Part shown: positions 1-64,000 of the stretch, piece after piece
Layout of the letters: each line of letters opens with the position of its first letter
Numbering within the stretch: position 1 is the stretch's first letter
Assembly (NCBI RefSeq): GCF_016278385.1
Contig: NZ_JADQBY010000006.1
Coordinates: forward strand, 1-64,000
Length of the DNA stretch: 64,000 bases
Reading direction: 5' to 3'
Source: Methanolobus sp.
GTDB lineage: Archaea; Halobacteriota; Methanosarcinia; Methanosarcinales; Methanosarcinaceae
Notes under the pieces: model-generated
Databases searched by the model: none
What the model saw: only the letters and a program-made list of their open reading frames with translations
Told to the model about the DNA's origin: nothing
Translations under genes and position numbers: made by a program

Positions 1-12
1 ATTTAATTTTTA

Positions 13-387
13 TTAAATTGTATGGGGGATTGATAGCAGTTTATCGAAATCCTCTTCAGATGTTTCATATATATTTTGTTGAGAGAAGTACTTCACTTCA
101 ACCATAAAGAGATATTTAACATGTGATGATGCATCAGTAATTGCAATTAATAAATCCGGTTCAGAACGATCATCTAATCTTGGCCAAAATACAATTTTAA
201 AATTCCAATCAGTTGAAATGGAATTGGAGTAAAATTGCTGACCATCTATGTTTTTCAAGGTGTTAATAAAAAAGTTATTCAATACTGTAATAGAGCAATA
301 CTTAATTAATCCAAAGTAACATGAAGTCAATGCATCTTCTAAATTATGAACTTCAGGTAATTTCCCATTTATTTCAGCGTCTATCAT
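13..387 (-). CDS. truncated PD-(D/E)XK nuclease-like protein
   Basis: Encodes 124 residues. A central block reads SEPDLLIAI followed about 15 residues later by MVEVKY, the D...ExK signature of the PD-(D/E)XK nuclease fold. Members of such families are normally about twice this length, so the protein looks C-terminally cut. The last codons contain a 17-nt stretch identical to the end of the inverted repeat near 1.6 kb, so the gene may have been cut by a mobile element. It lies 28 nt downstream of the next nuclease-like gene on the same strand. The fold assignment rests on motifs only; the target is unknown. Confidence 0.5.
   Translation of the reverse strand: MIDAEINGKLPEVHNLEDALTSCYFGLIKYCSITVLNNFFINTLKNIDGQQFYSNSISTDWNFKIVFWPRLDDRSEPDLLIAITDASSHVKYLFMVEVKYFSQQNIYETSEEDFDKLLSIPHTI
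39..55. repeat. 17-nt copy of the MITE terminal repeat
   Basis: Positions 39-55 are identical (in inverse orientation) to the left terminal inverted repeat at 1559-1575. A 17-base exact match is not expected by chance in 64 kb. It sits in the last codons of the truncated nuclease gene, which suggests an element end or a solo repeat at the truncation point. Confidence 0.5.
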
Positions 388-415
388 TTGCTTTTACCAT
401 GGATGTTGATTGCTG

Positions 416-1339
416 TTAATTATCTTCATAACTTTGACGAATTAAATCTTCTGCTTTTTTCAAATCTTCATGAGACTTTATTCTAATTTCCAAATCCCCT
501 GTACCAAAATGCCCAATCTTCCTTACATCTCTTGTAAACCCTGTTTCAAGTGCAATAGCATCAGGATTGACTTTTACATAAGCAAGGATAACTTTTGCTT
601 GTGGATGTACTTCCACACAAGCGAAATTTGCCAGTCTTTTAAAAGCAATATAATTTTTAAGAACTTTTATTTGAACATCATCTCCCAATGACTCGGTGAA
701 TACTTTCAAATCATCATACAGATTTCGGAGATCAGTATCACATTGGTTCAAATATTCATTAAAAGATTTTGAACTGCTTTTTATTTTTAATTCACTTGAA
801 TCATAAATCTCTTTTTTGGTATTGACACTAGGAGCTTCGGTTGCATTTACCAGTTCTAAAAGGAGAAGTTTACCTTCATATTTTTGATAACGAATCAGTT
901 CAATGTTACGTTCTATCTGTTGTACTGCATGGACATCATATTTTGTGAAGTCTCCTGCTATACAAATTAAACGTGGATTGCTCCATTCAATACTTTCAGC
1001 ATCTTCTGTGCCTAGCATCTTCATTACATGAAGCTCAAATTCTGCTTTATGGTCAAGGAGCCAATCAAGATAAAATAATCCTTGGTTGATTACATTCTCA
1101 TTCAAAGCTCTTTTATATTCAATAATGACAGGGCAACCGTTTTCATCAATTCCAAGTGTATCAATTCGTCCTCTATGGGTTTTGCCAGTTGAATATTCAC
1201 TAGCAAGGAATCTGATACTCAACAATGGTTCTAGATTTTTCTCCATATAGGTCTGCAGGGATTTCTCCAATGCAACAGATGATCCCTTTAGTTCTTGAGC
1301 TTGCTCCCCATCGATTTTGAAAATACGAGTATCACTCAT
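416..1339 (-). CDS. nuclease-like protein with DUF5655 C-terminal domain
   Basis: Encodes 307 residues. Around residues 58-76 the sequence RIDTLGID...PVIIEYKR carries the D...ExK pattern of PD-(D/E)XK nucleases of the NucS/DUF91 type. Residues from about 205 (NLYDDLKVFTESLGDDVQ onward) match the general layout of DUF5655, a domain often found at the end of such proteins. It probably binds or cuts DNA, perhaps as defence or repair; no partner methylase is present. It is co-oriented with the truncated nuclease gene downstream. The start is the ATG that follows a short AT-rich leader. Family assignment is fairly firm, biological role unknown. Confidence 0.65.
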   Translation of the reverse strand: MSDTRIFKIDGEQAQELKGSSVALEKSLQTYMEKNLEPLLSIRFLASEYSTGKTHRGRIDTLGIDENGCPVIIEYKRALNENVINQGLFYLDWLLDHKAEFELHVMKMLGTEDAESIEWSNPRLICIAGDFTKYDVHAVQQIERNIELIRYQKYEGKLLLLELVNATEAPSVNTKKEIYDSSELKIKSSSKSFNEYLNQCDTDLRNLYDDLKVFTESLGDDVQIKVLKNYIAFKRLANFACVEVHPQAKVILAYVKVNPDAIALETGFTRDVRKIGHFGTGDLEIRIKSHEDLKKAEDLIRQSYEDN

Positions 1340-1708
1340 GCTTTATTTCCTGAATTGATTTTCTATATAAAACAGAATATTCACATTACATAAATATTTA
1401 CTCATTTTACTTTGTGGAAGCAAAACTAAAATTAATCATGCAGGTTTTTTAGGTATCAGGTGATAACAAACCTCATTCGTTCCTGTGTTCGTCCCGCTGT
1501 GCCGAAGGCACTCTCTCCGCCTGACAATAAGAAGTGAGAAAACCCAGGAAAAAAAGAATAGAGGATTTCGATAAACCCCCACTTTCAACCAATTGGTTAT
1601 AAGGAGTATATATGCCGATTTTCAAAAAATAGGTTTTTTCGAAATCCTCTATATTCAAAAACTGCATATGGCATCAAAGGTTCATTTTTAGCATTTGCTT
1701 CTTAAGAT
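1340..1708. other. gene-free interval with inverted-repeat element
   Basis: About 370 bases without a convincing gene. The interval holds the MITE-like element at 1557-1652 and a small perfect hairpin at 1499-1511 (GTGCC, GAA loop, GGCAC). A 64-codon minus-strand reading frame crosses the element and is its by-product, not a gene. Confidence 0.5.
1557..1652. mobile_element. MITE-like element, about 95 bp, with terminal inverted repeats
   Basis: The ends at about 1558-1579 and 1631-1652 are inverted copies of each other: 14 matching bases (ATAGAGGATTTCGA) followed by a partly matching A/C-rich stretch, 19 of 22 in all. The interior contains the perfect 12-base palindrome AACCAATTGGTT. No coding capacity and no clear target-site duplication are visible. 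It is best read as a non-autonomous insertion-sequence derivative; the parent IS is not in the window. Confidence 0.55.
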
Positions 1709-2215
1709 TCAACTTTGAGTTGTCTTATCAATTCCTGCTTTTTGACATAATTGATTGACAATTCTGTATACCTGGGAACGATGAACTTGTTTGGATTTGT
1801 TTGCAAACATCACATAATCATTAGGTTTGAGATTATTATTCTTGCAGTAACTGATTAGTTTCTTCAGAGTTTCTACTTTGCAGGGTGCTTTCCGCATCTC
1901 TTTATCATCCTGACCTTTGCCACCATATATCTCAATGCATTTGCCATTTATGTCAAGGTCACGTAGTCTTATGTTAATTGCTTCTGAGATACCCTCAGTG
2001 CAGGGTCGTACATTAGCAATATCCATATCTCATACTTTTCATCAATGTCTGGCAATGCTAGTATTTTCTTAACTTCATCTGGCCTTAACCATTCCTTATT
2101 GTATCTATTCGTTTTTGACTTCAATTTTATTTTACACTGCTTATAAAAATATAACAGTTGGCTTATAAACGTTGCGTGACAATTATGGAGATTTCTGAAA
2201 CGGAAGCAGGAGTCA
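1709..2215 (-). pseudogene. tyrosine recombinase/integrase remnant with frameshift
   Basis: Two overlapping minus-strand frames together read as one recombinase. The upstream frame (about 2215 to 2000) runs through a segment like WLRPDEVKKILALP and ends in YDPALRVS. The downstream frame picks up as SEAINIRLRDLDINGK and continues to KAGIDKTTQS. Joined, they give ALRVSEAI, the box-I arginine motif of XerC/D-type recombinases. A one-base shift near 1985-2000 separates the frames. The protein stops before the H-x-x-R and catalytic Tyr region, so it is both frameshifted and truncated. It marks an old integration event. Confidence 0.6.
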
Positions 2216-2218
2216 ATT

Positions 2219-2394
2219 TTGATTCGAGGTAATCTTACAGAAAAAGAGATAATGCAACAATTGATACGAAATGTTGTATTGGAAATGTGTTATGTGACGA
2301 TAAAGCAGATAATCTATCCGATGATGAAATTATAACAAAGATGGAAAGAGAATTAAGTATGAGTCCAGATTTGATCAGGTTCATTGAAGAATAG
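2219..2394 (+). pseudogene. possible short coding remnant, unknown
   Basis: A plus-strand stretch whose two frames both look protein-like: an upstream segment (GNLTEKEIMQQLIRN) and, in another frame, a downstream segment (ADNLSDDEIITKMERELS) that ends at a TAG at 2392. The composition suggests a small frameshifted gene of the decaying element. I do not recognise a family, and it could be fortuitous. Confidence 0.25.
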
Positions 2395-2416
2395 AGAATA
2401 ATCAATTAAAAAGAAA

Positions 2417-2508
2417 CGAGCTTGCCGTGAATTGAACACGGGTCGATGGTTATTTCCATAGTGATGCTATACCGGAAACCATCAGGATATCCACTACCCT
2501 ACAAGCCC
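2417..2508 (-). tRNA. tRNA-Arg (CCG) with intron
   Basis: Cloverleaf on the minus strand: acceptor GGGCTTG pairs with CAAGCTC (one G-T), the T arm is CCGTG-TTCAATT-CACGG, and the D arm is GGGT...ATCC. The anticodon arm is interrupted by 20 nt. Around the junctions there is a textbook bulge-helix-bulge: GATGGT/ACCATC, then TTCC/GGAA (4 bp) with 3-nt bulges GGT and ATA, then ATAG/CTAT. Cutting in the bulges gives the loop TTCCGGA, that is anticodon CCG with the intron at the canonical 37/38 position. It lies just downstream of an integrase gene, a usual place for element insertion. Confidence 0.85.
2452..2471 (-). other. tRNA-Arg intron (20 nt, 37/38 site)
   Basis: Predicted archaeal tRNA intron bounded by two 3-nt bulges on either side of a 4-bp helix, the substrate form of the tRNA splicing endonuclease. 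Its terminal stem is ATAG/CTAT with a 5-nt loop. Confidence 0.75.
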
Positions 2509-2580
2509 TTTGTTGAATCTCAATGCCTTAATGGTATATCTTAGTTTTCACACTCATATATACCCTAAAATAAAATAACT

Positions 2581-4140
2581 CTATTCTGTTTCGTTTTCAA
2601 AAATATCTTCAAATAACTCTTCTTCAGATATTTCTTTATTTTTCAATAGAGCGAGTTGCTTAGTTTTGTTGAGTCTAATCAATTTTTTGTATTTATTGAT
2701 AAGAAGGTTGTACTTTAAAATATCATCTGTTGATTCAGCTTCGGATTTCTTCTCTTCTGCTTTTTCAAGTGCCAATTCATGATTGAGAATTAACATAGCT
2801 ATTCTATCTTTTTCCTGTTGTTTAAGATCGTTAGAATCAATTATTTGAATTGTTTCTGTATCTCTGAATTGTATTATTGGAAGACATTCATCTGCATAAA
2901 ATTTGATCAATCTTTCTTTCTTAGCTTTATAATAAGCCTTTTTTACCGTTCCCATCTTGTGTCCCATCATGTGATAAACTAATTTCTTATCACTGATATT
3001 TTTTGAGTTCTCTAACAGGTTACCGAAGTATTTTCTAAGATTATGACTACGAATATCTTCCCATTGGAATTCCTTTGTTGTATATCCACAATTTTTAGCT
3101 TTTGTTTTCAAGAGATAATTATATCCTGCAACAGTTATTTGTCTATGTCTTTCATCTCTTTCATCTAAAAATATTTGTTTGATTTCTGATTTAACAAACA
3201 GGTATATATCATCTAACGATTTTCCATTTTCTAGATCAATATCATATCTTTGTTTTTCATATGCAAGCAATGTAGTTTCATTACTAGTTGTTGGTTTTGT
3301 ATTTCTACTTTTAAGGTAGGTATCTATCTCTTTGCAGGCTTCAATGCTAAAGAATGTATAGAAAGGATCAGTATTTTTGTTCTTATTTTTCTCTCTCGTT
3401 TTTATCTCTAACATACAGATTGTTTCTTCTACATATTCTTCATCGACTTTTGTTTTTATTTTTTGTTTCCCATTTTCATATTGAACGATTGTGATATTGA
3501 ACAAGTCGATACCTGCTAATCCAGAAGAAGACTGTGCTAGAATTATTGCCTTCAAAACGCCTGATGAAGAATCAACTATATCACGGATTATTTTTTTATT
3601 CGGTGTCCAGTCATTTTCACCGTCATCAGATTTTTCGTTAGGTAGTAATTTAAAATAATTATTAGGTGTTTCTATACCAAATTCTCTATAAAACTTTCTT
3701 AATCCAGATAATATTGTTTTTAAGGTAGTGGATGAATAATGTTTGATGCCCTCAGTGCCATCAGAATATGAGACCGGATATCCTGCTTCCCGTATGTATT
3801 CGAGATAATTTTCAATTTTGACAATATGATTCATTTCTAGGATATTTTCAGAATCATCATCAAATGCTTCTCTGATCAATTGTTCAGGTAACATTTTGCA
3901 TTCGTAGCAGTATTGAACGACTTCATTAAGATATCTGCTACGAGTATTATCAGAATTCAACCTAGAAAGAAAATATCCAACAACATAATTTTGATGAAGT
4001 GCTTCTCTTGTTAATTCATCATCTTCTGGTTTGTAGTCCGTGTCAGTTGTATTTCTAATCCTGTCGAATATCTCTTTTTTATTGTTTGTAGTAACCAAAA
4101 ATTTGTTATCATTTCTTTTTCTTCTGCTTATTTTTGGCAT
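2581..4140 (-). CDS. tyrosine-recombinase-family integrase
   Basis: About 519 residues from the ATG at 4140, preceded by GGGTGAT as ribosome-binding site. Numbering from the TTG four codons upstream, the C-terminal half shows HNLRKYF (H370, R373), MMGHKMG (H398) and KAYYK (Y407/Y408), which are box-II residues of tyrosine recombinases. At the box-I position the sequence is SSGLAGIDLFNI, with Ala213 where the first catalytic Arg is expected. The N-terminal region (about 55-165) looks like a SAM-like core-binding domain, and the C-terminal tail is highly charged. Its base composition is more AT-rich than the housekeeping genes. It sits between tRNA-Arg and a related tRNA-like fragment, consistent with an integrated element reduced to its integrase. 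Activity is uncertain given the missing Arg. Confidence 0.8.
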   Translation of the reverse strand: MPKISRRKRNDNKFLVTTNNKKEIFDRIRNTTDTDYKPEDDELTREALHQNYVVGYFLSRLNSDNTRSRYLNEVVQYCYECKMLPEQLIREAFDDDSENILEMNHIVKIENYLEYIREAGYPVSYSDGTEGIKHYSSTTLKTILSGLRKFYREFGIETPNNYFKLLPNEKSDDGENDWTPNKKIIRDIVDSSSGVLKAIILAQSSSGLAGIDLFNITIVQYENGKQKIKTKVDEEYVEETICMLEIKTREKNKNKNTDPFYTFFSIEACKEIDTYLKSRNTKPTTSNETTLLAYEKQRYDIDLENGKSLDDIYLFVKSEIKQIFLDERDERHRQITVAGYNYLLKTKAKNCGYTTKEFQWEDIRSHNLRKYFGNLLENSKNISDKKLVYHMMGHKMGTVKKAYYKAKKERLIKFYADECLPIIQFRDTETIQIIDSNDLKQQEKDRIAMLILNHELALEKAEEKKSEAESTDDILKYNLLINKYKKLIRLNKTKQLALLKNKEISEEELFEDIFENETE

Positions 4141-4223
4141 ATAATCACCCAATGCATAACATCAATGCTACTGATTCTGTTTTTAAAATATACATTTTGT
4201 TACACTCAAGGGTGCTCTTAAAA

Positions 4224-4246
4224 GATATCCGCTACACTACAGGTCC
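4224..4246 (-). repeat. tRNA 5'-end-like fragment, candidate att site
   Basis: On the minus strand this reads GGACCTGTAGTGTAGCGGATATC. It matches the 5' end of tRNA-Arg at 2486-2508 at 19 of 23 positions, in the same orientation, but the sequence downstream does not form a tRNA. The two copies flank the integrase gene, as attL/attR would. The 4 mismatches make this a suggestion only. Confidence 0.4.
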
Positions 4247-4383
4247 ATAATTTGAGACTATAATCTTATTCTGCATGTTTCTCATTGAAGATAAATATAA
4301 TGTAAGAATGTAATAATGTCGGACAGGATATTGTTCTAACTCATCCTCCTGTACATTTGGTTAGTTTAGCTGCGAACAATACT

Positions 4384-4427
4384 CTTATATATCACAATTG
4401 TGTATTAGGAGTATTCACGATTGTGAT
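4384..4427 (+). promoter_or_regulatory. TATA box with two operator palindromes upstream of tRNA-Cys
   Basis: A TATA-like CTTATATA (4384-4391) is followed at once by ATCACAATTGTGTA (4391-4404) and TTCACGATTGTGAT (4414-4427), with centres 23 bp apart. Transcription would start near 4412, inside the operator pair and about 25 nt before tRNA-Cys. The same arrangement occurs before moeB. It looks like a repressor site acting on tRNA-Cys and perhaps the following carrier-protein gene. Confidence 0.6.
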
Positions 4428-4438
4428 GAAAAACGACT

Positions 4439-4510
4439 GCCAAGGTGGCGGAGCGGCTACGCAATCGCCTGCAGAGCGATTCTATTCCGGTTCGAATCCG
4501 GACCTTGGCT
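4439..4510 (+). tRNA. tRNA-Cys (GCA)
   Basis: The 72-nt cloverleaf has acceptor GCCAAGG/CCTTGGC with T73, anticodon loop CTGCAGA giving GCA, and T arm CCGG-TTCGAAT-CCGG. No intron. It is preceded by a TATA box overlapped by palindromes shared with sulfur and cofactor genes nearby, which is unusual for a tRNA gene. A 101-codon frame crossing it is not a gene. Confidence 0.93.
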
Positions 4511-4636
4511 TTGAGGTCTTCTCCACCTCGCTTCCTTCAGATGTGCAGGAGCCTTACTGGCTCTTGCTAAAACATATAAACATAGAAGTCCAGAACTCCT
4601 TGTTTTATTTTTTCATAATCCCTATCAGGCTGTGCC

Positions 4637-4831
4637 ATGAATGTAAAATTGCCATCCGGTAAAACTGAAGAAATGAATATAGGACCGCTTACTGTTGAAG
4701 AGCTGCTGCGCTTTCTGGATATCAGTCAGGGAGAAGTACTTGTGTCGAGGGATGGGCATATAATTCCTGTGGATGCTGTTCTTAATAGCGATGATGATGT
4801 CCGCATAATGCAGGTCGTATTCGGCGGCTGA
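4637..4831 (+). CDS. MoaD/ThiS-family sulfur carrier protein
   Basis: The 64-residue beta-grasp protein ends in VVFGG; the C-terminal Gly-Gly is adenylated and thiocarboxylated in this family. TVEELLRFLDI and the VPVDAVLNSDD-type stretch match ThiS/MoaD/SAMP layouts. The natural activator is the E1-like MoeB encoded at 7585. It may carry sulfur for molybdopterin (with MoaE at 8340), for thiamine or for tRNA thiolation; length does not decide. It lies 126 nt downstream of tRNA-Cys, with a possible TATA of its own near 4570, and is convergent with fdhD. Confidence 0.85.
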   Translation: MNVKLPSGKTEEMNIGPLTVEELLRFLDISQGEVLVSRDGHIIPVDAVLNSDDDVRIMQVVFGG

Positions 4832-4843
4832 GCCGGAATATTT

Positions 4844-5653
4844 TCATTTTGTCTGACTTTCTTGTTTTTCGTCTTCCAGCAAAGATTCAGAAACGGAAAC
4901 CGGTATATCCGTTATTCTTTTACCCCATGAATAAACATTCATCTTCTTGCTGCGTACAAAACCAACAATAGTAAGCCCGCGGGATCTTGCGATATCAACT
5001 GCAAGTGTTGTGGTCGCTCCTCTTGAGGCAATAACAGGGATATTCGCAGCAAGGCACTTCCTCACCATTTCCGATGATATCCTTCCGGAACAGATGATAT
5101 ATGTACTGGAAAGATCGATGCCCTTCTCAAGGGCATAGCCGATTATCTTGTCAAGCGCATTGTGCCTGCCAATATCCTCAACGACACATACTTTCCCGTT
5201 TGCATCATATAGCCCTACAACATGTATTCCTCCTGTAAGAACATGAAGCTTCGAATCCAGGGTTTCTTTCACAGAGTTACGTACAGTTTCTGAATCAAGT
5301 GTGAGTTCCGACTCGATTTCAGGAAGTTTGGCAATGTCAAGATATGACATTGATCCTCCGCATCCACTGAGAACCGTTTTCTTTGAGACAAGGATCTTAA
5401 AAGGGCTTTTAGTCAGAACGCCTGCATCAGTACCCTCGATCTTGATGGATTCGATTTCATCAGCGTCCTTGATAATACCTTCAGTAAAAAGGAAACCTAT
5501 CACAAACTCCCTTAGCATATCGGGACTGATCATAGCAGTCAATGCATGCCTTCCGTTAACCTTTACAGCTAGGGGCATTTCTTCTATGACCTGATGGCCT
5601 TCCAGTTCAAAAGAGCCGTTGTTTCCTTTTATGCAATCTATTTTCCTGTACAT
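4844..5653 (-). CDS. fdhD: FdhD, formate dehydrogenase accessory sulfurtransferase
   Basis: The 269-residue protein matches FdhD, which passes sulfur from a cysteine desulfurase to the molybdenum or tungsten cofactor of formate dehydrogenase. Typical blocks are EEMPLAVKVNG, REFVIGFLFTEGII, EDIGRHNALDKIIG, CSGRISSEMVRK and ASRGATTTLA. The sulfur-carrying motif is SGCGG with Cys98 only, rather than the CxxC of E. coli FdhD. Its ATG overlaps the sufS stop (TAATG), so the desulfurase and its partner are translationally coupled. No formate dehydrogenase gene is in the window. Confidence 0.92.
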   Translation of the reverse strand: MYRKIDCIKGNNGSFELEGHQVIEEMPLAVKVNGRHALTAMISPDMLREFVIGFLFTEGIIKDADEIESIKIEGTDAGVLTKSPFKILVSKKTVLSGCGGSMSYLDIAKLPEIESELTLDSETVRNSVKETLDSKLHVLTGGIHVVGLYDANGKVCVVEDIGRHNALDKIIGYALEKGIDLSSTYIICSGRISSEMVRKCLAANIPVIASRGATTTLAVDIARSRGLTIVGFVRSKKMNVYSWGKRITDIPVSVSESLLEDEKQESQTK

Positions 5654-6837
5654 TATAATCGCCTAACAAGTTCCTTCATAGTATCAACAAACAGCTCAAC
5701 TTCCTTTTCCGTATTGTAAAGGTAAAGGCTTGCCCGGACGGTACCGTTCTTCAGTCCCAGGTGCTTCATTAAAGGCTGACAGCAGTGTTTACCTGAGCGG
5801 ACCATAATACCGGCACCTTCATCAAGAATATGTGCAACCTCGTGGGGGTGCAATCCGTCAACATTGAATGACACAACTCCTATCCTGTTGTAATTGTCCT
5901 GCGGGCCGTAGATAGTTACACCTTCAATATCCCTTAGTCCGTCAAGCAACATTTTCGTGAGCTTTTCCTCACATCCCTTTATCGCTTCCATTCCAATATT
6001 CTCAATGTATTCCACAGCTCTGCCAAGTCCTATCATTCCGGAAATATTGGGAGTTCCGGCTTCGTATTTTTCATAGCCCTCTGCAAAAGTGAAATTATTC
6101 ATGCCCACTTCGCCGACCATCCCACCACCCAGCAACAGGGGTTCAATATCTGCTTCTTTCATCCATAGTATGCCTGTTCCCGTAGGTCCGAGCATCTTAT
6201 GTCCTGAAAAACATAGGTAGTCGCATCCCATATCATTCACATCAACAGGCATGTGCGGGACGGATTGTGCGCCATCTACAAGCAACTTTGCGCTATGATC
6301 GTGGCAAATAGCAGCTATTTCCTTTACTGGCACAATGTTCCCAAGTACATTGGAAGCATGTGTGATGGCTACTATCTTTGTTTTTTCATTAATTGAATTC
6401 TGAAGGTCCTCAAGGTTCAGTGAACAATCAGGATATGTTTTTAGAATTGAAACATCAACCCCTCTTTTTTGCAGATCTATCCAGGGCAGGTAATTCGAAT
6501 GATGTTCAAGAACAGTTGTAATGACACTGTCACCTTTGTTCCAGCGGACTCCGTTGGCAACTGTGTTTATGGCTTCAGTTGTATTCTTTGTCAGGACCGT
6601 TGTACCTTTTTCTCCCCCAATGAAACGTGCTACCTTCTCATGGGCATGCCAGTATCGTTGGGAAGCAATGTTAGTAAGTCTGTGTACACCTCTTCCCACA
6701 TTGGACCGGTAATGCCTTTCAAATTCATTCGTAGCATTTAGCACCTGTTCGGGGGATAGGCTGGTTGCAGCACTATCCATATAGGAAATTTCTGTAAGTA
6801 TGGGAAAATCAGCTCTTATGCGCTCTACATTAAGCAT
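5653..6837 (-). CDS. sufS: SufS-type cysteine desulfurase
   Basis: Class-V aminotransferase-fold enzyme that removes sulfur from L-cysteine as a protein persulfide. With numbering from the TTG at 6858, the PLP lysine is K221 in CFSGHKMLGPTG, LVDGAQSVPH is the cofactor pocket, and Cys359 in RSGKHCCQP is the persulfide cysteine. The ATG at 6837 has GGATGG 5 nt upstream and is the likeliest start; ATG 6846 and TTG 6858 are alternatives. It is the middle gene of the HTH regulator-sufS-fdhD operon. Context points to sulfur supply for FdhD and probably for the MoaD-type carrier and Fe-S clusters. Confidence 0.92.
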   Translation of the reverse strand: MLNVERIRADFPILTEISYMDSAATSLSPEQVLNATNEFERHYRSNVGRGVHRLTNIASQRYWHAHEKVARFIGGEKGTTVLTKNTTEAINTVANGVRWNKGDSVITTVLEHHSNYLPWIDLQKRGVDVSILKTYPDCSLNLEDLQNSINEKTKIVAITHASNVLGNIVPVKEIAAICHDHSAKLLVDGAQSVPHMPVDVNDMGCDYLCFSGHKMLGPTGTGILWMKEADIEPLLLGGGMVGEVGMNNFTFAEGYEKYEAGTPNISGMIGLGRAVEYIENIGMEAIKGCEEKLTKMLLDGLRDIEGVTIYGPQDNYNRIGVVSFNVDGLHPHEVAHILDEGAGIMVRSGKHCCQPLMKHLGLKNGTVRASLYLYNTEKEVELFVDTMKELVRRL

Positions 6838-6893
6838 ACTATCCATCCGAAGTATCAAAGCAGCGGCAGCTAACAGACTGTGATTCCTACGAT

Positions 6894-7205
6894 TTAACCA
6901 TTAATACAGTGCTGCTCGTCTTTTCGCAATTGCTGGCAAATGTTGCATATCCTTCCTGTAAGGTCGTTCACTTTACCTTCCTTCATTTCTTCTGCAAGGG
7001 TACGTATGGTTTTTTTGATATCCTCATCAAATATGATGCGGTATCCTCTTTTTTTAGAAAGGTATTGTGAAACGGCTGAAGGTGCCATATCAAGTTCTTT
7101 TGCAATTTGCTGTTGTGAAAGTCCACAATTTAGAAGTTCTTCTGCAATTGCTGCTCGGATGGCTGGCAGTACATCCCAGACAATCTTTTGACAGGGTAAT
7201 TCCAT
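6894..7205 (-). CDS. HTH transcriptional regulator with C-terminal cysteine cluster
   Basis: The 103-residue protein has a helix-turn-helix at about 24-52 (LSQQQIAKELDMAPSAVSQYLS). The C-terminal tail carries C87, C90 (CNIC) and C100, with C5 and C27 elsewhere, enough to bind a metal or Fe-S cluster. It resembles small archaeal predicted regulators of the COG2522 kind. It is first in an operon with sufS and fdhD, and its promoter region contains the palindrome that also occurs before tRNA-Cys, moeB and nadA. The inference is that it is an autoregulated sensor of sulfur, cysteine or cluster status; the ligand is not shown by sequence. Confidence 0.8.
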   Translation of the reverse strand: MELPCQKIVWDVLPAIRAAIAEELLNCGLSQQQIAKELDMAPSAVSQYLSKKRGYRIIFDEDIKKTIRTLAEEMKEGKVNDLTGRICNICQQLRKDEQHCING

Positions 7206-7258
7206 ATTTTAGTATCCTCTATGTTCTATGTTATAAGTATTCCTGAGAACTAGTTCAA

Positions 7259-7272
7259 CTCACAATTGTGAA
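7259..7272 (-). promoter_or_regulatory. operator palindrome before HTH-sufS-fdhD operon
   Basis: CTCACAATTGTGAA, the most symmetric copy of the motif, with the perfect core TCACAATTGTGA at 7260-7271. It lies 54 nt upstream of the regulator's start codon, about where transcription would begin, as expected for autorepression. Confidence 0.6.
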
Positions 7273-7339
7273 TACGACTCGAATCTTAAAAGGCTTTTCT
7301 GTAATTTGCGTTACAAGTGTCTCTTAACTATGCAATAAC

Positions 7340-7382
7340 TTTATATATTCACAATTGTTAATTAACATTTCACAATAGTGAA
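7340..7382 (+). promoter_or_regulatory. TATA box and paired operators of moeB-moaE
   Basis: TTTATATA (7340-7347) is followed directly by TTCACAATTGTTAA (7348-7361) and TTCACAATAGTGAA (7369-7382). Their centres are 21 bp apart, two helical turns, so two dimers could bind the same DNA face. The layout duplicates that at tRNA-Cys. Confidence 0.6.
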
Positions 7383-7418
7383 TCCGAAATATTTTACACG
7401 ATAAAAGTGCCGCTTTAA

Positions 7419-7539
7419 ACCGTATTGTGCATGTTTGGCACAGTCATAATGCGGTAAGAGGTCAACTATCCTGCAAATTCTCTTAAGGAAATTGCAGGGA
7501 ACTATAAACTGAAGGTCAAAAGAGATAACCTTTGACTTC
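7419..7539 (+). promoter_or_regulatory. structured moeB leader with three hairpins
   Basis: If transcription starts near 7371, moeB has a leader of about 210 nt. It folds into consecutive hairpins: 7419-7455 (ACCGTATT/AATGCGGT, then GTGC/GCAC across a 6-nt bulge), 7470-7498 (CCTGCAA/TTGCAGG) and 7511-7539 (GAAG-G-TCAAA/TTTGACTTC with one bulged G). No small ORF explains it. It could be a cis-regulatory RNA for molybdopterin genes or a separate small RNA; I do not match it to a known riboswitch class. Confidence 0.4.
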
Positions 7540-7584
7540 TATATCGAATATTGATAAAATTGACATGTTTGAAGGATTTGTCCC

Positions 7585-8334
7585 ATGTTAAGCAAAGATG
7601 AACTTGAACGTTACAGCAGGCAGATCATGCTCTTTGGCGAAGACGGCCAGAAACGCTTAAAGAATGCAACGGTCTTCATTGCAGGTGCAGGAGGTCTTGG
7701 TTGTCCTGTTGCCCTTTATCTTGCAGCTGCCGGAGTAGGGAACCTGAGAATAGCTGACCGCGACACTGTGGAGATGAGCAATCTGAACCGGCAGGTGCTT
7801 CACTGGGAACCAGATATCGGCAGGGAGAAAGTATTATCTGTTGAGGAGAAGCTTCGTGATATCAATCCTCACATTAAGGTAGAGACATTCCACGTCACTA
7901 TAGATGATTCCAATCTAAATGAACTCGTAGGTGATGCCGACATTATAGTTGATGCGATGGACAACTATCCTGTACGTTATCTTTTAAACCAGGTTGCCCA
8001 TGAGAAAGGTATTACTCTTATTCATGGAGCCATTCGTGGTTTTGATGGTCAGGTAATGACAATCGTTCCAGGGAAAAGTGCTTGTTTTAACTGTGTTTTC
8101 CCATCTCCTCCACCTGTGGAAGTATTCCCTGTGCTAGGTGTTACTCCCGGTATTATAGCAATGGTACAGGTAAATGAAGCTATCAAATGTCTGCTCAGGA
8201 CAGGTGAACTCCTGACCGATCGTTTGATGATATGGAACGGTCTTTGTTCTGAAATGGAATACATGAGAGTGTCAAAGCGATGTGATTGTGTGATATGTGG
8301 AACTGCCACAGGTTCTACAGATCAGCAGGAGTGA
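7585..8334 (+). CDS. moeB: MoeB/ThiF-family E1-like adenylyltransferase
   Basis: The 249-residue enzyme activates the C-terminal glycine of MoaD/ThiS-type carriers with ATP. The nucleotide loop is GAGGLG (34-39), followed by RIADRDTVEMSNLNRQ, the signature of this family. Zinc is held by C167/C170 (CFNC) and C235/C238 (CVIC). No rhodanese domain is attached, so sulfur must come from elsewhere, plausibly SufS encoded nearby. It forms an operon with moaE 5 nt downstream. Whether it serves molybdopterin, thiamine or tRNA thiolation cannot be fixed, but the moaE neighbour favours molybdopterin. Confidence 0.9.
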   Translation: MLSKDELERYSRQIMLFGEDGQKRLKNATVFIAGAGGLGCPVALYLAAAGVGNLRIADRDTVEMSNLNRQVLHWEPDIGREKVLSVEEKLRDINPHIKVETFHVTIDDSNLNELVGDADIIVDAMDNYPVRYLLNQVAHEKGITLIHGAIRGFDGQVMTIVPGKSACFNCVFPSPPPVEVFPVLGVTPGIIAMVQVNEAIKCLLRTGELLTDRLMIWNGLCSEMEYMRVSKRCDCVICGTATGSTDQQE

Positions 8335-8339
8335 TTCCT

Positions 8340-8747
8340 ATGATAAAAATTACACATGATGACTTTGATATAAATGCAATGATATCTCAGGCAAGAACCA
8401 GCAAAATGGGTGCAATGGTTACTTTCCTGGGAACAGTCAGGGATGATGGAATAGATAGCCTTCAGTTTGAGGTATATGAGGAAGTGGCGATCACAGAGCT
8501 TGAATCTATCCGCAACGAGGCATTCGAAAAGTTCGGGATAGAGAGTGTGGATGTTATTCACCGCATTGGTGACCTTCCGGTAGGTGAGGATATACTTCTT
8601 ATTATCGTAGGTTCAGGACACCGCAAGCAGGCATTCGATGCATGTGAATACATCCTTGAACGCATAAAGGAAAGTGTCCCCATATGGAAAAAAGAAGTAG
8701 GTGAATCAGGAGAGCGCTGGATACCCGGGGAAGCCTATAATTCCTGA
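8340..8747 (+). CDS. moaE: MoaE, molybdopterin synthase catalytic subunit
   Basis: About 135 residues. GAMVTFLGTVRD, the YEEVAITELESI block, HRIGDLPVGEDI and the terminal VPIWKKE are hallmarks of MoaE, which converts precursor Z to molybdopterin with thiocarboxylated MoaD. The frame is open from 8286, but the ATG at 8340, five bases after the moeB stop, fits the family N terminus. The lysines of IWKKE belong to the active site. Confidence 0.92.
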   Translation: MIKITHDDFDINAMISQARTSKMGAMVTFLGTVRDDGIDSLQFEVYEEVAITELESIRNEAFEKFGIESVDVIHRIGDLPVGEDILLIIVGSGHRKQAFDACEYILERIKESVPIWKKEVGESGERWIPGEAYNS

Positions 8748-8777
8748 TCCCTTTTTTATTTTATAAGATCATTTAGA

Positions 8778-9710
8778 CTACTTGATATCAAGCATTCTCT
8801 GGATGGCAAGCCTTGCCCTGTATGCTACATCCTCAGGTACCGTTACTCTTGGTGTGAGACTTTCAAGGGACTTGTGCACTTTGTAGAGGTCCGTTCTTTT
8901 CATTGTGATACAGATGGCTTTCTCTGATAGCGGGTAGTATGACTTATCAGGACAGTCCTTTTTCATCCTGTGGATAATGCCTACCTCTGTACCGATGATA
9001 AATTCCTTTTTCTCGCTCCTGCATACGTGTTCTATCATGCCGGATGTTGAATACACATAGTCCGCCAGGTCAACCACTTCTGAACGACATTCAGGGTGAA
9101 CAAGTACATCTGCGTCAGGGTGGAGCTTGCGTGCATTAATCACATCTTCCGGTGTGATCCTGTCGTGGACGAAACAGAACCCTTCCCAGGGCATTACCTT
9201 CTTGTCGGTGAAACGAGCAACATAGCTTCCAAGGTTCCTGTCGGGTACGAAAATCACCTGGTCCTCATCAAGTGACTGAACAACTTTCACAGCATTGGAG
9301 GATGTACAGCATATATCGCTCTCTGCCTTCACTTCGGCTGAGGTGTTCACATAGCATACAACTGCTGCATCAGAGAACCTCTCCTTGAGAACGCGGAGCT
9401 CGCCTGCTGTTATCATCTCAGCCATAGGACAGCTCGCATCTGCTGCTGGCAACAGTACAGTTTTCTCTGGTGAGAGTATGGCTGCTGTCTCCGCCATGAA
9501 ATCCACTCCGCAGAATACTATTAAATCTGCATCCAGATTGGCTGCTTTCCTGGCAAGTTCCAGTGAATCGCCTGTGAAGTCAGCTATGTCCTGCACTTCA
9601 TCTATCTGGTAGTTGTGGGCAAGTATCACTGCATTGTGCTCTTTTTTGAGTTGCAGTATTTCTTTTTTGATTTTTTTTGTATCGAGTGCTGTTTTTTCAA
9701 TATAGGTCAT
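8778..9710 (-). CDS. nadA: quinolinate synthase NadA
   Basis: The 310-residue [4Fe-4S] enzyme condenses iminoaspartate with dihydroxyacetone phosphate in NAD synthesis. AHNYQ near the N terminus, DFTGDSL and HPEC are family blocks; C94 (ASCPMAE), C179 (GFCFVH) and C267 are the likely cluster ligands. It stands alone here, without nadB or nadC. A copy of the CACAATTGTG-type palindrome lies 52 nt upstream of its start, tying it to the sulfur genes, which makes sense for an Fe-S enzyme. Confidence 0.95.
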   Translation of the reverse strand: MTYIEKTALDTKKIKKEILQLKKEHNAVILAHNYQIDEVQDIADFTGDSLELARKAANLDADLIVFCGVDFMAETAAILSPEKTVLLPAADASCPMAEMITAGELRVLKERFSDAAVVCYVNTSAEVKAESDICCTSSNAVKVVQSLDEDQVIFVPDRNLGSYVARFTDKKVMPWEGFCFVHDRITPEDVINARKLHPDADVLVHPECRSEVVDLADYVYSTSGMIEHVCRSEKKEFIIGTEVGIIHRMKKDCPDKSYYPLSEKAICITMKRTDLYKVHKSLESLTPRVTVPEDVAYRARLAIQRMLDIK

Positions 9711-9761
9711 GAATAATACCTTTATTATTTTTTAATCATAGGCTGCATTTATATCCTGATA

Positions 9762-9775
9762 TTCACAATTGTTAA
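9762..9775 (-). promoter_or_regulatory. operator-like palindrome upstream of nadA
   Basis: TTCACAATTGTTAA, identical over 14 bases to the copy behind the moeB TATA box. It lies just upstream of a TATA-like GATATAAATG on the minus strand (about 9744-9753). Here the site precedes rather than follows the TATA box, so it could act differently from the other copies. Confidence 0.55.
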
Positions 9776-9987
9776 TTACATTTTTTACTATATACTTATT
9801 TCTCATTTTTTTTAATAAAGCAAATTGTTATGACTCTCTTTCTAAAATTTGAGTTATGAAATATTGTTATATCATCAGGTTTTTTAATAATCAGAGATAT
9901 TTTTAATAGTGACTTTATATAATTATGTTACGTAATTAAACTTGCATTAATGGTGGTGTAGGTATAGACGGAAATCGGTTACAGGTA

Positions 9988-10605
9988 TTGGAATTTAAAG
10001 AAGCACTTCTCTCCCTGAACAGAGTTGCTGCGAAGAATCAGATTACCCGGGAATTCACAGGTGATAATGCCTTTGAACTGATTACTAAATTCATTACACC
10101 AGTTCTTGAAAGCATTGGTGAGATGTGGACACGTGGTGAAATTGCATTGTCACAGGAATACATGGCAAGTAAGATATGTGAAGAAATTGTAGAAAGCATC
10201 CTCCCTCTTGAAAGCCCGGTCCGCAAAAACATGCCCATGATTGGCATTACAACCCTTGGGGATGAACATATGCTTGGAAAGCGAATTGTTGCTTCATTCC
10301 TGAAAGCCAATGGCTTCAATATATTTGATTACGGCAACATGGGCCCTGAAATAGTTGCCCAAAAAGTCAGGGAAGATAGTGTAGAGGTCCTTATGGCTTC
10401 CACACTAATGCTCAATCTTGCGTTTGAGGTCAAAAAACTAAGGTCCATTTTTGAGCGTGAAGGTATCAAGACCAAAATAATAGTGGGTGGTGCACCTTTT
10501 TTGTTTGACAGTGATCTCTGGAAGGAAGTTGGTGCTGATGCTATGGCAGTTGATGCCATGGAATCTGTTGACAAAATACATGAGGTTCTGGGGGTATCCA
10601 CATGA
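9988..10605 (+). CDS. MtaC-like corrinoid (B12-binding) protein
   Basis: The 205-residue protein has the two-part layout of methyltransferase corrinoid proteins: a helical cap domain (about 1-80) with GEMWTRGEIALSQEYMAS, then a Rossmann-like B12 domain. D92-E-H94-M-L-G97 is the DxHxxG cobalt-ligand motif. In methylotrophic methanogens such proteins carry a methyl group between a substrate methyltransferase and an MtaA-type enzyme. The start is TTG; no ATG or GTG is available in frame. A TATA-like TTTATATA lies at about 9913-9920. Its stop overlaps the next start (ATGA), so it is tightly coupled to the UroD-family gene. No MtaB-type partner is adjacent. Confidence 0.88.
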   Translation: MEFKEALLSLNRVAAKNQITREFTGDNAFELITKFITPVLESIGEMWTRGEIALSQEYMASKICEEIVESILPLESPVRKNMPMIGITTLGDEHMLGKRIVASFLKANGFNIFDYGNMGPEIVAQKVREDSVEVLMASTLMLNLAFEVKKLRSIFEREGIKTKIIVGGAPFLFDSDLWKEVGADAMAVDAMESVDKIHEVLGVST

Positions 10606-11639
10606 TTCGTGATGAAATGACTCCCATGGAAAGAGTTCTCACGACATTGGGACACCAGGAACCAGATCGTGTCCCGCTTTTCCTGTTACTGACAACACAG
10701 GGTTCCAGGGAATTCAACGTTTCGATAGAGAAATATTTCTCAAAGCCTGAAATGGTTGCGGAAGCCCAGATAAGAATGCAGCAGAAATATGGCCATGATT
10801 GCTACTATCCTTTTTATTATGCTTCTCTTGAAGTTGAAGCATGGGGCAATGAGTCTATTTTCTATTATGATGCACCCCCGAATTCCGGAAGACCTGTGAT
10901 TCATAATTTTGAAGATATTTCTTCCATGGAAGCACCAGATGTGTGTGAATCCCCGCAACTGCAGAACGTTCTGAAGACTACAAAACTCCTCAAAAAGCAT
11001 GCAGGAGGGGATGTGCCCATAATCGGGGTAGTTATGTCTCCATTTGCATTACCAACTATGCAGATGGGTTTTGAAAAGTATTTAGATTTGATATATGAGG
11101 AACCTGATATGTTTAAGGAACTGATGAGAATCAATGAAGAATTCTGTATCCAGTGGGCAAATGCTCAGATTGAGTCCGGAGCAACTGCTATTTGCTATTT
11201 TGATCCTGTATCTTCGTCAACAATTATTCCTCCTGAGTTATATCGGAAGACCGGTTTTAAAGTTGCCAGACGAACGCTTTCCAGAATAAATGGTCCTACT
11301 GCAACCCACATGGCTTCAGGCAGGTGCCTGCCCATAATTAATGATATTGTAGAAACAGGGACTGCCGTAGTCTGCACAAGTGTGCTGGAAGACCTTGCAG
11401 AGATGAAAGCTGCATGCAAAAACAAAATATCAGTACTTGGTAATCTGAATGGTATAGAGATGAGGAACTGGTCACGGCAGGAAACTGAAGATAAAGTAAA
11501 AGACGCAATTCAGAAGGCAGCTAGTGGAGGAGGCTATATTCTTTCCGATAACCATGGGGAAATTCCATACCCTGTTCCTTCAGAAGTTCTAAAGAATATT
11601 TCAGAATCTGTAAACAAATGGGGTCAATATCCCAGGTGA
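10602..11639 (+). CDS. UroD/MtaA-family methyltransferase homologue lacking zinc cysteines
   Basis: The 345-residue protein belongs to the uroporphyrinogen decarboxylase superfamily, whose MtaA/MtbA/CmuA members move a methyl group from a corrinoid protein to coenzyme M. TPMERVL at the N terminus, the PIIGVV strand and ETGT...DLAEMKA are recognisable. MtaA-type enzymes bind zinc through an HxC motif and a later Cys. Here the first site reads H236-M-A238 and the later one N-H318-G, so both cysteines are replaced. It may be a methyltransferase with altered metal binding or a non-catalytic reader of the corrinoid protein. It overlaps the corrinoid gene by 4 nt and precedes the kinase gene. Confidence 0.82.
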   Translation: MIRDEMTPMERVLTTLGHQEPDRVPLFLLLTTQGSREFNVSIEKYFSKPEMVAEAQIRMQQKYGHDCYYPFYYASLEVEAWGNESIFYYDAPPNSGRPVIHNFEDISSMEAPDVCESPQLQNVLKTTKLLKKHAGGDVPIIGVVMSPFALPTMQMGFEKYLDLIYEEPDMFKELMRINEEFCIQWANAQIESGATAICYFDPVSSSTIIPPELYRKTGFKVARRTLSRINGPTATHMASGRCLPIINDIVETGTAVVCTSVLEDLAEMKAACKNKISVLGNLNGIEMRNWSRQETEDKVKDAIQKAASGGGYILSDNHGEIPYPVPSEVLKNISESVNKWGQYPR

Positions 11640-11644
11640 ATTCC

Positions 11645-13327
11645 ATGTTTTATGATCACTATCTCCTTGTACCTGAATTTCTCCGAAAGGAAATTGAACA
11701 CGTGATTTCCAACGATATCCGACTTAAAGGAATTAGATCTGGATATTTTAATTCTGCACAGGATTTCAGAAATCCGGAAATTCTTTTCAATATTATAAGG
11801 GAATTAAAATGTGATAATGATATATTGCTCCTGTGTGACAATGAATGTTCTGAAATATCCATTCCGGATGAATACTCAGGCTCAGTCAAAATAAAAAGGG
11901 TAGAAAGTATATATGTTCTCTTTGCAGAGAGAAGAATATTGCAGAGTCATGAAGTTGGTAATAATTTTGTTATAGTTCCAGGATGGCTCGAAAAATGGCA
12001 GTATAACTTGAATTCTGCAGACATGTATAAGAAGGATTCGGATGCTTCATTTTCACATTTATATGATTCGATTCTGATACTGGATACGGGTATTCATCCG
12101 GACTTTTTGGCAAAGGCAGAAGAGTTTTCCCAATTTACAGGTGTTCCATTTAACGTCCTTGATGTTGGTATGGAACATTTCAAACTTGCTTTTGATAATC
12201 TGGTAATTCAATGGAATATTGAATTGAAACAAAACCAGTTGAAGGTATGCAACAGGAAGGCGGCTTCATATGCGATGTCAATTGATTTTATTAAAACAAT
12301 TGCTGACCTTACTGATGAATCAATTGCAGTTGAATCTATTTGTAAGCTATTCAGTACAATGTTTGCCCCAAAGAATGTAATTTACTATTCTTTTTATGAA
12401 GATAGGATGGAACTCAAACATTGTAAGTTATCTGGCACCGACCAGAAAGCCATAATGAAACTGAAGGATTCCGGTGCAAATTACTTAGTGTTTGATACTG
12501 AAGATGGTTTCGCAATAAAAATATCAACAACAGAGAATCTTCTTGGTATAATTGAGATACATGATGTTGCTTTTCCTGAATATCTGAATGAATACTTAAG
12601 TGCCGGATATGATCTTGCAAAAGCTGCAGGACTTGGAATTTCTAATATAAGGCGTAATCATGAAATTTTTAAGTCCAGGGAGGAGCAGGTAAAGCTAACA
12701 GAAATGCTTCGTACCACAAATCGTATTCTAAGGCATGATATTGCAAATAATCTTCAAGTTGTCACCGGGGCGCTGGATCTTCTTGAAGAGAACAAGGATG
12801 AAAAATATATTTCTATGATAAGAAAGGCCGCAATAAAAAGTATTTCACTGATTCAGAATGTACAGGAAATCGATTATTTCTCTATTGGTGATGTTGAGTT
12901 AGAGCTTTTAAACGTCAAGAATCTGCTGGATGATGTCATAAACAGGTATTCAATTAAATTCAATGTCAACGGCAATTGTATCGTTATGGGGGACAAAGCT
13001 CTGTTCTCTGTATTCGATAATATTGTTGGCAATGCTATTTCACATGGGAATGCTAGCATGATTGACATCTCAATAATGAGTCATAATGGTAAATGCGAAA
13101 TTTCGATTGCTGATAATGGAACAGGTATCCCGGATGAAGTAAAACCCAGAGTTTTTGATGAAGGATACAAGTATGGAAATACGGGTCATACTGGCTTTGG
13201 ACTCTATATTGCCAAAAGAACAGTCGAACGTTGTAATGGCTCCATACGTGTTGAGGATAATTATCCTGCGGGCGCGAAATTCATCATAGAATTAGCTGTT
13301 GCACAGGTGAATGATCATATTTTATAA
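11645..13327 (+). CDS. soluble histidine kinase with DUF1638-like sensor domain
   Basis: About 560 residues from the ATG at 11645, which has AGGTGA 6 nt upstream and begins 6 nt after the methyltransferase stop. Residues 1-190 resemble DUF1638, seen in the SHLYDSILILDTG...AKAEEF...GVPFNVLDVG part. A GAF-like segment spans about 200-335. H364 in ILRHDIANN is the phosphoacceptor, and the ATPase domain has ADNGTGIP and GHTGFGLYIAKR. No membrane segment is visible, so it should act in the cytoplasm. DUF1638 proteins are commonly linked to corrinoid methyltransferases in methanogens. The inference is a kinase that reads the state of the corrinoid/UroD pair. No response regulator is nearby. Confidence 0.8.
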   Translation: MFYDHYLLVPEFLRKEIEHVISNDIRLKGIRSGYFNSAQDFRNPEILFNIIRELKCDNDILLLCDNECSEISIPDEYSGSVKIKRVESIYVLFAERRILQSHEVGNNFVIVPGWLEKWQYNLNSADMYKKDSDASFSHLYDSILILDTGIHPDFLAKAEEFSQFTGVPFNVLDVGMEHFKLAFDNLVIQWNIELKQNQLKVCNRKAASYAMSIDFIKTIADLTDESIAVESICKLFSTMFAPKNVIYYSFYEDRMELKHCKLSGTDQKAIMKLKDSGANYLVFDTEDGFAIKISTTENLLGIIEIHDVAFPEYLNEYLSAGYDLAKAAGLGISNIRRNHEIFKSREEQVKLTEMLRTTNRILRHDIANNLQVVTGALDLLEENKDEKYISMIRKAAIKSISLIQNVQEIDYFSIGDVELELLNVKNLLDDVINRYSIKFNVNGNCIVMGDKALFSVFDNIVGNAISHGNASMIDISIMSHNGKCEISIADNGTGIPDEVKPRVFDEGYKYGNTGHTGFGLYIAKRTVERCNGSIRVEDNYPAGAKFIIELAVAQVNDHIL

Positions 13328-13516
13328 ATTTAAAGCATTTTATTGCTTCAGGCTACTGTAGAATAGCGATAAGGTGTCAACACACAGAATATTGAATAAG
13401 TTACTTATTATTTTAAATTAATTACCTTTGTATTAAATGAAATTAATATACACAGTGCTATATATCAGCATTATTTAATATGATTATAGATTATCTCAAA
13501 AAAACAGGGTTGAACT

Positions 13517-14979
13517 ATGGCTTTCAAAGATTCATATGAAAAATATTCAGATACTTTGATCATGTTTCTTATTCTGGTAGGTCTGTACTTCGTAAGTCTG
13601 GCGAGTTTTCTCCTTTTCCACAGCATTGTTGAGGTAGTCAGTGTCGTAATCTTATCTGCTGTTTTTCTAATTGCCTGGAACTCCAGGTATTACCTGAAGA
13701 ATTCATACCTTCTTTTCCTTGGAATAAGTTTTTTTTTTGTGGCAGTTATTGATTTTTACACATAATCAGCTATAAAGGAATGGGTATTTTTCCTGATAAT
13801 GGATCGAATCTGCCTACTCAGTTATGGATAGCTGCAAGGTATCTGCAAAGTATTTCCCTTTTGATAGCTCCTTTTATGCTGAGAAAAGAACTTAATGTGC
13901 ATAAAGTTTTTTCAATATATTTTGTATTTACCTTTTTAATTCTTGCATCGATTTTCTTGGGCTATTTTCCTGATTGTTTAATTGAAGGCAGTGGCCTGAC
14001 ACAGTTTAAAATAATAAGTGAGTACTTTATTTCCCTGATTCTGTTAGCTTCGCTTTTCATGCTTCATAAGCATAAAGAAGAATTCAATTCCGATGTTTAT
14101 ATGTTGCTTTCAGGTGTCATTATCTTCACAATATTTGCAGAACTATCATTCACCTTTTACATAGATGTCTATGGTTTTTCAAATCTAGTAGGCCACTATT
14201 TTAAATTACTTTCATTTTACTTTATATACAAGGCTATAGTCGTTACAAGTCTTAAAAGGCCGTATGATCTTCTTTATAGGGAATTGAAGATGAGGGAATA
14301 TGATCTTGTAAAGAAAAAAGAATCACAGGAACATTTACTGGAAACACTGGGTCTTGTAAATAAAATACTTCGTCACGATATCCTGAATGATTTGAACATT
14401 ATTATCCTTTCAGTCGGTAATCTCAAGGAGAGGATGGATGAATGGGAACTCGACATATCTGAAAAGGCTGTGCAACATAGCCTTAAGATAATTAATGAAA
14501 TGAAGGACTTTGAATCACTAATGTATGTCCGGGAACTGAAAATAATCGATCTTCATCAGCTTGTGCTCGAAGTGTCACAGGAGTTCCCCATTACTGTGAA
14601 TGTCAATGGAAATTGTTCTATTAAAGCCGATAGCGGCCTTCATTCGGTTATTGGCAACATTGTCCAGAATGCAATAGTCCATGGCAAGGCTGATGCAGTG
14701 GATATCTTCATGGAAGAGAAAAAGGGTTTTTGTGAGCTGAGGATAGCAGATAATGGTATTGGTATCCCTGAAATAATAAAAGGACGTGTGTTCGATGAGG
14801 GGTTCAAATATGGTGAATCCGGGCATACGGGCATCGGCCTGTATATTGCAAAAAGAATAGTTGAAAGATATGGGGATATATCCCTGGAAGATAATTTTCC
14901 ATCTGGCACAATCTTTATACTAAGATTTTGTAGCAACGATATAGTAGATGAGAACAAAGAAGAAATGACCAATGTCTGA
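13517..14979 (+). pseudogene. MASE3 membrane histidine kinase, split by a one-base frameshift
   Basis: Two consecutive frames form one kinase. The first (13517-13765) has membrane segments and ends at VAVIDFYT; the second (from 13780) starts inside GMGIFPDNGS. Adding one T to the T5 run at 13753-13757 restores DFLHIISYKGMGIF, the typical core of the MASE3 sensor domain. The repaired protein has a multi-helix MASE3 domain, then H199 of the second frame (KILRHDILND) and an ATPase domain (ADNGIGIP, GHTGIGLYIAKR) closely similar to that of the kinase upstream. It could be a real lesion, a contingency locus or a sequencing error. A 10-T run lies at 13729-13738. Confidence 0.8.
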
Positions 14980-14995
14980 AAATAATAATGAAATC

Positions 14996-15010
14996 TCCGC
15001 GATGAGCGGA
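14996..15010. terminator. small convergent hairpin
   Basis: TCCGC-GATGA-GCGGA, a perfect 5-bp stem between the convergent kinase and DUF1641 genes, followed by T-rich sequence on the plus strand. Confidence 0.35.
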
Positions 15011-15032
15011 CATTTCCTTTCCAAATTATATT

Positions 15033-15398
15033 CTAGTCTTCTGTGGCTCTTCCAATGGCTTTAACGAGTGTCAGCATGACTCCGAGACCTTTCTGGAAAT
15101 CCTCATCATTCATTTGTTTTAGTAAACCAACAAATCCTACTTTTGGTGGATTGAGAAGGGCTTTGTCGAGTTCAGGATCCTGAAGTCCTCTTTCCATCAC
15201 ATCCACAAGGTCAGTGCTCATTATGGCATTTGTTATCTTTAACACAGTTGACATGAGATCTGCAATTCCGTGTGCAGTCTGATCATTAATATAGTTCTGA
15301 AGTATTCCTACTGTTCGAACAAGATCCAAAACAGCTTCTACATCAGTAGGTGTTATTCCCATTCCTGACATTTGTTCTGTAATATTTTCGTCTGTCAT
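15033..15398 (-). CDS. DUF1641 protein
   Basis: A 121-residue helical protein matching DUF1641, a domain that repeatedly accompanies sulfide:quinone-reductase-like flavoproteins and formate dehydrogenases. The family pattern is visible in PTDVEAVLDLVRT, MSTVLKI and GFVGLLKQM...KGLGVMLTLVKAIG. It begins 12 nt after the flavoprotein gene and is surely co-transcribed with it. Its molecular role is not established; it is probably a partner or membrane-association subunit of the oxidoreductase. Confidence 0.82.
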   Translation of the reverse strand: MTDENITEQMSGMGITPTDVEAVLDLVRTVGILQNYINDQTAHGIADLMSTVLKITNAIMSTDLVDVMERGLQDPELDKALLNPPKVGFVGLLKQMNDEDFQKGLGVMLTLVKAIGRATED

Positions 15399-15410
15399 AT
15401 TCCTTCCTCC

Positions 15411-16601
15411 TCAGAACATTCCTTTTACACTAATGTCCCAGTGAATGTGGTAATACATGCGGTACAGGAACCAACCCATTTTTGTGGTTGTGAATGGTGC
15501 AGGGGGAACTCCATATCTCCAGGTAGCAATATACCCTTTCCCCATTGTGTTTGGAGTTTCAATTTCAGTGACTATCGGACACCCTGTTTCTCCTTCATAA
15601 GGTGTTTTAATACCATTCCCATAAATATCGTTGATCAGGTTCTGACTTACTGCAATAGCTTGATAGTGTGCACCGATTCCTGTTTTCAGAATCTCAACAG
15701 GTCCCAGGTCCCCGAGAACATATACATTGTCAAAATTACCTGCCGGGCCACGGTACTGAAGTGTTGCTTTATCTGCAGATAACCAACCCTTTTCATCGGT
15801 AAGGCCGGAATCTATCAAAACCTGTGGAGCTTTATGTGGTGGAACAGTAATCAGGAGGTCATAGTTCACTTTATCTCCATTCTTCGATGTCAATTCTTTT
15901 TTAGCACCATCAACGTTAGCTAGCGGGAAATTTCTTATGACCTCAATATTCTTTTCATTTAATTGTCCAGTTACAAACTTGTTAAATTCAGGCGGTCCAA
16001 TGGGTTCCATCGGCCATACAAGGGTCAATTGCACATCGTCTCTGTTTTTCTTAATGTTGCGCAGATAGCTCTCAAGCATAAAAGTGAATTTCACTGGTGC
16101 ACCCGGGCATGGAATTGGCATTGAGGCAACAGAAACTACAACTTTTCCACCGTTGATGTTCTTTACCAGATCTCTTACCTTAAAAGCATCTTCCATAGAA
16201 GTGTAGAATGTGTTAATGTCTTCTGCAAGTCCGGGAACAGCATCTATATCAGCCCTGCACCCCATTGCAATTACAAGATGGTCGTAAGTGTATCTTTTAT
16301 CGCTTTTGACAGTAATCTCTTTATTTTGAAGGTCTACAGTTTTAACTTCCCCGTCATTTCCATAAAATGCTTTAACTCTGGGGCTAATGAGCTTTTTTCG
16401 TGGCCTTGTGATATCTTCAGGTGTATAAAGTTCAAAAGGAATAAAAGTAAAGCCGCCTTGATTGATATTAATGTCACTTTTGTCGAGAATAGTTATTTCC
16501 AATTCATCTTTAGCGATTTTGTTTCTGAATTCTCTGGCTAGTATATTGGCTACCACCGATCCGGCATAGCCTGCTCCTAATATCAGTACCTTTTCTTTCA
16601 T
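15411..16601 (-). CDS. sulfide:quinone oxidoreductase-like FAD flavoprotein
   Basis: About 396 residues from the ATG at 16601 (VLILGAGYAGS is the FAD Rossmann motif). An NAD(P)/FAD-type second nucleotide fold and a closing NVYVLGDLG motif complete the disulfide-reductase fold. Cys in PIPCPGAPVKF occupies the region of the catalytic cysteine in the SQR family, and a further Cys lies in ETGCPIV. The C-terminal tail (GWFLYRMYYHIHW) is amphipathic, as in monotopic SQRs. In a methanogen the acceptor would be methanophenazine or another carrier, or the enzyme could act in sulfide detoxification. The ATG at 16631 is less likely. Specificity is inference. Confidence 0.75.
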   Translation of the reverse strand: MKEKVLILGAGYAGSVVANILAREFRNKIAKDELEITILDKSDININQGGFTFIPFELYTPEDITRPRKKLISPRVKAFYGNDGEVKTVDLQNKEITVKSDKRYTYDHLVIAMGCRADIDAVPGLAEDINTFYTSMEDAFKVRDLVKNINGGKVVVSVASMPIPCPGAPVKFTFMLESYLRNIKKNRDDVQLTLVWPMEPIGPPEFNKFVTGQLNEKNIEVIRNFPLANVDGAKKELTSKNGDKVNYDLLITVPPHKAPQVLIDSGLTDEKGWLSADKATLQYRGPAGNFDNVYVLGDLGPVEILKTGIGAHYQAIAVSQNLINDIYGNGIKTPYEGETGCPIVTEIETPNTMGKGYIATWRYGVPPAPFTTTKMGWFLYRMYYHIHWDISVKGMF

Positions 16602-16783
16602 AATTAAACCCCACATTTTTAATGAGTTCATAGTTTAGATATATTTTGCGGTACTGATAGTTTATCTCAGTAGTATTTAAGGAAATGGAAGAACCTATCA
16701 AAACAGATATTTTATAGCAGTTCTATGCAAAAATCTTTCATAGCCAGCACTCTTGAGTACCGGCTGGAAGATGAGAAGTAGAG

Positions 16784-16838
16784 GTTACAGATTTAATCTG
16801 TAACTTAAAGGATATAGTTATTGCTAGCAATAACTATA
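16784..16838 (-). terminator. tandem hairpins closing the ribosomal operon
   Basis: Two perfect inverted repeats follow the uS10 stop. 16813-16838 is a 26-base perfect palindrome centred on TTGCTAGCAA. 16784-16804 is a 9-bp stem (GTTACAGAT/ATCTGTAAC) with a 3-nt loop. A third, imperfect hairpin lies at 16743-16766. Together they should stop or process the long transcript. Confidence 0.6.
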
Positions 16839-16840
16839 GT

Positions 16841-17161
<321 letters not shown>

Positions 17162-17187
17162 CTATAAAAAAGGAAAGTTTGAGTGTC

Positions 17188-18459
17188 TTACTGCTTCTGT
17201 TTGACACTCATGCACATGCCAGCAGCAATGGTCATACCCATATCACGGATAGCGAATCTACCGAGCTGTGGAATTTCCTTTACTGGTTCGATAACCATTG
17301 GCCTTGTTGGTCTGATGGTTACGATTGCTGCATCTCCAGCCTTAATGAAGGTTGCATTCTCTTCCTTGACCTGACCTGTCTTTGGATCAAGTTTCTTGTC
17401 AATGGACATGAGGGTACATGCAGTCTGGGTTGTGTGACAGTGGAATACTGGTGTGTATCCTGCTGTGATAGCTGATGGGTGCTGAAGTACAACGATCTGT
17501 CCTGTGAACTCTTCTGCTACTGAAGGTGGGTTGTCAGCTGAGCCACAGACATCTCCTCTGCGGACATCGTTCTTTCCGATACCACGTACGTTCCATCCAA
17601 TGTTGTCACCAGGAACTGCCTGAGCCTGTTCTTCATGGTGCATTTCAATGGACTTTACTTCACCGGTTACGCCACTTGGGTTGAATGTTACGCTCTGACC
17701 CTTCTTCATAATTCCTGTCTCGACCCTACCTACTGGTACGGTTCCGATACCGGAGATGGTGTATGCATCCTGTACAGGGATTCTGAGTGGAAGTGTGTCT
17801 GGTTTATCTGGGACTGTAAGGAGGTTGAGTGCTTCAAGAATGGATGGTCCTTTGTACCATGGTGTGTTTGCACTTGGTCCCTTCATGTTGTCGCCCTCAA
17901 ATGCTGAGGTTGGGATGAATGGAATCTCACTTGCTTTGAATCCTACCATACCGAGAAGCTGGCTTACCTGATCCTTGACCTCATTGTATCTCTTTTCGCT
18001 GTACTCTGCTGCATCCATCTTGTTTACAGCAATGATGAGCTGGTTGATACCAAGGGTTCTTGAAAGGAAAACGTGTTCCTTTGTCTGAGCCATTACACCA
18101 TCAGGTGCTGCTACTACAAGGATAGCTGCGTCTGCCTGGGATGCACCGGTGATCATGTTCTTTACGAAGTCACGGTGACCTGGACAGTCTACAATTGTAA
18201 AGTAGAATTTGTCGGTGTCGAATCTCTTGTGAGCGATATCGATTGTGATACCTCTTTCACGCTCTTCCTTGAGTGAGTCCATGACCCATGCGAATGCGAA
18301 AGATTCTTTTCCTTTCTCTTTTGCCTCTGCCTTGTATTTCTCGATCATGTGAGCAGGTACTGCTCCTGTCTCGAACATCAATCTTCCGACAAGGGTTGAC
18401 TTGCCGTGGTCAATGTGACCGATAACTGCCAAGTTCATGTGTGGTTTGTCAGCTGCCAT
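17188..18459 (-). CDS. tuf: translation elongation factor aEF-1A
   Basis: The 423-residue GTPase delivers aminoacyl-tRNA to the ribosome. G1 is [17 protein letters not shown] is G3 and NKMDAAEY is G4. Domains 2 and 3 follow ([22 protein letters not shown]). It lies between EF-2 and uS10. A hairpin in the 119-nt gap upstream may adjust its level relative to EF-2. Confidence 0.98.
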
Positions 18460-18545
18460 GTTTAATTACTCCTTATTAAATGTTAATTTGAATATGATTT
18501 GACCTAATAGTTGTTTCTACGTTTAAACCTTTCTGACGAATTGGG

Positions 18546-18573
18546 GTTTTTGCAGCCTATGGCTACAAAAAAC
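18546..18573 (-). terminator. hairpin between EF-2 and EF-1A genes
   Basis: The minus strand folds as GTTTTTTGTAGCC with GGCTGCAAAAAC around a 3-nt loop, one mismatch. It lies just 3' of the EF-2 stop and could be a partial terminator or processing site. Confidence 0.4.
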
Positions 18574-18578
18574 TTCAA

Positions 18579-20780
18579 TTACATACTGAGGTAATCAGAT
18601 GCCTGCGGTAGTTCCTTTTTAAGTCCCTTCCTTTCTCTGATGCCACAAACGATTTCTGCTGTCAGGTTAGTTGGAAGTGTGTCGAAGCCTGCGAATTCTG
18701 TGCTCCACATTGCGCGGCCTTCAGTTGCAGACCTGATATCTCCTGCAAATCCGAACAGTTCGGATACTGGTGCTCTGGACTCGATAATGGTCATGTCACC
18801 TTCGGATGTCATGTCTATGATAGTACCACGACGTCCCTGTATCTCCTTGGTTGCGCCACCCATGTTGTTCTGTGGAACCTGGATGAATACCTTCTGATAT
18901 GGTTCAAGAAGTGTGTCATCTGCCATAAGCATTGCTGCCTGGATTCCCTGTCTGGATGCAGGAATTACCTGTGCTGGTCCTCTGTGTACTGCATCTTCGT
19001 GTAACTTTGCGTCAACGAGTTTGACCTTTACGCCCATACATGGTTCTCTTGAAAGAGGTCCTGCCTTCATTACTTCCTGGAATCCTTCAAGGATAAGTTC
19101 CATGGTTTCACTGAGGTGCTGGATACCCTTTGTGACATCTATGTATATATTACTCTCAAAGATGTCTACAATACCCTTAGCTTCATCTTTGGTGAGGCCT
19201 GCTTCCATGAGCTTTTCTCTGCGCTCAACTTCAGGCATACGCATGGATATCTCGCCAGCCTTGATAAGGTCCCTAACTCCTTGCTCAAGTGGCTCGACTG
19301 TAACGTAGAATCTGTTGTGTCTGTTTGGTGACTTTCCTTCTACCGGTCCAGCGCTGCCACGAATGGTTTCACGATAAACTACTAGAGGTGGTGTTGTTGT
19401 GATCTCTACTCCCTTGTCACGCTCAATTCTGTGTGCAATGACTTCAAGGTGGAGTTCTCCCATACCTGCCATCAGGTGTTCACCGGTCTCTTCGTCAAGT
19501 GTGATCTTAAGTGTTGGGTCTTCCTTTGCAACCTGTCTCAATACTTCTACAAGTTTTGGAAGGTCCTTCATGTGCTTAGCTTCTACTGCGACGGTAACTA
19601 CAGGTTCACTTGCGTGTGTGATACTCTCGAAAGGCTCCATGCCATCAAGGGTGGTTACAGTTGAACCGACAATAGCATCTTTAAGCCCGGTTACAGCTGC
19701 AATATTTCCGGCAGGGATGTTCTCCACTTCAAGTCTCTTTGGACCCATGAATACACCTACCTGCTGAATCCTGTTAGTCTTAGATGTACCTGATACGTAA
19801 ACTTCCATACCACGTCTGAGTGTACCGCTGAACAACCTTCCGGTTGCAACTTCACCTGCATGTGGGTCCATTGTAATGTCCGTCACCATGAAAGCAAGAT
19901 CTCCATTAGGATCTGCGTTGATCATTGACTTACCAATCTTGGATTCCTTGTCGCCATGCCAGATAGCATCGATTCTTCCTTCCTGTGCATCAAGAGGGGA
20001 TGGAAGGAACCTGATTGCCATATCGTTGAGAACTTCGTGGAGTGGGCACTTCTCTGCAAGTTCCCTGATGCTTTTTTCATCATCAGCTTTATTGTAATCA
20101 TAGATCTGCTGGAAAGTTACTCCGGTCTTCTTCATCATTGGCACGCTGATAGCCCAGTTGTACAATGCTGAACCGAAAGCCACGGTACCTTCTGCTGCGT
20201 CAACTCTCCATCCTGCTTTGTAACGCTCTTCATTCATACCTTTAATGAGCTTGTTTACGTGATCGATAAGCTTACCTAGTCTGATCTGCATTTCCTGTCC
20301 GTCGACCTGCAACTCATTGATGAGGCGGTCAACTTTGTTGATGAACAGAACTGGCTTGACATGTTCTTTCAATGCCTGTCTGAGAACTGTCTCTGTTTGT
20401 GGCATTGTGCCTTCTACAGCATCAATAACTACAACAGCACCGTCTACAGCACGCATTGCACGTGTAACGTCTCCACCAAAGTCTACGTGACCTGGTGTGT
20501 CGATAAGGTTGATGAGATATTCTTTGCCCTCGTACTCGTGGACCATGGATACGTTTGCAGAGTCAATTGTAATGCCTCTTGCCTGTTCCTCTTCGTCAGA
20601 GTCTGTCCAGCATGCGTTACCTGCAAGTTCCTTTGAGAGCATTCCTGCGCCTGCAAGAAGGTTATCTGATAAAGTTGTCTTTCCGTGATCTATGTGCGCA
20701 ACAATACCCATGTTACGTATCATTTTTGGTTGACTCATGAGCGCTGCTACACGGTCGACCATTTTATCATTTCTAGCCAT
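18579..20780 (-). CDS. fusA: translation elongation factor aEF-2
   Basis: The 733-residue GTPase translocates tRNA and m[19 protein letters not shown] is the P-loop, [12 protein letters not shown] the G3 box and NKVDRLI the G4 box. Domain IV contains [12 protein letters not shown], whose His is the diphthamide-modified residue in this family. The length is typical for archaea. It starts 42 nt after uS7. Confidence 0.98.
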
Positions 20781-20822
20781 ATTTTACTACCTAATCCTTA
20801 TTTACTAACTGCCTAGGCTCGG

Positions 20823-21383
20823 TTAACGTGCTGCCTTTGCGACTCTTTCCTTGGAATCTTTCCTGTTTATGGAGAAGCATTTAGCATCGCGGTTTGAAGC
20901 TGCAATAAGTTCTGCTGCAAGGCAGTCTGCTGCACTTCTCTTGGATTTGAACGCAGCCTTGTTTGCACCCATTGTGATGTGCCTGAGCGCACTGTCAACG
21001 CGTCTCTGTGGGGCAGTGTCTACTGCTTTTGGTACGGATATTCCACCGTACTTAAGTCTGACTACTTCTTCCCTAGGACCTGCGTTTGAGATTGCCTCTA
21101 CCAGTACCTGTACTGGGTTCTTCTTTGTCCTTGTGTTGATTATATCGAAAGCCTCAGAGACGATCATCATTGCTCTCTGTTTCTTTCCTGTATTCTGTGC
21201 GTTACGCATGACGTTGTTAACAAGACGTTCTACGATGCTTATGTCTGACTTGTTGAACTGCTGTCTTGCATGCTTCCCGTTAGTGTGGGGAATAATCACA
21301 GGTTCGAGGCTTACGTACCTTCTGATACCCTGATCAGCGACCTCAACTTCAGTGAGATCCCATTTCCCAAATAATTTATACAT
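20823..21383 (-). CDS. rpsG: 30S ribosomal protein uS7
   Basis: The start is the ATG at 21383 (MYKLFGKWD), which has GGAGA 7 nt upstream and lies 5 nt after the uS12 stop. The frame stays open 11 codons further, into uS12, but those residues are not part of the family. [27 protein letters not shown] and [10 protein letters not shown] are family blocks. It binds the 16S rRNA head and nucleates its assembly. Confidence 0.96.
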
Positions 21384-21387
21384 CTGA

Positions 21388-21816
21388 TTATCTCCTTGGT
21401 TTCTCTTTGCGGCCAATGACCATCTCTCTTAAGGATACATTGTTAACAGCAGTGACCTTAAAGCGTACTCCGGGAATATCACCCATTGCACCACCCATGC
21501 GGCCACCTATTCTTTCTACTGTAACTTCATCGTGCTCATCGATAAAGTTGATAGCACCGTCTCCAGGGCAGAAAGCTGACACCTGACGTCCGTTCTTTAT
21601 CAACTGTATTCTTACACATTTCCTGATAGCTGAGTTTGGCTGCTTAGCCTCAATTCCCACTTTCTCAAGTACAATGCCTCTTCCCTGAGGTGCGCCACCA
21701 AGAGGGTCTGCTTTCACGTCAAGTCCGAGTGTACGTCTGTTATAGCGGGAGTCCTTCCATCTTGCATCCTTTCGCATGCGTTGAAGTGTATGAGCTGCAT
21801 ATTTTCCATTTGGCAT
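21388..21816 (-). CDS. rpsL: 30S ribosomal protein uS12
   Basis: 142 residues from [35 protein letters not shown] and [15 protein letters not shown] mark the decoding-centre protein. The frame is open to 21870 but overlaps nusA, and the family begins at MPNGK. It lies in the standard archaeal order nusA-rpsL-rpsG-fusA. Confidence 0.97.
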
Positions 21817-21866
21817 AATTATGTCTCCAATTAATGTCTTTGATGAGTATGATATTATTTGAATTA

Positions 21867-22292
21867 TCACTGCAGGATGACATCATCTATATCATGATGT
21901 CTCTTAGCGACAAGTTTTACTTTCTCAATATTTTTACCATTGCGTCCTATGGCAAGACCCTTGTCTTTATTAGATACTTCTACATAAGCCAATCGCTTAT
22001 CATTCCTGTTCGTAATATTCACTGATTTAACAGATACCGGGCCGAATGCGTTTTTTATGAACGCAGCAGGTTCGTCCGAGTATTCGACAAGATCAATTTG
22101 TTTATCCACATTCTTCTTCATCCGATTGATATGGTCGCCATTTTTTCCAATTGCGGCACCCATATCACCCGCTTTAATCACATATATTATTCGGCCATCA
22201 TCGATAATGCAATCTTTGACTGCTGCACCTGTAATATTTTCAAATAATGTGATATACCTGAGACTTTCAGTGGATAACTTGATCTCGCCCAA
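21867..22292 (-). CDS. nusA: archaeal NusA-like KH-domain transcription factor
   Basis: About 141 residues with two KH motifs, [11 protein letters not shown] (about 47-57) and [13 protein letters not shown] near the C terminus. The archaeal protein is a short form of bacterial NusA without the S1 domain. Two TTG codons compete as start. The one at 22292 (LGEIKLS) is 9 nt after GGAG and preferred over 22301, which abuts it. The position between eL30 and uS12 is conserved. Confidence 0.93.
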
Positions 22293-22306
22293 ATATTGCA
22301 ACTCCT

Positions 22307-22597
22307 TTAAGCAGCAGCAGCCAGAATATCAGACTCACCGCTGTCAATGATTGCCATTGCAGCAATGAGGAATGGTTTTCCGCATGCAGGTCCAAGTTCT
22401 GTTCCTGTGCCGGAGTAGTTTAATATCGGTACATTCAGGCTTTCGATCTTTGCTCTTACATCTGCAGGGCAATTTGCGGCAAGTACGACCATTTTTGCTT
22501 CGTTGTTAATTGCAGCATCAATAGTCCTGTTAGATCCAATGATCACCTTTCCGGTTCTGATCACTTTGATCAGTGCTTTGTCAATGTTAATATCCAT
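22307..22597 (-). CDS. rpl30e: 50S ribosomal protein eL30
   Basis: The 96-residue L7Ae/L30e-fold protein has [14 protein letters not shown] and [11 protein letters not shown] as typical segments, and [12 protein letters not shown] near the RNA-binding loop. It follows rpoA2 after 110 nt containing TATA-like sequence, so an internal promoter is possible. Confidence 0.95.
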
Positions 22598-22707
22598 TTA
22601 TATCAACTCATTTATAATGTCAGTTTGAGATTTGTATTAATAAGTGATTCCGTATATTTACTTTCTGGTTGTTCTTTATATGTATCTATATAATGAACAC
22701 TAATACG

Positions 22708-23850
22708 TCATCTTGAAATGAGATGTACATCTCCTGTTCCCAGCTTAATGGGCTGTCCTACTATAATATTCTCGGTAACACCGTTGAGTTCATCACGATC
22801 TCCACGCATACCGGCATCTAGCAGGTGATTCACAGTAACTTCAAAAGCTGCACGTGCAAACACACTGGCTTTCTCACCCGAAATACCGTGTCTTCCAATC
22901 TGTTTCACTTCTCCGTCACAGCACATTATGTCGGATACAAGCATTATATGCCTGATATCTACAGTAAGGCCCTGCTCTGCAAGAGTGTCAGTAGCTTCTT
23001 TAATAATGGAATTCCTTGCAGCTTCGATACCAAATACCTCAAATATCTCTCCGATGTTGTTGGTATGTGTTCTTGTAGCATCTGTTCCTTCTATCTGGAG
23101 TACTTCTTTAAGCTTTGAACCTTCTGTATAAAGTGTATATTCCTCTCCATCCTTTCTGATAACAACTCTTTTAATTCCTTCGATACCCTTCAGGGTTATG
23201 AAGTGAATTTTCTTTGCAAGCTGGAGAAGTTCACGGTAAGAAGGTGCATTTGGAGTCACTATGATCTGGTTTGCTATACTGTCTGAGACATGTACCATCA
23301 CATCAAGTTCTTCATGCAGCTTTTCTGCAATTTCATCAGGTATAAGTGCCCTCTGAATCAGTGTCTTCTCGTGAAGATCAAGTATAAGGCGCATGTTGGC
23401 AAGGTCCGTTGTGATGTCTGCGAGATGTTCTATATGAGTTGCCTCAATCTCCCATGCAAGCTTACGTGCCTTATCCCTGTCAGTTGCGTATTCATGTTCC
23501 AGTGCAATTGTCATCATTGGTGTGCTTGGCTGTTTCCTTGCATCCACAATCTCGATGAGACGTGGTAAACCAAGTGTAACGTTAATTTCAGCGACACCAG
23601 CGTAGTGGAAGGTACGCATAGTCATCTGTGTACCTGGTTCTCCAATAGATTGTGCTGACACAACACCCACCGCTTCACAAGGTTCCACGCATGCATATTC
23701 ATAACTGGCTGCCAGACGCTCAATGATGTCTTCAAGCTCTTTCTTTGTAACACCTACCTTCATAACATCGTCTTTCAATGTTCCCATGATGTTCTTAGGT
23801 AGGTCGAGTTGAGCGATCATAGAATCAATAGTTGCTTCACTGATTGTCAT
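22708..23850 (-). CDS. rpoA2: RNA polymerase subunit A''
   Basis: The 380-residue C-terminal part of the largest subunit. [29 protein letters not shown] is the region after the trigger loop, and [19 protein letters not shown] the clamp-proximal end. The split after A' is the usual archaeal arrangement. The stop of A' is immediately upstream with no spacer. Confidence 0.98.
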
Positions 23851-26508
23851 TTAGTTCACCTCCTTCCCGGTGACCATTCTGACAATCCTGTGTACTGCCT
23901 CAGGTTTACTATAGTCACTCTTTGTGGAGTCAATACCGTCCTCTCCATATTTGAACTGGACGATAACTCCACGTGTTTCACGTACAGATCCATCATACTG
24001 GACTTCAAGATCCTGCAATGCGTTTACAAGTCTCCTCTGAAGGTAACCTGACTGGGAAGTACGGACTGCAGTATCCACAAGACCTTCACGACCACCAATT
24101 GCGTGGAAGAAATATTCAGTTGGATTCAATCCGCTCTTATAACTTGCTTTAACGAATCCGTGGGCATCTGCACCAAGGTCACCCTTGTCAAAGTGCGGGA
24201 GTGTCCTTCCTGCATAACCTCTTCTGATCCTTTCACCACGAACCGCCTGTTGTCCAACACAGGCAGCCATCTGGGTCAGGTTAAGCATTGAACCTCTTGC
24301 ACCGGACTTGGCCATTATAACCGCAGAATTCTCAAGACCAAGTTGCTGACCTGCAATATTACCGGTCTGGTCTCTGGCTTTACCCAGTACCTGCATAATC
24401 TTCATTTCGATGGTCTCTTTGAGTGTACGTCCTGGCAAAGGTTCCAGTTCTTTCGCTTCATAAGCGTTAATTAGTTCTTTTACGTTTTCTTCCGCTTCTT
24501 TAAGGAGATTATTGATCTGCAGCTTTGCAGTCTTGGGTATGTCTTCGTCACTGATACCGAAACTAAGTCCCGTTTTCATCACGCCACGGATAGCAAGTCT
24601 TGTAAAGTCATCTACAAAATTGGCACCTGCTTCAGAGCCGTATTCCTTAACAACCTTATCAAGAATCTTGCCCTTGAAAGCACCAATGGCCTGTTCATCG
24701 ATAGTGCCCTGAAGCATTTCTCCGTCTTCTATGACCACGTATGCATTGTACTCGCAATCCTTCTTCTTACAGGTGTCACATTTGAAACATACCTGTGCCG
24801 GGAATTCAAGATAGAGTCCCTTTGGAAGGATCTGACTGAAGATCTGCTTTCCGTTCCATAGTGGTTCTCCGTCTTCTGAGTAACTTGAAGGTTCTGGAAG
24901 AACTCTTACGTCGGATTTCCTGAGCAGTTCAAGAGCTGCGTTCTTGGTAATTGCGTTCTCATTCCTTGTGAGCAGGAACAATCCTGAGATGTGGTCGTGT
25001 ATACCGCCGATGATAGGTCCTCCGAAACGAGGGGACAGGATATTTTCCTGTACCTGCATGAGTATGCTGGCTTCAGCCCTTGACTCTTCGGTTTGGAGAA
25101 CGTGCATGTTCATTTCATCACCGTCAAAGTCGGCGTTGTATGGGGCACATACTGCAGGGTTAAGCCTGAATGTCTTGTTAGGCAGTACCTTGACCCTGTG
25201 AGCCATGATACTCATCTTGTGGAGGGATGGTTGTCTGTTAAAGAGAACAATATCTCCGTCCATGAGCTGTCTTTCGACTGTCCATCCTGGTTCTATCTTC
25301 TCTGCAAGTTCTTCCTTGTTGATCTCTGATACTCTGATACGCCTTCCATCTTCACGTATGGCATAATTTGCTCCAGGGTGCACTTCTTTACCACGCAGTA
25401 CATACATACGAAGAAGTTCTATATTCCTTGTAGTTACTCTTAGAGGTATTGTCATCTGTCTGGCAATTGCGAAAGGAACTCCAACTTCATTGATGCTCAG
25501 GTTAGGGTCAGGGGATACAACAGTACGTGCTGAAAAGTTCACACGCTTACCTGACAGACTTCCTCTGAATCTTCCTTCCTTACCCTTTAGACGCTGTGTA
25601 AGTGTTTTCAGAGGTCTTCCTGATCTATGTCTTGCAGGCGGTACGCCTGATACTTCATTATCGAAGAATGTTGTAAGATGGTACTGGAGCAATTCCCACA
25701 GGTCCTCTATAATAAGCTGTGGTGCACCAGCATCTCTGTTCTCTTGGAATCTCTGGTTGATCCTGATGATGTCCACGAGCTTGTGGGTCAAGTCATCTTC
25801 ACTGCGCTGACCGGATTCAAGGGTGATCGAAGGTCTGACCGTTACTGGTGGGACTGGCAGGACTGTAAGGATCATCCATTCAGGTCTTGCACTTTCAGGG
25901 TCCATTCCAATAACCCTCACGTCCTCGTCAGGTATGTTCTCAAAGCGGTCACGTATTTCAGTTGGTGTAAGCTTATGTCCGTCCTCTACGTAATCACTGG
26001 GCTTTTCAAACTTGATCTCAAGCTGCTCGGCTGAACAGTATGGACAGGTCTTTGACTTGCGTGCTTCCTTGAATACTTCATTGATAATATCGTCAGGCAG
26101 GTGTCCCATTTCTTTTGAAGTTTCCAGTTGTGCAAGGAAGTTTTTCTTCTTTTCCGAATCAAGGAGCAGTCTGCTGCAGTTGCGGCAGATTGACCGCAGT
26201 GCCTTTCGTATGGTCTTGTTAAAACCTACATGTATGACTGGAGCAACAAGGTCAATGTGTCCAAAGTGTCCCGGACATTCGCCGGCACGGCTGCCACAGG
26301 TCTTACATTTCAGACCGGGGTCAATAACTCCAAGACGCAGGTCCATAAGGCCCATATCAATAGGATAGCCGTCGTCGTCATAGGTGTCAGCGGTAATAAT
26401 TGCAGTGACACTCATCTTCCTTACTTCGCGAGGGGAGAGCAGACCAAATTTTATAGCACCGATTCTTTTTGGAATTGATGGAATATCGTTCATTTTAAAA
26501 TCACCCAT
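23851..26508 (-). CDS. rpoA1: RNA polymerase subunit A'
   Basis: 885 residues carrying the catalytic NADFDGDEMNMH, whose three Asp bind Mg. Zinc sites are visible at CKTCGSRAGECPGHFGH and in the CRNC...CPYC pair. SGKRVNFSARTVVSPDPNL is the core double-psi region. The frame starts 1 nt inside the end of rpoB1; an ATG five codons in (MNDIPSIPK) is an alternative start. Confidence 0.98.
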   Translation of the reverse strand: MGDFKMNDIPSIPKRIGAIKFGLLSPREVRKMSVTAIITADTYDDDGYPIDMGLMDLRLGVIDPGLKCKTCGSRAGECPGHFGHIDLVAPVIHVGFNKTIRKALRSICRNCSRLLLDSEKKKNFLAQLETSKEMGHLPDDIINEVFKEARKSKTCPYCSAEQLEIKFEKPSDYVEDGHKLTPTEIRDRFENIPDEDVRVIGMDPESARPEWMILTVLPVPPVTVRPSITLESGQRSEDDLTHKLVDIIRINQRFQENRDAGAPQLIIEDLWELLQYHLTTFFDNEVSGVPPARHRSGRPLKTLTQRLKGKEGRFRGSLSGKRVNFSARTVVSPDPNLSINEVGVPFAIARQMTIPLRVTTRNIELLRMYVLRGKEVHPGANYAIREDGRRIRVSEINKEELAEKIEPGWTVERQLMDGDIVLFNRQPSLHKMSIMAHRVKVLPNKTFRLNPAVCAPYNADFDGDEMNMHVLQTEESRAEASILMQVQENILSPRFGGPIIGGIHDHISGLFLLTRNENAITKNAALELLRKSDVRVLPEPSSYSEDGEPLWNGKQIFSQILPKGLYLEFPAQVCFKCDTCKKKDCEYNAYVVIEDGEMLQGTIDEQAIGAFKGKILDKVVKEYGSEAGANFVDDFTRLAIRGVMKTGLSFGISDEDIPKTAKLQINNLLKEAEENVKELINAYEAKELEPLPGRTLKETIEMKIMQVLGKARDQTGNIAGQQLGLENSAVIMAKSGARGSMLNLTQMAACVGQQAVRGERIRRGYAGRTLPHFDKGDLGADAHGFVKASYKSGLNPTEYFFHAIGGREGLVDTAVRTSQSGYLQRRLVNALQDLEVQYDGSVRETRGVIVQFKYGEDGIDSTKSDYSKPEAVHRIVRMVTGKEVN

Positions 26509-28322
26509 TATACCGCATCCTCAAGTTGTAGTCTTGGAGCAACACCAAGAGATTTGATTTCGTCTAGCAGCAGTTTGAATGCGTAGCTCATGTCCACAGG
26601 GTGTATATCTGTCTCAGCACCACAGTTTGCGCAGTACCTTACATTTCTCTTCCTGTCAAACGTTGCTATCATTCCGCAATGTCCGCAGACAAGCTCTGTT
26701 ACTTTATCAGATTCATCGAGCAGTCTTTCCTTAAGGGTCATGGCAGCTCCGTGTCCGATAAGCACATCACGCTCCATTTCTCCGAAACGCAGACCTCCTT
26801 CACGGGCACGGCCTTCAGTTGGCTGTCTTGTAAGCACCTGTACTGGTCCTCGTGACCTGGCGTGCATCTTTGATGCTACCATGTGGTGCAGTTTCTGGTA
26901 AAGGATAACACCTACGAACACATCAGCTTGAATCTTCTTACCGGTTACACCGTCAAAGAAAACTTCCTTTCCAGTATGTGCAAATCCGTGTTGTTTCAGA
27001 CCTGCACGGAGGTCGTCCTCATTCTCTCCTGAGAATGCGGTTGCATTGACTCTTCTTCCTTCCATGGAACCGACTTTACCACCTATCATCTCAAGCACGT
27101 GACCTACAGTCATACGTGAGGGGATTGCGTGCGGGTTAATGACAAGGTCCGGTACCATTCCTTTCTCTGTGAAAGGCATATCTGCGAAAGGTACAATAAG
27201 GCCGATAACTCCTTTCTGTCCGTGTCTTGATGCGAATTTGTCACCAATCTCGGGGATTCTCTGGTCTCTTATCTTTACCTTTGCAAGACGTGTTCCATTA
27301 ATGGATTCTGTAAGAATGACTGTGTCAACGACTCCCATCTCATTGGAACGCATGGTGATTGCACTTTCTCTGCGCTGCTCAATGGTGATTCCAAAATCAG
27401 ATTGTTCTTCAAGGAAACGCGGTGGACTGGTCTTTCCAATAAGTACATCATTTGGACCTACGATAGTCTCAGGATTAACAAGACCATCAATATCCAGATT
27501 TGCATAGGATTCAGGGCTACGTGCACCTCTGAACTCGGAGTCCGGTATTTCGAACTTGTCTTCCTGTCCGCCAGGGTAACGTCTTTCTTCACCCTCAAAT
27601 GTTCTGAGGAAATGACTTCTTCCAAGTCCTCTTTCGATGGAACCCTTGTTGAATACCAGTGCATCTTCAATATTGTGTCCTTCATATGACATGACAGCTA
27701 CAACGAAATTCTGTCCTGCCGGTCTGTCGTCGAAGTGGATGGATTCACATGTCTGTGTTCTGACCATCGCTTTCTGTGGGTAATGTAAAAGATGTGCACG
27801 TGTGTCTGGCCTGAGTTTGGTATTGGATGTTGATACTCCGATACACTGCTTGACCATTGCCGCACCCATTGTGTTACGCGGGGAAGCATTGTGTTCAGGA
27901 TATGGTACCATTCCGGTACAGATGCCTAACATGAGTCCAGGGTTGATCTCCATATGGGTGTGCTTGTCAGTAATGTGACTCCTGTAAAGGGCTATGAATG
28001 TATTTTCTTCTTCTTCTGAATCAATATACTCAACCTTTCCAGCTTTTATAAGGTCGGAATAGGACATCTTACCTTCTGCAAGTAATTCCGCCTCTTCCTC
28101 TGTCATGAGAGCTTCACCATTTTTCACAACGATGAGTGGCCTTCTTGCACGGCCCATGTCAGTGCTGATAAGTACTTCGTGTATGTCTTCGTAATATGTA
28201 ACATTGACTTGCTCTGAGATCATTCCTGCCCTGCGCTGTTCCCTGACATTCTCTACCAGTTCTGCAGGATCTGTATGAGTTCCTACGAGTTCTCCGTTGA
28301 GGAAAACTTTAGCTTCATTCAT
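26508..28322 (-). CDS. rpoB1: RNA polymerase subunit B'
   Basis: C-terminal part of the second-largest subunit. The start [10 protein letters not shown] at 28322 follows GGAGG by 9 nt and overlaps the rpoB2 stop by 8 nt; the frame is open to 28343. [10 protein letters not shown] and the [11 protein letters not shown] block line the active centre, and CGHCG...CANCG binds zinc. Confidence 0.97.
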
Positions 28323-29967
28323 CGAGAAGTCCTCCCATGTCATCTAATGAATCTGAATAATTCGTATACCCAATGGGTTCCGCTTTCTGTTCTTCTGCAT
28401 CTACTAATGGTTTCACTTCCAGTTCTTCCAGGAAGTCATCAAGTTCTTCATCATATTCGGGAAGTACTTTGAGAGTAGAGTTAAGGACTGTCTTTACAAC
28501 ACCAAGGTCGTAGAGGACACTCTTTATTTTCTTATCTTCATTGGTACCGGTTGAAAGCTCTACCATTTGTGCAAAGTTCTTCACAAGACCACAGTTAGGT
28601 CCTTCCGGGGTTTCTGATGGACAAAGTCTGCCCCATTGTGTTGGGTGAAGGTCACGGGCCTCAAAGTGTGGCTGTGCTCTTGATAGTGGGGAAATTACAC
28701 GTCGCAGGTGAGAAAGTGTTGATATGTAATCTGTCCTGTCCAGTAGTTGTGATACGCCGGTTCTGCCGCCAACCCAGTTACCTGTTGCAAGTGGATGCTG
28801 CAGTCTGTCTGTGAGTACATCTGCTCTTACAAGGGTTATCACATTTAGCTCGCGGTTTCTCATGTTAGCCCTTTCAAGCTGGTATTTGACGTCTCTTGAG
28901 AGCCGGTTGAATGCAACTCTGAAAAGGTCTTCCATAAGGTCACCAGTAAGTTTGAGTCTTTTGTTGGCGTAGTGGTCCTTATCATCCGGATTACGCCTTG
29001 CAAGTGCTAGCTCAAAGCAGGATTCTGCCATTCTTCCAAGGAAGCTTGCCTTTGAAGCCCGGTCAGTCGGCTCATTTCCAAGGTGTGGTAAAAGGTACCT
29101 GTCAATTACATAATTAGCACGTTTTATCTGGTAGTCTCTGGCCTGTCCTGAGGCAACCCTTGAACCAATCTTCTCCATTGCGTCTTCTATGTTGTCAACC
29201 TCTGCTTCTTCAAGGTTCTCAAACATGAACTTCATGATCTCAGGGTCTGTGGATACAGCTTTTACGAGCTCTTCGTCAGTCTCCACACCAAGTGCTCTCA
29301 TAAGTGTTATGAAGTTGATACGTCCTGAAATGGAAGGGAATGATACTTCCAGGAGTGATTTTCTGCCTCTCTCTACAACAACAAGTGCTCTGTATCCTCT
29401 TCTCTGTGAGAATACTTTTGACACTTCGATGGTGTCGCCGTATCTTTCGCCGAATTCCGTGAGTATCTTGTTCGGAGCGAGGTCTTCCAGGGTCATGACC
29501 ACACGCTCGGTTCCGTTGACGATGAAATATCCTCCCGGGTCAAGTGGATCTTCTCCGAATTTGACCATTTCTTCCTCACTGAGCTCAACAAGGTTACAGA
29601 TGTTGGATTTGATCATTACTGGAAGCTGGCCTATCTTTGCCTCTTGAGGTTCCTTTTCCTCGTCATTCTCCACAACGCTCATTTGCAGGTAAAGTGGCGC
29701 TGAGTATGATAGGTTCCTGAGCCTTGCTTCATTCGGGTAAAGATTCTCTATGGCTCCATCTGCTTCTTTTACCACCGGATTCTCTACGCGTATCGTACCA
29801 AGCTTAATGTATGTGTCTTCAAGATCAGTCTCAATGATCTTCTGTTCATCGATGATCTTTTGAAGACCGCTCTCCAAAAACTTATTATATGAGTCGATGT
29901 GATGCTGTACGATCTTATCTTTCGTGAAATACGAACGTGGGATCTGTCCCTTAGTTAACGCTATGAT
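28315..29967 (-). CDS. rpoB2: RNA polymerase subunit B''
   Basis: N-terminal part of the second-largest subunit. [17 protein letters not shown] and [10 protein letters not shown] are typical, as is [24 protein letters not shown] near the end. The first ordinary start codon is TTG 29877 (LESGLQKII), but the family N terminus, reading [22 protein letters not shown], continues in frame upstream with no ATG, GTG or TTG. An AAGGTG ribosome-binding sequence precedes ATC 29967 and ATA 29964, the only sensible starts. The true start is therefore non-canonical or hidden by a base error; I extend the gene to 29967 on that evidence. Confidence 0.9.
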
Positions 29968-30050
29968 AGCACCTTCTTTATATGGTTTGTATTAATTGTA
30001 AAAAAGCCATGTCAAATGGTCTCTATTTGTGAATTTGTAAATCGCTTCAC

Positions 30051-30287
30051 TTAAGCGATTACAAGTCGGTAGTAAAATGCTTCGCCGGCAGTCTGGCTGA
30101 TACGGGTGATCCTGACTACTTCTCCAACCTGTGCCCCTATTTCCTGTATGACCGGATCAACAACCTTTACCTTTGGCAGTTGCTCCTTCTCAATTGCATA
30201 TTCTTTTAAAACAGACTTAAGTTCATCTTCCGACATAATCTCATGTTTCGGAATTAACTGGTGGTCGAGCAGGCTAAATTTTCTCAA
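30051..30287 (-). CDS. rpoH: RNA polymerase subunit H
   Basis: 78 residues, the archaeal counterpart of the C-terminal domain of eukaryotic RPB5. HQLIPKHEIMSEDE, LPKVKVVDP and GEVVRITRIS are standard. It heads the polymerase operon and lies 53 nt downstream of tRNA-Lys on the same strand. Confidence 0.96.
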   Translation of the reverse strand: MRKFSLLDHQLIPKHEIMSEDELKSVLKEYAIEKEQLPKVKVVDPVIQEIGAQVGEVVRITRISQTAGEAFYYRLVIA

Positions 30288-30340
30288 TATATTACTCCTC
30301 CCTCAAAAATGTGAACGTGAACACTCTTGCAAAATAATGG

Positions 30341-30414
30341 CGGGCTCGTAGGGATTTGAACCCTAGGCCGTCTGGTTAAAAGCCAGACGCTCTGCCTGAC
30401 TGAGCTACGAGCCC
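30341..30414 (-). tRNA. tRNA-Lys (TTT)
   Basis: The 74-nt cloverleaf has acceptor GGGCTCG/CGAGCCC with G73, anticodon stem GTCTGG/CCAGAC around CTTTTAA (TTT), and T arm TAGGG-TTCAAAT-CCCTA. No intron. The nearest good TATA box is about 75 bp upstream, so it may be cut from a longer transcript shared with rpoH. Confidence 0.95.
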
Positions 30415-30739
30415 AATATGTTGGGTGGATTTGCTGAGGCTGCTTCACGTTCATCGACTTCGGTGTAGCGGTGGATAAAAGCACTTATGGTATATAAAGG
30501 TTCCGTGCTTCTTCACTGTGTTCGAACTGCCACATTTTATAATGACCTTCTAATACTTATATGTTTTTTATGAATGTACTTTAAAATCAATCCAAAGCAG
30601 CATCTTTATATCATATTATTTTCACTTTTTACAAAGTAGGTGTAGTTTTACTCAAACCTCAGCTACAATCTTCCTGTAAAACAGCGATTTTTAGTGGTGT
30701 AGCGACTTAACTTATCGCTTTTTAAAAAATAGAGGGACT
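30415..30739. other. gene-free interval upstream of tRNA-Lys and downstream of ahcY
   Basis: 325 bases with no gene-like frame. The interval holds the TATA box at 30490-30501 for the minus-strand tRNA-Lys/polymerase transcript. Near 30702-30720 there is a short inverted repeat (AGCGA/TCGCT) beside a T run, which may end the ahcY transcript. Nothing else is visible. Confidence 0.45.
30490..30501 (-). promoter_or_regulatory. TATA box of the tRNA-Lys/RNA polymerase operon
   Basis: CCTTTATATACC on the minus strand, a near-ideal archaeal TATA element. Expected initiation is near 30465, about 50 nt before tRNA-Lys and 180 nt before rpoH. Confidence 0.55.
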
Positions 30740-31975
30740 TTATGTCCCACATTCCCAGCCATCCATATATGCTGTCTGTTCATCTGACAGTTTATCGATG
30801 TTTATACCCATGGACTTGAGTTTCATTTCTGCAACTCCTATGTCCAGTGCAAGGGGTACTGGATGTACTCCGTTTGCCAGCTTGTTCTCTGCGATATATC
30901 TTACACACAGTGCTTGGTTTGCAAAGCTCATATCCATCACTTCTGCAGGATGTCCGTCACCTGCTGCAAGGTTCACAAGCCTTCCGTCTGCAAGTACATA
31001 GACACGCCTGTCTTTGAGGGTGTATTCCTTTATGTTGTTCCTGACGGTCTTTACAGAGCTTGCCATGGATCTAAGGTCTTCAAGGTTGATCTCTACGTTG
31101 AAGTGACCTGCGTTTGCAAGTATGGCACCGTCCTTGATAACCTCAAAGTCTTCCCTGTTCAATATATCTCTGTTACCTGTGGTTGTAAGGAATATGTCAC
31201 CTATCTTTGCAGCCTCTTTCATTGGCATGACCTGATTTCCATCCATGCGTGCTTCAAGTGCCCTTATTGGGTCTATCTCGGTAACAATGACGTTTGCACC
31301 AAGTCCGCTTGCGCGCATTGCAGCACCCTTACCACACCAGCCATATCCGCCAATGACAACGTTCTTGCCTGCAACAAGAAGGTTCGTTGTTCTCATGATG
31401 CCGTCCCATGCTGACTGTCCGGTACCATAGCGGTTGTCGAAAAGGAACTTCGTCATTGCATCATTTACCGCAATGACGGGCATTTTCAGTGCACCATCAC
31501 GTTCCATAGCTTTGAGTCTGTGAATACCTGTTGTTGTTTCTTCACAGCCACCGAGGATCATTGGTAAAAGGTCAGTACGCTCTGTGTGAAGCTTGAAAAT
31601 GAGGTCTGCACCATCATCTATGGTAATGTCAGGTTTGAAGTCAAGAACCTTGTCAATAGCTTCATAGTATTCTTCAGTGCAGCAGTCATACTTTGCAAAG
31701 CACTTGATGTTCTTCTTCTGATGAAGTGCAAGAGAAACGTCATCCTGTGTACTTAGCGGGTTGCAGCCTGCAATGGCTACCTCTGCTCCTCCAATGGCCA
31801 GGGTTTCCACCAGTGCGGCCGTCTTTGCCTCTACGTGTAGGGCCATACCAACTTTGTGACCTGCAAGTGGCTTATCTTTCTCGAACTGTTCCCTGATAAT
31901 ATTAAGAACAGGCATATGGTTGAGAACCCAGTCTATTTTCATATTTCCGGATTCTATCATTTCAGTATCGCTCAT
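30740..31975 (-). CDS. ahcY: adenosylhomocysteinase
   Basis: The 411-residue NAD-dependent enzyme splits S-adenosylhomocysteine into adenosine and homocysteine, removing the product that inhibits methyltransferases. LHVEAKTAALVETL, GCNPLSTQDDV and GYGWCGKGAAMRA (NAD loop) are family motifs. Some archaeal homologues act on S-inosylhomocysteine, made by DadD-type deaminases. The dadD gene lies 58 nt upstream on the same strand, so that route is plausible. Confidence 0.95.
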   Translation of the reverse strand: MSDTEMIESGNMKIDWVLNHMPVLNIIREQFEKDKPLAGHKVGMALHVEAKTAALVETLAIGGAEVAIAGCNPLSTQDDVSLALHQKKNIKCFAKYDCCTEEYYEAIDKVLDFKPDITIDDGADLIFKLHTERTDLLPMILGGCEETTTGIHRLKAMERDGALKMPVIAVNDAMTKFLFDNRYGTGQSAWDGIMRTTNLLVAGKNVVIGGYGWCGKGAAMRASGLGANVIVTEIDPIRALEARMDGNQVMPMKEAAKIGDIFLTTTGNRDILNREDFEVIKDGAILANAGHFNVEINLEDLRSMASSVKTVRNNIKEYTLKDRRVYVLADGRLVNLAAGDGHPAEVMDMSFANQALCVRYIAENKLANGVHPVPLALDIGVAEMKLKSMGINIDKLSDEQTAYMDGWECGT

Positions 31976-32033
31976 CTAAATTCTCCTATTTGTGTTGATA
32001 ATGTATTATGTAATATGTATCTGCTAGTCTGCA

Positions 32034-33332
32034 TCAATTGTTAATTTTTAATATAAGGTCTTTTGACCTCTGAATTGCAATGTCTATTACTTCCTGCTCG
32101 TCCATTGAGAGTATTTTTCCATCTTCCATGAGCATTTTACCATTTACGATGGTCGTCTTCACATCCTTACCGCTGGCAGCGTAAACCAGGTGTGATGCAA
32201 CGTCATAGACAGGGGTCAGATGTGCCTTATTCATATCAACTATAATCATATCAGCGTTGTACCCTTCCTTCAGCATTCCGCTGTTGATGCCAAGTGCCTT
32301 TGCACCGTTAATGGTTGCCATCTCAAGAACCTTACGTGCAGGCAGTACTGTAGGGTCCATTGTACTGACCTTTTGCAAAAGAGCCGCGGTTCTCATTTCC
32401 TCGAACATGTCAAGGTTGTTGTTGGAAGCGCAGCCGTCTGTTCCAAGACATACATTAGCTCCGGCATCCAGAAGTTTGGCTACAGGACAAATGCCCGATG
32501 CAAGTTTCATATTGCTGATAGGGTTGTGGGAAATGTTGACTCCGTATTCTGCAAGTATCTTTATGTCACCGTCAGAGAGCCAGACACAATGGGCTGCAAG
32601 TACATCAGGTCCCCAGAAATTGATGCCTTTGAGAAAATGTATTGAACACATGCCAAAGTTCTCTTTCATATAATTGAGCTCAGCTTCGGTTTCAAGTACG
32701 TGGATGTGCAGTTTCACGCTATCTTTTACCGCCTGTTCCTTCACTCTTATGAGGAAATCCCTGGAACATGTATTGGGTGCGTGTGGCCCATACATTGTGT
32801 CTATCCTGCCATCAGCCTTACCATTCCATTCTTTGACAAATGCACTGCCTACTTCCATTTCCTTATCTGCTTTCTCTTTATCACCGAAATCGATCATTCC
32901 GTAGGAAAGTGCAGCACGGATGCCCGCTTCATCCACAGCCTGTGCAACCCTGTTCTCATGGATATACATATCTGCAAAGGCAATGGTGCCCGAGCGTATC
33001 ATTTCAAGGCATGCAAGTCTTGTACCGGCATAGATGTCCTCATCTGTAAGTTGTGCTTCAGCAGGCCATATGTGATTCTCAAGCCAGTCCTCTAACAGCA
33101 TATCATCTGCATAGCCTCTGAAAATTGTCATACCTGCATGACAGTGTGTGTTGATAAGTCCTGGCATAAGGACTGAGCCTTTAGCGTCGATGATTTTCTC
33201 TGCGTTGCACTGCGTGGATGTGCCTATCTCTTTTATTGTGCCATTTTCTATTACAACGACTCCGTTCTCTATGTCACCAACGGCGGGGTCCATTGTGAGG
33301 ATATAGGCATTCTTGATTATAATATCAGCCAT
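32034..33332 (-). CDS. dadD: 5'-deoxyadenosine/SAH/MTA deaminase (DadD type)
   Basis: The 432-residue amidohydrolase has metal sites in GLINTHCHAGMT, the His of HVLETEAEL, the His of AAHCVWLS and GTDGCASNNNLDM. In methanogens this enzyme deaminates 5'-deoxyadenosine from radical-SAM reactions, and also S-adenosylhomocysteine and methylthioadenosine. Its ATG overlaps the stop of the HD gene (TAATG), and it is followed by ahcY. Which nucleoside is preferred in vivo is not readable here. Confidence 0.9.
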   Translation of the reverse strand: MADIIIKNAYILTMDPAVGDIENGVVVIENGTIKEIGTSTQCNAEKIIDAKGSVLMPGLINTHCHAGMTIFRGYADDMLLEDWLENHIWPAEAQLTDEDIYAGTRLACLEMIRSGTIAFADMYIHENRVAQAVDEAGIRAALSYGMIDFGDKEKADKEMEVGSAFVKEWNGKADGRIDTMYGPHAPNTCSRDFLIRVKEQAVKDSVKLHIHVLETEAELNYMKENFGMCSIHFLKGINFWGPDVLAAHCVWLSDGDIKILAEYGVNISHNPISNMKLASGICPVAKLLDAGANVCLGTDGCASNNNLDMFEEMRTAALLQKVSTMDPTVLPARKVLEMATINGAKALGINSGMLKEGYNADMIIVDMNKAHLTPVYDVASHLVYAASGKDVKTTIVNGKMLMEDGKILSMDEQEVIDIAIQRSKDLILKINN

Positions 33333-33973
33333 TATATGTCTCCTGATGTTTCTTCTTTTAATTCTTCCAGATACATCCGCATAATTGCAATCCTTCGCTC
33401 TGCAATTTCCTTTGCGGTTTCTGTGTTCAGCCTTTCCTGTATTTTGAAAGGCTTCCTCTCCATATAATCATAAAAACCATCGAATGGGTCATCCGTATAA
33501 GCGTTCATGGACGTTTCCTTCACTGTCCCGATGGTCTGTTTCAGTGTCCTTAATGCTCCCATGGATACCAGGGAACGAAAGATTCCTACGGCTCCCAGTG
33601 CATCTATCCTGTCCGCATCCTGAAGTATCCGGGCTTCGATTGTTTCTGCCTGCATTCCACGGCTAAAACGATGTGTAAGGATACATGAGGCTACATGGTC
33701 GACAAGCTCTGTCTCAGCTCCGTTCTCATTAAGGAAATCACGTGCAAGCTCTGCACTGTACTGCGCATGATTTCCACCTTCTGCATGTTCTCTTACAATA
33801 CCCACATCATGCAGGAGAGCTGCAAGGCGCAATACACGGAGATTGCCACCTTCTTTCTCATGTATCTTCATACAGGTGTTTTCAACCCTTTCAATGTGTG
33901 ACATATCGTGTGTACTGGGTTCACCTTCCAGTACCTTTGCAACGAACTGCCTCGTGGTCTCTATCAGATCCAT
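33332..33973 (-). CDS. HD-domain phosphohydrolase
   Basis: The 213-residue protein has H...HD...D metal motifs: HDMSHIERV (about 22-30) and ALLHDVGIVREH (about 52-63), with a later DADRIDALG. These hydrolases cleave nucleotides or other phosphates. It overlaps the phosphopantothenate synthetase gene by 10 nt and touches dadD, so it may deal with a nucleotide of the same salvage pathway. Substrate unknown. Confidence 0.82.
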   Translation of the reverse strand: MDLIETTRQFVAKVLEGEPSTHDMSHIERVENTCMKIHEKEGGNLRVLRLAALLHDVGIVREHAEGGNHAQYSAELARDFLNENGAETELVDHVASCILTHRFSRGMQAETIEARILQDADRIDALGAVGIFRSLVSMGALRTLKQTIGTVKETSMNAYTDDPFDGFYDYMERKPFKIQERLNTETAKEIAERRIAIMRMYLEELKEETSGDI

Positions 33974-34734
33974 GTAATGCCTCTCTCTTCAGCTTTGTTC
34001 TTCAGATGTTCCTGCATGGAGTACAGTGCATCCGATATAACCCTGTCATTATCATATGCATCAATTATGGCTTGAAGCGAATCCCTGCTGCTGCCTTTCA
34101 TATCCTTTGTGAACTGAACCATATTGTTGAGTGCTCTGGTAACGTTGTCCACAATGGTGACAGTGGCTGTAAGTGATGTCCTTGAAAGTGGGTTAAGGTC
34201 GATCGTAATAACGGTCTTTCCCATTTCCACAAGCTTCTGGCAACGGTCTCCGTCTTCAAGTGGTACCAGTACAACATCCGCACTGAAAATGCCATCCTCA
34301 TCAACAATGGCCCTGTCGTGTGAAAGGTCAAGCCTCTTGTCCCCTTTAACACCAAGAATGACACCAGCACCATGTGCCTTCAGGTGCTCTGTTATCTTAT
34401 GAACTCTGGCATCGCTTCTGTGAAATAGATTCACTTCCAGTTTTGCACCGGTGACATCAGCAAGAGATACCATCAGGTCAGGTACAAGGGCTGCAGTGTT
34501 TCCATTTACTGATATTATTGGACTATCTGCCAGAAGTATGTAGGCAACCGCAGCCCTTTCGGCAATGGCTGCAGATTCGATGGTCTTCTCCCCGAGTATA
34601 TAGTCAAAGGCTTCGCCACGTCCCTGTGCAACCAGTCCTTGCTTGCTGGTGATGCCAATATTTACTCCTTCAACTATCTTTTCCCTCGTGATAAGGGATT
34701 CATATCTGGGGTGATCCTTCGGAATTCCTGTCAT
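33964..34734 (-). CDS. 4-phosphopantoate-beta-alanine ligase (phosphopantothenate synthetase)
   Basis: The 256-residue archaeal enzyme of the COG1701 type joins 4-phosphopantoate to beta-alanine with ATP, replacing bacterial PanC and CoaA. IPKDHPRYESL at the N terminus, SVNGNTAALVPD and DLNPLSRTSLTATVTIVDN are the signature blocks. It sits in one operon with pantoate kinase and coaBC, so most of the archaeal CoA route is encoded together. Confidence 0.92.
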   Translation of the reverse strand: MTGIPKDHPRYESLITREKIVEGVNIGITSKQGLVAQGRGEAFDYILGEKTIESAAIAERAAVAYILLADSPIISVNGNTAALVPDLMVSLADVTGAKLEVNLFHRSDARVHKITEHLKAHGAGVILGVKGDKRLDLSHDRAIVDEDGIFSADVVLVPLEDGDRCQKLVEMGKTVITIDLNPLSRTSLTATVTIVDNVTRALNNMVQFTKDMKGSSRDSLQAIIDAYDNDRVISDALYSMQEHLKNKAEERGITWI

Positions 34735-34756
34735 TCAGTCCTTTTTCTCCTTGTGT

Positions 34757-35698
34757 TCATTTGCTGGCATCAAGTATTATTCCCTGGTCCGTGGGTACCA
34801 GCATTGTCTGTATATCCTGTCCCTGCAACATCTGTATGTACTTGTAGTTGATGAGGTTAGGATTCTTTGCCAGCTGTTCGTTGATGATTCTGAGTGCTTC
34901 AGCTTCACCGTATGCTTCTGCTATGGTTGCATTTGCAACACCATTAGCTTCGATGATTTTCCTTTCAGCTTCAAGCTGTTCTTTTTGCTTTACGAATATC
35001 ATTCTCTGAGCATCTTGGTCTGCCTGGAGCTTTGCCTCGATGGCCTCAGCAACTTTTGTTGGCAATACAACGTTTCTGACCAGCACTTCTTCAACAATGA
35101 TCCCGTCGCTTCCCAAAGCTTCATCGATATTGGTCAGCATTTCTCCAGCTACCAGTTCTCTTTCTTCACCATATACCTGTAAAGCAGTTTTGGTGGATAC
35201 GACCTCACGTATGGATGATCTTATTGTAGGACGAATTATCTTTTCGGCGTAGTTAGTTCCCAGATTCTGGTGTACGTTGCTGACCTCATCTGATATCAGT
35301 CTGTACCTGACAGTGATATCCAGTCCCAGTGTAAGTCCTTCTACAGTAAGGGCTTTGATCTGGTCATCTCCTACTACCTGACCTTCGCCCGTCACTCCGC
35401 TCATGGTGTATGTTTCACTTCTGACCGAGTATTTTGTCACACTGACCCATGGTGGGACTATGTGTAGTCCTTCGCCAAGTTCATCTTCTTCCACACCACC
35501 GAACTGGTTGAATTTTACTCCTACTTCACCTGCCCCAACTGATACGAAAATTGAACCGAACATAACTGAAAAGATTATCAATAATACAAAAACCACTGCA
35601 ATTGAGCGGAATATCTTACCCGCGATAGGTGGTATATCTTTAATTGGGAAATCAGGTGTCCTTCTAGGTTCCGGATCCCATTCACCTTCAGCAACCAT
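34757..35698 (-). CDS. SPFH/prohibitin-family membrane protein
   Basis: About 313 residues from the ATG at 35698, which has GGAGAGGT upstream; an upstream ATG at 35773 is less likely. A single membrane helix (VVFVLLIIFSVMFGSIFVS) is followed by an SPFH domain (GVKFNQFGGV...LHIVPPWV, IVEEVLVRNVVLP). A charged coiled coil full of A, E and K comes next (EAIEAKLQADQDAQ onward). Such proteins form membrane rings that organise proteases or lipids. Its place inside a CoA operon is unexpected, and no protease gene is adjacent. Confidence 0.85.
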   Translation of the reverse strand: MVAEGEWDPEPRRTPDFPIKDIPPIAGKIFRSIAVVFVLLIIFSVMFGSIFVSVGAGEVGVKFNQFGGVEEDELGEGLHIVPPWVSVTKYSVRSETYTMSGVTGEGQVVGDDQIKALTVEGLTLGLDITVRYRLISDEVSNVHQNLGTNYAEKIIRPTIRSSIREVVSTKTALQVYGEERELVAGEMLTNIDEALGSDGIIVEEVLVRNVVLPTKVAEAIEAKLQADQDAQRMIFVKQKEQLEAERKIIEANGVANATIAEAYGEAEALRIINEQLAKNPNLINYKYIQMLQGQDIQTMLVPTDQGIILDASK

Positions 35699-35773
35699 TC
35701 TTTTACCTCTCCGATACTTAATTAAAACCTTTTTTATTTCATCTATAAATGGAACTGTTAAATATGTTTTCAC

Positions 35774-36667
35774 TCAGGTTATTTTGATACTACCTGTCCT
35801 TATCCTGAATTTCAATACGGTACCAAACTCCGAGAATAAATTATCAAGTTCATTGCTTTGTGATGGGGATGGCATTGAAAATACCGCATTTCCAAGCATT
35901 GCCTGGGATGCTGTAACACCTATGCTTTCAGCAGTTTCTATTGCCTCCATTACTCTGTCACTTGCAAGCCCGCTCCTAATTGTGAACTCCTTTGAGCAGA
36001 TCATGAAATTTTCCACCGAAGGCTTTTTCATGAGTTTTGACATGGCTTCCTTTCCCGCATAATTTATGTCTTTCACCATCTTGGGATTGCTCAAGATTGA
36101 TTTTGTAGACAGTTCACCAAGAACTACGCAATAAACCTCGTTCTCTTTTGAGGGGATCTGGTCAACCGAAGCTATGGATGGCGCTCCCGGTGTCTTTCGG
36201 ATAAGGATACCTCCGTGTGCCTGTCCGGTGACATCTCCAAGTCCACTGCCGTTGCTGACCTCTGCCACATGTGCGATATCATTGAGCTGGCTTGCTGTAT
36301 GACCAAGTGATAACGCATGGTTTAGTGCATAAGCCGTTCCAAGCGCTCCGGCTCCTGATGCTCCGAATCCACATCCAATGGGTATATCTGATACACTTTC
36401 AACCTTTAGAGGAAGTTCAGTTATGGATTCAACAACAGACCTGCTTGTTTCTCCTGCAATTTTCTCTCCGTTAAGGTATATCTCGGTACTTTCGATATCC
36501 TCTGTAATTGTCACAGTGGTGTCAACTCCTCTGTCAAGTACCAATCCGCAACCTGTAGAACCTTTTTTCATTGGCTCATGATGGTCATGTATCTGAAAAA
36601 AGCCTGTAATATGAGCCGGTGCAAAAGCACTTGCTGTAAAGGTATTTGTACATGATCTACATGGCAT
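35774..36667 (-). CDS. pantoate kinase
   Basis: The 297-residue GHMP-superfamily kinase phosphorylates pantoate in the archaeal CoA pathway. FAPAHITGFFQIH is the N-terminal substrate region and PIGCGFGASGAGALGTA the ATP loop. GLGDVTGQAHGG follows. Its start is one base away from the coaBC stop. Together with the ligase gene downstream it identifies the archaeal route. Confidence 0.92.
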   Translation of the reverse strand: MPCRSCTNTFTASAFAPAHITGFFQIHDHHEPMKKGSTGCGLVLDRGVDTTVTITEDIESTEIYLNGEKIAGETSRSVVESITELPLKVESVSDIPIGCGFGASGAGALGTAYALNHALSLGHTASQLNDIAHVAEVSNGSGLGDVTGQAHGGILIRKTPGAPSIASVDQIPSKENEVYCVVLGELSTKSILSNPKMVKDINYAGKEAMSKLMKKPSVENFMICSKEFTIRSGLASDRVMEAIETAESIGVTASQAMLGNAVFSMPSPSQSNELDNLFSEFGTVLKFRIRTGSIKIT

Positions 36668-37912
36668 CTATTCTTCGTCCTTTGCTGTTAGCAGTCCTGT
36701 TATCTCATCCATAAGGACATTTGCAATAAGACTTTTGGAACCTTCGATTTTGAGATTCTCTTTGTCAGTGGAGTATAATATAGTAATATTATTGTTGTCT
36801 GTTCCAATGCCCCCTTTGCTGACATCGTTGGCCACTATCATGTCAATCCCTGAGTTTTCAAGGGTATGCTTTGCCCTTTTGAGTAGCTCTTCCGTATCCA
36901 CTCCGGCTTCTGCCTTGAAACCTATTATCTTCACTTGTGGATATGCCTGCCTGGCTTCTTTTATGAGTTTGCGTGTGGATCTGAATAAAAGTTCAAGTCC
37001 TTCTCCGGATTTGATCTTCTGCTCGCTGGCATCTACTGTATAATCTGCAATGGCTGCAGAACTTATGAGTGCATCGTAGCCCTTTCCAAGTTCATCAAGC
37101 ACAGCATCTGTCATCTGGGTTGCAGTTTCGGCATGTATCTCATTGATGCCAAAAACCCCAAGTTTGTTCCTGTGGACTATTGTGACATCAGCGCCCCTGC
37201 GGTAGGCTTCAAGTGCCAGTTCATTCCCTGTTTTCCCGGATGCTCTGTTTGTAAGGATACGTATTGGGTCGATGGGTTCTGCCGTGGAGCCACTTGTAAT
37301 GAGTATCTTCTTTCCGCAGAGTGTCTTTATCCCGATCTTCCTCTCAACCTCAAGTACGATCTCATCATTTGTAGCTATCTTTGCTATGCCTTCTTCGATC
37401 CTGGGTCCGATAAAGCTGATTCCCCATCCTTTTATCTTCTCTATGTTCTCCAGAACGGCCGGATGATTGTACATATCCTCATGCATTGCAGGTACTATCA
37501 TCACAGGTTTGCCTGCCCCAATGGCTGTGGTTGCAAAGGTTGTCACAGGTGTATCGTCTATCCCTGCTGCTATCTTGCCGATGGTATTGGCCGTTGCAGG
37601 AGCCACAAGCAACAGGTCTGCCCTGCCAAGATTACCAAAGAATTCAACGTGCTCCACTTTCCCGGTTATACTTGTGATAACCTCGTTCCCAGTAGCGTAA
37701 TGCAGGGCCATGGGGTTGATTATCCATCCGGCCGCCTCGCTCATGACTGCATAGACATCTGCTCCCCTGCGGATAAACTCTCTTGCCAGTTCCACTGTCC
37801 TTACAGCAGCAATGCTGCCTGTGACTGCAAGTACGATGGTCTTTCCCTGAAGCGACTGGGATGTGCCGGATTTTATCCAGAGGGTTGGGTGTTCATTTGG
37901 AATTTGAGACAT
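36668..37912 (-). CDS. coaBC: CoaBC, phosphopantothenoylcysteine synthetase/decarboxylase
   Basis: The 414-residue bifunctional enzyme has an N-terminal FMN-dependent decarboxylase (TGSIAAVRTVELA, VAPATANTIGKIAAGIDD, PAMHEDMYNHP). The C-terminal ligase (from about 200) has ITSGSTAEPIDPIRILTN and RASGKTG. It makes phosphopantetheine from phosphopantothenate and cysteine. First gene of the minus-strand operon that runs to dadD and perhaps ahcY. Confidence 0.95.
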   Translation of the reverse strand: MSQIPNEHPTLWIKSGTSQSLQGKTIVLAVTGSIAAVRTVELAREFIRRGADVYAVMSEAAGWIINPMALHYATGNEVITSITGKVEHVEFFGNLGRADLLLVAPATANTIGKIAAGIDDTPVTTFATTAIGAGKPVMIVPAMHEDMYNHPAVLENIEKIKGWGISFIGPRIEEGIAKIATNDEIVLEVERKIGIKTLCGKKILITSGSTAEPIDPIRILTNRASGKTGNELALEAYRRGADVTIVHRNKLGVFGINEIHAETATQMTDAVLDELGKGYDALISSAAIADYTVDASEQKIKSGEGLELLFRSTRKLIKEARQAYPQVKIIGFKAEAGVDTEELLKRAKHTLENSGIDMIVANDVSKGGIGTDNNNITILYSTDKENLKIEGSKSLIANVLMDEITGLLTAKDEE

Positions 37913-38059
37913 ATTCTATCCTTGTTTGGTTAAATAAGTGGATTTTTAGTATTTAAGTGGGGTGGATAAGTAAGTTTAACTTTTACTTTGTTTTTGTGCT
38001 ACTTTACTATATTATACTTGAACTGTATTAGATAGTATATTCAATAAAGGTGTTAAATT

Positions 38060-38593
38060 TTGAATCATTTTCCTGTTCCCCGTCCTGCAACCCTTATAGA
38101 CAAACCCAAACTCCTCATTCTCTACCGTAAGGTGGCCTCAATCTCCGGTGGTATTATCCGTGAACCTCATGAGGTTACCGAGGAGTACATTGAAAATTTC
38201 CTCACAAACAGCTTAGCAGATGGCATAATCCTCGTAATCGATGATGTTGATAGTGACCGGATAATCGGTGAGATTCACACATACAAACCTTCTCTCTGCG
38301 TGTTCTCTCATGTCCTTGAACATCTGACTGTTACCGTACATCCATCCTTCCAGAGAAAAGGAATAGGCAGGATGCTTTTCACAACCATGCTCGAAAAGGT
38401 GAGATCAGACCATCCCGAGGTTCTCAGGGTCGAGTTGATAACAAAGGAGAGCAATCATGCTGCCAGAAACCTATACATGTCCCTTGGTTTTGTGGAGGAA
38501 GGCAGGATGGAGAAGAAGATTCGGCGAAAAGACGGCGGATTTGAGGCTGATATTCCCATGGCGTGGTTTAATCCTGATTTTCGTGATTTGTGA
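38060..38593 (+). CDS. GNAT-family N-acetyltransferase
   Basis: 177 residues from a TTG with AAAGGTG upstream. TVHPSFQRKGIGRMLF is the acetyl-CoA-binding motif A, and NHAARNLYMSLGFVEEGR is motif B. The substrate is unknown; small molecules and protein N termini are both possible. It is divergent from coaBC and followed by its own hairpin. Confidence 0.88.
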   Translation: MNHFPVPRPATLIDKPKLLILYRKVASISGGIIREPHEVTEEYIENFLTNSLADGIILVIDDVDSDRIIGEIHTYKPSLCVFSHVLEHLTVTVHPSFQRKGIGRMLFTTMLEKVRSDHPEVLRVELITKESNHAARNLYMSLGFVEEGRMEKKIRRKDGGFEADIPMAWFNPDFRDL

Positions 38594-38626
38594 GATGAGG
38601 ATTAGGGCTTATTTCTTGTTAATTTA

Positions 38627-38641
38627 AAAAGCAAAGCTTTT
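38627..38641 (+). terminator. hairpin after the GNAT gene
   Basis: AAAAGC-AAA-GCTTTT, a perfect 6-bp stem about 35 nt beyond the stop codon, followed by AT-rich sequence. Confidence 0.4.
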
Positions 38642-38756
38642 ATCTAATAAATATAATAATAAAATTATCTAATTAGTTGTTGTTTATTCAAAATAATGCT
38701 GAGCATTTCTCGCAGGAACAGGATACAACAAGAAATCAGGTTAAAGTGGTGACTTC

Positions 38757-39548
38757 ATGAAAACAAAAACCATTCTTGTAATGATTATTCTATTACTCAT
38801 TTTTAGTGCGGGATGCATTGATTCGGATTCAAAAAAAGCAAAACAGTTCTATGCAACGGCAATGGAATACTACAATAACGGGCAGTATGAGCTTGCGTTG
38901 GAGGCATGTCATCAGTCTCTTGATAGCAATCCTGAATATGCAGATGCATGGTACCTCAAAAGCATGTGTTATTACTATCTAGGCAATTATGATGAAGGTA
39001 TAAATTCTGTTGATCAGGCTCTGGAAATTGATCCCCAGCATGCAGATGCATGGGTTCTGAAAGGAACTTACTATGCCTTTTATGAGGACTATGATGGGGC
39101 ACTTGCTGCAGCTGATAAAGCACTGGAGTCTGAGCCTGAAAATGCAGATGCCTGGTTATTGAGGGGTATGAGCTATTACGACTATGGCGATTATACTGAC
39201 TCTCTTAGTTCTGTCGATAAGTCTGTGGAGTATAATCCTGAAGAAGGTACTGCGTGGATTTTGAAGGGAATGCTGCATGAATCGCTGGATCAGCCAGAAG
39301 AGGCTATTAATGCATTCGACAAGGCTATTGAATTAAACCCGTATGATGTTGAGGCTCTTACAATGAAAGGTATTGTCAGCCAGTCCACAGGGGATTATGA
39401 TGAAGCTCTGAATGCTTATGAAAAGGTTTTGGAATTAGAGCCGGAATCCAGTGAAGTCTGGGAATTGGAAGGAAATGTTCTCGAAGAGTTAAACAGGACC
39501 GAAGAGGCAGAAGAGTGCTATTTTAAAGCCGGTGAGTTAATGGGTTGA
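38757..39548 (+). CDS. TPR-repeat lipoprotein
   Basis: 263 residues. A hydrophobic signal (ILVMIILLLIFSAGC) ends in a lipobox Cys20. At least six tetratricopeptide repeats of 34 residues follow, each with the A/P pattern (ALEACHQSLDSNPEYADAWY and onward). It is anchored outside the cytoplasmic membrane and should act as a protein-interaction scaffold; no partner is obvious. Confidence 0.88.
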   Translation: MKTKTILVMIILLLIFSAGCIDSDSKKAKQFYATAMEYYNNGQYELALEACHQSLDSNPEYADAWYLKSMCYYYLGNYDEGINSVDQALEIDPQHADAWVLKGTYYAFYEDYDGALAAADKALESEPENADAWLLRGMSYYDYGDYTDSLSSVDKSVEYNPEEGTAWILKGMLHESLDQPEEAINAFDKAIELNPYDVEALTMKGIVSQSTGDYDEALNAYEKVLELEPESSEVWELEGNVLEELNRTEEAEECYFKAGELMG

Positions 39549-39694
39549 AAATCCATTTATTTTTTGGCTACTTTCTTCAGGAAAAGAAATCCTTGAATGA
39601 GTTAATGAAGCTGCCGGATATTTGAAGCAAATATCAAAAAATATTTATTCTATTCTTTTCAGTCATATTTTAATAATTTTAAAAACTGAGTGTC

Positions 39695-40696
39695 ATGACA
39701 AAAGAGTTTGATTATTACAGGATTCTGAAAGTAGACTATGCTGCTTATTTTAGTTTATGGATAATGATATTGCCATGGTTATTTTATCTTTTAATCTTTC
39801 TCCCAGGTGCAAAATTATCCGTTACTTATTGGACAATAGCAATGATGGTCATAAGTTTAATTGGATTGATTTTGCTTGTTCGAAGAATGCGTTTCCTGAA
39901 ACACCTGTACGTTCAGGGTGTGGATTCCATCGGTCGCATCGACTCAACACGTGGACAAGAAAGAGGAGGTTCATTGGTTTTATTCACATATGACTATCAA
40001 GGTGAGAATTGTCTTGAAATGAACAATTTGAGGACTTCTCTATTCTATCGATATGGTTTTCTTGAGGGGGATGAAATAGCTGTAAGGTTAAATCCCAATA
40101 AGCCTCATGATGCAGTTATGAGGGATGTATTTTTTTCAATTGATGAGGACAGAACTTCATTTATTGTTCCAAAAGTTTACAAATCGATGGCTCAAAGGAA
40201 ACTGATTGATAGGGATCTTCAACTTTTGCCAAGTGAAGTTGTATTTGCTGACGTATGGACATCTGGTAGGGTTGACACTGATTTTTCTCTTTCTCAATTT
40301 GCGGATGCTACTGTGGAATTTGGTCGTAATAAATATCGTGTTAATACAAAAAGAAATAGAATCTTTATTCGAAATAATTTAACTGTGAATATAAACACTG
40401 CCAAACTTTTGAATAAACATATTATCACGCTGGAATTCCGTAGATATTATAATCGATTTTATGTTGTATATTTTATCTTTTCAGCTATGATGGGATTCGT
40501 CATTACGGATTATATCTCTGGTTATGGGATTGGACACCTTACTTTGCTGTTCTTACTTTTCCCACTTGTTATATTGCAGGGTTTCTATAAGTCCGAAATA
40601 GGTATCAAAACTTTTAAGCTACCTGATTACCCCAGAGAAGTCCAGAATGCCTATTTTGAGATACTGGATGCTGTCAGGGAAAAGGAGATTGCTTGA
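39695..40696 (+). CDS. membrane protein, DUF3592-like middle region
   Basis: 333 residues with two N-terminal membrane helices (about 18-38 and 45-65), a soluble middle with GVDSIGRIDSTRGQERGG...LVLFTYDYQG, and two helices near 252-295. The middle resembles DUF3592-type membrane proteins, but I would not insist on it. Function unknown. Confidence 0.6.
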   Translation: MTKEFDYYRILKVDYAAYFSLWIMILPWLFYLLIFLPGAKLSVTYWTIAMMVISLIGLILLVRRMRFLKHLYVQGVDSIGRIDSTRGQERGGSLVLFTYDYQGENCLEMNNLRTSLFYRYGFLEGDEIAVRLNPNKPHDAVMRDVFFSIDEDRTSFIVPKVYKSMAQRKLIDRDLQLLPSEVVFADVWTSGRVDTDFSLSQFADATVEFGRNKYRVNTKRNRIFIRNNLTVNINTAKLLNKHIITLEFRRYYNRFYVVYFIFSAMMGFVITDYISGYGIGHLTLLFLLFPLVILQGFYKSEIGIKTFKLPDYPREVQNAYFEILDAVREKEIA

Positions 40697-40750
40697 AACA
40701 ATAACATTCTTTAACAAACTTTATTACCTCCTCCTGTAAAACTACTATAT

Positions 40751-41812
40751 ATGGATTTTCTCCCCCTTCTCTTCACATTCTTCGTTACACTCATGCTCCT
40801 TACATCCGGTTGTGTGAATAATGAAAATGATGTTTCAGAAAGTAATGACAATGACAGTCCTTTAGAAATTACTGAATCTGATGCTTCTTATAACACCACT
40901 AACTTCACATCAGATGTCGACTACCGGCAGCAGATGCGTAATTTTGTCATAGGCATCAGTACTTACTCAAAACAGAAGAACCCTGATTTCATAATCATCC
41001 CACAGAACGGTCAAGAACTTTTAACCTATGGGGGTCATCCGGCCGTTCTGCTAGCGAATGATTACATTGCGGCAATAGACGGAGTTGGCAAGGAAGACCT
41101 GTTCTTTGGTTATGATGACGACAATGTTCCAACAGAGGATAAGGATACTGAAGACATGGCATATTTGCTTGATTTTGCCATGGACAATGGTGTAATGGTG
41201 CTGGTAACAGATTACTGCTGGAGTTTGTCGTATGTCGATACTTCCTATCGTAAGAATTCCGAAAGGGGTTACATCTCCTTTGCTACTGACAGCAGGGACC
41301 TTGATTCAATTCCTGACTATCCGGGTGAGCCTTTCAATGTCAATGCTAATAATATTCAATCCCTAGATACTGCTAAGAACTTCCTATACGTCATCGATCC
41401 TGCAGAATTTGACAACAAGGAAGATTTTTTACTGGCATTACAGGAAACAGATTATGATACAATTCTCATTGATCTGTTCTACAATGATACACCTTTGACA
41501 GCAGATGACATATCCTCTCTGAAAACCAAAGCTAACGGTGGCTCAAGGCTGGTAATAGCCTACATGAGCATCGGTGAAGCTGAAGACTATCGCTACTACT
41601 GGAATAACTCATGGCTCGTAGGCTCTCCTGAGTGGCTTGAAGCCGAGAATCCAGACTGGGAAGGCAACTATAAGGTACGCTACTGGAGTGAAGAGTGGCA
41701 GGCTCTCATCTATGGGGATGAAGATGCATATCTGGATAAAATAATCGATGCAGGTTTCGATGGTGTTTACCTTGACATAATCGATGCATTCGAGTATTTT
41801 GAAGAAAAATGA
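40751..41812 (+). CDS. lipoprotein with GH114-like glycosidase domain
   Basis: 353 residues; the N terminus is a signal ending in LLTSGC (lipobox). The region from about 215 (TDYDTILIDLFYND) to the end matches the TIM-barrel family of endo-alpha-1,4-polygalactosaminidases (GH114/TM1410). It shows VIAYMSIGEAEDYR, KVRYWSEEWQ and GFDGVYLDIIDAFEY; the Asp and Glu in these strands are the likely active residues. It probably trims surface polysaccharide. Confidence 0.78.
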   Translation: MDFLPLLFTFFVTLMLLTSGCVNNENDVSESNDNDSPLEITESDASYNTTNFTSDVDYRQQMRNFVIGISTYSKQKNPDFIIIPQNGQELLTYGGHPAVLLANDYIAAIDGVGKEDLFFGYDDDNVPTEDKDTEDMAYLLDFAMDNGVMVLVTDYCWSLSYVDTSYRKNSERGYISFATDSRDLDSIPDYPGEPFNVNANNIQSLDTAKNFLYVIDPAEFDNKEDFLLALQETDYDTILIDLFYNDTPLTADDISSLKTKANGGSRLVIAYMSIGEAEDYRYYWNNSWLVGSPEWLEAENPDWEGNYKVRYWSEEWQALIYGDEDAYLDKIIDAGFDGVYLDIIDAFEYFEEK

Positions 41813-41875
41813 AAGTAGTTTTTCTACAGATCCCAATGTTGGATTAGATTATATTGGAGGGACTATTCTGGGAAA

Positions 41876-42183
41876 TTCAGACAAGTAAAAAAGGGCATTT
41901 TATTCGGCATGATTGCAGGTGTCATTGATGTAATTCCCATGGTGGTGCAGAATCTAACGTGGGATGCCAATCTGTCTGCTTTTGCTCACTGGGTGGTTAC
42001 AGGATTTCTGATATCAACCTCGAACCTTAAAATGAGTCCGATTTTGAAGGGTCTGACAATATCCATTTTACTCCTGATTCCATAGGGATGCTGGTTGGAT
42101 GGACTGATCCCATGAGCCTTCTTCCGATGATCGTAATGACAGTTATTCTTGGAAGTCTGCTGGGTTACTTCATAGAAAGGTAA
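41876..42183 (+). pseudogene. frameshifted small membrane protein gene
   Basis: Two frames join into one membrane protein. The first runs VKKGILFGMIAGVIDVIP to SILLLIP and ends at TAG 42083. The second starts at ATG 42088 and reads LVGWTDPMSLLPMIV to GYFIER, stop 42181. Adding one base at about 42082 gives a continuous LLIPIGMLVGWTDP. No good start codon is visible upstream, so the 5' end may also be lost. The hydrophobic pattern implies three or four helices; family unknown. Confidence 0.6.
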
Positions 42184-42297
42184 CACCTATTTCTTAGCAT
42201 CCATTATACTCTTATTGTGTCTGATGCTTCATATCAGTTTCAAATAGATATCTATTAATACTATTGTGCCCGAAAAAAGTCACAAAGAGGACTTATT

Positions 42298-43104
42298 ATG
42301 CGGATAGGTATAAAAAAAGCAATAATAATTCTAGCTGTGCTCCTTCTTGCAATCTCTGTAACAGGATGCACATCTGAAGATAATGGTAGCGACAGTGGGG
42401 ACAGTGTTTCATCATCATCAAGCTCTGTTGATATTGAGTTTCAGTTTATTGAAGCCGGAACCTTTGATATGGGTACATCAAAGTATGCTTACTCCCAGCC
42501 AGTGCATGAAGTAAGGCTTGCAAATGATTACTACATTGGTAAGTATGAAGTCACACAGGCACAGTGGGAAGCAGTAATGGGAAGCAACCCTTCAGCAACC
42601 AAGGGCGACAATCTGCCTGTTGAAAGCGTATCATGGGAAGAGATCCAGCAATTCATTGAGAAACTCAATGAGATGGAAGGAACCGATGCATATCGTCTTC
42701 CTACTGAAGCTGAATGGGAATATGCAGCAGCTGCAGGAACAACCACACTCTATTCATTTGGTGAAATAGATGAGGATGAAGGTCCATTCCTTTCAGACTA
42801 TGCCTGGTATCAGGAGAACTCCTATGAGAAGACGCATAACGTAGGCGAAAAACTGCCAAACCAATTTGGTCTCTATGACGTGCACGGTAATGTATGGGAA
42901 TATGTGCAGGACAGCTGGGTCGACAACTATGGTGGTGCAAGCGAGGATGGTAGTGCAGTAGAGAAGGGCGAAGGTTCCCTCAGAGTTGCCAGGGGTGGCA
43001 GTTACTCAAGCAAGGAAAATGCACTTTACACTTCATACAGAAGGAAGCAGGATCCACGTGATGGTGATCTATCAATAGGTTTCCGTCTTGCAATGGATGC
43101 ATAA
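42298..43104 (+). CDS. lipoprotein with formylglycine-generating-enzyme-like (SUMF) domain
   Basis: 268 residues. A signal ending in SVTGC with a lipobox is followed by a Ser-rich linker. A SUMF1/FGE-type domain runs from about 48, with GTFDMGTS, IGKYEVTQAQWEAVMG, YRLPTEAEWEYA, GLYDVHGNVWEY, RVARGGSY and IGFRLA. The C-terminal loop has Ser and no Cys where true FGE has its two catalytic cysteines. It is therefore more likely a binding protein of the outer membrane face than a formylglycine-forming enzyme. Confidence 0.85.
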   Translation: MRIGIKKAIIILAVLLLAISVTGCTSEDNGSDSGDSVSSSSSSVDIEFQFIEAGTFDMGTSKYAYSQPVHEVRLANDYYIGKYEVTQAQWEAVMGSNPSATKGDNLPVESVSWEEIQQFIEKLNEMEGTDAYRLPTEAEWEYAAAAGTTTLYSFGEIDEDEGPFLSDYAWYQENSYEKTHNVGEKLPNQFGLYDVHGNVWEYVQDSWVDNYGGASEDGSAVEKGEGSLRVARGGSYSSKENALYTSYRRKQDPRDGDLSIGFRLAMDA

Positions 43105-43124
43105 TTTTAATTTATTTAAAAAAG

Positions 43125-43146
43125 ACTAAAGCCATCTTGCTTTAGT
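43125..43146. terminator. bidirectional terminator between convergent genes
   Basis: ACTAAAGC-CATCTT-GCTTTAGT, a perfect 8-bp stem with an A run before and a T run after, between the convergent SUMF-domain and substrate-binding-protein genes. Confidence 0.55.
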
Positions 43147-43252
43147 TGATATTTCTTTTTTAGTTCGATTTGAATTTGACTTTTTTTAGCATCTCTCACA
43201 AGTGTAACATTTTTTTGATATATTTCATATTTTAATGAAAGATTAAATGAGC

Positions 43253-44347
43253 TTACGATTCTAGTGTAACAAAAGCCCCATTCCGGACTTGTACAAGTAC
43301 ATATCCTTCTTCAATGTCTCCTTTTTCATCGAACGTGATATGTCCTGAAGCACCATCGAATTCAATCTCATACAGCACATTCTTTATTTCCTCTCCATTG
43401 GTGGCTCCCTGTTCGATTGCCATGATGATTGCAGTTGCTGCATCATACGCTTGGGCAGCAAAAAGGGGTGCTTTTTTGCCATATGCTTCTATATATTTTT
43501 GCTTGAATTCTTCAGATTCCGGACTTACGGACACAATAGTAACTCCTTCAACTGAACTTCCAAGTTCTAGTATTGAAGCATCTTTGAGACCTTCTGATCC
43601 ATATATATCAGCTTCGATTCCCATGTTTGTTAGCTGGCTAAGCAGTGCAACACTGGATTCAGGTGCGTTACTAATGATATAGACAACTTCTGGTCCGGCA
43701 TTTTTTATTTTCGTAAGCTGTTTTCTCATATCGGATGATCCAGCTTGGTAGGTTTCATTTGCAACGACTTCTCCGCCAAGTGTTGTGAATTCCTCTGTAA
43801 TTGTAGTTGCAAGGCCGTTACCATACTGGTCATTTGTGTAGAGAAGTGCAAGTTTTGTGTAACCTGCGTTATTCATTGTTTTTGCTGAAAAAATACCATG
43901 ACGGTCATCTGCGCGTACTGTCCTGAAAATATAGTCTCCTGCATTTGATATTTCAGTACTTGTAGATGCCGGAGATATCATAATAACCTTATTTTGTTCT
44001 GCAATTGGTGCTGCAGCAAGGGTTGCAGCTGGGATGAGGTCGCCAATCACGGCCTGGACATTGTCAATACTTATCAATTTATTCATAGCTGTTGCTGCTT
44101 CTTTCGGTTCTGACATGGTATCTTTGGTAACTACTTGAATATTAGGCATATTTGATTCGTTAAATGCAAGCATTGCACCATTTTTTACAGCAATACCGTA
44201 ATCAGCTGCAGCACCTGTATATGGTCCCATTATTCCAACAGTAATAACGTCTGTTGTCTTCTCCGATGTTTCGTTATCTGTGCATCCTGATGTGAGCAGG
44301 ATTCCCAGAATAACTAATATCACAATAACTGCACTGCCTGTTTTCAT
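43253..44347 (-). CDS. branched-chain amino-acid-type ABC substrate-binding lipoprotein
   Basis: 364 residues; signal ILVILGILLTSGC with lipobox, then a type-I periplasmic-binding fold of the LivK kind. VGIMGPYTGAAADYGIAVKNGAMLA, ISPASTSTEISNAGDYIFRT and YGNGLATTI are characteristic. No permease or ATPase genes are adjacent, so it is an orphan. It may feed a distant transporter or act as a receptor. Ligand unknown. Confidence 0.88.
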   Translation of the reverse strand: MKTGSAVIVILVILGILLTSGCTDNETSEKTTDVITVGIMGPYTGAAADYGIAVKNGAMLAFNESNMPNIQVVTKDTMSEPKEAATAMNKLISIDNVQAVIGDLIPAATLAAAPIAEQNKVIMISPASTSTEISNAGDYIFRTVRADDRHGIFSAKTMNNAGYTKLALLYTNDQYGNGLATTITEEFTTLGGEVVANETYQAGSSDMRKQLTKIKNAGPEVVYIISNAPESSVALLSQLTNMGIEADIYGSEGLKDASILELGSSVEGVTIVSVSPESEEFKQKYIEAYGKKAPLFAAQAYDAATAIIMAIEQGATNGEEIKNVLYEIEFDGASGHITFDEKGDIEEGYVLVQVRNGAFVTLES

Positions 44348-44533
44348 ATTTCATCCCTGTTTTGATAAATAGATGTTATAATTCGCTTCTTGTAGTTATA
44401 TATAGTTTTCTTTTTATTTTATTAATGTAACTGACCGGCTAGGTTATTTTATGAAGTTTAGTTCAACTGAGATATCCATTTGCAAGCATATAGACAGGTT
44501 ATATATCCAGTAAGTTTCTATTTCTGGTATAAA

Positions 44534-45559
44534 ATGAAAGAGAAGGACAAATTTGTTGATAACATCAGTTCCATTTTCAACAGGTACTCAGGAAAAGAGG
44601 AACTGGAGAATGAAATAAAAAAGCTACAGTCACGTATGATTGAGCTTGAGCTGGATGTGAGAACTGCCAACATAAGGTATGAAAAAAGTACTGAGTCTGA
44701 AAAGAAGGCAATTGCATCAAAGCAGGAAGCAGAAGAAAAATTAAAGGCTGCAGAGGTAAGACTCCGTACAATGGAGCATGAGCTGGAAAAACAAAGAACG
44801 GATGCTTCAGGTGAATTATCATTTACCCGTGTCGATCAGTTTAGTAAAACAAGAACTGAAGAGTTCCTCCTGTCTCTTTCTTCATTAAGATCTCCCTCAG
44901 GTTCATTGCTGACTGTAAACGTTGCTGCCGGTGAGCAGTTGATCGATCTTAAGGATCATGAAGTAATAATGGAGCGGATAGACAGTGAAACTCTTGCGTT
45001 GATCGAAAAGGTAGTCTCATCAAGCGGATTTGTATTGTTCTATTCTCCTGATCATCTGGTGAACGAAATGATAATTCCTCCGTTACCTGTGGAAAAGTCT
45101 TACTGGGTTGCAGGGGATTCATTTAGTACGGGCGGTGTCACGGAATCACTTAACAGAGAGCTAAGTGTTTGTGTACTGGTGGCACATGCCGGTGAATCTT
45201 TTGTAGGTTACTCTCTTGACATGGAAGAGTTTGATTCATTTCAGGTGATCAAAAGTAGTGTGAAAGCCAAACATGCAAAGGGCGGTTTCAGCCAGAGGAG
45301 ATTTGAACGCCTGAGAGATGAAGACATAGCACACCACATCGACAAGGTAAAATCATCCCTTAAAGATATGTTTGAGGAATTCCGGGGCAGTATCGATTAC
45401 CTTTTCATAGCAGGGGATCTCCAGCTTGGAAAGGAAATTACAGAAAATGTTCCTATCGATATTAAACAGATATTCTCATCATCTGATATTCGTATAGAAA
45501 AACATAATATCTCCGATATCCTAACACAATTGTTGGTTTGTCGCAGATATAGGTTCTAA
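44534..45559 (+). CDS. Vms1/eRF1-like peptidyl-tRNA hydrolase
   Basis: About 341 residues from ATG 44534 (MKEKDKFVDN); an in-frame ATG lies at 44480. Residues 15-90 form a long coiled coil. The rest resembles the release-factor-like VLRF1 domain of Vms1/ANKZF1, with KGGFSQRRFERLRDE as the loop where the catalytic Gln sits, and a C-terminal FIAGDLQLGKEITE segment. In eukaryotes Vms1 frees nascent chains from stalled 60S subunits. Two genes downstream is an rRNA methyltransferase. Family assignment is by motif and context. Confidence 0.75.
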   Translation: MKEKDKFVDNISSIFNRYSGKEELENEIKKLQSRMIELELDVRTANIRYEKSTESEKKAIASKQEAEEKLKAAEVRLRTMEHELEKQRTDASGELSFTRVDQFSKTRTEEFLLSLSSLRSPSGSLLTVNVAAGEQLIDLKDHEVIMERIDSETLALIEKVVSSSGFVLFYSPDHLVNEMIIPPLPVEKSYWVAGDSFSTGGVTESLNRELSVCVLVAHAGESFVGYSLDMEEFDSFQVIKSSVKAKHAKGGFSQRRFERLRDEDIAHHIDKVKSSLKDMFEEFRGSIDYLFIAGDLQLGKEITENVPIDIKQIFSSSDIRIEKHNISDILTQLLVCRRYRF

Positions 45560-45569
45560 AGAGGTTGGT

Positions 45570-46142
45570 ATGATTATGTTGAGTAAAGAAGAACTCTGTG
45601 GGGTAATTGATGCAATTGGAGCCCTGACTGTAGGGGAGATATATTCTGTTGCAAAGGAAATGTCTCTTCTCAGGGGTGATGTTCCACGATCCATGCCTGA
45701 AATCAAGAATATCTGTGACGATTCTGAAAATGAAAATCTGATTGTTGCTGTCTCCTGGGACGAAGTTGAAGGTATGGAGGAAAGCGATCTTGCCTATTAC
45801 ATAGCTGGTCCAAATGCTTTTCCGGAAGTTCCTTTCGAATTAAGTGAGGTTATTGATATCCTTGAATTGACAAAGAGAGAAGTAGATCTCACTAAAGTTT
45901 CCGGTAGGATCAGCAGGAACCTGCATCGAAGGATAAAAAATCTGGATAATAAAATTGATTCTGTCAATAAAGGAAAAGTCCATGAAAAAGATCTGGAAAA
46001 CCTGGAACACAGGTATAGTGACATACTGAATCAATATTATGACTACAGTTTCTGGCTTCCGGAAAATATATCTGCTATCGAGGATGAAATAAAAGAACTC
46101 AGTAGTAGAATAGAATCTCTGAAGTCGGCACAAGGTATTTGA
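45570..46142 (+). CDS. conserved unknown protein, helical with C-terminal coiled coil
   Basis: 190 residues, not recognised. It begins with LSKEELCGVIDAIGALTVGEIYSVAKEM, a helix-turn-helix-like start. The second half is charged and coiled-coil (RRIKNLDNKIDSV to IKELSSRIESL). It starts 10 nt after the Vms1-like gene with GAGGTTGGT as ribosome-binding site, and rlmE follows after 25 nt, so all three are probably one operon. A role in translation quality control is inference only. Confidence 0.65.
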   Translation: MIMLSKEELCGVIDAIGALTVGEIYSVAKEMSLLRGDVPRSMPEIKNICDDSENENLIVAVSWDEVEGMEESDLAYYIAGPNAFPEVPFELSEVIDILELTKREVDLTKVSGRISRNLHRRIKNLDNKIDSVNKGKVHEKDLENLEHRYSDILNQYYDYSFWLPENISAIEDEIKELSSRIESLKSAQGI

Positions 46143-46167
46143 CTTTTAGGTAGTATCAAGTATTCAT

Positions 46168-46941
46168 ATGGCAAGAGATAGACGCGATAAGTATTACTGG
46201 AAAGCTAAAGATCAGGGTTATCGCTCCCGTGCATCATACAAGCTTTTCCAGATCAATGGCAAGCACCATATAATTGAAGAAGGCGATACAGTTGTTGATC
46301 TGGGTGCTGCTCCCGGTGGCTGGTTGGAAGTTGCAAAGGAGATATCAGGTGGCAGAGTAGTGGGTGTTGATCTCAAAAAGATCTTGCCCATAGAGGGTGT
46401 TGAAACTATTGTAGGGGATATCACTTCAGACCGGACTATAGAGAAGATTCTTGGCCTTGTGGGACAAGGTGGGGCAGATGTAGTTATATGTGATGCTGCA
46501 CCAAATCTTAGCGGTAACTGGAGCTATGATCATGCAAGGTCCATCGATTTGACCAGGTCTGCCCTTGGATGTGCAAAGAAGATACTAAAACCAGGAGGAC
46601 ACTTTGTTGTAAAGGTTTTTCAGGGTGACATGTTCAAGGCTTTCCTCGAGGAAGTAAAGGATAATTTCAGTTACACTCATTCTTATTCTCCCAAAGCATC
46701 GCGATCACAGAGTGCCGAAATATATGTGATTGGCAAGAAATTCTTAACTTCTCCTGTCAGGCGTGGGGATGAGTTTGACGTTGAGATCACAGAGCTTGGT
46801 TCAAGCGGCGATGGTGCAGTACTCATCGATAGTTTTGTAGTTTTTATAAAAGATGTTGAAATCGGAGATCACGTGAAAATAAAGATTCAGGATGTAAAGC
46901 CTAATTTTGCCTTTGCAGATGTTATTGAAAAGATGGACTAA
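46168..46941 (+). CDS. rlmE: RlmE/FtsJ 23S rRNA 2'-O-methyltransferase with TRAM domain
   Basis: 257 residues. YRSRASYKLFQI and DLGAAPGGWLEVA (SAM motif) open the FtsJ domain; D in CDAAPNLSG and K in FVVKVFQG belong to the K-D-K-E catalytic set. A TRAM RNA-binding domain (EFDVEITELGSSGDGA...DHVKIKI) is fused at the C terminus, common in archaeal forms. It methylates a uridine of the 23S rRNA A loop in the bacterial family. Confidence 0.93.
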   Translation: MARDRRDKYYWKAKDQGYRSRASYKLFQINGKHHIIEEGDTVVDLGAAPGGWLEVAKEISGGRVVGVDLKKILPIEGVETIVGDITSDRTIEKILGLVGQGGADVVICDAAPNLSGNWSYDHARSIDLTRSALGCAKKILKPGGHFVVKVFQGDMFKAFLEEVKDNFSYTHSYSPKASRSQSAEIYVIGKKFLTSPVRRGDEFDVEITELGSSGDGAVLIDSFVVFIKDVEIGDHVKIKIQDVKPNFAFADVIEKMD

Positions 46942-47044
46942 ATACAAATCTATAATCGTCAACAGTTCGTGACATTTTACTACAATATTCAAATAAAAGA
47001 AAAAAAAGATGTATTGGTAATATAAGAATATCTTTTCGATATCC

Positions 47045-47335
47045 TTATCTTTCCTGCAATGTTTCAACTTCTTCCACAAGCCGTTTTCCGGCAGCAATCT
47101 CATCTATGCTGTGCACCACAGCTCCGAGATTTTCGATGCACTGGTTTACTTCGTCATAGTCAAGATTCTCACCTTCAATGGTAATCTTGACCGTTTCTGT
47201 TTGCTGGTCTACCTCATAAAGACTGAGATTCACTCCATGCACTCCTGGGAGTACACTAAGTGTCTTGGACAATTCAACAATTGATGGATGATGGGGTTTA
47301 AGCACATCCAGAACCAATCTTCTAACACCTGTCAA
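47045..47335 (-). CDS. DUF211 protein
   Basis: About 96 residues from a TTG at 47335 with GGAAGG upstream, giving the family N terminus [14 protein letters not shown]. The frame is open to 47407, but those residues are not family-like. [41 protein letters not shown] is the ferredoxin-like core of this archaeal family. Function unknown; a regulatory small-molecule-binding fold has been suggested for the family. Confidence 0.85.
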
Positions 47336-47494
47336 TTTTTCATCCTTCCTGATTAGAAAGTCATAATTCTTTGAATATATAAGCTTACGAACATTGTTAT
47401 TAAACATTATATTATTTTTGTCTTCCTATGGAATGGTTTTATCTAATTTTAGGACATATGTAGAATTCATTCCCATAATTGGTGAGGTATTCTT

Positions 47495-48133
47495 ATGATA
47501 GATATGCATACTCATACTATTTTCAGTGACGGTGAACTTATTCCCAGTGAACTTGTAAGAAGGGCAGTAGTTCATGGATATAGGGCAATAGGCATCACCG
47601 ATCATGCTGACTTTACAAATGTGGAACACATTATAAAAAATGTAAGCAAGGCAAAATACCTTGAGGATGAATTTGACATCCAGGTTAAAGTAGGTGTGGA
47701 AATCACACATGTTCCGCCCCGTAAAATTGCTCCTCTTGCAAGGATGGCAAAAGAGCTGGGCGCAGAAATTGTGGTAGTCCATGGTGAGACTATAAACGAG
47801 CCTGTCATGCCCGGTACTAATGCAGCTTCTGTTGAACTTGCAGATGTTGATATACTTGCACATCCGGGTTTTATTACGATTGAAGAAGCTGAGACCGCCA
47901 GGGAAAATGATGTATGCCTGGAGATTACTGCCAGGAATGGTCATAACAGGACTAACGGTCATGTTGCAAGAATTGGTATGGAAGCCGGTGCCACTCTTGT
48001 AGTTAATACTGACACACATAGTCCGGGCAATCTTATTACAAGGGACTTCGCCCTGAAAGTTGCCATGGGTGCCGGGATGACTGAAAAGCAGGCATATGAA
48101 GTGCTAAATAATTCTATCCGCTTCCTGGATTGA
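47495..48133 (+). CDS. PHP-domain phosphoesterase (histidinol-phosphatase family)
   Basis: The 212-residue enzyme has metal-binding motifs DMHTHTIFSDGE (3-14), GITDHADF, VVVHGET, DILAHPGF and NTDTHSPG. The short stand-alone PHP form in archaea is usually annotated as a histidinol-phosphatase or unknown phosphoesterase. No his genes are near, so the substrate is open. Confidence 0.88.
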   Translation: MIDMHTHTIFSDGELIPSELVRRAVVHGYRAIGITDHADFTNVEHIIKNVSKAKYLEDEFDIQVKVGVEITHVPPRKIAPLARMAKELGAEIVVVHGETINEPVMPGTNAASVELADVDILAHPGFITIEEAETARENDVCLEITARNGHNRTNGHVARIGMEAGATLVVNTDTHSPGNLITRDFALKVAMGAGMTEKQAYEVLNNSIRFLD

Positions 48134-48159
48134 AAAACTTTATATTTTTTGTTTTAAAA

Positions 48160-48807
48160 ATGCTAGGCAGGATAATTGATATAAGCACGGGCATATCTAA
48201 AGATACTCCTGTGTATGAGGGTGATCCTGAACCTCTGATTGAAAAAGTATCATCTCTTGAAAAAGATGGATTCGTGGTATCCAGAGTCAGTATTGGCACT
48301 CATACAGGTACTCATGTAGATGCGCCTTCTCACATATTCGGGGGTGGAAAAACCGTTGATAAGCTTCTTCCCGAATCATTTATGGGAAAAGCTGTTCTGC
48401 TGGACATGTCGTCAGGTGAAGGCTGCATAACTGACCATGATCTTGAGAAATCTTATATTCAATTTGCAGATGAGAAAGATATAGACATCCTTTTGATAAA
48501 AACGGAGAATTATTCGCCTTCCAGTAAAGTTTTGGTTTCAGATAGGATGCTTGCAACAAGTGCAGGTATGTGGATATTTGAACATGGTTTTCAGGTTGTT
48601 GGGGTTGATACTCTTTCAGTTGATGTTGAGTCTTCCCTTCCCAATCATCATCTGTTCTTGAGTCATGGAATAAATATTGTTGAGTATTTGCACTTATTTG
48701 GTGTCGTTGAGTCTGTTTACTATTTTATATGTCTTCCGTTAAAGATTATCGGTTGCGATGGTGCACCAGCACGTGCGATTTTACTGGATTCATCTTTTTT
48801 TGAATAG
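48160..48807 (+). CDS. cyclase/arylformamidase-family hydrolase
   Basis: About 215 residues from ATG 48160; a TTG at 48130 that overlaps the PHP stop is the other option. IDISTGISKDTPVYEGDP and the metal motif HTGTHVDAPSH define the cyclase/kynurenine-formamidase fold, closed by VGVDTLSVD and LPNHHLFLSHGI. Such enzymes hydrolyse amides or esters. A TATA-like TTTATATTTT at about 48139 would give a nearly leaderless transcript. Substrate unknown. Confidence 0.85.
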   Translation: MLGRIIDISTGISKDTPVYEGDPEPLIEKVSSLEKDGFVVSRVSIGTHTGTHVDAPSHIFGGGKTVDKLLPESFMGKAVLLDMSSGEGCITDHDLEKSYIQFADEKDIDILLIKTENYSPSSKVLVSDRMLATSAGMWIFEHGFQVVGVDTLSVDVESSLPNHHLFLSHGINIVEYLHLFGVVESVYYFICLPLKIIGCDGAPARAILLDSSFFE

Positions 48808-49030
48808 TGGCTGGCATTTTTAAGACATGGATGAATTTATAGTTTAATTTAAATACAACTTATATTATAATATGATATATAATATCTTATACATATGCAA
48901 ATAGCAATAATAGCGATTGAAAACTATTAAATAACAGGATTAATATAGTATAACTCGTAATCTAATACTGTTACACGATTGCTAAAACGTTTCATGAGGG
49001 AATCGCACGAAAGCAAATCAGAAGCATTTA
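48808..49030. other. AT-rich spacer upstream of the archaellin gene
   Basis: About 220 bases, very AT-rich at 48830-48960 with several TATA-like runs (for example TATATAATATC) that could form the archaellin promoter. No gene-like frame or clear repeat is visible. Confidence 0.3.
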
Positions 49031-49909
49031 ATGCACAGTGACAACCGTGCACAGGTAGGTATAGGTACCCTTATCATTTTCATATCCATGGTACTTGTGG
49101 CAGCAGTAGCGTCAGCTCTTTTAATCAAGACTTCCGGTGTGCTACAGCAAAAGGCATCACAGACCGGCCAAGAAACGACGCGTGAAGTTGCTTCCAACAT
49201 GAGAATTGATCGTGTGGAAGGTGAGCGTGCAACATACACCACGGTAACGGTCACGGATGGTGTCTTATCGGATACAAGCTTAAGCTGTTCAAAAGGTGGA
49301 ATGATTGAATGGATATCTGAATCAGGAGCATTCAATATTTCTGTAGATGGCGAAGATGCTACTTCTGTAGAGGATAGTTCTTATTATGAATATCGCTTTT
49401 CGCGTGCTGGTTCACATAATTTCACTGTAACCGATACTTCCGGTAGTACTACAGGTTCTGTTACTGTGGATAGTGCGGTTGATTATGGTGAGATCACAAA
49501 GTTACACATTTCCGTATCCCTTGGTCCTGGCAGTGAGGATGTTGATTTGTCACAACTTATCATCTATCTTTCAGATGGTTCACATGTTGCTAATATAAGG
49601 TATGATACGGCAGATACAAGTGACGTCATACATCTGCCAACAGATGAGTACTTTTCAGTAAGCCCAATAAGAACACGTGATCAGACTGTATTCAAAGCCA
49701 CACAACCTGTGTTAAGAACAGGTGATATCATGGAAGTGGTGGTCGATATACGAAGAGTTTTCCTGGATGAGGATGAAGAGTACGAAGGTCTTACTCCAAG
49801 AACAGAAGTGTCTTTCCAGGTAAGGCCAGAGGCCGGAGCTCTTGTGGTGTTTGACTTTACAACTCCTGGTGCTTATTTCGATGAAAAGTACATCCTGCTT
49901 AGGTATTGA
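49031..49909 (+). CDS. archaellin (FlaB family)
   Basis: 292 residues. The N terminus [28 protein letters not shown] is the class-III signal and coiled-coil spine of archaellins, cut before QVGIG by the prepilin peptidase. The middle (about 85-150) has an extra beta-rich insert with NFT and NIS glycosylation sites. The C-terminal part returns to the family ([31 protein letters not shown]). It stands alone without fla accessory genes, so it may be a minor archaellin. Confidence 0.85.
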
Positions 49910-49914
49910 ACACC

Positions 49915-50541
49915 TTAAAAGCAGGATATTGTATACTTTTTTTCCTCCAGAACTAGTTCGAAATCAAAGTCCCCTTCAACTGGTCCTTTAATTACAACAC
50001 CAAGACTTCTATTTATGTCAGGATTATTATCCATAATCCATTTTCCGTTATTATCCAATATTCCTTTTCTGAAATAGATGGTATTTCCATCAATATGGTA
50101 TCTGTCTTTCACACCATTTCCATACTGGCAGATGATTGTGTTGTTCTCCTGAATCCAATAGGTGTCGGTCAAATCTCCATCCATATCGGGGTCAGGGTCC
50201 ACACCAAACGCAAGATAGCTGATATGAGGCATAGAAAGCTTGATTGTGCAGGTTGAGCCATCAGGACTATTTTGTTCCAGAAGGTTTCTGGGGTATCCAT
50301 TCTGTATTGACATCAATTCAATTGAAGCATCATTTATTTGTTTGCTGTCCTTTGTTCCGGAGTACACAGGGGATAAGCTGTTCCATGAAAAAGCCATAAG
50401 AAATATTACAGCACCTGTTATTACAAGGTAAAATACCATCTTTAGGGGAATGGTATCAGCTGCACGGGTGTCTTTAATAAATGAAGTTTTTTTTGCTTTC
50501 ACATACACTCTCCGTTTTCTGATATTTTTCAGTCCAGCCAT
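49915..50541 (-). CDS. secreted single-helix protein, pilin-like N terminus
   Basis: 208 residues. A basic N terminus and one membrane helix (PLKMVFYLVITGAVIFLMAF, about 32-51) precede an extracellular beta-rich region with CTIKL and IICQYGNG. The RAADTIP stretch before the helix resembles a type-IV prepilin cleavage region, but the helix starts late. It overlaps rdgB by 13 nt and converges on the archaellin gene. Possibly a pilin-like or membrane-tethered surface protein. Confidence 0.55.
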   Translation of the reverse strand: MAGLKNIRKRRVYVKAKKTSFIKDTRAADTIPLKMVFYLVITGAVIFLMAFSWNSLSPVYSGTKDSKQINDASIELMSIQNGYPRNLLEQNSPDGSTCTIKLSMPHISYLAFGVDPDPDMDGDLTDTYWIQENNTIICQYGNGVKDRYHIDGNTIYFRKGILDNNGKWIMDNNPDINRSLGVVIKGPVEGDFDFELVLEEKKYTISCF

Positions 50542-51074
50542 TCTAAAAACTTGTCAAGAGCCCTTCTACGATGTGAAACTGTATTCTTGAACTCATCTCC
50601 GAGTTCTCCGAAAGTCTTTCCATTGTAATCGAATATAGGGTCGTATCCAAACCCTCCACTTCCCAATTCTTCAAACGCTATCTTTCCTTCTACAGTTCCG
50701 GTGAATGTGAGTGGTTCACTCCCGGGTTCACAATAACCTATGACTGACTTGAACAGGGCTTTCCTGTCAGTTTCACCTTCCATGATCTTAAGGACTCTCT
50801 GGTTTCCAAGATTTTTTTCTACAAAGGCAGAATAAGGTCCTGGAAAACCATTGAGTACGTTGATAAACAGTCCGGAATCATCAACTATAACAGGCATTCC
50901 CAGTTTTTCTGATACAAGCTTTGCACCGTATGCGGCAATAGGTTCCAGTTCATCTTCCTGAAGTTCAGGGTAGCCATCGGTGTTTTGTATGACTTCATAT
51001 CCTCTGGATGTAAGTATATCCCTGACTTCTCGGAACTTACCCTTATTACCTGTGACAAATATAATTTTACGCAT
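50529..51074 (-). CDS. rdgB: XTP/dITP diphosphatase (RdgB/Ham1)
   Basis: The 181-residue house-cleaning pyrophosphatase removes deaminated purine nucleotides. FVTGNKGKFREV, VDDSGLFINVLNGFPGPYSA and GYDPIF are signature motifs. It overlaps bud32 by 8 nt. This neighbourhood with KEOPS genes recurs in archaea. Confidence 0.95.
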   Translation of the reverse strand: MRKIIFVTGNKGKFREVRDILTSRGYEVIQNTDGYPELQEDELEPIAAYGAKLVSEKLGMPVIVDDSGLFINVLNGFPGPYSAFVEKNLGNQRVLKIMEGETDRKALFKSVIGYCEPGSEPLTFTGTVEGKIAFEELGSGGFGYDPIFDYNGKTFGELGDEFKNTVSHRRRALDKFLEWLD

Positions 51075-51639
51075 ATCTTCCTCTTTTCTCTATTTCTTTT
51101 ACTCTCTCAAGCACTTCATCGGCATGTTTGAATTCCTGTCTGTAACCCCTGCAGAATGCATCAATTAGCTTCTCATGATTACTATGTGTGCTTTCAAAAG
51201 TTTGGAACAGAACATGCACATCTACACCGTGTGCTTCGGTGCTGCTGTCAAAGAATGAAAGGCCAAAGTCTATCATGTATATCTTTTCGTTGAAAAGAAT
51301 CAGGTTGGATGTTGTCAGGTCTCCGTGGATTATTCCAGCTTCATGTAGTCTAGCTACAAGGATTCCTATTTGCTCACTGAGATCCTCATCTATGACGTGT
51401 TTCAATGCAGTTCCATCCAAATACTGCATTTTTATCGTGCAATTCTCAACGTCATAAATGATGGGAGTCGGTACGCCGGCTCGCCTGGCTTCGGATAAAA
51501 GCCTGGCTTCAGCTTTAGTCCTTTCTTTGCGGATTCTTTCGTCAAGTTCTCTTAGGCGATAGTTTTTTGGTACCCTTTCTTTGATTAGTATATCGTCTTC
51601 AACTCTCACAGTTGCTTCAGCACCACTTGTCAGATACAT
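51067..51639 (-). CDS. bud32: KEOPS kinase Bud32
   Basis: The 190-residue minimal RIO-like kinase has IKERVPKNYR (Lys), HGDLTTSNLIL (catalytic Asp) and IDFGLSF. It regulates Kae1 in threonylcarbamoyl-adenosine tRNA modification. In many methanogens it is fused to Kae1. Here it is a separate gene overlapping kae1 by 10 nt, with its own GGAGG 5 nt before the ATG, so the split is genuine rather than a frameshift. Confidence 0.95.
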   Translation of the reverse strand: MYLTSGAEATVRVEDDILIKERVPKNYRLRELDERIRKERTKAEARLLSEARRAGVPTPIIYDVENCTIKMQYLDGTALKHVIDEDLSEQIGILVARLHEAGIIHGDLTTSNLILFNEKIYMIDFGLSFFDSSTEAHGVDVHVLFQTFESTHSNHEKLIDAFCRGYRQEFKHADEVLERVKEIEKRGRYA

Positions 51640-52655
51640 GTCTGCCTCCTGTCTTTAAAATCCTTTGGAAGCCATGTAACATCCACTTCATCTGGCCTGA
51701 AATTCGGATTAACATGCGAGTTTTCAATATCAATTACGTTCCCTGAGTCATACATCAAAAGTCCCAGGTATGCTATCATTGCACCATTATCACCCATGAA
51801 ACGCTTTTCAGGTACGTAAAAGGAAGCTCCGCGTTCTGTACACATTATATCCAGCATTTCCTGGAGTCTCATATTTGCTCCGACACCACCTGCAAGAAGC
51901 ACCTCGCTCTTTCCGGTGTGTGCAAGGGCGCGTTCGGTAACTTCTACTACCATTGCAAAGGCTGTCTCCTGGAAAGAATAGCATACATCCTCCATGGAAT
52001 TGTTTTTCAGAGCTTCGGTTGCAGCTGTGGATAATCCTGAAAATGAGAGATCCATTCCTTTCACAACATAAGGGAGTGGAATGTAGTTTGATGCGTTTCT
52101 GGCAAACTGCTCGATCTGCGGTCCGCCCGGATGTCCAAGCCCGGCACTCCTTGCAAATTTGTCAAAAGCATTTCCAAGTCCGATATCCAGTGTTTCCCCG
52201 AAAACCCTGTATCTTCCCATTCTATAAGCCAGTACCTGTGAATTAGCACCACTGACATACAGGGTTACAGGGTCGGTTGCAGGCGTTTTCCAGCGGCCGA
52301 CTTCCACATGTGCAAGGCAGTGATTTACACCTACCAGTGGTACATCAAGGCTTATTGCCAACATCCTGGCTGCAGTTGCCACGGTACGCAAACAGGCACC
52401 AAGTCCGGGTCCCTGGGAAAAAGAAATAGCATCAATTTGTGAAGCATCTACTCCCTTCTTCTTTGCTTCCTCTAAAACTCCCTTAACTACATAGGAGGCA
52501 TATTTAGCATGGTGCTGTGCTGCCTCCCTGGGATGTATTCCCCCTGTAGAGGGACGGTACATATCAGAAACCTCTGCAATAACCTCTTTCTCATTAACGA
52601 TGGAAGCACTGAGATTCCATGCAGTTCCTTCGATGCCAAGCACTGTTCCTTTCAA
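51630..52655 (-). CDS. kae1: KEOPS tRNA threonylcarbamoyltransferase Kae1
   Basis: The 341-residue ASKHA-fold enzyme makes t6A37 in tRNAs reading ANN codons. VLGIEGTAWNLSASIV, the metal motif HCLAHVEVG and GGVGANMRL are diagnostic. The start is TTG with GGAG 9 nt upstream. The C terminus ends at the bud32 overlap. It begins 38 nt after a subtilase gene on the same strand. Confidence 0.95.
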   Translation of the reverse strand: MKGTVLGIEGTAWNLSASIVNEKEVIAEVSDMYRPSTGGIHPREAAQHHAKYASYVVKGVLEEAKKKGVDASQIDAISFSQGPGLGACLRTVATAARMLAISLDVPLVGVNHCLAHVEVGRWKTPATDPVTLYVSGANSQVLAYRMGRYRVFGETLDIGLGNAFDKFARSAGLGHPGGPQIEQFARNASNYIPLPYVVKGMDLSFSGLSTAATEALKNNSMEDVCYSFQETAFAMVVEVTERALAHTGKSEVLLAGGVGANMRLQEMLDIMCTERGASFYVPEKRFMGDNGAMIAYLGLLMYDSGNVIDIENSHVNPNFRPDEVDVTWLPKDFKDRRQTCI

Positions 52656-52693
52656 CTTTATTTCTCCGGCGCTAAATGGGAGCCGGTTGAATA

Positions 52694-55600
52694 TTAATTT
52701 TGCTGTTTCCTGTGAAGTACACAGGTGGCGACAAGTATTATCATTGTTACTAATGGAGATATTGCAGGGAGCTTTCTATTTTCATCACTTTCATTTTCTT
52801 CAGGGTATTTGGTTGCATTGTTCTCTTTTGTCGTCGGACTACCTGCGTTAACCTGAGTAGTTCCTAATTCTACAGAGGACTTCGTCGCTGATTCTTCTGC
52901 TGTGATGGCAAATGGCGAAAATCCAGGAGTGCTTGCTTCAAAATAGATGTAATTTTCATCGGAATTAGTTTGTTTTGTTTCAAGCGCATTCCATATGCCA
53001 TTACTATACCTGTTCATTGATATGGTTTCAGTATCAATATCGTTATCTTCAACCCACTGTTTGTTAATCTTAAACCCTATGACCGGGTCATTAATATTTG
53101 ATTCAGTGGCATAACCTGTTTTTCCTACCCAGATATTCATATACTTGTATACCTTTCCCTGAACAGGTTTGTCGGCAAATGTGGATGTATTCTTCAGTAT
53201 TTCAATTGTAGTACTGATCTTTCCTGCATTTTTTAGTGATGTGTAACGGACAAAATCAATATCATTGTTCTCTTTATCAAAATCAAATTCTACGGTTTCG
53301 CCTTTACTCACAAAAACCGAAAGTACGTCCTTTAATTCAATATTCTCGTATTCTTCACCAGTAGTCCCTCCTCCACCACCGCCTCCTCCACCACCTGAAG
53401 AGCTTGGTGTAGCAGTTCTTACGGATGTTGTTACGGTTGTATTTGTCCCGTTTCCATTGTTTTTGGCAAAGTCCACGGGTTTTAGGCTATAGTTGTAAGT
53501 AGTGTTTGAAGATAGTCCTGTGTCTGTCATCTGTGAAGCGGAATTATTGACAATAAATGTGCCGTCTCTCCATATTTCCACATGGTCAGTGTCTTCGGAC
53601 TGCCTCCATGAGAGTGTAATGGAGGATGAGCTGCTGGAATTTATCAGATCGGTGATAACAGGGTCTCCGTAATCCTCATAGAAAGTCCAGTTATAGTTCA
53701 TCTGCTGGCTCTGGTTTGTAAGTGCTGTGACCGATACATTGTGCTGGCCTTCGGAGTAAGGCTGAGATGTCACATTTTCGACCCTGTAGCCATCATCGAT
53801 TATTTCCAGAGAGTGAATTACATCTGAACCATCAATAGTCAAAGTTATTGAACTTGTATTTATTCCATAAGGCCATATGAGGTCAGATGATACTGCAATT
53901 GTGTTGTTGTTTGTGAATGAATTGTTTCGTGGATATTCATTGTAGCCAGGTGTAAAGTAAAGTACAAGTGAGAAATTCTGTGGTCCCTGTGGGATGTTTG
54001 TACCTGTGACCGTAAATGTGTATGTCCCTGAAGATGGATTTGTCAATTCAACTCCTTCAACATTATTTAATGTGTCAGCAGCTCCGTTACCATAATATAT
54101 GTCATCAGGAGCTGTAACCACCAAGTCAAGATTGTTAATAAGTTGCAGCTGCACAGCGGCATCTCCCGGGTAATCTGTCCACACAAGCGTTGCTCTTAAT
54201 GTTTCAGACGCATCAGCTATATCGTAGCTTACATTCCATGATTCACCGGTGCTCAAAGGCATGTTGTCGAAATACTTTATAATGCCCTGATATTGTGGAT
54301 ATATAGCATTCTCGATGTCAACACGTCCCCATCCCTGAGCGTAATCGGGCCTTCCGTTGATTTCCTGTGTGCTACCGTTGCCATATTGGCCGGGTGTAAG
54401 GTTATAAGCTCCGTTTATCAGTGTTGCTTTTATCAATGCAGCACTTGGACTACTCAGGTTCTTGACATCTGTATAGTACTGTCTGACAATAGCTGCAGAA
54501 CCAGCAGTAATTGGTGTGGCCATACTTGTCCCGCTCATGTAGAGGTAATCTCCGGTCCCGCTGGTCAAGCTGGATTTTGTAGAATTTATATATGTACCAG
54601 GGGCTACCAAGTCTGGTTTAATTCTTCCATCGTCGGTAGGTCCTCGGCTGCTGAATGCAGCAATTCCTTCGTCGTTATCGGCTCTGTAATCATACTTTAT
54701 TACATCATTTGAAGAAAAGTATGCTCCATATATAGTAGTGATCTCAGGCCTGTAGTTTTCAGATGCACCAACAGTAAGGCAGTTCTTTGCAGTTCCGGGT
54801 GCTCCGATAGAATCTGTATTAATAACTCCGTTGTTATCTGTATCTCTTCCTTCGTTCCCTGCGGAAAAAAGAATAAGCATGTCAGGATGGTCCCACATGA
54901 ATTGGTCAACTTGCTGTGATTCAATCGTGTATGCTCCATATGTGGACATTCCCCAGCTGTTGGTGTGTATTCTTGCACCCAGTTCGTAGGCATCTTGGAA
55001 AAATACTGAAATGTCGGCCATATTATCTATTCCACCAAGACTCCCATCGGAATCTTGTACTGCCTGAAAGACAAGCGTTGCTTCAGGAGCCGTTCCTGCA
55101 TACTGTCCATCTGACATTGTTCCGTTTCCTAAAACAGAACCACTAACATGGGTGCCATGTCCTCCACCATACATAGTAGATGCATCATCCTCCGGTCCGT
55201 TGTCAGAGTAATCAGTGATGTTCAATATCCTGCCTCTAATATCGGCATGCATTGAATTATCATTAACTCCTGTGTCAAGTCCGGTGTCACAAACAGCTAC
55301 TATCTGTCCGTTTCCTTTCAGTCCGTAGGTCTCATAAACGGTAGCTGCATTAACAATGGTTGCAGCAACATCATTGTTCAGGGTTGGTTGGATATATTCC
55401 TCTATCCAGCTTATACCATTGATGGAGGCTATTTCGGACAAATTGTCTGTCTGAATCTCTATCTGCAATATTTTTCCTGAGTTTGCAAGGACATTTCCAC
55501 CAAAATCTTCGATTTCCGTAATTATTCTTTTGTTGTCTGATGCAGAGAAAAGCAGTACTGTATATGTGTTATCATTATCTTGATCTGAACTGGAAAGCTG

Positions 55601-56035
55601 AATATCGTTTTTTTCCGGTAATTCAGCTTCATATTTATATGAGGGTTTGTACTCACCAACCCATTGGACAAAATCCAGTGATTGAACCTGAAGTTTTACA
55701 TCCTCGTTCATTCTGAATACGAATGCATTGTGAGGGATATAGTTGTATATGATGGCTCCGGTTGATGTTACGTTCTGTTTCCATTTTTCGTCAACATGCC
55801 CGGTAAATTGTACTATATAGTATTGTTCTGTTTCCTCTGCGGACCGGGTGTTGAAACTCTGGCTTGCATATTTTTCAGACTCAGTAATTGTATCGGTATT
55901 TACCTGTCCTGCTTTTAATAGCAGGAGTTTACTGTTGTTTTCATTGTCTGCACTTGTATTGGTGCTGAAAGCTGTTGCTATGATCATAAGCATAACTAGT
56001 ATCAGGATACTGTTTTTCTGTACATTAAGTGCCAT
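52694..56035 (-). CDS. cell-surface subtilisin-like protease with PGF-pre-PGF domain
   Basis: 1113 residues: signal peptide (ILILVMLMIIATAFS), a propeptide region to about 215, then an S8 catalytic domain. Its triad is in VAVCDTGLDTG (Asp), GGHGTHVSG (His) and MSGTSMATP (Ser). Beta-sandwich segments follow, one of them fibronectin-like (NYSLKPVDFAKNNGN). A Gly10 linker leads into a PGF-pre-PGF domain (ELKDVLSVFVSKGETV to STPGFSPFAITAEE), and a final hydrophobic helix with a basic tail anchors it. It should act on extracellular proteins or mature surface proteins. It is the tandem paralogue of the next upstream gene. Confidence 0.92.
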   Translation of the reverse strand: MALNVQKNSILILVMLMIIATAFSTNTSADNENNSKLLLLKAGQVNTDTITESEKYASQSFNTRSAEETEQYYIVQFTGHVDEKWKQNVTSTGAIIYNYIPHNAFVFRMNEDVKLQVQSLDFVQWVGEYKPSYKYEAELPEKNDIQLSSSDQDNDNTYTVLLFSASDNKRIITEIEDFGGNVLANSGKILQIEIQTDNLSEIASINGISWIEEYIQPTLNNDVAATIVNAATVYETYGLKGNGQIVAVCDTGLDTGVNDNSMHADIRGRILNITDYSDNGPEDDASTMYGGGHGTHVSGSVLGNGTMSDGQYAGTAPEATLVFQAVQDSDGSLGGIDNMADISVFFQDAYELGARIHTNSWGMSTYGAYTIESQQVDQFMWDHPDMLILFSAGNEGRDTDNNGVINTDSIGAPGTAKNCLTVGASENYRPEITTIYGAYFSSNDVIKYDYRADNDEGIAAFSSRGPTDDGRIKPDLVAPGTYINSTKSSLTSGTGDYLYMSGTSMATPITAGSAAIVRQYYTDVKNLSSPSAALIKATLINGAYNLTPGQYGNGSTQEINGRPDYAQGWGRVDIENAIYPQYQGIIKYFDNMPLSTGESWNVSYDIADASETLRATLVWTDYPGDAAVQLQLINNLDLVVTAPDDIYYGNGAADTLNNVEGVELTNPSSGTYTFTVTGTNIPQGPQNFSLVLYFTPGYNEYPRNNSFTNNNTIAVSSDLIWPYGINTSSITLTIDGSDVIHSLEIIDDGYRVENVTSQPYSEGQHNVSVTALTNQSQQMNYNWTFYEDYGDPVITDLINSSSSSSITLSWRQSEDTDHVEIWRDGTFIVNNSASQMTDTGLSSNTTYNYSLKPVDFAKNNGNGTNTTVTTSVRTATPSSSGGGGGGGGGGTTGEEYENIELKDVLSVFVSKGETVEFDFDKENNDIDFVRYTSLKNAGKISTTIEILKNTSTFADKPVQGKVYKYMNIWVGKTGYATESNINDPVIGFKINKQWVEDNDIDTETISMNRYSNGIWNALETKQTNSDENYIYFEASTPGFSPFAITAEESATKSSVELGTTQVNAGSPTTKENNATKYPEENESDENRKLPAISPLVTMIILVATCVLHRKQQN

Positions 56036-56150
56036 CCCTACTTGTATTCAGAATAGCTATATATTATAACTTAACCATATTTATATATTCGCAGGTATAA
56101 TAACAAAAATATATCATGTGGTTTGTGCAGGCATAATCATTTAAAAAAAG

Positions 56151-59100
56151 TTAGTGCTTCCTGACAAGGAAGCACACAAAAGAGATTATCAATATACTCA
56201 TCAAAGCGGAAAGTGTCGCAAGCGTGTTCTCTTCTTGCGTTTCACTTTCTGTTGAAATATTGACACCAGATTCACTTTCATCAATAGTGGAATACTGTTC
56301 ATCAGGAACAGAAAACAGTTTTTTTTCACCAGTAATTACAAACGATGAGAACCCTGATGTATATGCTTCAAAATATAGATAGTCTTCATCTGAGCCTGTT
56401 TGCACAGTTGTAAGTCCACTCCAGTCACCATCGTATCTGTTAAGCACAATAGTGTCTTCAATGATGCCACTATCCTCTATCCAGTCTCTTGCGACCTTGA
56501 AGCCTATTACTGGATCAACAATGTTGCTTTCAGTTGCATAACCTACTTTTCCAACCCAGATATTAATGTTTTTGTAAACTTCTCCGGATGGGAGTGTATC
56601 AACGAAAGTCGATTTCTCTTTCAGGACTTCTATTGTTGTAGAAATGGTTCCTGCATTTTTCAATGATTCGTAACCTACATACTGGATATCATTTCCTTCC
56701 TTCTGAAATTCAAATTTCACAGACATGTCTTTTGTCACAAAAATGGAACTGACATCCTTGAGTTCTATATTTTCAAACTCTTCACCTGTGGTGCCACCGC
56801 CCCCACCTCCTCCTCCACCCCCGCCGCTGGTGGATGCACTGCTTGTGGTGCTTTGGGTCTGTACTTTAACCGATATTGTGTAATTCTGGGTAGTTGAGTC
56901 ACCTGCATTTACTCTATAGTTTATCGGATTTGTGAAATTCTGTACCACTCCACTCTCTGGATATATACTGACTCCTGTGTGAATAATAGTTGGCACCAGT
57001 GCTGTTACGTTTGTTCCTTCCGGTACTGTCACAGTTATAGTCTTTGCATTTTCGTCAATGATCCCATCAACATCAGGTTCTGCAAATCTGAAAGCTGTAA
57101 TTGACTTATCTGCACTTGGCATCACATTGACTGTAGTTATATACTCCTGTGTTGATCCATCCTCTGCTGTAACAGTATAAGTTACCGGTTCAGTGAAATC
57201 CTGTGCTGTTCCGCTTGCCGGTGCTACACTTGTTCCTGTATATGTTATCGTTGGAGTAAGTGCTGTCACCTCTGTTCCAGATGGCACTGTTATTGCTATT
57301 GTTTTAGCTTCCTCGTTGATCACTCCGTCAGCTACAGGATCTGTAAATCCAAAAGCTGTAATTGACATTTGTGTGCTTGCCATGACGTTCACGGTAACTG
57401 TGTAGCTCTGTGTTGATCCATCCTGTGCCGTAACAGTATAAGTTACCGGTTCAGTGAAATCCTGTGCTGTTCCGCTTGCCGGTGCTACACTTGTTCCTGT
57501 ATATGTTATCGTTGGAGTAAGTGCTGTCACCTCTGTTCCGAATGGCACTGTTATTGCTATTGTTTTAGTTTCCTCATTGACCACTCCGTCAGCTACAGGA
57601 TCTGTAAATCCAAAAGCTGTGATTGCAGGTCTTACTTTGAAATTCCATGCGTAGGAGAATTGCTGTCCACTGTCTGTCTGAGCTGTTATTGATACGTTGT
57701 GTTCTCCACTTTGGTAAGAGGCAGGCGTATTGTACTGTATGGTGTATCCATCATTTATTGCCTGGGCAGTGAAAGTAACGGCGACACCGTCGATAATCAT
57801 CTGTATGGAATCCTGTTTCACACCCCCGGGGTGCACGACATCTGTGGAAACTGCTGTTGTAGTGTTCGTTGCATAGGTTTCAGAAGCAGGATACTCGTTG
57901 TTGTCACAGGTGAATGAAAATACGAGTGCAAAGTTCTGTGGTCCTTCCTGAATGTTATACCCATCAACTGTTATTGTATAGTCGCCTTCTGCCACATTAT
58001 CGAGCTCTATACCTTCCACATTGTTTATGTGATCTGCTTTACCGTTTCCATAGTATGTGCCAGAAGGACCTGAAAGGGTTAGATCGAGGTCGTTATAGAG
58101 TGTTTTGGATGAAGTTAAAGATGAAGGGTAGTCTGTCCAGACGAGTGTTGCTTTGGCAGGTTGTCCATTCTCTATATATTCGTATGTGTGTACCCATGAC
58201 TGTGAATCAGATAATGGGACATAATCATAATATGCAATGACTTCCGGATAGGCTGCAAGTACTGAGTTTCCCACATCAACACGTCCCCACCCCTGTGAGT
58301 AATCAGGTCTTCCTTCAATCTCCTGGTAAGTTCCTGTTCCATATTGCCCCGGGCTCATGTCGTATGCCCCATTGATCAGTGTTGCCTTTAGCAGTGCAGC
58401 ACTCGGGCTTTCAAGCCGTTCAATATCAGTATAGTACTCCCTCACAAGAGCTGCAGCACCAGCAATAAGTGGAGTGGCAAAACTCGTTCCACCTTCATAA
58501 GCATAGTATTGGTTAATTACTCCCCAGTTATACAAACTGTCTGCAACGATACTAGATCTTGTAGAAGCAATGAATGTTCCCGGAGCAACAAGGTCCGGTT
58601 TAATTCGTCCATCATCAGTAGGTCCTCTGCCACTGGTTGCATAGATGCCTTCTATATTATCTGCGACGTAATCTCTATTAAAAGGAAATACAGAGAGCTT
58701 GTATAAAGAATTTTTATCCGGTCTGTAATTTTCCGATGCACCTACAGAAAGAGCATTTTTAGAGGTTGCTGGTGGAGTTATTGAATTTTTGTCCATAACC
58801 CCATTTTTATTAGAATCAGTAGCTTCATTACCCACAGAAAACAGTATTAGCATATCCGGATTGTTCCAGATAAATTCGTCAACCTGCTCTGATACTGATG
58901 AATAATCACCAAGTCCGGTGGTGTAACCCCAACTATTGGTATGTATTCGGGCTTCCTGTTCGTATGCGTCTTGAAAAATGATGTTCAGGTTTTCTTTGTT
59001 AATCCCGTTCAAATTTCCGTTATCATCCATTATTGCTTCAAATACAAGGCTGGCTTCCGGGGCCATTCCGCTGTATTGTCCACCTGACATTGCTCCGTTT

Positions 59101-59954
59101 CCCATAACCAATCCTGCTACAACGGTTCCATGACCTCCATTATCTTCTGCACCATCTCCATTGTAATCTATTATTGACAGTATCCTTCCACGGATATCAG
59201 CATGCATGGAATTGTCGTTGGTCCCTGTATCAAGTCCTGTATCACACACTGCTACTATCTGTCCGTTTCCATTCAAACCAATGTCATCGTGCACACTGTT
59301 CACATTTATAATTCCAGCTGCTACATCACTGAAAAGGGCTGGTTCTGAGTTTTCTTCTAGCCAGCAGATTCCCTCAATTGCTGCAAGTTCATTTATTCTG
59401 TCAGAAGATACTGAAATACTTAGAATTGTATCTGAACTGCCAAGTATAGTTCCACCAATTGACGTGATTTCCTCTGTGATCAGTTCATTATTCGATGATT
59501 CAAAAAGAACAACCAATAAATAAACTGTAGTATCTTGTATTTCCAGATCTGCCAATTCAAATTCATATTTGTATTCCGGCAGATATTCCCCTGTCCATTG
59601 TACAAATTCAAGCGATTCAACCTGATATTTCTCAGTTGCATTCATCCTTAGCACATAAGCATTGTTCGGGATGTAATCAAAGAATTCAACTCCGATGTTT
59701 TTGATTTCATCTTTCCATTTCAGGGTGACATGTCCGTCAAATTGTACAATATAATATTTTTCAGAGTCTTCAATGGGTTCAGGTGCAGAAGATGTTTTTA
59801 TTCCTGCTATTTTTGATCTAGTCTGTTCATCTAAAATGTCTGTATCTATGTTACCTGATTTCAGGTATATTGTATTGTCATCGCTTGCTGTTACTATGAG
59901 GGAAGAAAGCAAAATCAATACGAAAGAGATAAACACAACTGTTTTTATATTCAT
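56151..59954 (-). CDS. second subtilisin-like protease with three Ig-like repeats and PGF-pre-PGF domain
   Basis: About 1267 residues from ATG 59954 (MNIKTVVFISF), a better signal peptide than the frame start at 60044. The S8 triad is in VAVCDTGLDTG, GGHGTVVAG and GGTSFATPLIAG. Between the catalytic part and the anchor lie three tandem repeats of about 87 residues (SITAFGFTDPVADG...TYTVTAQDGSTQ). The first two are nearly identical and the third is diverged. A poly-Gly linker, a PGF-pre-PGF domain and a C-terminal helix with RKH tail follow. It shares its whole layout except the repeats with the downstream protease. Confidence 0.92.
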   Translation of the reverse strand: MNIKTVVFISFVLILLSSLIVTASDDNTIYLKSGNIDTDILDEQTRSKIAGIKTSSAPEPIEDSEKYYIVQFDGHVTLKWKDEIKNIGVEFFDYIPNNAYVLRMNATEKYQVESLEFVQWTGEYLPEYKYEFELADLEIQDTTVYLLVVLFESSNNELITEEITSIGGTILGSSDTILSISVSSDRINELAAIEGICWLEENSEPALFSDVAAGIINVNSVHDDIGLNGNGQIVAVCDTGLDTGTNDNSMHADIRGRILSIIDYNGDGAEDNGGHGTVVAGLVMGNGAMSGGQYSGMAPEASLVFEAIMDDNGNLNGINKENLNIIFQDAYEQEARIHTNSWGYTTGLGDYSSVSEQVDEFIWNNPDMLILFSVGNEATDSNKNGVMDKNSITPPATSKNALSVGASENYRPDKNSLYKLSVFPFNRDYVADNIEGIYATSGRGPTDDGRIKPDLVAPGTFIASTRSSIVADSLYNWGVINQYYAYEGGTSFATPLIAGAAALVREYYTDIERLESPSAALLKATLINGAYDMSPGQYGTGTYQEIEGRPDYSQGWGRVDVGNSVLAAYPEVIAYYDYVPLSDSQSWVHTYEYIENGQPAKATLVWTDYPSSLTSSKTLYNDLDLTLSGPSGTYYGNGKADHINNVEGIELDNVAEGDYTITVDGYNIQEGPQNFALVFSFTCDNNEYPASETYATNTTTAVSTDVVHPGGVKQDSIQMIIDGVAVTFTAQAINDGYTIQYNTPASYQSGEHNVSITAQTDSGQQFSYAWNFKVRPAITAFGFTDPVADGVVNEETKTIAITVPFGTEVTALTPTITYTGTSVAPASGTAQDFTEPVTYTVTAQDGSTQSYTVTVNVMASTQMSITAFGFTDPVADGVINEEAKTIAITVPSGTEVTALTPTITYTGTSVAPASGTAQDFTEPVTYTVTAEDGSTQEYITTVNVMPSADKSITAFRFAEPDVDGIIDENAKTITVTVPEGTNVTALVPTIIHTGVSIYPESGVVQNFTNPINYRVNAGDSTTQNYTISVKVQTQSTTSSASTSGGGGGGGGGGGTTGEEFENIELKDVSSIFVTKDMSVKFEFQKEGNDIQYVGYESLKNAGTISTTIEVLKEKSTFVDTLPSGEVYKNINIWVGKVGYATESNIVDPVIGFKVARDWIEDSGIIEDTIVLNRYDGDWSGLTTVQTGSDEDYLYFEAYTSGFSSFVITGEKKLFSVPDEQYSTIDESESGVNISTESETQEENTLATLSALMSILIISFVCFLVRKH
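57130..57651. repeat. 261-bp tandem repeat inside the subtilase gene
   Basis: Two copies with a period of exactly 261 bp (87 codons; for example GTAACAGTATAAG at 57169 and 57430) differ at only a few positions. The third protein repeat, at about 56870-57129, is clearly older. The near-identity implies recent duplication or gene conversion. Confidence 0.8.
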
Positions 59955-60292
59955 GAAACTGGTTCCTGTTTTGTGTGGGTAAAAATAGAAGTATAGTTCT
60001 AGCAATGTATTCTCATCATATTCTATATAAAACAGGGCACACATTCAAAAATAAATATATTTACTAAAATTGTTATATGACATCTTTGTAGTCATCAGTA
60101 TGGAAAATCTCGATGTTAGACAAAAAAGAGAAGTGTATATGACTCTGGAAACGTGGAGTTGTAGTCTTCAGGAATTTCAAGTGCAAATTCCTGATGTTTG
60201 TAAACGCAATTTGAGTGAAATGTACCTTGACCGTATCCTCCACTCTAATTTATTAATGAGTTCTATAAGCTAAAATTCTTTAGTAATGACAG

Positions 60293-61186
60293 CTACTTTT
60301 TACTTTTTCGAGAACCTTTCAGTTTATTCATGAACATAATTTTGTATTCATTCAGTCGGGTTTCCCAATGGTATTTTCTAACTTCCTCATCCTCTACTTT
60401 TTTCTCTTTTTTAATCCAGGATGATAAATAACCATATGAATAAGGAATAAACAGATAATATGGTTTTTTACAAATCAAATTCATTGCAGTCAGAGCGAAC
60501 AATAAAGGATGCTTGTTTACATAATATGCCATAAATCCATTTGCTTTATAGCCTTTCCATAGTCCTTCAGCACTACTGGTTAATCTTGTTTGGGCAAGTA
60601 CTACATTTTTAAGTTGCTTTGTTTCCCATCCTTTAATCAAAGCCTTGGTATTCGATATTGAATCCGATGAAGGTTCACCAGTATAACCTCCTGTCTCAAA
60701 ATAACATGTTTTATTCCATATCCTTCCTGACCCTGAAGGAATTGTTTCATTCGATTTGCGCCATTCAAGCTTACCATTTATTTTTTCGTAGATTCCGCCA
60801 CTAACAATTCCAAGCTTAGGATTTGCTTTAAGTTCATTGATAAGTTTTTCGAAGTATTCCGGCTCTATTATAGAATCTGAATCTAATGATGCAATATAAT
60901 CATATTGGATGTTTTCTTTATCGCAAAGCCTGATTATATTATCAAAACCCTCTTTGTAGACATAAGCTACGTGAAAAGTAATGTCTCTGGGTTTTGGAGG
61001 GAGTTTGATACTCCTTATCCAGCTATGATCCTGCTTGAGACCTTCGATTATATCCGGCGTATTATCTGTACTACCATCATCTACAATAAGCCAAATTAAT
61101 GGTCTTATTGTCTGATTGATGACAGAATCAGCAACTGAAGGGAGGTCTACTTCTTCATTTTTAGCAGGAGTTATTAAGATATACAT
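60293..61186 (-). CDS. family-2 glycosyltransferase
   Basis: The 297-residue GT-A fold protein begins ILITPAKNEE and has VDDGSTDNTPDII and ASLDSDSIIEPEYF, the DxD metal site. EPSSDSISNTKALIKGWE and a C-terminal basic amphipathic region follow. No clear membrane helices, so it likely works at the inner face of the membrane on lipid-linked sugar. It is more AT-rich than its neighbours and stands alone, perhaps a transferred gene for surface glycan or S-layer glycosylation. Confidence 0.88.
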   Translation of the reverse strand: MYILITPAKNEEVDLPSVADSVINQTIRPLIWLIVDDGSTDNTPDIIEGLKQDHSWIRSIKLPPKPRDITFHVAYVYKEGFDNIIRLCDKENIQYDYIASLDSDSIIEPEYFEKLINELKANPKLGIVSGGIYEKINGKLEWRKSNETIPSGSGRIWNKTCYFETGGYTGEPSSDSISNTKALIKGWETKQLKNVVLAQTRLTSSAEGLWKGYKANGFMAYYVNKHPLLFALTAMNLICKKPYYLFIPYSYGYLSSWIKKEKKVEDEEVRKYHWETRLNEYKIMFMNKLKGSRKSKK

Positions 61187-61388
61187 AATTAAGCCTTCAG
61201 TTTATAATAATTAGTATAAATAATTAAGCTCCTATATTGTCTTTCAAACATTTAAGTTTATTCATTTTTATATAAAAAAAGTAAATATGGACTATATTTG
61301 TTCTTAAGTAAAATCCAATGCCTTTTGGTTCAGGCACTGGATAAAGTGGCATTTCAAAAAAGTAAAAACACCCTAAAACTTAATCATT

Positions 61389-64000
61389 TTAATTCTTCCT
61401 TCTCCAGAAACCTACGTAAATAGCTCCAAGCATTCCTAGTACAAACACGGATGCAAATATATCCGAACCGGTAAACGAAAAGCTGCTGCTTTCAGGTGCA
61501 CTGGTACTTTCCTTAGTCATCTCATAGCCTTCAACATAGTTGTCAGTAGTTGACTTCACAGCATCCTCTGCAGGTGTTTCCATATCCATTCCGGCTCCGG
61601 ACATCAGAGTCTGGTTTGATGAACCGGAACCTGATTCAGTTACTTTGAGTTCGGTTCCAGTATTACTGCTGGAACTGCTTCTGGATGAAGATGTAGAAGT
61701 TGTTTCAGTAGGGTTTGACTGTGATTCTGGTATTTTTGTAGCATCGGCAAGTTTCTTGTCATACTGATCCATCACTTCCTGATAAAGACCTGCTGCTCCC
61801 ATGTTACCCTGCACGAAATCATCAAGGAGTGGATTTCCACAGGTATGGTGGCAGCATGTCGCACCGTTCTCTGCCACAGATTCAATATACTCTTTCACAA
61901 GGTCGTTGACAACATCATCAGGCAGGTCAATGTATCCCTTGCGTACCCCTTCCAGCATCCTACCTGTAATTGATTGGTAGGCTCCGGGATTGTTTTCATT
62001 GAAGAAACTCTCCATGTCATCATTGACGTATCTGTAGTACACATTCTCCCACATCTGGTCGTCGACCAATTCCGGATTAGAGACTTCCCATCCCCAGAGA
62101 TTGTCAACGAACTCGGACATCATCCTGCCACCTGCATAACCGGAATTCATCATACCATCTATCCACTTGTCATTGAGATACCTAGAACGGATGTTCACAT
62201 TGATGTATCTGCCAAGTTCCACGATTTCAGCCTGATCAGGGTTCCTTGTATCGGAGACATACATGTCAGGTGTGCTTCCGCTAACGTATCTTGTGGCAAG
62301 GTTCAGTCCACCGAAGTACTGGAAGAAATCATCATTGTCCAGAGTGTCATACAGGTTAGATGAATCTGAATGCACAGAAGCGTCCACGTTCATCAGGTTG
62401 CCTTCAAGCAGTTCGGAACTGTCGAAGCCCCAGAGTTCGCTACCATAGGCATATCCCATCTTATCAAGATACAACTCAGCAATTTCCGACTCATTCTCCC
62501 ATGTACCACTGGATACGATAGCATTTCCAACAGCAATCTCGTAAGTTCCGTCACGGACTGCGAAGCAGCGCATGGTGGATAATGTAGTTGCCATCTCTGC
62601 TGAATATGTCTCGTTACCTGTGCTGTTCAAGAAGGATGCATAAAGGTCTGTATAGATTGCCTGTGTGCTGCTATTGACGTAGTTCGGATAGTTGCCTGGT
62701 TCTGCAAGGTTTGCCAGCTTTGAGGCTTCATCAAGCATCTTCAGCTTGTCAGGGAATGCATCACGCATACCTGCAGTGGTGTATACTATGTCAATACGTG
62801 GTCTTCCAGCAGTAGAGTTATTGTAGTTAGGAAGCAGTTCTTCTTCAGGTATCAGTTCCACACCAGTTACCTTTCCATTCCTGTCCCAGACAGGCTGGAC
62901 ACCCAGCAGATAAAGTGCTTCTGCTTCCAGTGTGCCGTGGTCCCGGATGAACTCCACACCAAACCTTGAGAATGAGACTTTATCCGGATATTCTCCGTGG
63001 TTCTGGTAATAATCATCTATGAGTTGCTGTGCAAGCATCTTTCCTAGTTTCCACGTGGCTTCGGAAGGATAGAGTTCAGGATTGACACCGTAGAAGTTTC
63101 GTCCTGTTGGCACTGCATTTGGATTCATCACAGGGTCAGTTCCCGGTCCTGCAGGAATAAATCCGGCACTAAGGGCCGATATCACACGGTCCATTTCAAT
63201 GGAACTGTCCAGCAGATTCTGCCTGCAATCAAGACCAAATTCAAGGTCGAGGTTAAGTGATTCATCAACTTCACCGTAGACCATCATCTGTGCATCAGAT
63301 GGCTTGGTTCCGTTGGTAACAATCTCCCATACAAGCTGGTCAATTTTTGTATCGTTGAAGGGAATACCAAGAGGATATTCATCAGCAGGATAATACGCTG
63401 CTGTAATGTTATCCTCAAAGTAACTTCCCATCATTGCTCTGACCATAGCTGAAAGTTCATCGGAGGCCGGGTCAGTTGAATTTGTGGAAGGAACTACTCC
63501 AAGTACGTGCATTCCATATGGTATGTTCTCGCCTTCAATATCCTCCAGATATTCATGAAGAGTATTTTTGACGAATATATCAAACTGTGACTCATTGTAC
63601 AGGTAGAGTTCAGATCCGTTAATCTTAAGGTCACTGTCTACACCTGCTTCTATCATTTCATCTATGATTTGCATCTGGTAGGCCTGCTTTGTCTGGAGTG
63701 ACATTTCAGGTCCGTAGTACTCCTGTATGAATCGTGACATGTTCTCAAGCTGGCCATAGGTTCCTGACCTTTCAAGTGTTGGAGTCAGGTGGTCAATGAT
63801 AAGCGCATTACCACGGCATTCTGCAGTAAGTCCTTCACCTACGTTTGCCATGATATATGGGTAGATGTTTGGAAGATCCTGCAATAGTAATGGTGCCCAT
63901 TCGGCAGAACGGTTCATACCGTATGCCTGTCCTGGCAGCCATTCATGCGTACCATGGGTACCAAGATGAATTATTGCATCTGCATCCCAGTCCTTATTCA
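61389..64000 (-). CDS. CobN-like chelatase subunit, membrane-anchored, 5' end outside window
   Basis: The frame is open to the window edge and begins inside IIHLGTHGTHEWLPGQAYG, a hallmark of CobN/BchH-type large chelatase subunits. GRNFYGVNPELYPSE, SFSRFGVEFIRDHG, YVSDTRNPDQAEIVELGRYI and TCCHHTCGNPLLDDFV are further family blocks. After the chelatase part comes a Ser/Thr-rich linker and one helix (SDIFASVFVLGMLGAIYVGF) with a WRRKN tail. This C-terminal anchor implies that the protein faces outside, unlike cytoplasmic CobN. It may bind or insert metal in tetrapyrroles, possibly corrinoids, at the cell surface. The C terminus is complete. Confidence 0.9.
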   Translation of the reverse strand, partial: NKDWDADAIIHLGTHGTHEWLPGQAYGMNRSAEWAPLLLQDLPNIYPYIMANVGEGLTAECRGNALIIDHLTPTLERSGTYGQLENMSRFIQEYYGPEMSLQTKQAYQMQIIDEMIEAGVDSDLKINGSELYLYNESQFDIFVKNTLHEYLEDIEGENIPYGMHVLGVVPSTNSTDPASDELSAMVRAMMGSYFEDNITAAYYPADEYPLGIPFNDTKIDQLVWEIVTNGTKPSDAQMMVYGEVDESLNLDLEFGLDCRQNLLDSSIEMDRVISALSAGFIPAGPGTDPVMNPNAVPTGRNFYGVNPELYPSEATWKLGKMLAQQLIDDYYQNHGEYPDKVSFSRFGVEFIRDHGTLEAEALYLLGVQPVWDRNGKVTGVELIPEEELLPNYNNSTAGRPRIDIVYTTAGMRDAFPDKLKMLDEASKLANLAEPGNYPNYVNSSTQAIYTDLYASFLNSTGNETYSAEMATTLSTMRCFAVRDGTYEIAVGNAIVSSGTWENESEIAELYLDKMGYAYGSELWGFDSSELLEGNLMNVDASVHSDSSNLYDTLDNDDFFQYFGGLNLATRYVSGSTPDMYVSDTRNPDQAEIVELGRYINVNIRSRYLNDKWIDGMMNSGYAGGRMMSEFVDNLWGWEVSNPELVDDQMWENVYYRYVNDDMESFFNENNPGAYQSITGRMLEGVRKGYIDLPDDVVNDLVKEYIESVAENGATCCHHTCGNPLLDDFVQGNMGAAGLYQEVMDQYDKKLADATKIPESQSNPTETTSTSSSRSSSSSNTGTELKVTESGSGSSNQTLMSGAGMDMETPAEDAVKSTTDNYVEGYEMTKESTSAPESSSFSFTGSDIFASVFVLGMLGAIYVGFWRRKN

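Follow-up and report, generated by a model that had tools for sequence, protein, structure and literature searches.

The stretch of DNA analysed here (64,000 nucleotides of Methanolobus sp., hereafter the window) raises the question of what a corrinoid protein and a methyltransferase-like protein do in one operon with a histidine kinase. The original prediction was that the corrinoid/UroD pair is the sensor front end of a signalling pathway rather than an energy-yielding methyltransferase. This appears largely right: variable outputs, exact co-occurrence of the genes, altered ligands in the UroD-family protein and hosts without a corrinoid activase all point strongly in this direction.

Three genes in one coupled operon

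As had been predicted, the genes for the corrinoid protein, the UroD-family protein and the DUF1638-like histidine kinase are all present on the + strand of the window, in a single coupled operon. Upstream of it, a sequence search found a candidate TATA-like archaeal element, TTTATATA (9914-9921, + strand), with a single occurrence across positions 9701-10000. The corrinoid-binding protein (205 aa, 9988-10605) was called from a TTG codon, and its exact start is uncertain. Its stop codon overlaps the start codon of the uroD gene (345 aa, 10602-11639) in the 4-nt sequence ATGA (10602-10605), which suggests translational coupling and recurs in most relatives. While this pair fits the earlier description of overlapping or abutting genes, the kinase gene probably does not overlap uroD. 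It most likely starts at the methionine at 11645 (MFYDHY), 5 nt past the UroD stop codon, because this methionine is kept in relatives and a ribosome-binding-like AGGTGA sequence, which spans the UroD stop codon, is found at 11634-11639. From there to 13327 the gene encodes a soluble sensor kinase of 560 aa.

The MASE3 kinase at 13517-14979 was considered as a fourth component and rejected, as MASE3 is present without the trio at loci L044 and L045 and the trio without MASE3 at loci L028, L032, L036 and L037. An Rfam search of ten bacterial loci returned no riboswitches.

The corrinoid and UroD proteins differ from known methyltransferase components

The corrinoid protein belongs to the B12-binding corrinoid superfamily. 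It consists of a four-helix cap (Pfam B12-binding_2, E 3.5e-9) and a Rossmann-type B12-binding domain (E 4.6e-12), and its base-off motif DxHxxG (D92-x-H94-x-x-G97) is kept in 81/81 relatives. The cut-offs for the methylamine/methanol corrinoid proteins were not reached, with 70.5 vs 215.3 bits for TIGR02370, 61.8 vs 350 for MtbC, and 46.2 vs 450 for MtaC. Its cap domain is nearer to CarH (E 1.6e-4 to 5e-4) than to methyltransferase corrinoid proteins (E about 1).

The UroD protein matches PF01208 (E 3.7e-58), and its structural model has the UroD/TIM-barrel fold of MtaA/CmuA type, with MtaA (4ay7/4ay8, TM 0.82-0.84) as the best structural match. Both cysteines of the MtaA zinc ligands HxC...C are replaced, giving HxA...H within the conserved site HxASG...DNHGE (H236-x-A238-S-G and D316-N-H318-G-E320), whereas the genome's own three CoM methyltransferase paralogues (MtaA/MtbA-type) retain HxC...C. 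A degenerate active site was ruled out: the site is changed yet strictly conserved, with A238 in 88/89 and H318 in 89/89, so that the replacement site is equally strict. Pocket residues of the UroD protein are moreover among the most conserved in all three proteins, and because of this strict conservation an ordinary catalytic role of the protein is possible. Its NCBIfam scores stayed below the cut-offs (TIGR01463, 142.6 vs 235.4; MtaA, 102 vs 400 bits; MtbA, 86 vs 600), and it does not qualify as the uroporphyrinogen decarboxylase HemE either (TIGR01464, 71.1 vs 302.95 bits). The pair has the UroD fold and a DxHxxG corrinoid partner in common with MtaA/MtbA and MtaC/MtbC, but differs from them in the ligand change, the low scores and the very long branches that part the UroD protein from MtaA/MtbA in a quick tree.

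The third gene encodes a sensor kinase with DUF1638-like and GAF-fold domains

The N-terminal resemblance of the kinase to DUF1638 was confirmed by profile search. PF07796 scored 31.1 bits with the whole protein and 33.9 bits (E 3.5e-8) with the N-terminal 194 residues, against a gathering cut-off of 27 bits. The Pfam alignment is limited to residues 112-189 and a model built from relatives spans residues 1-186; with the conservation pattern, these assign residues 1-190 (11645-12214, + strand) to a DUF1638-like domain. AlphaFold predicts one well-folded domain in this region (with a mean pLDDT of 91.5 over the sensor region), and its conserved residues are Cys68 (retained in 45/49), GW (113-114) and DTG (147-149). 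Free-standing DUF1638 proteins adjoin RACo/corrinoid genes and have been genetically tied to corrinoid reactivation (PMC5764234). The DUF1638 protein that accompanies the split methionine synthase and a RamA-like activase in Phaeobacter (PMC5764234) is homologous to the domain described here and shares the Cys and the W/DTG residues, but the latter is fused to GAF and output domains, with no activase in the cluster.

Although the highlighted DUF1638 domain is present, the universal part of the third gene is a GAF-like domain that the original prediction had overlooked. In the window kinase it covers about residues 207-335 (12263-12649, + strand). No Pfam GAF match was obtained in this protein, and a sequence comparison of the sensor with solved structures gave nothing meaningful; the fold was recognised from the AlphaFold2 model, which Foldseek matched to the GAF domains of KdpD (4y2f, TMt 0.75) and NLH1 (4g3k_B, TMt 0.75). 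According to an HMM search across loci, it is the part common to nearly all third genes. The DUF1638 domain is lost in short bacterial forms and truncated in one archaeal genome (G033), and therefore cannot be the essential reader.

The C-terminal half has the features of a histidine kinase, namely the H-box LRHDIAN (12728-12748, with the phospho-acceptor His364 codon at 12734-12736) and the N, G1 and G2 boxes in a HATPase_c catalytic domain (12995-13300; PF02518, E 2.6e-20), all on the + strand. The kinases MsmS and RdmS of Methanosarcina are likewise tied to corrinoid methyl transfer and have GAF domains, and PMC11619418 cites heme-binding GAF domains in two M. acetivorans kinases and a proposal that MsmS/RdmS sense via heme or thiols. 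MsmS and RdmS are without an H-box (PMC11784639), so that the window kinase, with its LRHDIAN box and DUF1638 domain, is not of their type (MA_type 2); nor was the trio present in the single Methanosarcina-sized genome surveyed (G036). The lack of an adjacent response regulator had been read as a sign of unusual output. This was a mistake, as orphan kinases are normal: in M. acetivorans, 7 of 53 kinases are found in operons with regulators (PMC11784639). At the sequence level, the operon, its domains, the intact kinase motifs and the conserved cofactor and pocket residues are well established.

The gene set is conserved in archaea and bacteria

A survey of relatives showed the same gene order well outside Methanosarcinales; together with the DUF1638 match, this means that the original prediction withstood both of the checks that could have refuted it. 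The trio was found in 17/60 archaeal relatives and about 70 bacterial genomes, and the 80 loci span about a dozen phyla. A methanogen-only feature was ruled out by these carriers, which are mostly bacterial, and the framing in terms of methanogen methyl transfer was therefore too narrow. Among the hosts are sulphur oxidisers, methanotrophs and Bacteroidota, mostly with one module per genome. The order corrinoid-UroD-GAF sensor was observed in 69 of 71 loci with sufficient flank, and in 56 of these 69 the DUF1638 domain was present too. The two exceptions still have all components. The corrinoid gene of Electrothrix (L123) has moved to a position downstream of uroD, and Halobeggiatoa (L066) has a DUF1638-GAF hybrid kinase on a separate contig.

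In archaea, the UroD and sensor genes co-occur exactly. Among the 60 archaeal genomes, the sensor is present in the same 17 that have the UroD gene and in 0/43 others, and in genome G003 even the copy number agrees (two of each). In one bacterial class, the GAF sensor was found in 11/12 genomes with UroD and in 0/135 without it; in the twelfth UroD genome a contig end interrupts the locus, with the DUF1638 start still visible. Both genes were also present in 23/23 further host genomes. All claims of absence in these surveys are weakened by the incompleteness of MAGs. Across bacteria, distances in one of the three proteins correlate with those in the others (r 0.56-0.63, with phylogeny not removed).

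A constant input with variable outputs

The same input was found joined to different outputs: an archaeal kinase, a hybrid kinase, a GGDEF diguanylate cyclase, or a short tail. The output domains of third genes (n=56) were HATPase in 33 cases, GGDEF in 9, receiver in 8, and PAS in 4. The GGDEF motif is intact in 9/9 cyclase forms, and the archaeal kinases retain the H-box. Signalling genes are also common in the vicinity, with receiver domains in 37/84 vs 7/60 control genes, and kinases in 32/84 vs 5/60. Taken from the genome comparisons, the invariant gene set, the exact co-occurrence and the constant input with variable outputs are firm.

A RACo/RamA activase with the pair, as in mlp and corrinoid methyltransferase systems, was missing from the 25 most frequent neighbour families listed, and no second methyltransferase was seen as a frequent neighbour. 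In the host genomes, a RamA-type activase was present in 13/23 and absent from 10/23. Type 1 mlp clusters (Kountz and Balskus, PMC10418091) likewise combine an MtaA-like and a corrinoid protein outside methanogenesis, but with several Mlps and a Ram-type activase, whereas the cluster described here has only one UroD protein, lacks an activase and includes a signalling protein. In the Cdm and Mto/Odm systems, too, an enzyme of the UroD superfamily is paired with a dedicated corrinoid protein; these systems support growth and include an activating enzyme as well as a second methyltransferase, neither of which is frequent beside the module.

A putative corrinoid sensory module and its alternatives

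On this evidence, the three genes probably constitute one corrinoid sensory module and not an energy-yielding methyltransferase. In such a module, the UroD protein would act on the corrinoid bound to the corrinoid protein, the likeliest chemistry being the transfer of a methyl group (or a similar one-carbon unit) to or from cobalt, with a small molecule as the other partner. The corrinoid protein would end up methylated or in the Co(I) or Co(II) form, a state that would be read via docking onto the DUF1638-GAF sensor, and the GAF domain would relay the change through signalling helices to the attached output. This output would be autophosphorylation of His364 in Methanolobus, and in other hosts a hybrid kinase or diguanylate cyclase. 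Physical regulation of the sensor by the corrinoid protein, methyl transfer as the chemistry of the module, and the identity of its signal are what we infer.

A catabolic methyltransferase with its own regulator is an unlikely alternative, in which the UroD protein would be the substrate:corrinoid methyltransferase for some methyl compound and the corrinoid protein its carrier, the third protein would control expression, and CoM transfer and reactivation would occur in trans. The original prediction had argued from the absence of an MtaB-type enzyme, a weak argument since some members of the UroD superfamily, among them CdmB, MtoB, OdmB and VdmB, are substrate:corrinoid methyltransferases in their own right (PMC13222342), and CdmB demonstrates that zinc-free forms exist (PMC13222342). 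The strictly conserved pocket would suit such an enzyme, the three MtaA/MtbA-type proteins of the genome could complete the transfer, and the methyltransferase-associated sensor kinases RdmS and MsmS of Methanosarcina, as cited in PMC11619418, offer a precedent for the regulator. However, the frequent neighbours are signalling genes and not a second methyltransferase or activase, the activase is missing altogether from 10 of the 23 hosts, and the hosts, with mostly one module each, are of the kinds named above. Strict one-to-one company over a dozen phyla, with a changing output, would be unexpected for a mere regulator.

Even less probable is a redox or oxygen sensor in which Co(I)/Co(II) cycling of the corrinoid is read by the sensor, with the UroD protein shielding the cobalt as a structural chaperone or dead enzyme. 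The genetic tie of DUF1638 to reactivation of Co(II) corrinoid (PMC5764234) and the retention of Cys68 are in line with it, as is the apparent occurrence of many carriers at oxic-anoxic boundaries (judged from organism titles), but a top-conserved pocket is unlike a dead scaffold. As for a B12 light sensor with the corrinoid protein as photoreceptor, like CarH or the photocobilins, we regard this as very improbable. CarH, AerR and the photocobilins share with the module a B12-binding domain used for signalling, a cap with an invariant tryptophan (W47 here, at the CarH Trp position) and diguanylate cyclase outputs, the latter also driven by a photocobilin (PMC10979010). The published signature demands both GxxW and EH (PMC11796333), and while GxxW is present in 81/81 corrinoid relatives, the EH half is absent: Tyr58 replaces His in 81/81, and position 57 is mostly Val. 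The module further differs in its separate receptor/output proteins and its constant UroD partner, which a light sensor would leave without a role, and many carriers are anaerobes of sediment and groundwater.

Implications of the sensory reading

The known roles of B12 proteins are those of enzymes, carriers and light sensors. If the sensory module is real, corrinoids would have one more use, in which a corrinoid protein and a dedicated methyltransferase-like enzyme form the input of a signalling system. The new part is the input, the output enzymes being ordinary. We consider the chances about even that this is a general enzyme-coupled corrinoid sensor, used by archaea and by bacteria of about a dozen phyla, in which charging or discharging of the corrinoid protein by the methyltransferase-like enzyme serves for signalling only, and the DUF1638-GAF receptor converts the organometallic state into phosphorylation or cyclic-di-GMP, thereby reporting a methylated compound or methyl-group status. 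The corrinoid-UroD-sensor module is apparently undescribed: no description was found in the open-access literature searched, and subscription journals may hold one. With this proposal, part of the DUF1638 family acquires a role that can be tested, and so does a large UroD subfamily whose members are likely annotated as methyltransferase. MtaA-like genes in sediment bacteria should not be taken as evidence of methylotrophy. Since the carriers include named strains, among them Methanolobus profundi, M. psychrotolerans and Desulfonema magnum, the module is testable now.

Organization of the trio in the window

The window carries on its forward strand a corrinoid protein gene (9988-10605), in which Pfam recognised both B12 domains, a UroD gene (10602-11639), likewise recognised by Pfam, and a sensor histidine kinase gene, confirming the presence and order of the trio in the original prediction. 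The first two genes overlap by ATGA in the window sequence. For the kinase, the first ATG at 11618 was abandoned in favour of the Met at 11645 (MFYDHY), which is common to relatives and lies 5 nt past the UroD stop; a ribosome-binding-like AGGTGA overlaps that stop. The proposed resemblance of the kinase N-terminus to DUF1638 was borne out by the profile search (31.1 bits, Pfam cut-off 27). HATPase_c was also recognised by Pfam, and a sequence check found the kinase motifs of the window protein intact. AlphaFold modelled the sensor region from 49 aligned sequences as two confident domains (pLDDT 91.5). By Foldseek the second has a GAF fold (KdpD GAF 4y2f, TMt 0.75; NLH1 4g3k_B, TMt 0.75); the Pfam search of the window kinase returned no match for it.

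At 13517-14979, a MASE3 membrane histidine kinase adjoins the trio as an independent neighbour. It is divided between two reading frames at a T-run near 13745-13765, whereas the relative G004 has it in one frame; the split stems either from a frameshift of recent origin or from an error in sequencing. At 2581-4510, a 523-aa tyrosine-recombinase-like ORF adjoins a tRNA-Cys gene, which looks like a candidate integration site.

Gene set and outputs across genomes

In 69 of the 71 loci with enough flank, a corrinoid gene lay directly upstream of uroD, and the gene downstream encoded the same GAF-like domain. DUF1638 was also present in 56 of these 69 ordered loci, and the 13 third genes lacking it point to GAF, not DUF1638, as the universal receiver element. 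In the two exceptions, the corrinoid gene was relocated behind uroD (Electrothrix) or the sensor, a DUF1638-GAF hybrid kinase, lay on a separate contig (Halobeggiatoa). UroD and sensor were both present in all 23 host genomes checked, mostly as one copy each, and a host with two UroD genes had two adjacent sensors. Within the class of Desulfonema magnum, where 12 of 147 genomes encode the UroD protein, the GAF sensor was found in 11 of these 12 and in 0 of the 135 others; the twelfth ends at a contig break. At locus L104 (8966-12096), two tandem sensors with the same GAF-like domain follow one corrinoid-UroD pair, an arrangement in which two outputs may share a single input.

Among 56 third genes, Pfam recognised HATPase (33), GGDEF (9, all motifs intact), receiver domains (8) and PAS (4), and other third genes finish with a short tail patterned PICxxCK...CxxC. 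Such pairing of a single front end with several unrelated outputs typically marks a sensory input module. At ten loci (L061, L065, L068, L070, L073, L075, L094, L100, L116 and L122) the third protein is short (~230-280 aa), consisting only of the GAF-like domain and a conserved PICxxCKxIRDDxGYW...CxxC tail, which probably binds zinc. The genes adjoining the trio are signalling genes too: receiver domains occurred in 37 of 84 same-strand neighbours versus 7 of 60 control genes, and kinases in 32 of 84 versus 5 of 60, the controls coming from the same contigs with a size range somewhat unlike that of the neighbours.

No published description of the module was found in the open-access literature searched, and we know of no counterpart to a three-protein corrinoid input. 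The output enzymes, of two-component and c-di-GMP type, are ordinary; should the trio turn out to be no more than a new way of feeding familiar outputs, its novelty would rest in the input alone.

Active sites and possible mechanisms

Structure comparison gave the UroD protein an MtaA fold (TM 0.82-0.84). Unlike MtaA, which has two zinc-binding Cys, it carries A238 (88/89) and H318 (89/89); H236 is kept in 88/89, D316-N317-H318-G319-E320 is nearly invariant, and MtaA/MtbA-type proteins of the same genome, our positive control, retain HxC...C. Strict conservation of the altered residues points to strong selection for a different chemistry or a binding role, not to a decayed active site. Since CdmB, a UroD-superfamily enzyme, functions without zinc (PMC13222342), loss of the MtaA zinc site alone does not exclude methyl transfer. 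Nor does the missing MtaB, pointed out in the original prediction, prove anything, because UroD proteins can themselves be substrate methyltransferases. A catabolic system accompanied by its regulator is nevertheless unlikely: a RamA-type activase was absent from 10 of the 23 hosts, whose genomes are drafts, and this weighs against catalytic methylotrophy.

We consider it very probable that the trio is a signalling module. The UroD protein would most likely set the state of the corrinoid, which the sensor would read through its DUF1638 and GAF domains; that this state, as set by the UroD protein, carries the signal is somewhat favoured, with a methyl compound as the leading guess, and only that, for the ultimate ligand. 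A redox sensor seems improbable. Light sensing is more doubtful still: the corrinoid protein, with DxHxxG in 81/81, has a cap closer to CarH (E 1.6e-4 to 5e-4) than to methyltransferase corrinoid proteins (E ~1), and W47 is invariant, but the EH motif of light-responsive proteins is replaced by an invariant Y58. The lack of an adjacent response regulator, thought to make the output unusual, is normal in Methanosarcina: in M. acetivorans only 7 of 53 kinases share an operon with a regulator (PMC11784639).

Free-standing DUF1638 proteins have an inferred role in B12 reactivation, and in Phaeobacter one is required, together with a RamA-like protein, for methionine synthesis (PMC5764234). Cys68 of the sensor domain, kept in 45/49, lines up with the YGLCG cysteine of free-standing members. 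The domain may contact the corrinoid protein. In the methanotroph Methylobacter (G075), locus L132 (C94, 5782-8839) has consecutive genes for a RACo-type activase, a corrinoid protein and DUF1638. A second, divergent operon (L133, C64, 2493-11001) encodes a corrinoid protein, a divergent UroD protein (YxCGG, no H318), a free-standing DUF1638 protein and a hybrid histidine kinase, with a gene for a receiver-HD-domain (HD-GYP-like) regulator upstream. DUF1638 can therefore also stand as its own protein within a signalling cluster of this kind, and the operon hints that these modules form a wider family.

Distribution

Gene order is conserved in relatives: a dozen Methanolobus congeners have the same trio with full-length kinase orthologues, and other genera of the family have more distant trios in differing genomic settings. 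In a thirteenth congener the kinase gene is interrupted. In G002 (C1:2572544-2574428, L038) a stop-rich stretch of ~190 nt separates the DUF1638 part of the trio's kinase gene from its GAF part. When 60 relatives were searched with profiles, the UroD protein turned up in 17, the sensor in the identical 17 and neither in 43 (Fisher p ~3e-15, uncorrected for phylogeny); the trio was not found in G036, the single genome of Methanosarcina size among them. The methanogen framing of the original prediction proved too narrow. Scanning GTDB genomes with the UroD alignment gave 297 encoded relatives, and the best 80 of these 297 were spread over Thermodesulfobacteriota, Nitrospirota, Chloroflexota, Bacteroidota, Ignavibacteriota, Pseudomonadota, Myxococcota, Bacillota, Rifleibacteriota, SAR324, Aminicenantes and two archaeal groups. 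In a quick tree, the Methanosarcinaceae grouped together amid bacterial branches, apart from a Methanomicrobiales sequence, a pattern suggestive of horizontal transfer. Genome G003 has two UroD proteins and two sensors; its contig C2 (L037, ~12542-13144) also holds a tandem second corrinoid gene that has lost the cobalt-ligating His (LGDEF versus LGDEH), whose product may act without a corrinoid, as a partner or a regulator.
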